NCBI GenBank assembly: GCA_012517195.1
Contig: JAAYVK010000089.1
Coordinates: forward strand, 1-45,764
Length of the DNA: 45,764 nt
Direction of reading: 5' to 3'
DNA from: Synergistaceae bacterium
GTDB lineage: Bacteria > Synergistota > Synergistia > Synergistales > 79-D21
The notes below the pieces were generated by a model. The model saw only the letters and a program-made list of their open reading frames with translations. It was not told where the DNA came from and ran no database searches. This document shows, piece by piece, positions 1-45,764 of this stretch. Position numbers and translations under genes: made by a program. The first letter of the stretch is position 1, and each line of letters starts with the position of its first letter.

Positions 1-140
1 AACGGCGTGAAGTCCGCGTATCCCTTCCGCGACAGCGTCTTCGTGATCGCCGCCGTCAGCGTCGTCTTCCCGTGGTCGATGTGCCCGATCGTGCCGATGT
101 TCAGGTGCGGCTTTGTCCTCTCAAAATGCTCCTTCGCCAT
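1..140 (-). CDS. tuf: Elongation factor Tu, N-terminal part (truncated by window edge)
   Basis: Reverse complement reads [46 protein letters not shown], the canonical EF-Tu N-terminus with the GHxDHGKT P-loop. Confidence 0.97.
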
Positions 141-176
141 CTTTAAACCCCTCCTTGTTTAGAACCGATCTCTTCG

Positions 177-2240
177 TCAGCGTTTCAGGACTTTTTCGGC
201 CACTTCGGGGCCGACTTCCGCATATTTCTGGAATTTCATCGTGTAGGAGGCCCTCCCGGAAGTTTTGCTCCGAAGGTCCGTCGCGTATCCGAACATTTCC
301 GCCAGCGGAACCAGGGCCCTCACAATCCTCGCATTGCTCCGCATTTCCATCCCTTCGACGCTTCCGCGCCGCGAAGCAAGATCCCCCATGACATCGCCGA
401 CATAATCCTCCGGTGTGACAACCTCCACCTCCATGACCGGTTCCATCAGAACCGGGGAAGCCTTCTTCATCGCTTCTTTGAAGGCCATGGACGCGGCGAT
501 TTTGAACGCGAGTTCGGAGCTGTCCACTTCGTGGTAACTCCCGTCGACCAGGGCGATCTTGACCCCGATGACCGGGTAACCGCCGAGGATGCCGTTGTTC
601 CTGGCCTCTTCAAGTCCCTTGCGGACCGCCGGGATGAACTCCTTCGGCACGACCCCGCCGACGATCCGGTCCTCGATTTCGAACCCGACATGATCGGGCA
701 GCGGTTCCATCTCGATAACGATGTCTCCGTACTGGCCGTGGCCACCGCTCTGCCGGACAAACTTTCCCTGTGCCCGTGCATTGTTGCGGATCGACTCCCG
801 GTAGGCCACCTGCGGGCGGCCGACCCGGACTTCGACCCCGAATTCCCGCTTGAGCCGGTCAACCAGGATTTCCAGGTGCAGCTCGCCCATCCCCTGGATG
901 ATCGTCTGCCCCGTTTCCTCGTCGACATGGACGCGGAACGTGGGATCTTCTTCCGCCAGGGCCGAAAGTCCCTTCGAAAGCTTGACCTGATCCGCCTTGC
1001 TGAGGGGCTCGACGGCGAGGTCGATGACCGGTTCGGGGAATTCCAGCGACTCAAGGACGATCGGGCGGCCTTCCTCGCAAAGGGTTTCTCCAGTCCGGGT
1101 CCCCTTCAGGCCGGGGAGGGCGATGATCGCGCCCGCTTCGGCGGTCTCCAGCTCCTCGCGCTTGTTTGCATGCATCCGGAGAATTCGCCCGATGCGCTCC
1201 CGCTTCCCGGTCGTGGCATTCAGGACGCTCTGCCCTGCGGCGATGCGGCCGCTATAGATGCGGCAGAAGACAAGACGCCCCACGAACGGATCCACCATGA
1301 TCTTGAAGGCCAGAGCCGTAAACGGTTCGTCCTCCGAGGGGATCCTCTCCTCTTCCTCGTTTGTGTCCGGGTTGATCCCCCGGATCGGAGGAAGGTCAAG
1401 GGGGCTCGGGAGGTAATCGACAACCGCGTCAAGGACAAGCTGGATCCCCTTGTTCTTGAACGCCGAACCGCAAAGGACCGGAACGATCTTCATCGCGATC
1501 GTCCCCTTGCGGATCGCCCTCTTGAGGGTTTCGAGCGGAACATCGTTGCCTTCAAGGTAGAGCTCCATCACTTCCTCGTCGACATCCGCGAGGGTTTCGA
1601 TCAGAAGCTCCCTGGCCATCATCGCATCTTCCTGGAGCTCGGCGGGGACGCTGACGACCTTGTAGTCCACGCCCAGGTCATCCTGGTAGATCACGGCCTT
1701 GAACGCGACCAGGTCCACCATTCCCGTAAAGCTGTCTTCAATTCCGATCGGCAGGTGAATCGGGAGCGGTTTCGCCCCCAGCCGCTCTCGGATCCCTTCG
1801 ACCACCGCATTAAAATCCGCCCCGACCCGGTCCATCTTGTTGACGAAGGCAATTCGGGGAACCCCGTACCGATCCGCTTGCCGCCAGACTGTCTCGGACT
1901 GGGGCTCCACGCCTCCGACCGCGCAGAATACGGCAACGGCGCCATCCAGGACGCGCATCGACCGCTCCACTTCAACAGTAAAATCCACGTGCCCGGGCGT
2001 ATCAATAATGTTGATATGAGCCTCGTTCCAAAGGCACGTTGTTGCGGCCGAGGTGATGGTGATCCCCCTCTCCCGTTCCTGCTCCATCCAGTCCATCGTT
2101 GCGGCGCCTTCGTGAACCTCTCCCATCTTGTGCTTTCTCCCCGTGTAGAAGAGAATGCGCTCGGTGGTCGTGGTCTTGCCCGCATCGATATGGGCGGCGA
2201 TCCCGATGTTTCGGATATTTTTCAGATCGAGTTTCGGCAT
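177..2240 (-). CDS. fusA: Elongation factor G
   Basis: 687 aa; [40 protein letters not shown]; located between rpsG and tuf. Confidence 0.98.
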
Positions 2241-2290
2241 GATTTCAGGCTCCCCGGCGCCGGCAGTTCCTGCGCTGCTTCATCGCGGGT

Positions 2291-2761
2291 CTACCAGCGG
2301 TAATGCGCAAACGCCCTGTTGGCCTCCGCCATCTTGTGCGTATCTTCGCGCTTTTTCATGGATGCCCCTTCGCCCTTGAACGCATCTGTGAACTCCCGCG
2401 CGAGGCGTTCCACCATCGGCATCCCCTTCTTGGCACGGGCATACTGGATGATCCAGCGGATGGCAAGTGCTTCCGCACGCTCCGGCCCGACCTCCACCGG
2501 CACCTGGTAGGTGGCGCCGCCGACACGCCGCGGCTTGACCTCGACAACCGGCTTCACGTTATCCATGGCCTTCCGGAAAACCTCGTCGGGCTGCGTATTC
2601 AGCCGCTTCGCAGAGAGCTCCAGGGCCCCGTAGACGATCTTTTCGGCCGTGCTCTTCTTCCCGCAATACATAACGCAGTTTACGAACTTGGTAAGGGCGG
2701 GCATCCCGAAAACCGGGTCTGCCGCCTGTGTCCTTTTTCTAACGTGCCCCTTTCGTGGCAT
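2291..2761 (-). CDS. rpsG: 30S ribosomal protein S7
   Basis: 156 aa; [19 protein letters not shown]...FAHYRW typical of S7. Confidence 0.98.
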
Positions 2762-2789
2762 GGGCTAAAGCCTCCCTTTCCGGAAAAAA

Positions 2790-3161
2790 CTATTTCGGGC
2801 GCCGTGCCCCGTATTTCGAACGGCTCTGCCGGCGGCCTTCAACCCCGCCACAGTCCAGCGTCCCGCGGATGATGTGATAGCGCACGCCTGGCAGGTCCTT
2901 GACACGTCCGCCGCGGACAAGAACCACCGAGTGCTCCTGCAGGTTATGCCCGACACCAGGAATGTAGGCGGTCACTTCGATCCCGTTTGTGAGACGGACT
3001 CGGGCCACCTTCCTCAAAGCGGAATTCGGCTTCTTCGGAGTAACCGTGTACACTCGCGTGCACACTCCCCTTCGGGAAGGGTTCCCCTGAAGGGCGGGAG
3101 CACTGGAGCGTTCTTTCTTTTCTTCCCGCCCGAGGCGGATCAACTGACTGATCGTTGGCAC
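2790..3161 (-). CDS. rpsL: 30S ribosomal protein S12
   Basis: 123 aa; [15 protein letters not shown]...[20 protein letters not shown]...SKYGARRPK. Confidence 0.99.
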
Positions 3162-3178
3162 ACAAATTCCTCCTTTCC

Positions 3179-3445
3179 CTACTCGATGTTCTTCACATTT
3201 TCCCCGAGCAGCCCTGCGGCAGCCGCCTTCCGCGAAATGGCGCAGGCGCGACCCAGCATTTCCATGCTCTCACACCACTCCACCTCGAGATTCCGCTTCC
3301 CGGCTTCCTCAAGGAGTTCCTTGACCCGATCCTCTTCAGCGTCACGCGCGAGAAAAAGTTTCTGCAACTGCCCCGACCGGATCTTCCGGAAAACCTGGCG
3401 AACCCCGACCACTCTGCGGTTCGATGCCAGCTCATTCAAAGGCAC
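3179..3445 (-). CDS. L7Ae/YbxF-like ribosomal protein family, first gene of the str operon
   Basis: [51 protein letters not shown].... The ORF track start (3505, a TTG) lies inside a promoter; a GTG at 3445 with GGGGGG 6 nt upstream is a better start. Confidence 0.85.
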
Positions 3446-3476
3446 AGCAATCCCCCCTGTGCGGACGCACCGAGAC

Positions 3477-3505
3477 ATAATATCAACCGGGGAGGCCCCT
3501 GTCAA
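3477..3505 (-). promoter_or_regulatory. Sigma70-type promoter of the L7Ae-rpsL-rpsG-fusA-tuf operon (TTGACA-N17-TATTAT)
   Basis: Minus strand: TTTTC TTGACA GGGGCCTCCCCGGTTGA TATTAT GTCTCG; -35 at 3500-3505, -10 at 3477-3482, exactly 17 bp spacer. Confidence 0.88.
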
Positions 3506-3523
3506 GAAAACGGGGGCTCCCCG
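3504..3523 (-). terminator. Intrinsic terminator of rpoBC abutting the str promoter
   Basis: Minus strand CGGGG-AGC-CCCCG hairpin (3511-3523) followed by TTTTCTT, about 38 nt after the rpoC stop. Confidence 0.7.
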
Positions 3524-3560
3524 GTTGGGGTCGTTTTCTGCCTGTTTTCTCTTAAGAGAT

Positions 3561-6500
3561 TTACGCTTTCTCGTGCATCTCGACGTGACGGTAAGCTTCG
3601 GCTCCAGTCCCTGCCGGGATGAGGTGCCCGATGATCACATTTTCCTTCAGCCCCTTGAGGGTATCAACGTCTCCCCGGACAGCGGCCTGGGCCAGAATCT
3701 GAGCCGTCTGCTGGAAAGATGCGGCGCTCATGAAGCTGTCGGTTGCCAGTGCGGCCTTGGTTACGCCATGGACAACGGGACGCCATTGCGGCTCCTCCCT
3801 CATCCTTCGGACGAAAGAAACCCGCTGGATCAGGCGCTTGGTTTCAATGGAGCTGGAGATCGGCCTGACGACAAGTTCCTGGAATTCTCCCTGGACGATT
3901 CGGTCAATGACTTCACGGCTGATCTCCGTGCCCGCGTCCGCAAGCAGTTCCCCTTTCGCGTTGCTGATCGGCTCCAGGAGGACCTTCCCGTAGGCGATGT
4001 CGCTCACCACCTGGCCCAGGAGTTTTTCCCGCGTCAGGATCTCCTGCGTCTCTCCCTCGAGCTCGACCGCCGCGATTTGTCCTTCCACCAGCCCCCTGAC
4101 AACCCTTCCGTCCAGAATCCGGCCAACGTCGTTCACCGGGTTTCCCTGGGGATTGATGGCCTGCTTGATCGGCCGGCTGAAAAACTTCTCGATCAGGTAG
4201 TGGTTCAGGGCATCTCCGATGTTATGCCTGGCCGGGGCCCGCCAAACCTTCACCACCGATGCGTTGGCCTCCTTCAGCCGTTCAAGTGCCTCCGGCGTGA
4301 GCGCCCGGTCACGGCTCAGGAACACCTTCCCGTCGGAAACGACATCCTCGGCGAGGTAGGCTCCACGCTCCAGGCTGGCCAGGGTTTCCGTATCCCTCAC
4401 GCAGAGGATCTGCGGCTTGCCGCGCGTAATTGCCAGGAGGTCCGCAAGCTCCAGAGCCGGTTTGGGCTCAATCACCGTGTGGTTTTCCAGAGAAACCGGG
4501 GCAATGAGCTCAAGTCCTTCCATCTCCCGGCGGAAAGTCGCTTCCCCGAGGATGACCCGAACCAGGCCATCCCCGTCCTCCACGGTGATCTCCCTCGCGG
4601 CTGACCCCGGCTGGAGCAGCCGCTCGATCGTGTCCGCATCGATGGGTTTTCCTTTCAGGGAGAGGACATGATCGATCCCGCTCTGTCCCTCGATGTCCCG
4701 CAATGTTTTGCCCTGCAGGAAATCCAGGGCCTCGCCGAGACACCTCTCGTTTTCCTTCCGGATCCGGTCCAGCTCCTGGTCGAGGTCATCAAGCCATGCC
4801 AGTTCGTTCGCAACGAAGGAGCTGTCCCCTTCTTCGGTGATCCGGACGCGGTTGACCGGCGCCACTTTTCTTAGGATCACCTCGATATGCTTGTTGTTGA
4901 TCGAAACACCCTGGGAGAAATAGACCTCCTGGATGCCGTCGACGAGGTATTTCTGTACCGCCTCCAGTCCCTCAACCTCGAGCAGCTGCTGCGGATCGAT
5001 ATACCCTTCTGTGAGGCACTGTCCTTTCTTCACAAGCTGGCCTTCCTCGACAAGCAGGTTTTGCGAAGCGGGAACCGTGCAGATGATCTTCTCCCCCTCG
5101 TCTTCCCCCTTGCCGATGATGACCTTGCGCTTGCCTTCCATCTCGCGGATTTCAAGCACCCGGCCGTCCGCCTCGACAAGCTGGGCGACCTTCTTGGGCC
5201 GGCGGACCTCAAAAAGCTGCTCAATCCGCGGGAGCCCCTGGGTGATGTCTTCGCCCGTCAGGCGCACGCCGCCGGTGTGGAAGGTCCGCATCGTCAGCTG
5301 GGTTCCCGGTTCGCCGATGGATTGAGCGGCCACCACGCCAACCGCCTCCCCGATGGCCACGGTTTTCCTCGTCGCGAGGTCCCTTCCGTAGCACTTTCGG
5401 CAGATGCCGTTCCGGAGCCCGCAGGTCATCGGGCTCCGAACCCAGACCGATTCGATTCCCGCATTCTCGATCTTCGCGGCGATCTCCTGGCTGATTTCAT
5501 CCCCGCCCCGGACGAGAACCTCACCCCCGGAGGGATCCTCGATGTCATAAAGGGCCGTCCTTCCGGAAATCCGGTCCGCTAGAGTGACGACCGTCTTCCC
5601 GTCCTGGACCAGGGCGCTGATCCGCGTTCCCTTGTCGGTGCCGCAATCCTCTTCGGTGATGATCAGGTCCTGCGCTACATCGACCAGGCGTCTCGTGAGG
5701 TAGCCCGACTTGGCCGTCCGCAAAGCCGTGTCGGCCAGCCCCTTCCGGGCCCCGTGAGTCGAGATGAAGTACTCGAGCATGTTCAGCCCGTCACGGAAAT
5801 TGGCCACAATCGGGTAGTCGATGATGCGCCCGGACGGATCCGCCATCAGGCCTCGGATCCCGGCCATCTGGGCAACCTGGTTCTTGCTTCCTCGAGCCCC
5901 GGAATCGATCATCATCCGGAGGGGATTGAGCTGGTCCATGTTCGCAACGATATCGTCGGCGATCTGCCTTGCCGCCTCCGACCAAAGGATTTCCTTCTGC
6001 CTCAGGTATTCTTCTTCCGTCAGGACCCCCATGCCGTACTGGGCGGAAAGCTCTTCCTCCCGCTTCATGGTTTCATCGACGGTGGTCTTCTTGCTGGGCG
6101 GGATGACCGCGCAGTCGAGTCCGAAGCTGATGCCGCTCCGGGTGGACCAGTGGTAGCCAAGGATCTTGATCGCATCGAGCATGTCAACGATAGCCGCCTG
6201 CCCGACCTTGTCGTAGGCCTTGTCAAGAAGGCTTCCGAGGTCCTTCTTCCCGATCTGCCGGTTGATGTACCGGAGATCCGGGTGGAGAACGCTGTTGAAA
6301 AGAGCCCTTCCCGGGGTTGTCTCGATCCATTCCCCTTCCCACAGCATTTTGACACGGGTGTTCGGGTGGACGACCCCGTGGTCGATCGCCGTCAGGGCAT
6401 CCTCGATATCGCGGAAGGCCATGCCTTCTCCCTTCAATCCGTCCCTCATCGCGGTCAGGTAGAAAATGCCGAGGACGATGTCCTGCGTGGGCGTCACGAC

Positions 6501-8480
6501 TGGCCTTCCGCTAGCGGGGGAAAGCAGGTTGTTGGCCGAGAGCATCAGGATGCGGGCCTCGGCCTGGGCCTCGAGCGACAGGGGGACGTGGACGGCCATC
6601 TGGTCCCCGTCGAAGTCGGCGTTGAAGGCGGTGCAGACGAGCGGCGGGAGACGAATGGCCTTCCCTTCCATCAGCACCGGTTCGAAAGCCTGAATCCCGA
6701 GCCGGTGGAGAGTGGGGGCCCGGTTCAGCATGACCGGGTGGTCCTTGATGATCTCTTCTAGGATCGCCCAGATTTCATCTCGCCCGCGCTCGATGAGTCG
6801 CCTGGCGCTCTTGACGTTCGGGGCCAGTCCCCGCTCCACCAGCTTGTGCATGACGAAGGGTTTGAAAAGCTCGAGGGCCATCTGCTTGGGCAAGCCGCAC
6901 TGGTAGATCCTGAGTTTGGGACCGATCACGATGACCGACCGCCCCGAGTAGTCGACGCGCTTGCCAAGGAGGTTCTGGCGGAAACGCCCTTTCTTCCCCC
7001 GCAGGAGGTCGCTCAAACTTTTTAGCGTACGGTTTCCCGCCCCCAGGACGGCCTTTCCCATCCGCCCGTTGTCGATGAGGGCGTCCACCGATTCCTGCAG
7101 CATCCTCTTTTCGTTGCGGACGATGATCTCCGGGGCCCTCAGTTCCTGCAATTTCCGAAGCCGGTTGTTCCGGTTGATCACCCGGCGGTACAGGTCATTC
7201 AGATCAGACGTGGCGAACCGGCCTCCCTCCAGCTGGACCATCGGACGCAGATCCGGAGGGATCACCGGGAGGACCTCCAGGATCATCCACTGGGGCTTGC
7301 TGGCGCTCTTACGGAAGTCCTCGACAACCTGCAGGCGCTTGATCAGCTTTCGTTTTTTCTGACCCGTGGTTTCGGAAATCTCTTCCCGCAGGGAGGCAGC
7401 CATTTCATCCAGGTCCAGCTTGTTCAAAAGCTGCTGGACTCCTTCAGCACCGATCCCGGCGGAAAATTCCCGATCGTAGGCGGCACAGAGGCGCTGTTCC
7501 CTTTCGAGAATGATTTCTCCCTGGGAGAAGGGGGATTCTCCGCCTTCGATGACAAGGTAGCAGGGATCTTCGATCGTCACCGTTTCCTGCTGGGCCTGGA
7601 AACGGCCAGGATATTTCTGGTTGTAGAGCTGGACCTCGCTGAGAGCCAGGACATCGTTCTTCTGGAACGGCAAATGGGCGACGGCCGTGACGACGAACGC
7701 TTCCTGGCTGCCGACAACGGCTCGCTGGATTCCGGGAAAGGCCTCCGCTCCCCCCCGCGCTTCCAGCTCGCTGGCGGAGAGGATCTCGCCCGGTCCTTCC
7801 GATTCTCCCGTCTCAATCCTGAAAGCCGGTTCGACCTTGAAGATCTCATCCCCGAAATCGGCCTTGAACCGGGCAACCTGCTGAGCGGAAACGAGATCCC
7901 CTTCGTCCAGGGGAACGTCGTCCACCTGGATCACCCGGTAGGCCTCTTCGGCCTTGAACTTCGGGTCATAGTGGGAGTGGATTCTCTCTTCCGACGCATC
8001 GATCAGGTCGCCGCGGCGGGCTAGGTCGGTTCTTCGCCCTTCCATGACGACCTTGAAAACGGGTTTTCTCCTCCGGATCGGGGCAAAGTAGACGACCTTC
8101 TCCAGGTCCTTCGTTGCCGTCCCCAGAAGGAGGCTCAGGCGGCTGGGAATTCCTCTCAGGTACCAGATATGCACGACCGGTGCCGCCAGCTCGATGTGGC
8201 CCATCCGCTCCCGGCGGACGCGGTTGTCCGTCACTTCCACGCCGCAGCGGTCGCAAAGGATGCCCTTGTACTTGGGGCCGCTCCGCTTGTATTTCCCGCA
8301 GGCGCACTCGTAGCTGCGCGTGGGGCCGAAGATCCTCTCGCAGAACAGCCCGTCCTTTTCCGGACGGAGGGTCCGGTAATTGATCGTCTCGGGTTTCTTG
8401 ACTTCCCCGCTGGAAAGTTCACGAATCCGTTCCGTGCTCGCGAGCTTGATTCGGACTCCGACGATTTCGCGGCGGCTCAT
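3561..8480 (-). CDS. rpoC: DNA-directed RNA polymerase subunit beta'
   Basis: 1639 aa; [15 protein letters not shown] active site, zinc site CxC...Cxx[17 protein letters not shown]-terminus; contains large lineage inserts. Confidence 0.98.
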
Positions 8481-11400
8481 TTATGCATCCTCCCCCTCGC
8501 GGGTCAAATCCTGTTCATCCGGTTCCTCTTCTTCCTCAAAAGAGGCGTCAAGCTCTTTCGGGCTGACAAAAAGCATTTCCTCCGTAACTCCGGCCGCAGA
8601 GGGAGGCAGCAGATCCTCGCCCGACTCCAGGTCCAGATCGACAATCGCCGGGCGCGGCCTCGGCGTTCCCGGGGCTCCCATTTCCTCGTCCTCGTCCTCA
8701 AGCAGGATCTCGCCGACCGTCCCGTCGTCGTACATGATCTCGACATCCAGCGCAAGGCCCTGCAGTTCCTTGACGAGCACCCGGAAGCTTTCCGGCACCC
8801 CGGGCTTCGTCAGGTTCTGTCCCTTCACGATCCGTTCATAGGTTTTCAGGCGTCCGCGGATGTCGTCGGATTTCACCGTCAGGATCTCCTGAAGGATATG
8901 CGAGGCCCCATATCCCTCGAGGGCCCAGACCTCCATCTCCCCGAACCGCTGGCCGCCAAACTGGGCTTTTCCTCCCAGCGGCTGCTGGGTGATCAGGCTG
9001 TAAGGGCCGATGGAGCGGGCATGGATCTTGTCGTCCACCAGGTGGATCAGCTTCAGCATGTACATGTAGCCGACGGTGACCTTGTTTTCCATTGCCTCCC
9101 CGGTCCTGCCGTCGTAGATCGTGATGCGGCCGTCCGCGGCCATCTCTGGATAGGGCCCCTCGGCAAGCTTCCTGACGCCGTCGAAGATGTCCTGCTCCGT
9201 CGCCCCCTCAAAAACCGGGGTCGATACCTTCCAGCCGTTGTGGACCGCAACGAATCCCATGACCGTCTCCATGACCTGCCCGAGGTTCATACGGCTCGGA
9301 ACACCGAGCGGGCTGAGCACGACATCGACCGGGGTGCCATCCGGAAGGTAAGGCATGTCCTCGACAGGGAGGATTTTCGAAACGACCCCCTTGTTCCCGT
9401 GACGGCCCGCGATCTTGTCCCCTTCCGAGATCTTCCGGAGCTGGGCCACGTAAACCTTGACCACCTCGTTCACGCCGGGGCTCAGGTCGTCGCTGTTCTG
9501 GTCGATCGTCAGGCGCTTGACGGAAACCACCTTGCCCCCCTCTCCGTTCGGGACCCGCATGGACGTGTCCCGGACCTCGCGGGCCTTCTCCCCGAAGATG
9601 GCCCTTAAAAGCTTCTCTTCCGGGGACTGGTCGGATTCTCCCTTGGGCGTCACCTTGCCGACAAGGATGTCCCCGGCCCTCACTTCCGCCCCGACCCGGA
9701 CGATGCCGTTCTCGTCCAGATTCTTAAGGGCGTCTTCACCGACATTCGGGATATCCCGGGTGATTTCCTCGGGCCCCAGCTTCGTATCCCTTGCCTCGAC
9801 TTCATACTCCTCGATGTGGATGGAGGAATAGTGGTCTTCCTGCACGAGCCTCTCGTTCAGGAGGATCGCGTCCTCGAAGTTGTACCCTTCCCAGGAGACG
9901 AAGGCAACGAGGACATTGCGGCCGAGAGCCAGTTCCCCGTGATCCACGGACTGGCCATCAGCGATGATTTCCCCGGCTTCGACAGTATCGCCGCTAGAAA
10001 CGATGGGGCGGTGGTGGATCACGGTGCCCTGGTTGGACCTCCGGAATTTCGTAAGGTTGTATGAATCCAGCGAACCGCCGGCGGTGCGGATTTCAATCCG
10101 GCTGGCGTCCACAAACTCCACCGTCCCCGAGCGCCGCGCCCTTACGCAGCAGCCGGAATCCTTCGCGATATGGTGCTCGATTCCCGTCCCGATGATGGGA
10201 GCCTGGGGAAGAACGAGGGGAACAGCCTGCCTCTGCATGTTCGATCCCATCAGGGCCCGGTTCGCGTCGTCGTGTTCCAGGAAGGGGATCAGGGCCGTCG
10301 AGATCGAAACAATCTGTTTTGGGGAAACATCCAGGAAATTGATTTTCTCGGGTTCGACCGTCTCGATCTCCCCCCGGAATCGGACATGGACATCGGGTCC
10401 CAGGATCCGGCCCTGCTCGTCCACCGGGGTGTTCGCCCTTCCCACGAAGAATTCGTCCTCTTCGTCTGCCGAAAGGTACTCGATCTCGTCCGTCACCCGC
10501 CCCTCAACGACCCTCCTCTTCGGCGTCACGAGGAAGCCGTAGTCGTTGATTCGAGCGTAGGTTGCGAGGGAGGTCACGAGCCCGATGTTCGGACCTTCCG
10601 GCGTTTCGATCGGACAAACGCGCCCATAGTGGGTGTAGTGAACGTCACGCGCCTCGAACCCTGTCCGCTCCCGGCTGAGGCCCCCGGGGCCCAGCGCTGA
10701 GAGCCGGCGCCTGTGCGTCAGCTCGGCCAGCGGGTTTGTCTGGTCCATGAACTGGGAAAGCTGGGCTGAACCGAAGAATTCCCTCAGGGAAGCGGAAATG
10801 GGCCTGACGTTGATCAGGTCCTTTGCCGTAGCGCTGGTCAGGTCGGGGAGCGTTGTCATCCTTTCCTTGGCGATCCGTTCCATCCTCAGAAGACCGATGC
10901 GCACCTGGTTCTGGAGAAGTTCACCCACGGCCCGGACCCGCCGATTCCCCAGATGGTCGATGTCGTCTTCCTTTTCCTCCCCGTTTCGAAGCTGCAGGAT
11001 CCCCTTGATGATGGCGACGATGTCATCGACCGTCAGAAGCCTCTGGCTCTCGGGGATGTCGAGGCCCAGCCGCTTGTTGAGCTTGTAGCGGCCGACACGG
11101 CCGAGGTTGTACCGGCGGGTGTCGAAAAAGAGCCCGTAGACGTATTCCTTGGCGTTTTCCATTCGCGCGGGTTCGTTCGGGCGAAGGCGGCGGAAAAGCT
11201 CCAGGACCGCGTCCTCCCCCGAGCGGGAGGGATCCCGCTCCAGGGTTGCCGCGATCGCGTTGTCCACATCCCAGACCCAAACGCTCGTCAGGCCCATCTC
11301 GAAGAGCAGCTCAAGGTGTTCCTTCGTCAGCCGGTCATTTCGCCGGATCAGGACCTGGCCTTCCTTGTCCGGGATCGCTTCGGCCAGGAGACGGCCGCGA

Positions 11401-12107
11401 GCCTCGTCGCGGAGCTCCACGAGGTCCACCTGCACCGGCTTCGCCCCGAACAGCTTCAGGATTTCCTCGTCGGTCGTCGCCCCGAACGCCTTGAGAAGCA
11501 TCGTCACGGGAATCTTCTTGCGGTTGTCGATGTTGACAGAGAGAAGGTCTCCCGGCGTCAGGTCGAATTCCAGCCAGGCGCCCCGGTCGGGAATGACCTT
11601 GGCGGCATAGGATTCCCCCCCGGGGACGGTCGTGTCTGAACTGAAATATACACCGGCCGACCGTGCGAGCTGGTTCACAACAACGCGTTCGGTCCCGTTG
11701 ACAATGAATGTTCCCCTCTCCGTCATTACGGGAAAATCGCCGAGGTAGATCTCCTCTTCCTTGATCTCCCCGTTCCGACGGTTGACCAGTCGGATCGTCG
11801 CCCTTACGGGCATGGACCAGGTCAGGTCTCTCTGGCGGGCTTCCTCCTCGGTGATGGGGGACTCATCGACAAAATAGCGGACAAATTCGAGCGCAAACGA
11901 TCCGTCGTAACTCTCGATGGGGAAAATTTCCTCCAGGATTTCCTGGAGCCCCTGAGATTCCCGGGAATCCGCCTCCTTTTCCGCCTGGAAAAACCAGCGA
12001 TAGGAATTTTTCTGTACCTCGACGAGATCCGGTAAGCCAATGAGATCCTTCGTTCTCCCAAAAACGCGGCGCTGAATCTGTTCCTTCGAGGGGGCAAAAA
12101 CTGTCAT
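8481..12107 (-). CDS. rpoB: DNA-directed RNA polymerase subunit beta
   Basis: [53 protein letters not shown]. Start moved to ATG 12107 ([17 protein letters not shown]), which follows a GGGAGG. The stop TAA directly abuts the rpoC ATG. Confidence 0.97.
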
Positions 12108-12124
12108 GGGAGTTACGACCTCCC
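12108..12124 (-). promoter_or_regulatory. Short inverted repeat covering the rpoB Shine-Dalgarno
   Basis: Minus strand GGGAG-GTCGTAA-CTCCC-ATG: 5-bp stem immediately before the start codon; the left arm is the SD. Confidence 0.45.
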
Positions 12125-12166
12125 TTTTGAGGTTTGTGGGGACTATCCTAGACGTGACGAAGGGGC

Positions 12167-12195
12167 ATAATAGCAAAAAGGTCGCGCCATGTCAA
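12167..12195 (-). promoter_or_regulatory. Sigma70-type rpoBC promoter (TTGACA-N17-TATTAT)
   Basis: Minus strand TTGACA TGGCGCGACCTTTTTGC TATTAT; -35 at 12190-12195, -10 at 12167-12172, 17 bp spacer. Confidence 0.88.
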
Positions 12196-12211
12196 CAGAC
12201 ATGGCGCGACC
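12175..12211 (-). terminator. Intrinsic terminator downstream of tRNA-Leu
   Basis: Perfect 13-bp stem GGTCGCGCCATGT / ACATGGCGCGACC, 6-nt loop CTGTTG, then TTTTT on the minus strand. Confidence 0.92.
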
Positions 12212-12240
12212 TCGCTGACCCATTCTCTGGGAATTTTTTA

Positions 12241-12327
12241 TGGTGTCGAGGGGGGGAGTTGAACCCCCACAGGCTAATGCCCACTAGAGCCTGAGTCTAG
12301 CGCGTCTACCAATTCCGCCACCCCGAC
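12241..12327 (-). tRNA. tRNA-Leu (anticodon CAG)
   Basis: 87-nt minus-strand sequence GTCGGGGTGGCGGAATTGGTAGACGCGCTAGACTCAGGCTCTAG...GGGTTCAACTCCCCCCCTCGACACCA; acceptor stem, anticodon loop CTCAGGC, long variable arm, encoded CCA. Confidence 0.96.
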
Positions 12328-12346
12328 ATCACAATCGACAAACGGG

Positions 12347-12375
12347 ATTTTAGCAACGTGCGCCCTTTTTGGCAA
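12347..12375 (-). promoter_or_regulatory. tRNA-Leu promoter (TTGCCA-N17-TAAAAT)
   Basis: -35 TTGCCA at 12370-12375 and -10 TAAAAT at 12347-12352, 17 bp spacer; predicted start about 13 nt upstream of the mature tRNA 5' end. Confidence 0.75.
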
Positions 12376-12386
12376 GGGCCTTTCTT

Positions 12387-15284
<2,898 letters not shown>

Positions 15285-15301
15285 CAGGGCCTCCAAAATT
15301 G

Positions 15302-15329
15302 AATCGCGGGCGATCGGGCGCCCGCGATT
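15302..15329 (-). terminator. Perfect 11-bp GC-rich hairpin between metG and tatD (terminator-like or mRNA-processing element)
   Basis: Minus strand AATCGCGGGCG-CCCGAT-CGCCCGCGATT followed by CAATTTT, just upstream of the tatD SD. Confidence 0.6.
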
Positions 15330-15373
15330 TTCAGACTGACACACGGTTCCGGGCGGGGTGGGCGAGCCGCCTT

Positions 15374-17302
15374 TCAGTGGATCCGGCTTCCAGGTGTTAT
15401 GGGCCTGTCGAGCGTCAGAAGAGCCAGTTCCTTTCCATCCGGGCTTTCCGCCGCAAGCAGCATCCCGTTGCTCACAACCCCCCGCAGTTTTGCGGGCTTC
15501 AGGTTGCAGATGACGATGATATCCCGCCCCACAAGTTCGGCGGGTTCGTAAAACTCCCGAATGCCCGAGACGATCGTCCTTCTCTCGTAGCCGAGGTCAA
15601 GGTTGAGCTTGTACAGTTTGCTGGCGTTCGGGACCGGTTCGACGCTCAGGACCCGGGCGGTCCTCAGTTCGATCTTCCGGAATTCCTCCACGCCGACTTC
15701 CGCCTCGTGTTCTCCTGGATCGGGGAGCAGGTTCCTTTTCGCTTCCCGTTCCGCCCTTGCTTCCTCCCAGGCTTTCAGATCGATTCGCGGGAAAAGGACC
15801 TCGTCCCTCCGGATGGTGGTCCCTTCGGGAAGAAAGCCCCACGGGTAATCTTCAAACAGGGCATTGGCGGGATCTCCTGCCAGCCCCAGCTGGTTCCACA
15901 TGCGGCAAGCCGTTTCGGGCATGAAGGGGGCCACCATGAGGGCGATCTGGATCAAGGCCTGGTACAGGGTTCCAAGGACAGAGTCCAGCCGGGGGTCATT
16001 CTCCTTCCCAAGCTTCCAGGGGGCCGTTTCGTCGATATATTTGTTCATCCGGGAAATGAATGACCAAATAGCCTTCAATGCCTCGTCGAAAGCGAACTCG
16101 GACATCCGGGCACGAACAGTCTCGAATGTCGAGGAGGCCAGCCGGGCCATTTCGAGATCAAGTGGATCCACAGGCCCGCAGGCCGTGACGGTGCAGCCCT
16201 TGAATCGCTCGATCATCTGAAGCGTTCGGTTCAGGAGGTTCCCCAGGTCGTTCGCCAGGTCCGAGTTGATCCGTTTGACAAGGGCGCTCTCGGAAAAGTC
16301 CCCGTCAAGCCCGAAGGGAACCTCGCGAAGAAGGAAGTACCGGAACGCATCCTTCCCGTAAAGGTTTACCATCTCGAACGGATCCACCACATTGCCCCTG
16401 GACTTGGACATTTTCTCCCCCTCGACGGTCCACCAGCCGTGGGAAAATACCTGGCGCGGCGGGTTGACCCCAAGGGCAAGAAGCATGGCAGGCCAGACGA
16501 CACAGTGGAACCGGATGATGTCTTTTCCAACGAGGTGACGGACGTAAGGCCAGTACTGCTTCCATTTCGCTTCTTCGTCGGGGTATCCGCAGACCGTCAG
16601 GTAATTGATCAGGGCATCGAACCAGACGTAGATGACGTGGCGGTCATCTCCCGGTACCGGGATCCCCCACTTCAGCGTCGTCCGCGAGATGGACTGGTCC
16701 TTGAGGCCGCTCCGGATAAAGCTGACGATCTCGTTATACCGGGTCCGGGGAAGGATGGCGTCCGGGTTTTCCTCGTAAAAGCGCAAGAGGGGTTCCTGGT
16801 ACCTGGACATGCGGAAGAAGTAACTTTCTTCGGTCATCTTTTCAAGCGGTCTCTTGCAATCGGGGCAAGTCTTGCCTTCCCCCATCTGGGCTTCAGGAAC
16901 GTAGGTTTCGCACGGGACACAATACCATCCTTCGTAGGTCCCCTTGTAAACGTCCCCCTGCGCTAAAAGTTTCTCAAAAACCGCCGTCACGACCTTGAAA
17001 TGCCGCTCTTCTGTTGTGCGGATGAAGTCATCGTTTGATATTCCAAGGACTTCCCAGAGCTTCTTGAAATTTTCAACCGTCTGATCGGCAAGCTGCTGCG
17101 CCGTGAGCCCCCGACTCTCCGCGGCCTGCTGGATTTTCTGCCCGTGTTCATCGGTTCCCGTAGCGAACAGGACCGGCTGGCCCATCATCCGGTGAAACCG
17201 CGCGCTGACATCGGCCGCGATCGTGGTATAGGCATGCCCGATGTGGGGAACATCGTTGACGTAATAGATGGGGGTCGTGATGTAGAAAGGTTCCCTGTTC
17301 AT
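15374..17302 (-). CDS. metG: Methionyl-tRNA synthetase with C-terminal tRNA-binding (OB-fold) domain
   Basis: MNREPFYITTPIYYVNDVPHIGHAYTT, EKMSKSRGN (KMSKS), C-terminal RTARVLSVEPVPNASKLYKL; true start at 17302 with AAAGGAGG. Confidence 0.97.
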   Translation of the reverse strand: MNREPFYITTPIYYVNDVPHIGHAYTTIAADVSARFHRMMGQPVLFATGTDEHGQKIQQAAESRGLTAQQLADQTVENFKKLWEVLGISNDDFIRTTEERHFKVVTAVFEKLLAQGDVYKGTYEGWYCVPCETYVPEAQMGEGKTCPDCKRPLEKMTEESYFFRMSRYQEPLLRFYEENPDAILPRTRYNEIVSFIRSGLKDQSISRTTLKWGIPVPGDDRHVIYVWFDALINYLTVCGYPDEEAKWKQYWPYVRHLVGKDIIRFHCVVWPAMLLALGVNPPRQVFSHGWWTVEGEKMSKSRGNVVDPFEMVNLYGKDAFRYFLLREVPFGLDGDFSESALVKRINSDLANDLGNLLNRTLQMIERFKGCTVTACGPVDPLDLEMARLASSTFETVRARMSEFAFDEALKAIWSFISRMNKYIDETAPWKLGKENDPRLDSVLGTLYQALIQIALMVAPFMPETACRMWNQLGLAGDPANALFEDYPWGFLPEGTTIRRDEVLFPRIDLKAWEEARAEREAKRNLLPDPGEHEAEVGVEEFRKIELRTARVLSVEPVPNASKLYKLNLDLGYERRTIVSGIREFYEPAELVGRDIIVICNLKPAKLRGVVSNGMLLAAESPDGKELALLTLDRPITPGSRIH

Positions 17303-17337
17303 CCTTTGATCCTCCTTTTCGCGCACCCCCTGACCGT

Positions 17338-18186
17338 TCAGAGGGATTTCCCCTGTTTTGGAGCCTTTTCGATCAGGTAGGCCTTGATCCGATTTTTCGG
17401 AATACCATATCGCTCGTGAACCATTTTGACAACATCCCTTCCCGAAAGCCCCTCTTCGACAGCCTCGTCCGCAAGCTTCTCCCAGGATTCTGAAGGGTTG
17501 TCCCCAGAGGGTTCGGCAGGCTGGGAGGCTCCCGCCACCACCAGCACCATCTCCCCCTTCATGGGAATCCGGACTCTTTCCCTCAGGTCGTCGAGGTTCA
17601 TCCTCAGGACTTCCTCGTGGACCTTGCTGAGTTCCCTGACCAAGGCGCAAGGTCGGTTCCCGAGAACGCGGGCACAATCGTCCACCTCATCGGGAAGGCG
17701 ATGGGGAGAAACGTAGAAAACCAGCGTACAGGGGACATCCTTCAAGGCGAGAAGGCTCTTCTGCCTGTCCCCTTTCCTGGCGGGAAGGAAACCCGCAAAC
17801 TGGAAGGTCTGGATCGGAAGGCCGGAAAGCACGAGCGCGGGGACAAAAGCCGTCGCTCCCGGGAGGACTTCGACCTCGATCCCCTCCCGGATGGCCTCGT
17901 TCACAAGGAAGGCCCCGGGGTCCGAGATCCCAGGCGTCCCCGCATCCGTGACCAGCGCAATCCGTTTCCCCTCACGGAGCGCCTTCAGAAAGAGCGGCGC
18001 CTTTTCCCTTTCATTGTGCTCGTGGGAAGAGACCAGCGGTGCGCGAATGCCCAGGTGATTCAACAGGCGAAGCGTTCTCCTCGTATCCTCGCAGGCGATC
18101 CAGTCTGCCTCCCGGAGAACCCGGATCGCCCTCAGGGTGATGTCCTCGAGGTTCCCCACCGGCGTCGGGACAACAATCAGAGGCAT
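17338..18186 (-). CDS. rsmI: 16S rRNA (cytidine1402-2'-O)-methyltransferase
   Basis: 282 aa; PLIVVPTPVGNLEDITLRAIRVLREAD, EDTRRT, VTDAGTPGISDPG. Confidence 0.96.
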   Translation of the reverse strand: MPLIVVPTPVGNLEDITLRAIRVLREADWIACEDTRRTLRLLNHLGIRAPLVSSHEHNEREKAPLFLKALREGKRIALVTDAGTPGISDPGAFLVNEAIREGIEVEVLPGATAFVPALVLSGLPIQTFQFAGFLPARKGDRQKSLLALKDVPCTLVFYVSPHRLPDEVDDCARVLGNRPCALVRELSKVHEEVLRMNLDDLRERVRIPMKGEMVLVVAGASQPAEPSGDNPSESWEKLADEAVEEGLSGRDVVKMVHERYGIPKNRIKAYLIEKAPKQGKSL

Positions 18187-18923
18187 GGCGGACTCTCCAG
18201 GCGGTAGGAGGCAAGAAGTTCACTCGTGTAGTTTCCGCTTTCGTTCGTGATGAAGAGGGGAGGATCGACCACAAGGCCTCCCCTGCCCTGCTTCATCGCA
18301 GCAAGGAGAAAGGTCGAGGCCTCCTTCCCGGGGCCCGGGTGGACGAAACGGATCCGCTTGGGCTCAAGGGCCTTTTGAACCAGCAGGGTCAGCGCTTCCG
18401 CGGCACGGGCGGCCCTCAGGACAAGAAAGAACCTCCCCCTGGGCTTCAGGAGAAAGCTCGCGGCTGAAAAAACATCCGCCAGGGAGCATGCTGTCCCGTG
18501 GCGGGCCACCGCCTTGGCGGAACGGGGACTGACCCGGCTTCTCTCCGGGTCGTTGTAGGGGGGGTTCATGAGCACGACGTCAAAGGATTCTGCCGCATAA
18601 AACTTCCGGATCTCCCGCAAGTCTCCCCGGGAAACGTGCACTCGGCCGTCGAGCCCGTTAAGCCGGGCATTCTCACGGGCCATCTCCACCAGGTCCTCTC
18701 TGATCTCGAGCCCTTCGAAGGCTGCCGCCTCCGGGTACTTTCGGGCGAGGATGAAGAGCACGGCCCCGTGGGCGCAGCCCAGTTCGAGGACCCGATCCCC
18801 CCGCTTGACCCTGGACGCGGCCGCAAGCAGGATGGTGTCGACGGAAACCCGGGGGCCCTCCAGGGGCTGGATGAGATTCAGCTCACCGAATAGGATGTCG
18901 TCCCGGCTCGTTTCAGCCCTCAT
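18177..18923 (-). CDS. TrmN6/YfiC-like adenine-N6 methyltransferase
   Basis: VLELGCAHGAVLFILA SAM-binding motif and VLMNPPYNDPERSRVSP catalytic motif. Confidence 0.85.
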   Translation of the reverse strand: MRAETSRDDILFGELNLIQPLEGPRVSVDTILLAAASRVKRGDRVLELGCAHGAVLFILARKYPEAAAFEGLEIREDLVEMARENARLNGLDGRVHVSRGDLREIRKFYAAESFDVVLMNPPYNDPERSRVSPRSAKAVARHGTACSLADVFSAASFLLKPRGRFFLVLRAARAAEALTLLVQKALEPKRIRFVHPGPGKEASTFLLAAMKQGRGGLVVDPPLFITNESGNYTSELLASYRLESPPCL

Positions 18924-21900
18924 GTCCAGTCCTCCATCCGCACCCCGACCAGCTGCGAGAGGCCCGGTTCCGAAAGCGTGACCCCGTAAAGCACATCCGC
19001 CTTTTCCATCGTCGTTCTCCTGTGCGTCATGGCAAGAATCTGGAGTTCCCTGGCGTATTCCGCGGCAAGATCCACGTAGCGCCTCAGATTCACCTCATCA
19101 AGGGCCGCATCCGCCTCGTCCAGGATCGCGATGGGAACCCGCGCCTCTTCCATCGCCGCGAACAACAGCGCGATGGCGGTCAACGACTGTTCTCCTCCCG
19201 ACAGCTGGGCAAGCCCTTGAGGGCGTTTTCCGGGGGGGCGGGCAGTGAAATCCACTCCGGCCTCCCATCCCTCCTGGGGGCCCTCGATCTGCAGGTGGGC
19301 TTCCCCACCCCCGAAAAGTCTCTGGAACAGCGCGTTGAACCGCCTGTCGATCCCGTCCATTGCCTTGCCGAAGACCCGCGATGCTTCCCGGTCCGTTTCC
19401 GCGATAAAGCCCTGGAGGGACCGTATCCCCTCCCTGACATCGGCGCACTGTTCGGAAAGAAATGCCGTGCGCTCCAGGAGAGATTCCTCCTCGGAAAGCA
19501 CCCCTAGCTCCACTTCGCCCATGGCCCGCAGGACCTTTTCCGCGTTCCGGATCGACCGCTTGACCTCATCGAGATCGATTTCCCCGCACCGTCCAGGCCC
19601 AGGGTACGGGAATTTTTCTTCCCATTCCGCCATGAGCTCGGCCAGCCCGTTTCCGGCTTCCAGGATTTCTCGCTCCAGTTCTTCCAGGCGGGCCAGGCAA
19701 CGGCGGCTGGCTTCCCCCGCCCTTCCTTCGCGGGCAACGACCCGGACCAATGATTTTTGATCCTTTTCCAGGCGCCCGGCGATTGTACGCTCCATTTCTT
19801 CAAGGCCGCTTTTTGTCCTCCAGAGGGCAAGGTAATTCTGCCCCAGGCGGGCGAGATCTTCAAAAAGCTTTTCGAGGACGCTCTCCCGGGAGGCGATTCT
19901 CGCTTCCTCGGTTTTGAGCGATTCCCGGACCCCTCGAACCTCCTTGTCCATCCTTTTCAGCAGTTCCAGGGTTCCCCTCTGTTTTTCCTCCAGCAGGAGA
20001 ACCTCTGTTTCAAGTCCCGTCGGTCCCTCGTCCGGGGGGAAGTTTTCCTTTTCCTGCTCAAGGGTTCCGATCTTCTCTTCGGCCTGTCTTTTTTCGAGGA
20101 TGAGAGCCAGGAGACATTTGCCGGTCTCCGACAAGCCTGCCTTCAGCTTTTTCTCCGCGTCGGCAAGCTGGCGGATTTCCCTTTCCGTCCGGTCTCTCCG
20201 GGCGTGCAGAAGGCGCAAGGCCTCCTCCGCTTCCCGCCTCTCAGAAAAAGCCCGATCCTTTTCCTCTGAAGCCTCGATTTCCACGGCTTCCGCGCGGGCG
20301 AGCTCCGCTTCCAGGCGGCGGATTTCCGCCTGCAGGTTCTCCAGCAATGCCTCGGTTTCCTTCGTCTTGCGGCGGATTTCCATCCCGCCGCTGCCGGTTT
20401 TCTGGGCTCCTCCCGAAATGGAACCGCCGGGCATGAAAACCTCCCCGTCGAGGGTGGCAACCGCAAGCCTGGGACGGCGTCTCACCAGATCCGAGGCAAA
20501 ACGGTAATTCTCGAGAACCAGGAGGTCTCCCAGCAAATGCTCGATCGCCTTTTCCCAATCCTTTTCGGCAACAACCAGGTCCAACGCCCACCCCAGCACT
20601 CCCGGTTCCCTGGTTAGGCCCGGATCCCTCCTGGCGGGTTTTGCCCCGCGGCACCGCTCGAGGGGAAGGAACGTGGCCCTGCCCGCCCCGGACTGGCGAA
20701 GCTTCTCGATGCAAACCCCCGCTTCTTCCATATCCCTGACAAGGAGCCAGAACTGCCTTGCTCCCAAATAGGACTCGATGGCTTTCTCGAAACGGCCCGG
20801 GCATTCAAACGCTTCGATGACTGGAACGGGAGAAACCGCAAGCCTCCCCAGCCGCGAGGCGGCAACAAGGAACTGCACCGCCTTGGGAAAAACCTGGCCG
20901 TCGAGCTTCTGATTCAGGCTTTCCAGCTCCTGGGCCACCTGGCTTTCTTTTTTCCGGAGCCTGGAAAGTTCCGTCGCCGTCCTCTGGGAGAGGGCGAAAG
21001 CCTCCGCATGCCTTTCGACGGCCAGCTCTGCGCTCCCGACGAGGGAGAGTACCTGGGCCTCCCTCTCCGCCCCTGCGGTCTCGAGACGGGAAAGCTCCTC
21101 CTGCAACCCCCGGCGTTCCGCTTCCAGAGAAGCCCATTGCCGGCCGAGCGCAGCCAGCCTTGCCTTTTGTGTTTCCTCTTCGGCCTGCAGTTCGGCCCTC
21201 CTGCGGGTAAGGGATCTCAATTCCTTTTCGCGTTTTTCCCAATCCTGCCGCCGCAGCAAACGGTCCTCCCGTAGGGCAATAGCCTCTGCCTTCTTCCTGG
21301 AGAGCTCGGCTTCAAGGGATTTCAAAAGATCCCTCTGGGCGCGCTCATCTCTTTCCAGGCCCTGCAGAGCCTCTTCCTTGGCAAGGCATTCCGCCCGGGC
21401 GGTCTTGACCTGGTCCCTGTTCATCCTCACAGAGGAAGCAAGGGACGCGGCCTGCCGAAGAGTTTCCTGAAGGGAGCTGGAAGCCGCAGCCTGCCTGCGG
21501 CGGCAATCCTCCATCTCCTTCTGGAGGGATTCGAGCTCCTTTTGCAACAAACCCTTTCGGCGCGTCCATCCCGCGCTCCAGAAAGAATGCCGGACCTGCT
21601 CCCGGACCAGGATTTCCCGCCGGGTTTTGAGCGCCTCCAGGGCGATTTCCGACCGCTCCCTTCGTAGCCAGTAATATAGACGCCGCTGTTCTTCAAGAAG
21701 GTCCAAAACCTCTTTGGCCTTCCTGGCCTTCTCCACCATGGGAGCGATTTCATCGCGGCGCGCCGAAAGCTCCGAAAGAAGGGTCAGCAGGCGCAACAGC
21801 TCGTCTTCAGCTTTTCTGAGCCGGTCGACCGCCTCTTCCCTTTTTCTTCGGTAAAGGTCGATCCCGAAAAGGCCCTCGAGGAGCATCCTCCGCTGGAGGG

Positions 21901-22339
21901 GCTTTTGCTGGATGATTTCCGAAATCTCGCCCTGCCCGATAAAGGCAAACCGAATGCCCTCCAGGCCCCAGTCCCGCTTGATCTGGTCCAGGTCCTGGAG
22001 GCGGGCCCGATTTCCGTCGATGGTCAGTAGGCCGTTGCCTTCCCTGTCGATCTTCCTCCGGATCCGGCAGTCCTTTTTTCCGGACACCAGCCGGACTGAA
22101 GCCTCGGCTTCCTTGCAGGGGGACAGGCTCACGCTGCCCTGGAAAAGGAGATCGGTCTGCCGCGAAATCCTCAGCTCCGAAGGGGACCCCTCCCCCAGGA
22201 CCCAGCGAACGGCATCGAGAAGATTGCTCTTGCCGCTTCCGTTGGGGCCTACGATGCAGGTCAGCCCTGGCGAAAGCAAGAGTTCGTGCTCTCCCCCGAA
22301 GCTTTTAAATCCCTTGAGCTGCAGCTGAGCGATATACAT
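18920..22339 (-). CDS. smc: Chromosome segregation protein SMC
   Basis: MYIAQLQLKGFKSFGGEHELLLSPGLTCIVGPNGSGKSNLLDAVRWVLGE (Walker A), coiled coils, AQLSGGEQSLTAIALLFA and ILDEADAALDE; start refined to 22339. Confidence 0.96.
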   Translation of the reverse strand: MYIAQLQLKGFKSFGGEHELLLSPGLTCIVGPNGSGKSNLLDAVRWVLGEGSPSELRISRQTDLLFQGSVSLSPCKEAEASVRLVSGKKDCRIRRKIDREGNGLLTIDGNRARLQDLDQIKRDWGLEGIRFAFIGQGEISEIIQQKPLQRRMLLEGLFGIDLYRRKREEAVDRLRKAEDELLRLLTLLSELSARRDEIAPMVEKARKAKEVLDLLEEQRRLYYWLRRERSEIALEALKTRREILVREQVRHSFWSAGWTRRKGLLQKELESLQKEMEDCRRRQAAASSSLQETLRQAASLASSVRMNRDQVKTARAECLAKEEALQGLERDERAQRDLLKSLEAELSRKKAEAIALREDRLLRRQDWEKREKELRSLTRRRAELQAEEETQKARLAALGRQWASLEAERRGLQEELSRLETAGAEREAQVLSLVGSAELAVERHAEAFALSQRTATELSRLRKKESQVAQELESLNQKLDGQVFPKAVQFLVAASRLGRLAVSPVPVIEAFECPGRFEKAIESYLGARQFWLLVRDMEEAGVCIEKLRQSGAGRATFLPLERCRGAKPARRDPGLTREPGVLGWALDLVVAEKDWEKAIEHLLGDLLVLENYRFASDLVRRRPRLAVATLDGEVFMPGGSISGGAQKTGSGGMEIRRKTKETEALLENLQAEIRRLEAELARAEAVEIEASEEKDRAFSERREAEEALRLLHARRDRTEREIRQLADAEKKLKAGLSETGKCLLALILEKRQAEEKIGTLEQEKENFPPDEGPTGLETEVLLLEEKQRGTLELLKRMDKEVRGVRESLKTEEARIASRESVLEKLFEDLARLGQNYLALWRTKSGLEEMERTIAGRLEKDQKSLVRVVAREGRAGEASRRCLARLEELEREILEAGNGLAELMAEWEEKFPYPGPGRCGEIDLDEVKRSIRNAEKVLRAMGEVELGVLSEEESLLERTAFLSEQCADVREGIRSLQGFIAETDREASRVFGKAMDGIDRRFNALFQRLFGGGEAHLQIEGPQEGWEAGVDFTARPPGKRPQGLAQLSGGEQSLTAIALLFAAMEEARVPIAILDEADAALDEVNLRRYVDLAAEYARELQILAMTHRRTTMEKADVLYGVTLSEPGLSQLVGVRMEDWT

Positions 22340-23780
22340 TGAATTTGTGTTCCGCCTGGCTCTGGGAACCCTGGAAATCGAGGCGGAATTTTTCCCAGGG
22401 GAAAGCCGGCATTTCCCGGAGGAAAATCTTCCTCTCGAACTCTTCTTCCCAGCTTTCCAGGTAGTTCTCCACGATGTGCCTGGCAACTGCGGGATAAAGC
22501 TCCAGGATCAGCGCTTCCGCCTTGCCGGTCCGACAGACCTTCCGCAGGAAGCGCTTGATCGAAAGGGCGACGGTGTCTTCCTTCAGCACCCAGCCGTTCC
22601 CGGAGCAAAAGGGGCAGCTTTTCGTGAAGGTTCCCCGAAGATCACTCCTGGCTCTCTTCCGGGTGATTTCCACAAGTCCCAGCTGTGTGACGCCGTAAAC
22701 CCTGGCCTTGCATCGGTCATGGCGGAAAACTTCCTCGAGACGCTGCAAAAGGATGTTCCTGTCCTCCTCGTATTCCATGTCGATGAAATCCACCACGACG
22801 ATGCCGCCGATCGACCGGAGGCGCAGGACCCGGTAAACCGCCTCCGCAGCCTCGAGGTTTGTCTTCAGAACCGTTTCCCTCAGGCTCGTCGCCCCGACAT
22901 ATTTCCCCGTGTTTACGTCGATGACGGTCAGGGCCTCGGTCTGGTCAACCACGAGGGTTCCCCCCGAGGGAAGCCAGACCTTGCGTTCCAGCGCCGCCGC
23001 CAGTTCCTTTTCAATCCCGTAAAATTCGAAGATCGGGACGGAACCTCCGTACAGTTCGACCCTGGGCGGGTTAACCGCAAAAAAATCCCGGACATAGGCA
23101 GAAACTTTCTCGAATTCCTCGGGACAATCCAGGACAATTTCAGAAACATCGCCGTTCAGTTCGTCCCTGAGGATTCTCCCGACCAGGCCGATGTCCCTGT
23201 ACAAAAGAGAGGGGGCGGGCTGCCTCTCGGCCAGTGCGGCAATTTCCGCCCACTCCTCCAGGAGCATCGCAAGGTCCGCCTGGAGGGCTTCTACCGGAAC
23301 CCCCTCGGCCACGGTCCTCACGATGACACCGAATCCCTCCGGCCGGAGGGCCCGGGCAACCTGCCGCAGGCGCTTGCGCTCCCCTTCTTCCAGGATTCTC
23401 CTGGAAACCCCCGTTTCATTGCCTCCGGGAACCAGAACGAGGAAGCGGCCGGGAAGGGAAAGACGGGTGGAAACCCTCGCCCCTTTCCCCTTCCTTGCCG
23501 TTTTCACCACCTGGACAACCACCTCGGTATTGGCCCGGATATCCACACCGCGCGCGTCTTCAAGGTAGAGAAAGGCATTCCGGCCATCCCCGAGATTGAC
23601 GAAAGCGGCGTTCATCCCGGGAAGAACGCTGTCGACGCGTGCCTTGAAAATCTCGCCCGCCTTCTGCGTCTCCCACATCCGCTCGCAGAAAATTTCCGCA
23701 ACGCGCCCATCTTCCAGGATCGCCAGGCGCATTTCTTCAGAATCCAGAACGTTTGCGATGATCTGTCTTTCGCTCGACAT
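22305..23780 (-). CDS. rng: Ribonuclease E/G family protein
   Basis: MSSERQIIANVLDSEEMRLAILEDGRVAEIF..., S1-type segment, GGIVVVDFIDM, VYGVTQLGLVEITRKR, CPFCSGNGWV. Confidence 0.95.
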   Translation of the reverse strand: MSSERQIIANVLDSEEMRLAILEDGRVAEIFCERMWETQKAGEIFKARVDSVLPGMNAAFVNLGDGRNAFLYLEDARGVDIRANTEVVVQVVKTARKGKGARVSTRLSLPGRFLVLVPGGNETGVSRRILEEGERKRLRQVARALRPEGFGVIVRTVAEGVPVEALQADLAMLLEEWAEIAALAERQPAPSLLYRDIGLVGRILRDELNGDVSEIVLDCPEEFEKVSAYVRDFFAVNPPRVELYGGSVPIFEFYGIEKELAAALERKVWLPSGGTLVVDQTEALTVIDVNTGKYVGATSLRETVLKTNLEAAEAVYRVLRLRSIGGIVVVDFIDMEYEEDRNILLQRLEEVFRHDRCKARVYGVTQLGLVEITRKRARSDLRGTFTKSCPFCSGNGWVLKEDTVALSIKRFLRKVCRTGKAEALILELYPAVARHIVENYLESWEEEFERKIFLREMPAFPWEKFRLDFQGSQSQAEHKFNVYRSAAAQGI

Positions 23781-23797
23781 CCCGTCACTCTCCAAAA

Positions 23798-24397
23798 TCA
23801 AACGAGGGACTTAACGGTGTTCAAATCCCAGCCTCCAACCGCTGTCCTCAGGATCAGAAGGTCCTTCCATCCCTCCACAAGGTCCGAAGCCCGGAAAGCC
23901 TTGACCAGAAAGCCTGGGCCGAAACGGTCCGGCTGGGCGAGAACGATTCGGGCCGATTCGCCGTCAAAATCCATGGCGTAGAGGATTCCGGGTTCCTGGA
24001 GGGCAGATTCCACGGCCAGCCTCAGCGCCCCTTCTCCGGGAAATGCGCTCCTGAAGAAAACCCGGTACTCCGCCGCCTTGCAGAGGCGACTCAGCGAAGG
24101 CCCCTCCACGATCGAGGCCCGAAGGAGGGTGAAGCCCGGCGGCATCCCTTTCTGCCAGTCTTCAAGCGCCCTTTCCCCCCAATTCCCGACCCAGATTTCC
24201 GCGGGTTCCGCCAATGCCGGGACCCCAACGGGCAACGCCGGTCCGAGGCTGATTTTCGGGTGAGGGGAAAACCCTTCCGTCAGCAGAACGGGCAACCCTG
24301 CCCTCCTCGCTGACCTTGCGAAAAGGGGAGGCAGCTCCACGTGCGGGACAAATGCCGAAAGCCCTCTTTTCGCGTAGAGAAAGCGTACCCGGCTCAC
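23798..24397 (-). CDS. DUF2344/TIGR03936 family protein, radical-SAM linked
   Basis: VSRVRFLYAKRGLSAFVPHVELPPLFARSARRAGLPVLLTEGFSPHPKISLGPALPVG; GTG start overlaps the upstream stop by 4 nt. Confidence 0.9.
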   Translation of the reverse strand: MSRVRFLYAKRGLSAFVPHVELPPLFARSARRAGLPVLLTEGFSPHPKISLGPALPVGVPALAEPAEIWVGNWGERALEDWQKGMPPGFTLLRASIVEGPSLSRLCKAAEYRVFFRSAFPGEGALRLAVESALQEPGILYAMDFDGESARIVLAQPDRFGPGFLVKAFRASDLVEGWKDLLILRTAVGGWDLNTVKSLV

Positions 24398-26241
24398 GGT
24401 CCTTTTTCCTCCATCAACCTCGGGCAGTCCGTAGCAGTAAATCCGCAGCCCTGGCAATTACCCGTCCTGCAATCCGGAGTGATTCTCTCCCGAAAGGCAT
24501 TTTCCCGTTCCCTCCAGAGAAAGCTTCGTGAGACCCCGGTATCGATATGGTCCCAAGGAAATTCCTCATCCCTCTCGCGCCGGCGGTTGGCAAAAAAGGC
24601 CGGATCCAGCCCCTCAGAATCGAAGGCTTCCATCCATGTGTCAAAGTGGAAGGTTTCCGTCCACCCGTCGAATCGGCACCCGTTCCTCCAGGCCCTCTCG
24701 ATCACCTCGGCAAGCCGCCTGTCCCCCCTGGCCAGGACCGCTTCGAGGAACCCCTGGCGGGGGTCATGGTAGTTGAGGGAGATCTTGGGGTTTGCCAGCT
24801 GCCGCTTCAGCCACTTGCACCGGGCCTCGGTTTCCAGGAAAGGAAGCTGGGCCTCCCACTGAAAGGGAGTGTGGGGCTTGGGGATGAACCCATTGACGGA
24901 GACCGAAACCTCCGCCCTTCGGTGCCGTTTTCTGAGGATTCGAAACGCTTCTTTTGAAATTTCCACGATCCCCTGGAGATCGGTATCCGTTTCCGTCGGG
25001 AGCCCGACCATGAAATAGAGCTTGACTCGATCCCACCCGTGATCGCTCATCGATTCCAGCGTCATTCGGATATTGGCCTCGTCGATCCCCTTGTTGATCA
25101 CATCTCGAAGCCGCTGGCTGCCTGCTTCCGGGGCGAAAGTCAATCCCCCCTTGCGGACCGTTTCGAGCTGCGCGGCCAGTTCAACCGAAAAGGCGTCCAT
25201 GCGGAGGCTCGGCAAGCTTAGTTTGACGCCCTTTTCCCCAAGCTGTCCGGAAAGGGCCTCCAGCACCCGGGAAAGCCCGGTGTAGTCGCAGGAAGAAAGG
25301 GAAACCAGTCCGATTTCCTCCCACCCTGTTTTCTCCAGGAGGCCTCGGGCGATCTCGACGACCCTTTCCGGGCTCCTTTCCCGGAGCGGCCGGTAGATCA
25401 TTCCCGCCTGGCAGAAACGGCATCCGCGGGTGCATCCGCGAAAAACCTCCACGGGGATTCGGTCATGAATGATCCCCGTGTTTGGCACGACCAGGGAAGA
25501 GGGGACAAACACGGAATCCATGTCTTGAACGAATCGTTTCCTGATCGGGAGAGTCTGCTTCGAACGAATCTTCACCCCCGTTCCGGAAAATTCGCAGGAG
25601 GACAGCTGCGGAACGTAGACGCCCGGGATCTCACCCAGGCAGGACAGCCGCTGGTCCCTGGGAAGTCCTCTCGTATCGGAAATCACGTGAAGGACCTGCG
25701 GGAACAGTTCTTCTCCATCTCCCAGGCAGAAGAAATCAAAAAAAGGGGCCAAAGGTTCCGGGGCGAGCGCACCCGGTCCTCCCGCCAGGACCAGCGGATC
25801 GTTTTCTCCCCGATCTTCGGACCGAAGAGGAATTCCCCCAAGATCCAGCATGGTCAGGATGTTCGTCGCGGTGAGCTCATACTGGAGGGTGAAACCTACG
25901 GCATCGAACCGGTTGAGCGGCGTTTGGGACTCGACCGTAGCCAGCGGCAGCGCAGAGGCACGCAGGGACGCCTCCATGTCGAGCCAGGGGCAGTAGGCTC
26001 TTTCCAGGATCGTATCCTCCTGAGCATTCCCCAGAGCGTACAGAATCTGAAACCCTAAAAAGCTCATTCCCACCTCGTATACATCGGGGAAGGCCAGGCA
26101 CACGCGGATCCCGGAAGTTGTCTTTCCTCTTTTGCCCGGGTTCGATCCCCATTCCTGTCCGATGTAGCGCGCCGGCTGCCTGACGGTCGCCAGGATGGGC
26201 CACAAGGGGGAATTCATTTCAAAAGGCCTTTCCAAATTCAT
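24394..26241 (-). CDS. B12-binding-like radical SAM protein, TIGR03960 type
   Basis: MNLERPFEMNSPLWPILATVRQPARYIGQEWGS..., AFPDVYEVGMSFLG, EVFRGCTRGCRFCQAGMIYRPLRERSPE (CxxxCxxC); start 26241 with AGGAGA. Confidence 0.93.
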   Translation of the reverse strand: MNLERPFEMNSPLWPILATVRQPARYIGQEWGSNPGKRGKTTSGIRVCLAFPDVYEVGMSFLGFQILYALGNAQEDTILERAYCPWLDMEASLRASALPLATVESQTPLNRFDAVGFTLQYELTATNILTMLDLGGIPLRSEDRGENDPLVLAGGPGALAPEPLAPFFDFFCLGDGEELFPQVLHVISDTRGLPRDQRLSCLGEIPGVYVPQLSSCEFSGTGVKIRSKQTLPIRKRFVQDMDSVFVPSSLVVPNTGIIHDRIPVEVFRGCTRGCRFCQAGMIYRPLRERSPERVVEIARGLLEKTGWEEIGLVSLSSCDYTGLSRVLEALSGQLGEKGVKLSLPSLRMDAFSVELAAQLETVRKGGLTFAPEAGSQRLRDVINKGIDEANIRMTLESMSDHGWDRVKLYFMVGLPTETDTDLQGIVEISKEAFRILRKRHRRAEVSVSVNGFIPKPHTPFQWEAQLPFLETEARCKWLKRQLANPKISLNYHDPRQGFLEAVLARGDRRLAEVIERAWRNGCRFDGWTETFHFDTWMEAFDSEGLDPAFFANRRRERDEEFPWDHIDTGVSRSFLWRERENAFRERITPDCRTGNCQGCGFTATDCPRLMEEKGP

Positions 26242-26249
26242 TTCTCTCC

Positions 26250-27374
26250 TTAAAGGTCGTCGTCCGGTTTCGGGTTTTCCAGAAACACGCTCTGGGTGAG
26301 CCCCAGGGCCATCCCCAGGGCCAAAAGGGAACTGCCTCCATAGCTGAGGAAGGGAAGCGGCAATCCGGTTACCGGTGCGATCCCCATACTCATGGCCATT
26401 CCTTCGACCGCCTGGAACCAGATCCACCCCGCGATCGAAGCGACCAGGATTTTTCCCCGGAGGTCCCTGGCCTTGACCCCGGCTGCGATGATCCTCCACA
26501 GAAGGAAACAGAAAAGCACAAGCAGAGCAACGCTGCCCAGGAATCCGAACTCCTCGGCAAACACGCTGAAAATGAAATCCGTGTGCGGCTCCGGAAGAAA
26601 GCCGAGCTTGCTCTGCGTTCCCATCATGAACCCCTTGCCCAGCAGCCGTCCGGACCCCACGGCAATTCTCGACTGGATCACGTTGTACCCGGCTCCCAGG
26701 GGATCGATGTAGGGGTTCAGGAAGACCATCAGGCGCAGCTTCTGGTACTCCTTCAGGAAGTGCCAGGCCACCGGGAGGGTGAGAAGAGCCATCCCGGCAA
26801 GGCTCCAAAGATACCGGACCGGGGTTCCGGCAGCGTAGAGAGCCGTGAAAATCATGACCGACAGAACGATCGCGCTTCCCAGGTCCGGCTGGGCCAGCAC
26901 AAGGATCAGACTGGTCCCGGCGAGAGCCAGCACACCCGCAAGGTCCTTCAGACCCTCTACGGGATGCCTGCACAGGTGTTTCGCCAAAAGGAGCGCCAGC
27001 GCCACCTTGGTCAACTCGGAAGGCTGAAGCCGGAGGCCGGCGAGCCCGATCCAGCTCTGAGCCCCTCTTGAAACATGCCCCAGGATCAGAACGCTGAAAA
27101 GCAGGAGGAGGGCGATTCCATAAAGCCGGTATGCCAATTCGAGCAGTCGCACGTAGCCGATCTTCAGCACCGCGGTGTAGGCGGCGAAGGCGACGATCCC
27201 CCAGATTGCCTGGCGGACGACGAACACCCCGGCATGTTTCTCCATGCCGAGGCTGGCGCTGAAAATCGAAAAGAGGCCGACGAGAAAAAGTCCGGCTGCA
27301 GCGAAGAGCAGTTTACGGTCGGATAAAACGAAAACCAGCCGCAGGATGTCCCGCTTTTCCTCCCTGAAGGTCAT
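26250..27374 (-). CDS. rodA: Rod shape-determining SEDS protein RodA
   Basis: 374 aa polytopic SEDS; QPDLGSAIVL, GSGRLLGKGFMMGTQSKLGFLPEPHTDFIFSVFAEEFGFLG. Confidence 0.96.
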   Translation of the reverse strand: MTFREEKRDILRLVFVLSDRKLLFAAAGLFLVGLFSIFSASLGMEKHAGVFVVRQAIWGIVAFAAYTAVLKIGYVRLLELAYRLYGIALLLLFSVLILGHVSRGAQSWIGLAGLRLQPSELTKVALALLLAKHLCRHPVEGLKDLAGVLALAGTSLILVLAQPDLGSAIVLSVMIFTALYAAGTPVRYLWSLAGMALLTLPVAWHFLKEYQKLRLMVFLNPYIDPLGAGYNVIQSRIAVGSGRLLGKGFMMGTQSKLGFLPEPHTDFIFSVFAEEFGFLGSVALLVLFCFLLWRIIAAGVKARDLRGKILVASIAGWIWFQAVEGMAMSMGIAPVTGLPLPFLSYGGSSLLALGMALGLTQSVFLENPKPDDDL

Positions 27375-27667
27375 GCAGGCTCCGCCCTGCGCTCCGCTCT
27401 CCTTTTTACGCTCTTGACTGGGATGCTCGCCACCAGGGCCACGGAGCGTTCCTCCTTCGAAAAATCAAGCTCGATCTTTTCTTCCTCGATGTCCAGGTAG
27501 TTGCTGATGACCCCGATCAGATCCTTGCGGAGATTCTCCATCATCTCCGGTGAAATGTCGGTACGGTCGTGGATCAGGACCAGCTGAAGCCTTTTTTTCG
27601 CGGTTTCCTTCGATTTTTCCTTGCCGATCAACTGGAAGAGACGGGCCAGAAAGTTCATGCCTTTCAC
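27371..27667 (-). CDS. minE: Cell division topological specificity factor MinE
   Basis: AKKRLQLVLIHDRTDISPEMMENLRKDLIGVISNYLDIEEEKIELDF. Confidence 0.96.
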   Translation of the reverse strand: MKGMNFLARLFQLIGKEKSKETAKKRLQLVLIHDRTDISPEMMENLRKDLIGVISNYLDIEEEKIELDFSKEERSVALVASIPVKSVKRRAERRAEPA

Positions 27668-27671
27668 CCCC

Positions 27672-28472
27672 CTAGAGTCCCAGGGCTTTCCTTAGGAAGC
27701 CGAAGAACCCTTTCTGGTCTGGTGCATCCAGGTCCAGAAGCGGGACTTCCTCTCCCAGGATTCGCCGGGCCACGTTCGAAAAGGCTTTTGCTGCCAGGGA
27801 TTCGTCCCCGAGCGTCAGGGGTTCTCCCTTGTTGGTCGAGATCACCACCGATGTGTCGTCAGGAATGACACCGATCAGCTCGATTGCCAGGATGTCGAGG
27901 ACGTCCTTTACGTCGATCATGTCTCCGGACTTTACCATGGCCGGGCGCAGCCGGTTCAGCACAAGCCTGATCGGCGATTTCGACATGGACTCCAGCATCC
28001 CGATGATCCGGTCCGCATCCCGGACCGCTGAAACCTCAGGGGTGGTCACGACGATCGCTTCATCTGCTCCGATCGCCGCGTTTCGAAATCCCTGCTCGAT
28101 TCCTGCCGGGCTGTCGATCAGCGTGATATCGAAGTTTTCCCGCAGCTCGTCGCACAGCTTCAGCATCTGTTCGGCGCTGACGGCATCCTTGGTCCTGGTT
28201 TGAGCGGCGGGGAGCAGGAACAGGTTCTCGACCCGCTTGTCGCGGACCATCGCTTTCTGAAGCTTGCAGGCTCCTTCCACCACATCGACAAGGTTGAACA
28301 CGATGCGGTTCTCGAGCCCCAGTACGACGTCCAGGTTCCTCAGCCCGATGTCCCCGTCAACCGCGGCAGTTTTGTACCCTGCCTTTGCCAGGGCAACGGC
28401 CAGGTTGGCTGTCGTGGTCGTCTTGCCCACCCCGCCCTTTCCGGAAGTCACGACGATTATCCTTGGATCCAT
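27672..28472 (-). CDS. minD: Septum site-determining ATPase MinD
   Basis: VVTSGKGGVGKTTTTANLAVALA deviant Walker A; IDSPAGIEQGF. Confidence 0.98.
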   Translation of the reverse strand: MDPRIIVVTSGKGGVGKTTTTANLAVALAKAGYKTAAVDGDIGLRNLDVVLGLENRIVFNLVDVVEGACKLQKAMVRDKRVENLFLLPAAQTRTKDAVSAEQMLKLCDELRENFDITLIDSPAGIEQGFRNAAIGADEAIVVTTPEVSAVRDADRIIGMLESMSKSPIRLVLNRLRPAMVKSGDMIDVKDVLDILAIELIGVIPDDTSVVISTNKGEPLTLGDESLAAKAFSNVARRILGEEVPLLDLDAPDQKGFFGFLRKALGL

Positions 28473-28503
28473 GAAGCCCCCTCCTCCTAAAAATCGATTC
28501 TGA

Positions 28504-29196
28504 TCAGGGCAATTCCTTCGCGATCAGGGCGTCCCCTTCAACGGCGAAGAGCACGCTCTTCCCGTACCAGGGGGATGCGCTGTCAAACGTGCTGAAAAGC
28601 CGTCCGATTCGGACCTGTGTCGCTTCAAAGGATTTTGCGATGACTCGGGAGGAAACGTTCCCCTCCGCTCCAGCATGGACAAGCCCCTGCAGCCTTCCCC
28701 AGACGACGATGTTCCCTGCGGAAACGACTTCCGCTCCGTCATTCACCTGGCCGATGATGAAGACATCTCCCGGGTGCTCGACTTTCTGACCCGAACGAAG
28801 GGAACGGTCCAGGAGAAGAGTCTGGACGGACCGGGCTTGCCGGGGCTCGGAAGGGGCCGCAGCAGGCTCTCCGACGGCCAGTCCCGCCTTGCGGAGCAGG
28901 TTCTGGCCGCCGCTGTCAAAACTGACCCAGGAGAGGATGCTCAGACCGTAGTTCCAGATCACATCCTTCAGCATCCGGCCGATGAGTTCTTCTGTAAGAG
29001 GCCTCCCCTGCAGGTCCAGGACAACCCGGCTGCCCTCCAGAAGATGATGGGCCTCCTGGATCGCCTTTTCCAGCGCGGGCCAAACCTCCGGATCGGGCAA
29101 TCCATCCGGAACGACAAGACGAAGGTGGCCCGCCCCACCTTTCAGAACAACGGCAGGTTTTTCTTTCTCCCTTTCCATCTCCTTCCTCCCTTTCAC
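28504..29196 (-). CDS. minC: Septum site-determining protein MinC
   Basis: SGQKVEHPGDVFIIGQVNDGAEVVSAGNIVVWGRLQGLVHAGAEG MinC C-terminal beta-helix; adjacent to minDE. Confidence 0.95.
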   Translation of the reverse strand: MKGRKEMEREKEKPAVVLKGGAGHLRLVVPDGLPDPEVWPALEKAIQEAHHLLEGSRVVLDLQGRPLTEELIGRMLKDVIWNYGLSILSWVSFDSGGQNLLRKAGLAVGEPAAAPSEPRQARSVQTLLLDRSLRSGQKVEHPGDVFIIGQVNDGAEVVSAGNIVVWGRLQGLVHAGAEGNVSSRVIAKSFEATQVRIGRLFSTFDSASPWYGKSVLFAVEGDALIAKELP

Positions 29197-30932
29197 CGTT
29201 CAACTCCGACGAGATAGGCCAGGATCTGCCCTACAAGAGGAGCGGCAGCCGAACTCCCGTGCCCTCCCCCCTCCACCAGCGCAACGGCAACATACCGGGG
29301 CTTGTCCGACGGAGCGTATCCCACGAACCAGGCATGATCCTCTCCATGGGGATTTTGAGCGGTCCCCGTCTTCCCGGTGACCGAAACGCCGTAAACCCCG
29401 GAAGCCCGGCCAGTACCGGACCGCACAACTTCTTCCATCCCCTTGCGGACCCATCCTAGGGCTTCCGGGGGGAGGTGTAGATCGATCCCCGCCGGGTGCT
29501 CCTCATCCGAAAGGTGAGGGATGACCAGCTTTCCCCCATTCGCGAAAGCAGCATAGACGCGGGCCAGCTGTAAAGGAGTCATGAGCAAAAATCCCTGGCC
29601 GATCGAATAATTGACCGTGTCTCCCTGGAACCACGATTCCGAGAACCGCCTCTTTTTCCATTCCTTCCCAGCGAGATTGCCGCGGGATTCTCCTGGAAGA
29701 TCGATCCCGGTGAGCTGTCCAACGCCCATCTTCTGAGACCATTCAAGCAGGCGGTCTGCACCCAGCCATAAACCGACCTGATAGAAGTATACATCACAAG
29801 AATCCTTGAGGGCGGTCACGAGACTTACGGTTCCATGACCGCTTTTTTTCCAGCAGCGGAAAACCCGGTTGCCTAGTTTGAACTGGCCCGGACAATAGAC
29901 TGTTGTGCCCGGGGTCACGACCTTCTCTACCAGGGCGGCCAGTGCAGGAACGGGCTTGAAGGTGGATCCAGGCGGGTAGGCTCCGCTGATCGCCCTGTTC
30001 ATCATTGGCCGGTCGGGGTCTTTGAGAAGTTTCGCCCACTCTGAGGATGAAACTCCCCAGGTCAGGGGGTTCGGATCATACGAAGGAGCCGAGTAGAGAA
30101 CCTTGATCGCTCCGTCCCGGACATCCATGGCAAGGATCACGCCTTTCCTTTCGCCAAGGAGCTGCTGTGCCTCGCGTTGTGCCCCAAGATCCAGGGTCAG
30201 CCTCAGGTCCTTTCCCTTAACCGGCGGAGTCATGCTCAGCCGTTTTCTCCTCCTGCCGAGGGCATCGACCTCTACCGCCTCTTCCGCGGCGATCCCCCGG
30301 AGCGTCGCTTCATGGACAAGTTCGATCCCCGTCTTTCCGATCAGGTCACCCGCCCGGTAGTTTTCCGCGGAACGGGACTCCATTTCTTCCCGGGTGACCT
30401 CTCCCACATAGCCGACGACATGGGCGGCCAGCGGACCGGCGGGATAAACCCTGCGGAAAACCGGGGTTGGGAAGAGAAATTGGGGAAAAGAAGGGTCTGA
30501 AACCAGGGTTGCCACCTGCCCCAGGGTCAGGTTCGAGGCAACGGTCACAGGACGGTACGGAGCCCAATACTGTTTTTGGATAGATTCCCCCAACCCTTGT
30601 GCCGTCGCAGGGATCCCCTGCCTCCGCAGGAGAGCCGCAACTTCTTCCAGGGCCCCGGCCTTTCGAAGATCCGGTGGATATCCTACGATATCGAAAGTCC
30701 GAACGCTCACTGCAAGCGGAGCCCCGTGCGCGTCCGTGATTTCCCCCCTTGGGCTCGAAGTCCGGATCACTCGGATCTTGTTCTGAGTCGAGAGCGCCGC
30801 ATAGGATCCTCCCCGAAGGACCTGGAAAAAGCAGAGAGAAACCGCAAGGGCGAGAAAGGAATACACCATGAAAACCCGCCAGTGGTTCAAGCGCAGGTTC
30901 AGCTGCGTGCGGCGGCCTATATCCCTATTCAT
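29193..30932 (-). CDS. mrdA: Penicillin-binding protein 2
   Basis: 579 aa; ISGAYPPGSTFKPVPALAAL (SxxK), SIGQG, VTGKTGTAQNP (KTG). Confidence 0.96.
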   Translation of the reverse strand: MNRDIGRRTQLNLRLNHWRVFMVYSFLALAVSLCFFQVLRGGSYAALSTQNKIRVIRTSSPRGEITDAHGAPLAVSVRTFDIVGYPPDLRKAGALEEVAALLRRQGIPATAQGLGESIQKQYWAPYRPVTVASNLTLGQVATLVSDPSFPQFLFPTPVFRRVYPAGPLAAHVVGYVGEVTREEMESRSAENYRAGDLIGKTGIELVHEATLRGIAAEEAVEVDALGRRRKRLSMTPPVKGKDLRLTLDLGAQREAQQLLGERKGVILAMDVRDGAIKVLYSAPSYDPNPLTWGVSSSEWAKLLKDPDRPMMNRAISGAYPPGSTFKPVPALAALVEKVVTPGTTVYCPGQFKLGNRVFRCWKKSGHGTVSLVTALKDSCDVYFYQVGLWLGADRLLEWSQKMGVGQLTGIDLPGESRGNLAGKEWKKRRFSESWFQGDTVNYSIGQGFLLMTPLQLARVYAAFANGGKLVIPHLSDEEHPAGIDLHLPPEALGWVRKGMEEVVRSGTGRASGVYGVSVTGKTGTAQNPHGEDHAWFVGYAPSDKPRYVAVALVEGGGHGSSAAAPLVGQILAYLVGVER

Positions 30933-31389
30933 GGTGGGATCTGCGGTACCGGATATACAGGGCCGTCAGCCCCAAAACACAGGCGATCGCCATCCCCTGC
31001 TGCGTGGCCAGCGAGGAGGACAGCCCCAGGCCCTTACTCGTGAAGACCGCCGGGAACACCGAGGTCAAAGCGTGGGCGGCGGAAGACCAGAAGAAGAAGA
31101 GAACCGGATTTGTCCGCCTGCCGGGGGGGAGGCTCGACCAAACCCAGGCCGTCACGGCTGTGACCAGGACATAGGAGGCAGAGGTCATGCCGGGGACTCC
31201 CGTCCACCTCAGATCCCACAGGAGTCCGACCCAGAAGGCGTGGATAAAAAGAGATCCGGGTTCTTCGCACCGGAAAACGGACAGCCAGACGAGCGCAAGG
31301 AGCGCCAGGTCGGGCACCAGCACTGTACCGGAAAAGGCGACCTGCAGGAGATCCCTGGCCAAAAGGGAGAGCCACAGAATGCCCATCAA
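30925..31389 (-). CDS. mreD: Rod shape-determining protein MreD
   Basis: 154 aa hydrophobic protein between mreC and mrdA. Confidence 0.88.
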   Translation of the reverse strand: MMGILWLSLLARDLLQVAFSGTVLVPDLALLALVWLSVFRCEEPGSLFIHAFWVGLLWDLRWTGVPGMTSASYVLVTAVTAWVWSSLPPGRRTNPVLFFFWSSAAHALTSVFPAVFTSKGLGLSSSLATQQGMAIACVLGLTALYIRYRRSHHE

Positions 31390-32150
31390 AACCGCCCCCC
31401 CGTCAAGACCTTGACCTTGTAAAGCCGCGAGAGGTCTGCCTTCAGAGTAATCCTGTAAAGACGATAGCCCCCGATCTCTTCCCCGGCTCCCGCGATCCTG
31501 CCGATCGGAATCCCCGGCGGAAGGAGCTCGGAAACGAGAGCAGTGCTGACGGACATGCCGGGCTTAAGGTCCTTCTCGACAGGGATGTACAGAAGCCAGA
31601 CAAGTCCGTTCCCGTCTCCGTTCAGCACTCCGAGGTCCCTCGTTTCATCCACGACCACCGGGATGTACAGGGATGAAGAGGTAACCAGCTCGACCCACGA
31701 TGAGTTGGACTCGGCCCTTGAAACCTTCCCTACCAGCGCACCGTCGAGAACGACCGCCATGCCGGGACGGATGCCTTCCCTGGAGCCCTTGTCAATCCTG
31801 ATTTCGGACCACCAGGAAGTTGGAGGTCTCAGCGTCACATGTCCTTCTCCGGCTCCAGCCCCCGGTGCGTAATTGATGGTTGTCTGCAGCAATCCGCGAA
31901 GGGCAAGGTTTTCCTGCTCAAGCCGGTCGATCCTCTCTCTCAGGGATCTTTCCCCCGCCGCAAGATCCACGGTCTTGAGCACCAGGTTCCGCACCATCCG
32001 GGCGGGCCATTCGGGCACAGCCATGACCCTCTCGACCAGATCCATCGCCTTCTCGGCGGGCAGCGAACCCGGCGAAACCGCTGCAAGAAGCAGGCTGAGA
32101 GAAAGCGTGCCCAGGAAAACGATCCAGATCTTCGTCCCGGTACGCGCCAT
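31386..32150 (-). CDS. mreC: Rod shape-determining protein MreC
   Basis: Coiled coil then beta domain; PTSWWSEIRIDKGSREGIRPGMAVVLDGALVGKVSRAESNSSWVELVTS. Confidence 0.95.
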   Translation of the reverse strand: MARTGTKIWIVFLGTLSLSLLLAAVSPGSLPAEKAMDLVERVMAVPEWPARMVRNLVLKTVDLAAGERSLRERIDRLEQENLALRGLLQTTINYAPGAGAGEGHVTLRPPTSWWSEIRIDKGSREGIRPGMAVVLDGALVGKVSRAESNSSWVELVTSSSLYIPVVVDETRDLGVLNGDGNGLVWLLYIPVEKDLKPGMSVSTALVSELLPPGIPIGRIAGAGEEIGGYRLYRITLKADLSRLYKVKVLTGGRF

Positions 32151-32167
32151 CGCCAGCCCCCATCCCC

Positions 32168-33223
32168 TTAGAAAGAACCCCGCTCGACCGTGTTCAGGAT
32201 CGGTCGCTTGGAATCCAGGTTTTCCAGAATTCTGGCCAAACCATTCGTCACAGCGAGCAGCGGTTCTTCGGCAACGAAAACGGGCACATTCAGCTCCTTT
32301 GACAAACGCTGGCTCAACCCCCGGAGCAGTGCTCCCCCGCCAGCCAGGACCAGTCCCTGTTCATAAATGTCCCGGACCAGTTCAGGCGGAGTGCTTTCGA
32401 GCGTTTCCTTGACCGTTTCGCTGATCCTCTGGATGATCGGTTCGATCGCTTCGCGAACCTGAATCGAGGAAAGCAGGATGGAGCTGGGCAACCCATCCGT
32501 CAGGGCCCTTCCCTTGACCTCTATCTGCAGCTCTTCCTCAAGCGGCAGCACGCTTCCAAGCGCCCATTTGATCTGCTCCGCCGTCCCCTCGCCGATGGCA
32601 AGCTTGTGATTCAGGCGGAGCATGGAAACGATCGCGCTGTCAATCTCGTCTCCCGCTCCCCGGATCGATTTGCAAACCACGATGCCGCCCATGGAAAGAA
32701 CCGCCACCTCGCAAGTTCCTCCCCCAATGTCGACCACCATGTTCCCCCTTGGCTCGTGAATGGGGAGAGAGGCTCCCAATGCGGCGGCCAGTGGCTCCTC
32801 GACAACATAGGCTTCCCTGGCACCCGCCGACAGGGTGGCATCCACAACGGCCCTGCGCTCCACTTCGGTCACGCAGGCCGGTACGGACACGACCACTCTT
32901 GGTCGGGAAAAGAACCCCCTCCTGTCGTCGGCGGCCCGGACAAAATGCGAAATCATTGCTTCCGTCATGTCAAAGTCGGAGATGACTCCCTCCCTCAGGG
33001 GCTTCACCGTTTCGATTCCCGAGGGCGTCTTTCCAACCATGGCCTTGGCTTCCCTTCCCACGGCCAGGATTTCTTTGCGCCCCCCTCTCTGTGCCCGCCT
33101 GACCGCGATCACAGAGGGCTCGTTGATGACAATCCCCTTCCCCTTGACGTAGACAACCACGTTGACCGTTCCAAGGTCGATCCCAATATCACTGCCGAAA
33201 AAACCCGAAAATAGACGAAACAA
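32168..33223 (-). CDS. mreB: Rod shape-determining protein MreB
   Basis: SDIGIDLGTVNVVVYVKGKGIVINEPSVIAV; NMVVDIGGGTCEVAVLSMGGIV. Confidence 0.98.
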   Translation of the reverse strand: MFRLFSGFFGSDIGIDLGTVNVVVYVKGKGIVINEPSVIAVRRAQRGGRKEILAVGREAKAMVGKTPSGIETVKPLREGVISDFDMTEAMISHFVRAADDRRGFFSRPRVVVSVPACVTEVERRAVVDATLSAGAREAYVVEEPLAAALGASLPIHEPRGNMVVDIGGGTCEVAVLSMGGIVVCKSIRGAGDEIDSAIVSMLRLNHKLAIGEGTAEQIKWALGSVLPLEEELQIEVKGRALTDGLPSSILLSSIQVREAIEPIIQRISETVKETLESTPPELVRDIYEQGLVLAGGGALLRGLSQRLSKELNVPVFVAEEPLLAVTNGLARILENLDSKRPILNTVERGSF

Positions 33224-33245
33224 GGCTTCCCCCCGCTTTCATCGT

Positions 33246-33905
33246 TCAGTGCACCGTCACGGGACGGGAACTCCCCCCCGCGACTACAAAATGGCCCACC
33301 AGTTCAATTCCCAGCAGTTTGAGCTGCTTTGAAACCGCCATCGTCAAGGATCGATCCTCTTCGCTCGGCCTTGGGTTCCCGTCCGGGTGGTTATGGATCA
33401 GCACAAGTCCTGCCGCCCCGATCCGAACCGCCCTCCTGCAAAGGTACGGAGCATCGAGAAAAGCCCCGTCGAGTCCCCCGAAGGAGATCTTTTCCGATCC
33501 AAGAACCCTCCCCTCACGGTCCGTAAAGAGGGAGACGATCCACTCCCGCTCCTCCGAAACCATCGTCTGCTCGAGTTTTCGAAGGGAATCCTCCCACCGG
33601 CCCCTTCCCCCATTCTGCCCATTGCAGCGAAACCTCCGTCCAAGTTCGACCGCTGCCACAAGAGCGGCCGCCTTTGCCGCCCCCAGTCCGGGGAAGGAAC
33701 ACAATTCCGCCGGGGTGGCCCTGGCCAGGGCCCGCTCGTCGGGATACTCCCTGAGGATCGTTGCGGCAAGGGACATGACGTCAGAACCTTTCTGCCCGGT
33801 TCTCAGGAGGACCGCCAGAAGCTCCTGGAGGGACAGCGCCTCCGGCCCCAGTTGCAAAAGCCTTTCCCTTGGGCGCTCTTTTTCGGGAAGACTTGAAAGG
33901 CTCAT
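33246..33905 (-). CDS. radC: RadC/JAB-domain protein
   Basis: ERPRERLLQLGPEALSLQELLAVLLRTG; LVLIHNHPDGNPRPSEEDRSLT (JAMM). Confidence 0.95.
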   Translation of the reverse strand: MSLSSLPEKERPRERLLQLGPEALSLQELLAVLLRTGQKGSDVMSLAATILREYPDERALARATPAELCSFPGLGAAKAAALVAAVELGRRFRCNGQNGGRGRWEDSLRKLEQTMVSEEREWIVSLFTDREGRVLGSEKISFGGLDGAFLDAPYLCRRAVRIGAAGLVLIHNHPDGNPRPSEEDRSLTMAVSKQLKLLGIELVGHFVVAGGSSRPVTVH

Positions 33906-34528
33906 GGCCAGTAAGGGTTTTCCGCCCTCTCGCGACCCAGGGTCGTCTCCGGCCCATGCCCGGGAAGCACAGGGATCCTGTCTTCAAGATCGTTCAGCTT
34001 CAGCAGGGAGGCTTTCAGTTCCTTTTCGCTTCCTCCCGGCAGGTCCGTCCTCCCCACGCTCCTGGCAAAGAGGGTATCCCCGGAAACCAGAACCGATTCC
34101 TCTCCTTCGGAAACGAGGAAACAGGAACTCCCGGCCGTGTGTCCCGGGGTATGGATGACCCGGACCTTCATTTTCCCTGCAGGAAGGATTTCTCCGTCTT
34201 CCAGGCTCTTTTCCGCTTCTGAACACTGGATCGGGGCACCGAGCCACCGGGAAAGGTTTTCTTCTGCGGCAGTCAGCATCGAAGCATCCAGTCGGTGGAT
34301 GGCGACTCCCCTGGCGGATTTCTTCCTGGCCGCATCCAGGCCCGCGATGTGATCTCCATGCCCATGGGTCAGAAGAACCCATTCAATCCGAAGCCCGTTC
34401 ATTTCCGCAAAATCAAGCGCCTCCGAGGGATCCCCGCCGGGATCGACGAGGATGGCAGTCCCCTCGCGGTCCCAGAGGAGATAGGCGTTCGTCCACAGAG
34501 CCCCCATCGGGAAACGTCTATATTCCAT
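33902..34528 (-). CDS. MBL-fold hydrolase, glyoxalase II-like
   Basis: LLTHGHGDHIAGLDA (HxHxDH), HTPGHTAGSSCFL, SGDTLFARSVGRTDLPGG. Confidence 0.92.
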   Translation of the reverse strand: MEYRRFPMGALWTNAYLLWDREGTAILVDPGGDPSEALDFAEMNGLRIEWVLLTHGHGDHIAGLDAARKKSARGVAIHRLDASMLTAAEENLSRWLGAPIQCSEAEKSLEDGEILPAGKMKVRVIHTPGHTAGSSCFLVSEGEESVLVSGDTLFARSVGRTDLPGGSEKELKASLLKLNDLEDRIPVLPGHGPETTLGRERAENPYWP

Positions 34529-34530
34529 CG

Positions 34531-34980
34531 TCAGAAAACACCCCTGCTGTCTAGAATAAGAGTGACAGGCCCGTCATTGCAAAGGGAAACCTGCATCATG
34601 GCCTGGAAAACTCCCGTCGCGACCGGGACCCCCAGCGCCTGCACGGCCGCGCCCAACGCTTCGTAGAGCCTTTCCGCCTCATCCGGCGGAGCCGCCGAGG
34701 TGAATGACGGGCGTCTTCCCTTCCTCGCGTCCCCGTATATCGTAAACTGGGAAACGAGCAAAATTTCGCCTCCCACGTCCCGGACGGATCGGTTCATCTT
34801 GCCCTGGTCATCTTCGAAAATCCTCAGGTTCACCAGCTTTTCGGCCATCCAGGCAACGTCCTTCTCACTATCCCCATGCGTCACCCCGAGAAGCACGCAC
34901 AGCCCGGCACCGATCTTTCCCTTCACCTGGCCATCGACCTTGACCTCCGACCAGGATACCCGCTGAACGACCGAACGCAA
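34531..34980 (-). CDS. dtd: D-aminoacyl-tRNA deacylase
   Basis: [48 protein letters not shown]. Confidence 0.97.
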
Positions 34981-34986
34981 ATCGAT

Positions 34987-37293
34987 TCACCCCCGAAACA
35001 CTCCGATAATACCATTCACTGTATTAAGCTTTGCCATAATCCGGTAGAGGTGCTCCACGTCCCGGACCCGGACTTCTATCGTCATTCTCGCCCGGTTCGC
35101 AGCGACGACGCTGGCTTTCACCCCGATGATGTTTCCGTCCATGGAGGAGATTGCCTGGGATACATCCGCAAAAAGCCCTGCGCGATCCATTCCCTCGAGC
35201 TTCAGGCGGGCCGTGTAGCGGTCTGAAATGAGCCTTCCCCATTCAACCCGGACGGCTCTCTCCGATTTGGCCTCCTCGATATTGCGGCAGTCCGACCGGT
35301 GAATGGTGATCCCCCGGGTTTTGGTGACGTAGCCGACGATCGCATCCCCAGGTACAGGACAGCAGCAGTTCGCAAGAGAAACGAGAACCCCGCCCGCGCC
35401 TTCCACCACAATTTCCGTGTCAAATTCTTTCCTCGCCATGGCCGGAGTCGAAGCAGCCTGCGAGGCTTCAAGGGGCACTTCCTGCTGGGGGGCCACCCGG
35501 GTGGTCTCCAGCAGCTTCATCGCGACGGTGGAAGCGCTCTGGCTGTTGCCTCCGACGGCTGCGATCAGATCTTCCCCGCTGGAGTAGCCCAGATCGTGGG
35601 CAACCCGGTTCAAGGCACCGGCCATCGCCTGCAGGTTCCACTCCAGGCCGGGTTCCCTCCGCCGGAGCTCTCTTTCAAGAAGCTCACGCCCCTTGACGAC
35701 CCGCTCTTCCCGCTCCGTCCTCTCGATCTGCCTGAAATACGCGCGGATTTTGGATCGGGCCTTGCTGCTCCGGGCAATCTTGAGCCAGTCCCGTGAGGGC
35801 TTCCCCTGGGGTGAGGTCAAAATGCGGACGATTTCCCCGTTCTGGATCTCGTAGTCGATCGGGACGATCTTTCCGTTCACCATCGCCCCGACATACTTAT
35901 TGCCCACTTCGGTGTGGATCATGTAGGCAAAGTCAAGCGGAGTCGATCCTGCCGGCAGCGAGACAACATCGCCGTTTGGGGTGAAGGCAAAAACCTCCGA
36001 GGTCAGGACATCCCCCTTCAGGTTTTCCATGAACTCCGTGGGGGTTTCCCCCTGCCCCTCCAGCGCTTGTCGAACCCAGGCCAGGCGCTTGTCCATCTCG
36101 TTCAGGCGCGTCCCGGGTTCCTTGTAGTGCCAGTGAGCCGCAATGCCGTATTCCGCGAGCCAGTGCATCTCTCTCGTCCGGATCTGGATTTCGAGGGGCT
36201 CCCCGCTGGGGCCGATGACGGTCGTATGGAGGGATTGATACATGTTGCTCTTCGGATTTGCGATATAGTCGTCAAACTGGCCGGGGATCGGTTTCCAGAT
36301 CGTGTGGACGATCCCCAGGACCGAATAACATTCCGCTACCGTGCCGACGATCACCCTCAAGGCGAGAAGGTCGTAGAGCTGCTCCAGGGAAAGGTTCTTC
36401 CTCTGCATTTTTTCGTAGATGCTGAAAAAATGCTTGGCCCGACCCGTGATGGAAACTTCGATCCCGATCTCCTTCATTTTCTGGTTGAGGATATCGATCG
36501 CCTGCTTGATGATCTGCTCCCGTTCGGGAAGCTTTTTCCTGACTCGCCGCCGGATCTCGTAGAACATCTCAGGATCGAGGACCTTGAAGGAGAGATCCTC
36601 GAGGTCCCGCTTGATCTGATAGATTCCCAGCCGGTGGGCCAGCGGGGCGTAGATTTCCACCGTTTCCTTGGCGATGCGGACCTGCTTGTCCCGCCGCAAG
36701 GTCTGGATCGTCCTCATGTTGTGCAGGCGGTCAGCCAACTTGATAAGGACCACCCGGATATCCTTGGCCATAACAAGGAACATCTTCCGTAGATTCTGGG
36801 CCTGGTAATCCTCGAAGGAATTGAAGGGGAGCTTGCCGAGTTTCGTAACGCCGTCCACCATGAGGAGCACGTTTTCGCCGAAGGCGCTTCGAATTGTATC
36901 CCCGCTGAGATCCGTGTCCTCCAGGACGTCGTGCAGCAGGGCCGCCACGAGAGTGTCGACATCCAGCTCCATGTCGGCCAGGATCGAGGCAACCGAGATC
37001 GTGTGGACGATGTAGGGTTCACCCGAGGAGCGCTTCTGCTGCTCGTGGGCTTTTGAAGCCACCACCATGGCCTCGCCCAGCCGGGTCAGTTCTTCTTTGG
37101 AAAGATATCTTGAAGCCTTTCCCCAAAGCTCCTGCCAGGCGAGCTTGACCGAGGCCACCCGCTGGGATTCCTCGATCCGCCCGAGAAAACTGTCCCTGAG
37201 GAGGCGCAGGGCCTTGCTCCCCTCTTGCGGAACCTTTTCTTCGGGACTGTTTGAGGATCCGGATCCTCTCTCCGGCCCTTTCAAGAAAGGCAC
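34987..37293 (-). CDS. Bifunctional (p)ppGpp synthetase/hydrolase, RelA/SpoT family
   Basis: 768 aa; HD domain LLHDVLEDT, synthetase YQSLHTTVIGP, TGS and ACT domains. Confidence 0.97.
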   Translation of the reverse strand: MPFLKGPERGSGSSNSPEEKVPQEGSKALRLLRDSFLGRIEESQRVASVKLAWQELWGKASRYLSKEELTRLGEAMVVASKAHEQQKRSSGEPYIVHTISVASILADMELDVDTLVAALLHDVLEDTDLSGDTIRSAFGENVLLMVDGVTKLGKLPFNSFEDYQAQNLRKMFLVMAKDIRVVLIKLADRLHNMRTIQTLRRDKQVRIAKETVEIYAPLAHRLGIYQIKRDLEDLSFKVLDPEMFYEIRRRVRKKLPEREQIIKQAIDILNQKMKEIGIEVSITGRAKHFFSIYEKMQRKNLSLEQLYDLLALRVIVGTVAECYSVLGIVHTIWKPIPGQFDDYIANPKSNMYQSLHTTVIGPSGEPLEIQIRTREMHWLAEYGIAAHWHYKEPGTRLNEMDKRLAWVRQALEGQGETPTEFMENLKGDVLTSEVFAFTPNGDVVSLPAGSTPLDFAYMIHTEVGNKYVGAMVNGKIVPIDYEIQNGEIVRILTSPQGKPSRDWLKIARSSKARSKIRAYFRQIERTEREERVVKGRELLERELRRREPGLEWNLQAMAGALNRVAHDLGYSSGEDLIAAVGGNSQSASTVAMKLLETTRVAPQQEVPLEASQAASTPAMARKEFDTEIVVEGAGGVLVSLANCCCPVPGDAIVGYVTKTRGITIHRSDCRNIEEAKSERAVRVEWGRLISDRYTARLKLEGMDRAGLFADVSQAISSMDGNIIGVKASVVAANRARMTIEVRVRDVEHLYRIMAKLNTVNGIIGVFRG

Positions 37294-37296
37294 CCC

Positions 37297-38967
37297 CTAC
37301 CCGTTCTCCCTGCGAACGACCGGCTTTTCCAGGAATAGGTCCACCCGGGCACGCCCTCTCCAGAACCCCTTCCGGGCCCGATACACCCAACCTTCCACGG
37401 AGCCCGCCTCCCTCAGCAGTTCCGGCAGCCGGAAAGCGACGATTGAGGCTTTCGAGAATTCAATCCGGGCATGCTGTCCATCTTTGCCATGAGAAACGAT
37501 CCGGCTCTCAGCACCCCGGGGGACGTAAAACAGGGGCCCGGGATTCCCGAAGCCAAACGGGCCGAGCCGATCAATCTCCTCCAGCCCTTCCAGGGAGAGC
37601 TCCTCAGGGTGGAGGTCCAGCACGTCGAGACAATCCGAATCGCACGTCGGGAGTCCTGCAAGAAGGACTTCCAGGGAATCCTTCACTGAAGGCCAATCCT
37701 GGCGGGCCACGCTGAAACCCGCAGCCTGCCTGTGCCCTCCCCACTCCTTCAGAGAAGGCGCCAGCCTTTCCAGCACCGAAACGGCATCCGCCCCCCTCGG
37801 AACTCTCAGGGTCCCCCGGACCAGGCCTGAATTCACAGGCGCAGCAAGAACGACAGGGCAGCCCATTTCGCTGCAGATCCGGCTGGCGACACCGCTCAGC
37901 ACCCCAACGGGCCAATCGTCATGTTCGGCGACCAGGCCGGTTTTCCCCTCAAAAAGGGACCTGGCCTCTTCCATGATTCTGGCGGTCAGTCCCTGTCTCT
38001 TGCGGTTGAGCACGACAAGATCACCGACTGCTTTCTCAAGAGGAGGTTCCGCGGAAAGGACCTTGACCGCCAGATCGGCCGTATCCAGGCGTCCAGGGGC
38101 ATTCAGGCAGGGGATGACCTTCATGGCCAGGGATTCACAGTCCAGTGCGCCGAGATCCAGCCCCAGCTGTTTGGAAAGCGCTTCAAGTCCAGGTTCCTTC
38201 CCAGCCCGGATTTTTGTCAACCCCTCCCGGACAAGGGCCCGGTTCAGCGGCCCGAGGGGGACGCAATCCGCCACGGTCGCAAGGGCAACCAGCCCCAGGT
38301 TTTCCAGCAGCCAGTTCCTGTCGAACGCTCCGCTTTTCCAGGCCCAGGCCCAAAGCACGGCAGTGCCACAGAGGGTCTTGGCCTCCGGGTTTCCGGAGAA
38401 CTGGGGGTTGACCACAACTGCTCCCGTCTCTGCCGGCCGCTTTTCCCTGGGAAGGTGGTGATCGAAGACCACCGTCTCCATGCCCAGTTCTCTTGCCGCT
38501 GCCAGCGAACTTTCGCTAGAAGTCCCGCAATCCACGGCAACGAGGACATCGCACCCCCAGTCGGCGATTTTCCGTACAATCCGTTCATGAAGGCCATAGC
38601 CTTCCTGGTGTCGATGGGGAATAAAATAGCGAACGTCCGCATCGCGAAACGAAAAAAGCCGAGCCGCAAGGGTGGTCGCCGATACCCCGTCAACATCGTA
38701 GTCGCCGTAGACGACAAGACGGGTGCCGGGTTTCATCCGATCGAAAACATCCTTCGCGGCCTCGACTCCCTGGCCCAGGTTCAGCCTCTCCACAAGGGCC
38801 TCCAAATCCGGGTCAAAGATCTCCCTTGGGGCCCCCTCAATCGGGATACCCCGCATCTGCAGGATTACGCCCGCCAGTGGAGAGCAGCCGATCTCCCTCG
38901 AGAGATCGGCTGTCTTCCGATCGATTCGCCAATGCCGGAGAGAGCCGGGTTCTATCCCTGCAATCAC
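37297..38967 (-). CDS. recJ: Single-stranded-DNA-specific exonuclease RecJ
   Basis: 556 aa; VVYGDYDVDGVSATTLAARLF (DHH), VFDHHLP, DHHA1 GGHRQAAGFSV. Confidence 0.96.
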   Translation of the reverse strand: MIAGIEPGSLRHWRIDRKTADLSREIGCSPLAGVILQMRGIPIEGAPREIFDPDLEALVERLNLGQGVEAAKDVFDRMKPGTRLVVYGDYDVDGVSATTLAARLFSFRDADVRYFIPHRHQEGYGLHERIVRKIADWGCDVLVAVDCGTSSESSLAAARELGMETVVFDHHLPREKRPAETGAVVVNPQFSGNPEAKTLCGTAVLWAWAWKSGAFDRNWLLENLGLVALATVADCVPLGPLNRALVREGLTKIRAGKEPGLEALSKQLGLDLGALDCESLAMKVIPCLNAPGRLDTADLAVKVLSAEPPLEKAVGDLVVLNRKRQGLTARIMEEARSLFEGKTGLVAEHDDWPVGVLSGVASRICSEMGCPVVLAAPVNSGLVRGTLRVPRGADAVSVLERLAPSLKEWGGHRQAAGFSVARQDWPSVKDSLEVLLAGLPTCDSDCLDVLDLHPEELSLEGLEEIDRLGPFGFGNPGPLFYVPRGAESRIVSHGKDGQHARIEFSKASIVAFRLPELLREAGSVEGWVYRARKGFWRGRARVDLFLEKPVVRRENG

Positions 38968-39326
38968 TGCGGGCTCCCGCTTGTTGATCCTTCCGGACCC
39001 GGAGTTTCCTCGACCGCCCGATTCGCCGCGGCCTGGGACCCCTGGAGGGCTTCGAGCAGCTGCTGCCTCTCCTGCTCAAGAGAGCGGATCCGCTCTTCCT
39101 GTTCCTTTATTTTCCGCCGGAGGGCGCTTCGAACCTCGATGAGAGATGCCAGGGATACGATCCACATGAGAAGCCCGCCGGCGGCAAATAGCAAAATATC
39201 CCATAGCCCCTGAGGGAGGGTCTTTTCCCAGAAGATGAACCGTACCACGACATCTCCCGTGTTCTGAAAAGCATAGCCTGCAGCCACCAGCATGGCCAGC
39301 AGGATCGCGAGGGCATAACTCTTCAC
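38964..39326 (-). CDS. LapA-like (DUF1049) small membrane protein
   Basis: 120 aa; two hydrophobic segments (AILLAMLVAAGYAFQNTGDVVVRFIFW; ILLFAAGGLLMWIVSL) followed by a charged coiled coil. Confidence 0.8.
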   Translation of the reverse strand: MKSYALAILLAMLVAAGYAFQNTGDVVVRFIFWEKTLPQGLWDILLFAAGGLLMWIVSLASLIEVRSALRRKIKEQEERIRSLEQERQQLLEALQGSQAAANRAVEETPGPEGSTSGSPQ

Positions 39327-40810
39327 ATTGTTCCCTCCTTCGTTGCGGCTCCAGAACCGCTTAAGCTTTCCTGCCGGGAGGTTCTCCGCCCGATTCGAGC
39401 GTGGACCTCGGGCTTGTCCTCATTCCGCAGGCTTTGGAGGTACCGGTCCCTGCCGGACTTCTCCCAGACGGGATCATAAATCGCCTTCATCTCTTCCGCA
39501 TATCGGTCCAGGTCTTCCGCCATCTCGTGCAGGATGGATTCCGCCCCGGGGTGTGTGGGACGGGCATGGGTCCGCTCGACGATCTCCCGAAGAACGTGAG
39601 GATGGTCGATGATCAGGCAGGGGCGAAGAAGGTTGTCATCATCATAGGGCTGCGCTTCCCGGATCGCCTGGAAAAAGGCGCTCTGAAACACGTCCGTCAG
39701 TTTTTTCCCATGAATGTTATCGACCGCGAAATGAACAAAAACGCAGGGTTCCACATCGCCGTTCGCGATGATGTGCACGTAGCGTTCCCCTCCTGCCATG
39801 CATCCGTCAACGTAGGGGCCGTCGTTCCAGAAATCCCCCATGAAAATCGGCTTTTCCCTCCTCCATTGCTCGACCTTTTCATGGAGGCGAGCCCGCTGTT
39901 CCGGTGTCGCCATCAGCGCGGTATCCGGTTTCAGGCCGGTCGGGATGTACTGGAAAAACCATCCGGCCAGGCACCCTGCCGAGATCATGCTGTCAATGAA
40001 GGCATCCGAAGCGATTTCCTCCGCGTTTTCCCTCGTGTAGGTCGCGCTGAAACCGAAAAGAACCCCAGCCTTTTTCAGCCGGGCGAAAGTTTCCATGATC
40101 CTTTCGTGCATTCCTGGACCTCTTCGGGCATCCGTGCTTTTCGGGCTTCCCTCGATCGAAACCATCGGCGCCACGTTGCCCAGTTCGACCAGTCGTTCGA
40201 CCATCGGCTCATCCAGGAGAGTTCCGTTGGTATAGACCTGGAAAAAACAGTCCCCGTGCTTTTCCCACAAATCAGGCAGGTCTTTCCGGATGAAGCATTC
40301 CCCGCCGGAAAAGGTGAAGAAGTACATCCCCAGCTGCTTTGCTTCCGTCAGGATCCGGTCCAGTTCTTCGAAAGAGAGTTCTTCTCCTCCCCTGTACTCG
40401 GAAGCGTAGCATCCCCTGCAGCGGAGGTTGCATCGCATTGTGGGACTGATGACCATGAAATTGGGGATATGGATCCCGCGCGACTTTTCTTCCCGGTCAC
40501 GGATGCCTCTTCCAAGGACGATGAAGTTGACCAGGAAATTCGCGATGAACTTCTTTCGGACATTGGGGTTAAGCTCGCTGAAGGTCCTCTTGAAAACCCT
40601 GATAAACGGATGATCGGTTTCCACCATGAAAGCCATTTTTTCAAACCCCGCCCGATGGTATTTCGACGGGGCAAGCGCAGAGATGATCCTGAAAAGGACG
40701 GCAAGATCCTTTTCTCTTCCATCCTCAATAGCCTGAATAAGGCCATCAAGCAGCCTGGCGGAAACAACCCCCCTGGCATGGTCGAAAATGGACTGTCTCA
40801 CCGTGATCAC
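39323..40810 (-). CDS. Radical SAM protein of unknown function
   Basis: 495 aa; PTMRCNLRCRGCYASEYRGGEELSFEELDRIL (CxxxCxxC), SGGECFIRKDLPDLW, downstream Cys residues (DGCMAGG, EPCVF, RPCLI). Confidence 0.93.
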   Translation of the reverse strand: MITVRQSIFDHARGVVSARLLDGLIQAIEDGREKDLAVLFRIISALAPSKYHRAGFEKMAFMVETDHPFIRVFKRTFSELNPNVRKKFIANFLVNFIVLGRGIRDREEKSRGIHIPNFMVISPTMRCNLRCRGCYASEYRGGEELSFEELDRILTEAKQLGMYFFTFSGGECFIRKDLPDLWEKHGDCFFQVYTNGTLLDEPMVERLVELGNVAPMVSIEGSPKSTDARRGPGMHERIMETFARLKKAGVLFGFSATYTRENAEEIASDAFIDSMISAGCLAGWFFQYIPTGLKPDTALMATPEQRARLHEKVEQWRREKPIFMGDFWNDGPYVDGCMAGGERYVHIIANGDVEPCVFVHFAVDNIHGKKLTDVFQSAFFQAIREAQPYDDDNLLRPCLIIDHPHVLREIVERTHARPTHPGAESILHEMAEDLDRYAEEMKAIYDPVWEKSGRDRYLQSLRNEDKPEVHARIGRRTSRQESLSGSGAATKEGTM

Positions 40811-41118
40811 GCTCCTTTCGCTTCCAGTCGTTCAATCCTCTCTTCCAGGGTCCGGAGCCGAAGTTCAAAGGCCTGGAGATCTTCCTTCGTCGCAAGAGGA
40901 AGATGCGCGAGCAAGCGCTGAAGTTCCTTCTGGAAACCCGCGATCAGCGTTTTCCTCCTTGCCTCCAGGGACCGCTCAACTTCCTGAAGGAGCCCGTCCA
41001 GGTCGGCCTGGCTCAGAATCCCCTTCTGGACCAGGGAAGACATGTTGTCTCTCATGATCGCCAGCGCGGCAGTCCCTGTTCCGACTCCTTCCATGAGAAG
41101 CTGAAGGACCGTTTCCAT
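40807..41118 (-). CDS. Small coiled-coil phasin-like protein
   Basis: 103 aa; METVLQLLMEGVGTGTAALAIMRDNMSSLVQKGILSQADLDGLLQEVERSLEARRK...FELRLRTLEERIERLE; 4-nt overlap with the radical SAM gene. Confidence 0.75.
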   Translation of the reverse strand: METVLQLLMEGVGTGTAALAIMRDNMSSLVQKGILSQADLDGLLQEVERSLEARRKTLIAGFQKELQRLLAHLPLATKEDLQAFELRLRTLEERIERLEAKGA

Positions 41119-41147
41119 CCGTCTTCCCCCCTTCCGTATCCCGCTCC

Positions 41148-41153
41148 ATTATA
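41148..41153 (-). promoter_or_regulatory. Candidate -10 box TATAAT upstream of the phasin-like gene
   Basis: Perfect TATAAT about 30 nt before the start codon and directly after a terminator; no good -35 seen. Confidence 0.4.
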
Positions 41154-41164
41154 AACCTCACCTT

Positions 41165-41199
41165 AAAACGAGGGGGACGGCGTTCGGCGCCGTCCCCCT
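41165..41199 (-). terminator. Intrinsic terminator of yajC-secDF
   Basis: Minus strand AGGGGGACGGCG-CCGAA-CGCCGTCCCCCT (perfect 12-bp stem) then CGTTTTAA, 25 nt after the secF stop. Confidence 0.9.
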
Positions 41200-41223
41200 G
41201 TCGCGGCCGATGCATTCTGCCTG

Positions 41224-42096
41224 CTAGCGGGGAGAACGCTGCATCCACTCGCAAAGGAGAGCGCAGGCGATGAAGATCGAACTATAGGTCCCGACGACAA
41301 GCCCCACCAGTAGTGCGAAAGAAAAGTCGGCAATGACGGGCCCCCCGAAAAGGAAGAGCGCTATTACCGGAAGGAGGGTCGTCAAAGACGTGTTGATCGT
41401 CCGGGACAGCGTCTGGTTCACGGAATCATCGAGCAGGCGCTCGATCCCCAGCTGGCGCAGTTTCCCCCAGTTTTCTCTCACGCGGTCAAGTACCACGATG
41501 GTGTCGTTGATAGAGTAGCCCACGACCGTGAGGATCGCCGCAATAAAGGTCAGCGAGATTTCCCGGCCCGTGAGCGCAAATGCCCCGGTGACGATGATCG
41601 CGTCGTGAGCCAGGGCAATGACGCTGACCGCCGCGAAGCGGAACTTGAAGCGGAAGCTGACGTAAAGAAGGATGCCCACCAGCGCAAGACCGAGGGCGAT
41701 CAGGGCCCCGCGGCTAAGCTCCTTGCCGACGACAGGCCCCACCTTCTCAAGCCGGAGGACCTGGATCTCGCCGAACTGTTTCCGGAGTGCCTCACGAGCC
41801 TTCTGGCCGACCGTCTCTTCACCCGCCTTCAGGCGGATGATCATGCCCCGGTCGCTATAGGACTGGATGACAGCCTGTTCCTGTCCCAAGGACTTGAGTG
41901 TTTCCCGAACCTGTCCGACCGAAACCGGCGCCGGAAATTCAACCTGCAGGAGAGTTCCCCCTGTATAGTCGATCCCAAGGTTCAGGCCCCGGAAAAAAAT
42001 CAGAAAAAGGCTCGCGGCGACCAGGAAAAGGCTGATCCCCATCGCAACCTTGCGGAAAGCCATAAATTCGAATTTCCTGTCATGCAAGAACTTCAT
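41224..42096 (-). CDS. secF: Protein translocase subunit SecF
   Basis: GLNLGIDYTGGTLLQVEF; VGYSINDTIVVLDRVREN. Confidence 0.97.
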   Translation of the reverse strand: MKFLHDRKFEFMAFRKVAMGISLFLVAASLFLIFFRGLNLGIDYTGGTLLQVEFPAPVSVGQVRETLKSLGQEQAVIQSYSDRGMIIRLKAGEETVGQKAREALRKQFGEIQVLRLEKVGPVVGKELSRGALIALGLALVGILLYVSFRFKFRFAAVSVIALAHDAIIVTGAFALTGREISLTFIAAILTVVGYSINDTIVVLDRVRENWGKLRQLGIERLLDDSVNQTLSRTINTSLTTLLPVIALFLFGGPVIADFSFALLVGLVVGTYSSIFIACALLCEWMQRSPR

Positions 42097-42109
42097 TCTG
42101 TTCCCTCCC

Positions 42110-43501
42110 TCAGTTCGACCCGAGGGCCTTTTTTCGGCTGATATCCATCAGAAGCTGCAGGATCGCCCGGGTAACCACGACGTTGCAGAAAACGCTGGAA
42201 ACGATCCCGATGCTCAGGGTTACCGCAAAGCCCCGGATCGGGCCGCTCCCGAAATAAAACAGGATCATCGCCGCAATCAGGGTTGTGAGGTTGGAATCGA
42301 GGATCGTCGTGAGTGCTTTCCGGAAACCGGCGTCAAGAGCCGCAAGCCGGGTTTTGCCTGAACGCAGCTCCTCCTTCATCCGCTCGTAAATCAGGATGTT
42401 CCCGTCGACCGCCATTCCGATGGTCAGGACGATGCCGGCGATGCCCGGCAGCGTGAGCGTTGACCTGAAGGTGATCAGCCCGGCGAAGACAAGAAGAAGG
42501 GCCACGCAAAGTGCCATGTCGGCCGCGATCCCAAGGAACCGGTAATAAACGAGCATGAAGACCAGGACCAGTACGGCCCCGATGATCCCCGCCCTGAGGC
42601 CTGACCGGATCGAATCGGAACCAAGGGTCGGTCCGACGGTCCGGTTTTCCGCCACTTCAACCGGAACGGGAAGCGCGCCTGCCCGCAGCATGATCGCAAG
42701 CCGGTTGGCCTCGTCTACCGTAAACCTGCCGGTGATCTGGGCTTCTCCCCCGCTGATCCGCTCCTGCACCACCGGCGCCGAGATCACTTCCCCGTCGAGG
42801 ACGATGGCGATCTGCCTGCCGACATTGGATGCGGTGGCCTCATCGAAAAGCCTTGTTCCCTCAGGGCTGAACTTGAGGGAAACCATCGGCCTGGAAAGAC
42901 TGTCAAACCCGGTCCTGGCGTCTTTCAGATCCTTGCCGACCACGTAGGTTTTCCCCAGGAGGTAGGCCCTTCCGTCTCGATCCCTTCCGACGGTCGTCCC
43001 CGGCGTCCTTGCTGCGGTCGCCTTCAGCTCGTTCGCGAGGGCATCGACCTCTTCCCTGGCCTTTTGCCACCGCGCCTGGGCGGCCAGGAAATCCTCTTCA
43101 CTGGCGTAATTGGGACGATTGGGCGCGGGAGGTACGGCACCCGTCGACTGCAAAACCTGCTTGAACTCGAGCAGCGCCGTTCTGCCAATCAGCTCCAGCG
43201 CTGCCTCCGGATCCTGGATCCCCGGAAGGTCGAGGATGACCCGATCCTTTCCCTGCCTCTGGATGACGGGTTCCGTAACGCCGTACTGGTCAACACGGTT
43301 CCTCAGAACGGCGATCAGCCTCTCGATGCTGTCATCGGTCAAGGGGCTTTCCGGGGTATCCTTCGCAAGAAGGACGATGTGGGCGCCACCCTTGAGATCC
43401 AGGCCCAGCCGGACCCTCCCCTGGATGGGGAAAACCGCCAACAGCGCAGCTACGATTACCGCCGCGACGATGATCAATCGCCAGCGATCCCTCTTCAACA
43501 T
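42110..43501 (-). CDS. secD: Protein translocase subunit SecD
   Basis: GRVRLGLDLKGGAHIVL; AVDGNILIYERMKEELRSGKT; start refined to MLKRDRWRL (43501) after GAGGAGG. Confidence 0.97.
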   Translation of the reverse strand: MLKRDRWRLIIVAAVIVAALLAVFPIQGRVRLGLDLKGGAHIVLLAKDTPESPLTDDSIERLIAVLRNRVDQYGVTEPVIQRQGKDRVILDLPGIQDPEAALELIGRTALLEFKQVLQSTGAVPPAPNRPNYASEEDFLAAQARWQKAREEVDALANELKATAARTPGTTVGRDRDGRAYLLGKTYVVGKDLKDARTGFDSLSRPMVSLKFSPEGTRLFDEATASNVGRQIAIVLDGEVISAPVVQERISGGEAQITGRFTVDEANRLAIMLRAGALPVPVEVAENRTVGPTLGSDSIRSGLRAGIIGAVLVLVFMLVYYRFLGIAADMALCVALLLVFAGLITFRSTLTLPGIAGIVLTIGMAVDGNILIYERMKEELRSGKTRLAALDAGFRKALTTILDSNLTTLIAAMILFYFGSGPIRGFAVTLSIGIVSSVFCNVVVTRAILQLLMDISRKKALGSN

Positions 43502-43565
43502 GGGGCAAACCTCCTCGTGAAACAACTTGGTTCAGGAAAGCCGAACAATCCCCGCCTCCGGGCAG

Positions 43566-43596
43566 AAAAAAAGGAGCAGGCACGTTCACCCACTCC
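43566..43596 (-). terminator. Candidate terminator/attenuator between yajC and secD
   Basis: Minus-strand RNA GGAGUGGG-UGAACGUG-CCUGCUCC (8 bp, two G.U) followed by seven U. Confidence 0.65.
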
Positions 43597-43612
43597 GTCT
43601 GCTGCAGGGCAG

Positions 43613-43942
43613 CTACGCTTCGGGAATCCCCTCAACCACAGGGGTTTCTTCCTTCTTGCCGGCTTCTTCAGTCCGCTTGTACTGGATGGAGGATTTCAGG
43701 ATACGGGCCTTGACCCCATCCGCGATCTCAAGGATAAAGCTGTCCTCTTTCGTATCACGGACGATCCCGAAAAACCCGCCGGCGGTGACAACCTGGTCGC
43801 CTTTCCGGATCGAGGCGAGCATCTCCTGGTGCTGCCGCTGCCGCTTCTTCTGGGGACGGATGATCAGGAAATAGAAAATGACCACAAACAATGCAAGGGG
43901 CAGAAGCATTCCCATCAGTCCACCCTGAGCTCCACTGTTCAA
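43613..43942 (-). CDS. yajC: Preprotein translocase subunit YajC
   Basis: LMGMLLPLALFVVIFYFLIIRPQKKRQRQHQEMLASIRKGDQVVTAGG; TTG start with AGGAGG upstream. Confidence 0.95.
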   Translation of the reverse strand: MNSGAQGGLMGMLLPLALFVVIFYFLIIRPQKKRQRQHQEMLASIRKGDQVVTAGGFFGIVRDTKEDSFILEIADGVKARILKSSIQYKRTEEAGKKEETPVVEGIPEA

Positions 43943-43999
43943 ACCGAACGCCTCCTGTCTTCAGTCTGTGTTTTCGGCATGGACAATTCTAACACGACT

Positions 44000-44629
44000 T
44001 TACCGTTCAAGCTGCTTGAGAAAGAAAAGGAGCTTCTCCAGTTCCGTGGCGATATCCACGTGGTAGACGAGAACGGACTTCGGAACGATCACCGCGGTCT
44101 GTGCGAAGGAAAGGATCCCCCGGATCGTCCCCGCAGCCACCGCTCGGTCGACACATCCCTGCGCTGCCGCCGCGGGTACCGTCAGGATCAGGATCTCGAC
44201 CTGCTGTTCCCTGAGGACATCGGTGATCTTCTCGATCGGGTAGCAGGGGATCCCCATGATGGATCGGCCGACCTTTCCAGGATCGACATCGAAAAGGGCA
44301 AGGACCTTGAACTTGCTGCTCTGAAAGGCCTTGTGCCCTAAAAGGGCTTCACCCAGCCGCCCGACGCCCACCAGGGCGATACGCCAAAGCCGGGGGGTTG
44401 AAAGGATGCTCTTGATATGCTCGTACAGTTTCTCGACATGGTAGCCCACACCCCGCTTGCCAATCTCCCCGAAGTAGGAAAGATCCTTTCGGACCTGACT
44501 GGCTTTCAGGGAGAGCATCTCCCCGATCTCCTGCGAGGAAACCACCCTGCGGCCCTCTTCATGAAGAAGCTCCAGGAGGCGGTAATACTGGACCAGCCTT
44601 TCTATCGTCGGCTCGGCAACTTTCATCAA
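44000..44629 (-). CDS. rex: Redox-sensing transcriptional repressor Rex
   Basis: RLVQYYRLLELLHEEGRRVVSSQEIGEMLSLKASQVRKDLSYFGEIGKRGVGY; Rossmann VGVGRLGEALLGH. Confidence 0.97.
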   Translation of the reverse strand: MMKVAEPTIERLVQYYRLLELLHEEGRRVVSSQEIGEMLSLKASQVRKDLSYFGEIGKRGVGYHVEKLYEHIKSILSTPRLWRIALVGVGRLGEALLGHKAFQSSKFKVLALFDVDPGKVGRSIMGIPCYPIEKITDVLREQQVEILILTVPAAAAQGCVDRAVAAGTIRGILSFAQTAVIVPKSVLVYHVDIATELEKLLFFLKQLER

Positions 44630-44662
44630 CGCGATCCCCCGATCTCGGTGCCGTTTGCCGGC

Positions 44663-45043
44663 CTACTGTCGGCTAGCGACGACCTCGATTTCGACCAGGG
44701 CCCCTTTCGGCAGGGCAGACACCTCGACGAACGAGCGCGCCGGAGGCTCCTCGCTGAAGAAACGGCCGTAGACCTCGTTGACGGCCGCAAACGTCCCCAT
44801 ATCGGTGGAAAAGACGGTTGCCTTGACAACATGACGCAGTGTCAGGCCCTGCGACTCGAGGAGGGCCGTGATGTTCTTCAGGACCTGCTCCGCCTGGGCA
44901 GCAGCGTCGCCCTCCACGAGCGAACCGGTTTTCGGGTCAATCGGGATCTGGCCTGAAAGGAACAGGAAATCCCCTGCCCAAACGCCCTGACTGTAAGGGC
45001 CGATCGCTGCCGGCGCATTCTCGGTTGAAATGATTTTCTTCAC
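44663..45043 (-). CDS. RidA family (YjgF/YER057c) deaminase
   Basis: MKKIISTENAPAAIGPYSQGVWAGDFLFLSGQIPIDP...VNEVYGRFF...PARSFVEVSALPKGALVEIE. Confidence 0.96.
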   Translation of the reverse strand: MKKIISTENAPAAIGPYSQGVWAGDFLFLSGQIPIDPKTGSLVEGDAAAQAEQVLKNITALLESQGLTLRHVVKATVFSTDMGTFAAVNEVYGRFFSEEPPARSFVEVSALPKGALVEIEVVASRQ

Positions 45044-45071
45044 TCAATCCACTCCCTCTCGTTTTATTTTT

Positions 45072-45359
45072 TCAGGAATCCAGCCCGTTTCCCCAAAGGC
45101 CCTCCGCTTTCACGCGCCGATCCTCGAGTACGCGAAACATCGAGTTTTCTCCGCGCGGGATCCGGGGCTCTCCCGAAAGGACCTCGACAAGAAGAACCCT
45201 TGTCGGATAGGCGATTTCGATCCGGTCGGCCGAGCGGACTTCCGCCGATGGCTTGACGGTTTTCCCGTTCAGCTTCACCGCGCCCATCTCCACCATCTCT
45301 CTCGCGGCGGTCCTCCGCTTCACCAGGCGTGAGAGCTTGAGGAAAAGGTCAATCCTCAT
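45072..45359 (-). CDS. S4-domain RNA-binding protein, RqcP/YabO-like
   Basis: MRIDLFLKLSRLVKRRTAAREMVEMGAVKLNGKTVKPSAEVRSADRIEI; start refined to 45359. Confidence 0.85.
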   Translation of the reverse strand: MRIDLFLKLSRLVKRRTAAREMVEMGAVKLNGKTVKPSAEVRSADRIEIAYPTRVLLVEVLSGEPRIPRGENSMFRVLEDRRVKAEGLWGNGLDS

Positions 45360-45388
45360 GTTTGATCCGTCCGTCACAAACCCTTCGA

Positions 45389-45417
45389 AGTATACCAAAA
45401 TCCATTAACCGCAACAA
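45389..45417 (-). promoter_or_regulatory. Promoter of the S4-ridA(-rex) unit (TTGTTG-N17-TATACT, extended -10)
   Basis: -35 TTGTTG at 45412-45417, -10 TATACT at 45389-45394 preceded by TGG, 17 bp spacer, in the gap after rpoD. Confidence 0.65.
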
Positions 45418-45428
45418 ATGCCGCATCC

Positions 45429-45764
45429 TTATTCGAGGAAATCCCGCAACTTGCGGCTCCGGCTGGGGTGGCGGAGCTTGCGCAGCGCCTTGGCTTCAAT
45501 CTGCCGAATCCTTTCCCGGGTCACGCCAAAGCGCTTCCCCACCTCTTCGAGGGTGTAGGCGTGTCCGTCTTCCAGGCCGAATCTCAGGTGCAGGACTTCC
45601 CTTTCACGGTCGGTCAGATCTTCGAGCATTTCTTCCAGTTGCTCCCGCAGAAGCTGCCTCGAGGCCGCGTCCTCGGGGCTCGGAAGATCCTTATCCTCAA
45701 GGAAGTCCCCGAGCTGACTGTCTTCCTCCTCGCCTATGGGGGTTTCCAGGGAAACGGGTTCCTG
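45429..45764 (-). CDS. rpoD: RNA polymerase sigma factor RpoD, C-terminal part (truncated by window edge)
   Basis: ...[68 protein letters not shown] (region 4); frame is open to the window edge. Confidence 0.97.

Follow-up and report, generated by a model that had tools for sequence, protein, structure and literature searches.

How bacteria maintain a constant level of RNA polymerase (RNAP) is only partly understood. In E. coli, an attenuator lies between rplL and rpoB. Where promoters stand in tandem, transcription from the upstream one enters the downstream one and interferes with it (occlusion, sitting-duck interference), and terminators that overlap promoters are already known. The E. coli rplKAJL-rpoBC operon is served by multiple promoters (PMC12083536). 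In vitro, RNAP mostly remains DNA-bound after intrinsic termination and is able to initiate again at promoters nearby (PMC6978380, PMC6978322), and restart at a nearby downstream promoter followed 37-55% of terminations in vitro (PMC6978380). Harden et al. observed mostly antisense secondary starts, proposed that nearby sense promoters could be activated, and raised the question of whether, in cells, RNAP that has let go of its transcript at a terminator is able to feed or to block the promoter next to it (PMC6978322). Our search of the open-access literature turned up no account of a terminator at rpoB with a promoter nested in it.

We analysed a window of 45,764 nucleotides (the whole stretch of DNA under study) from a 1.23-Mb MAG of the Synergistales, phylum Synergistota (Synergistetes). 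On the minus strand, in the 5' to 3' direction, AGGTCGCGCCATGTC-TGTT-GACATGGCGCGACCT comes after tRNA-Leu(CAG); a T-run (-TTTTG) and TGCTATTAT come next, ahead of the rpoB ATG at 12107 (Table 1). The hairpin stem comprises 15 Watson-Crick pairs, or 16 if a closing G-T pair is added, and this GC-rich stem passes directly into a T-run of 5, as in an intrinsic terminator; most relatives show the same layout. An earlier note on this DNA had described a perfect 13-bp stem with T5; the perfect pairing and the T5 stand, and the length is corrected to 15 bp. The note had also placed a TTGACA-N17-TATTAT promoter on the same DNA as the terminator, with the -35 starting in the loop and entering the right arm and the T-run lying in the 17-nt -35/-10 spacer. 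The sequence and a consensus scan bore out each of these points on the minus strand at 12195..12167. With TATTAT at 12172..12167, 60 nt upstream of rpoB, a TGn extension and a 17-nt spacer, the site agrees with a sigma-70-type extended -10 promoter at 11/12 consensus positions. The hairpin around the -35 has a dG of -32.7 kcal/mol and a z of -7.4 against shuffles retaining the hexamer, and within the 8 kb scanned the nest was both the top promoter-like site and the longest terminator-like site. Elements similar to the probable tRNA-Leu promoter (TTGCCA..TGnTA..AT) stand upstream of the tRNA in relatives. In window positions 1-16000, Rfam at the gathering score gave the tRNA as its sole match, with no riboswitch, T-box or leader family.

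Table 1. Features of the rpoBC region in the window
Feature	Position	Strand	Evidence or remark
Terminator hairpin, 15-bp perfect stem, loop TGTT	12179..12212; T-run on to 12175	minus	Sequence, folding, covariation in relatives
-35 TTGACA of the rpoB promoter	12190..12195	minus	TT belongs to the hairpin loop, GACA opens the right arm
Extended -10 TGCTATTAT	12167..12175	minus	TGnTATnnT kept in most relatives
tRNA-Leu(CAG), upstream transcription unit	12241..12327	minus	ARAGORN, Rfam RF00005
Probable tRNA-Leu promoter, TTGCCA-N17-TAAAAT with TGn	12347..12375	minus	Consensus scan; just past the sua5 stop
sua5 (threonylcarbamoyl-AMP synthase), upstream of the tRNA	12387..13382	minus	Pfam PF01300, PF03481
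rpoB	8481..12107	minus	Pfam Rpb2 domains
rpoC	3561..8480	minus	Pfam Rpb1 domains
rpoB RBS GGGAGG with complementary CTCCC right before the ATG (possible masking hairpin)	12107..12131	minus	Sequence
Second nested promoter, TTGACA-N17-TATTAT with TGn	3477..3505	minus	Pattern match; hairpin dG -28.3, z -5.4, no T-run

As in the E. coli rplKAJL-rpoBC operon, a hairpin before rpoB divides an upstream unit from rpoBC, and more than one promoter is present. Unlike in E. coli, rplL is distant here, a tRNA or an orphan leader makes up the transcription unit ahead of rpoBC, and the hairpin contains the rpoB promoter. The rpoBC genes are separate from rplKAJL in Synergistota; the hairpin does not lie between rplL and rpoB as the E. 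coli attenuator does, rplL being on another contig of the MAG and hundreds of kb away in two relatives with closed genomes, G017 and G042.

We compared the DNA upstream of rpoB in about 110 genomes from 10 families of the order and in 5 outgroup genomes of the phylum. A genome was scored as nested when a hairpin with z <= -3 enclosed the -35, and the scored set consisted of the 107 genomes with a TTGA-type rpoB promoter. The nest was present in 78/107 genomes, covering 33 genera and 9/10 families, so that the co-location of stem and -35 anticipated in the earlier note holds for most junctions and fails in a minority. TTGAC and TGnTATnnT were kept in the rpoB promoters of most relatives; in family f2 the T-run was poor. 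The stem alignment covered 35 distinct sequences sharing the most frequent loop size; in it, 12/15 stem pairs showed compensatory change on both sides and 92.6% of cells were paired. The stem covariation score was 0.77, compared with 0.27 for shuffled and 0.13-0.23 for slid alignments, and exchanging arms between families lowered pairing from 13.4/15 to 9.9/15. The arms diverge between genera, with complementarity and TTGAC alone persisting; the three innermost pairs are near-invariant because the promoter fixes TTGAC and the left arm is adapted to it (TGTC). These results indicate that in the nest a conserved terminator, working at the RNA level, is fused with the promoter of rpoBC. Across an order, one set of bases has been kept both as a terminator-type RNA stem and as a sigma-70-type promoter.

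Several further elements were observed around the rpoB leader. The GGGAGG/CTCCC pairing could mask the start site and is thus a candidate means of controlling RpoB translation; it occurs in f1, f2, f6, f7, f9, f10 and most of f5 (7/10 families) and is absent from f3, f4, f8 and the outgroup. Many f5 genera share a conserved inverted repeat, TTGTACGATTGTACA, where the rpoB transcript begins (L026, L021 and other f5 loci). In L025, L030 and L032, a promoter-like element (TTGCAA..TATAAT) stands between tRNA-Leu and the nest, and its start would fall at the hairpin.

The position of the hairpin was compared with that of its two neighbours. In 75/78 nested genomes a loop of 3-5 nt runs up to GAC, and the distance from the tRNA to the -35 varies from 27 to 122 nt across relatives. 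The nest hairpin resembles the ordinary tRNA terminators of the same genomes in having a GC-rich stem and a T-run on the tRNA strand. It differs in staying with a promoter; for the other tRNA terminators, both here and in Thermanaerovibrio acidaminovorans, the usual position is 6-20 nt past the tRNA, with no promoter inside. The hairpin thus tracks the rpoB promoter rather than the tRNA. Promoter-like matches inside other tRNA terminators numbered 0/11 in this genome and 2/13, both weak, in T. acidaminovorans, and nesting as a general trait of tRNA terminators was rejected on these counts. At the T. acidaminovorans tRNA-Thr(GGT)/tuf junction (L346, minus strand, near 1776), a weak TTGAAG-N17-TATGGT lies within the tRNA terminator.

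The earlier note had read the nest as a tRNA-Leu terminator joined to the rpoB promoter; the nest itself proved conserved across the order, and the tRNA did not prove to be an essential partner. This tRNA adjoins rpoB in 81 genomes of the order, 66 of them nested, and is missing from this place in 32, of which 12 are nested. An orphan promoter feeding the nest (TTGACA-N18-[C/G]ATAAT, its -10 at 65-77 nt upstream of the nested -35 and no gene between) was found in 8/12 tRNA-less nested genomes and in 1/20 tRNA-less un-nested genomes; the Fisher p of about 0.0004 ignores the relatedness of the genomes, and the orphan promoters are drawn mostly from one clade. In f5 g40, tRNA, orphan promoter and nest are all present, and in L185, which is tRNA-less and nested, a protein gene ends just upstream. 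In tRNA-less genomes without an orphan promoter, the hairpin is mostly lost and the rpoB promoter kept. These patterns indicate that the tRNA, absent in several genera where an orphan promoter stands instead, is not the essential partner of the nest, and that the hairpin goes with incoming transcription, the promoter surviving without either. Loss of the hairpin in the absence of upstream transcription, while the promoter stays, fits an RNA terminator and not a DNA operator or cruciform. The f3 genome L182, which is tRNA-less, has its -35 in the left arm of another kind of hairpin (AGCCTTGACTTTTTTGTCAAGGCT), perhaps a nest rebuilt independently.

The two elements can also part. Family f9 retains the tRNA and the promoter with no enclosing hairpin and no clear tRNA terminator; in f4 g4 the hairpin remains but the -35 is gone; and in f4 g17 terminator and promoter are both present and stand apart. 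Judging from these lineages, the overlap is dispensable. Outgroup family f11 is mostly without the nest, and tRNA-Arg(CCG) replaces tRNA-Leu there, lying about 230 nt upstream of rpoB in L196, L198, L199 and L200; in L198 the terminator stem ends in a weak -35.

A second nest was found after rpoC and before an L7Ae-like gene, rpsL, rpsG and fusA (downstream genes by Pfam, the L7Ae-like gene named by eye). It and the rpoB nest account for the 2 nested sites among 8 near-consensus extended promoters in this genome. A hairpin at rpoC/rpsL also occurs in f3 g21 and g26, f4 g11 and g17, f5 g12, g18, g22 and g24, f7 g7 and g19, and f8 g8; the rpoC/rpsL nest is absent in f2, f4 g4, f6, f9 and f10. 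Lacking a proper T-run, this hairpin may be a weak terminator. Across seven genomes, 11/12 strong promoters at the two rpoBC boundaries were nested versus 1/43 elsewhere (a borderline case), the 43 controls being unmatched for a co-directional gene upstream and the base rates being taken from pattern matches. Nesting as a general habit of strong promoters was rejected on this count. Stretches upstream of rplL, scanned in six genomes, held no further nest.

These observations lead us to a model in which the same bases would act twice. In the nascent RNA, the hairpin and U-run would end the upstream transcript, which is tRNA-Leu here and an orphan leader of about 80 nt in some relatives; in the DNA, they would form the -35 and spacer of a strong sigma-70-type rpoBC promoter. 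An RNAP terminating the upstream transcript would halt once its active site had reached the -35/-10 spacer, and there it would cover the promoter in full, and an RNAP waiting at the rpoB promoter would obstruct the path of the upstream RNAP. Upstream transcription and rpoB initiation would therefore be mutually exclusive in time. As in tandem-promoter interference, upstream transcription would run into the rpoB promoter; unlike there, the upstream RNAP would be made to stop within that promoter and not pass through. The earlier note had named occlusion, recycling and cruciform formation as possible couplings, and either of the first two would be physically expected from the RNAP stopping position.

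Upstream firing would rise with free RNAP and growth, and for this reason we propose that the overlap acts as a negative feedback on rpoBC. Tentatively, and with somewhat less than even confidence, we take its likeliest selected use to be such a regulator-free feedback, working through occlusion and dislodgement and restraining RNAP synthesis when RNAP is plentiful. We infer termination efficiency, promoter use, mutual exclusion and its sign, and selection for the coupling from the sequences. A broader version, which we consider doubtful, would be a protein-free RNAP homeostat: tRNA or orphan-leader transcription stopped inside the rpoBC promoter would report free RNAP and set rpoBC initiation, and the related nest would relay the signal to rpsL-fusA.

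The main rival is that the bases are shared without any coupling. An ancestral overlap of terminator and rpoB promoter would have been frozen, each element constraining the shared bases, with no regulatory role. Since an overlap, once formed, is hard to undo, conservation alone is no proof of selected coupling. The single losses in f9 and f4 g4 are consistent with this account, and a hairpin that is mostly gone, its promoter kept, where no upstream transcription is apparent behaves as an ordinary terminator would. The account leaves unexplained why orphan promoters are kept without a gene, why a second nest exists at rpoC/rpsL, why nests are nearly absent from other strong promoters, and why the hairpin never shifts to the usual 6-20 nt past the tRNA. 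We regard it as a serious possibility, if on balance a rather unlikely one.

Attenuation would cast the upstream promoter as a second rpoBC promoter, the hairpin as a leaky and perhaps regulated attenuator comparable to that at E. coli rplL-rpoB, and the inner promoter as basal. Orphan promoters with no gene before the nest would suit this role, as would a second nest that lacks a T-run and would terminate weakly. Moreover, f4 g4 apparently lacks the inner promoter and f9 a clear tRNA terminator, and in both readthrough probably feeds rpoB. However, the stems of the first nest are mostly very strong and have T-runs, and orphan leaders compared by eye showed no evident conserved fold, alternative structure, sensor or antiterminator. 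Attenuation also does not require a -35 in the loop, and we consider it quite unlikely as the explanation of the nest.

In a local hand-over, RNAP would release the upstream RNA, stay on the DNA, take up sigma and restart at the nested promoter, boosting rpoB. The layout has the intrinsic terminator near a sense promoter that was suggested as a coupling device in the studies of post-termination recycling (PMC6978380, PMC6978322); those studies used assay templates and genome-wide antisense signals, whereas in the Synergistales promoter and terminator share bases and are conserved over the order. Restart by retained RNAP at a nearby downstream promoter in vitro (PMC6978380) and the proposed activation of nearby sense promoters (PMC6978322) speak for a hand-over, and the mostly antisense secondary starts of Harden et al. 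(PMC6978322) speak against it. The sequences do not separate hand-over from occlusion, and we rate hand-over as very unlikely. That the palindrome is a DNA element, a protein operator or cruciform over the -35, is highly improbable: a long perfect inverted repeat at this place does resemble one, and the second nest has no T-run, but the stem sequence changes freely between genera with complementarity kept, which ill suits a protein site, no half-site sequence is conserved between the differing arms, and the hairpin, unlike the promoter, has mostly disappeared from genomes without upstream transcription.

The nest is a natural, conserved arrangement of shared bases that comes with its own natural controls, namely lineages in which hairpin, promoter or tRNA is missing. 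It thereby opens to direct test both how RNAP levels are held and whether a terminating RNAP feeds or blocks the adjacent promoter. If the proposed negative feedback is true, the cell's own transcription may set the amount of RNAP that is made.
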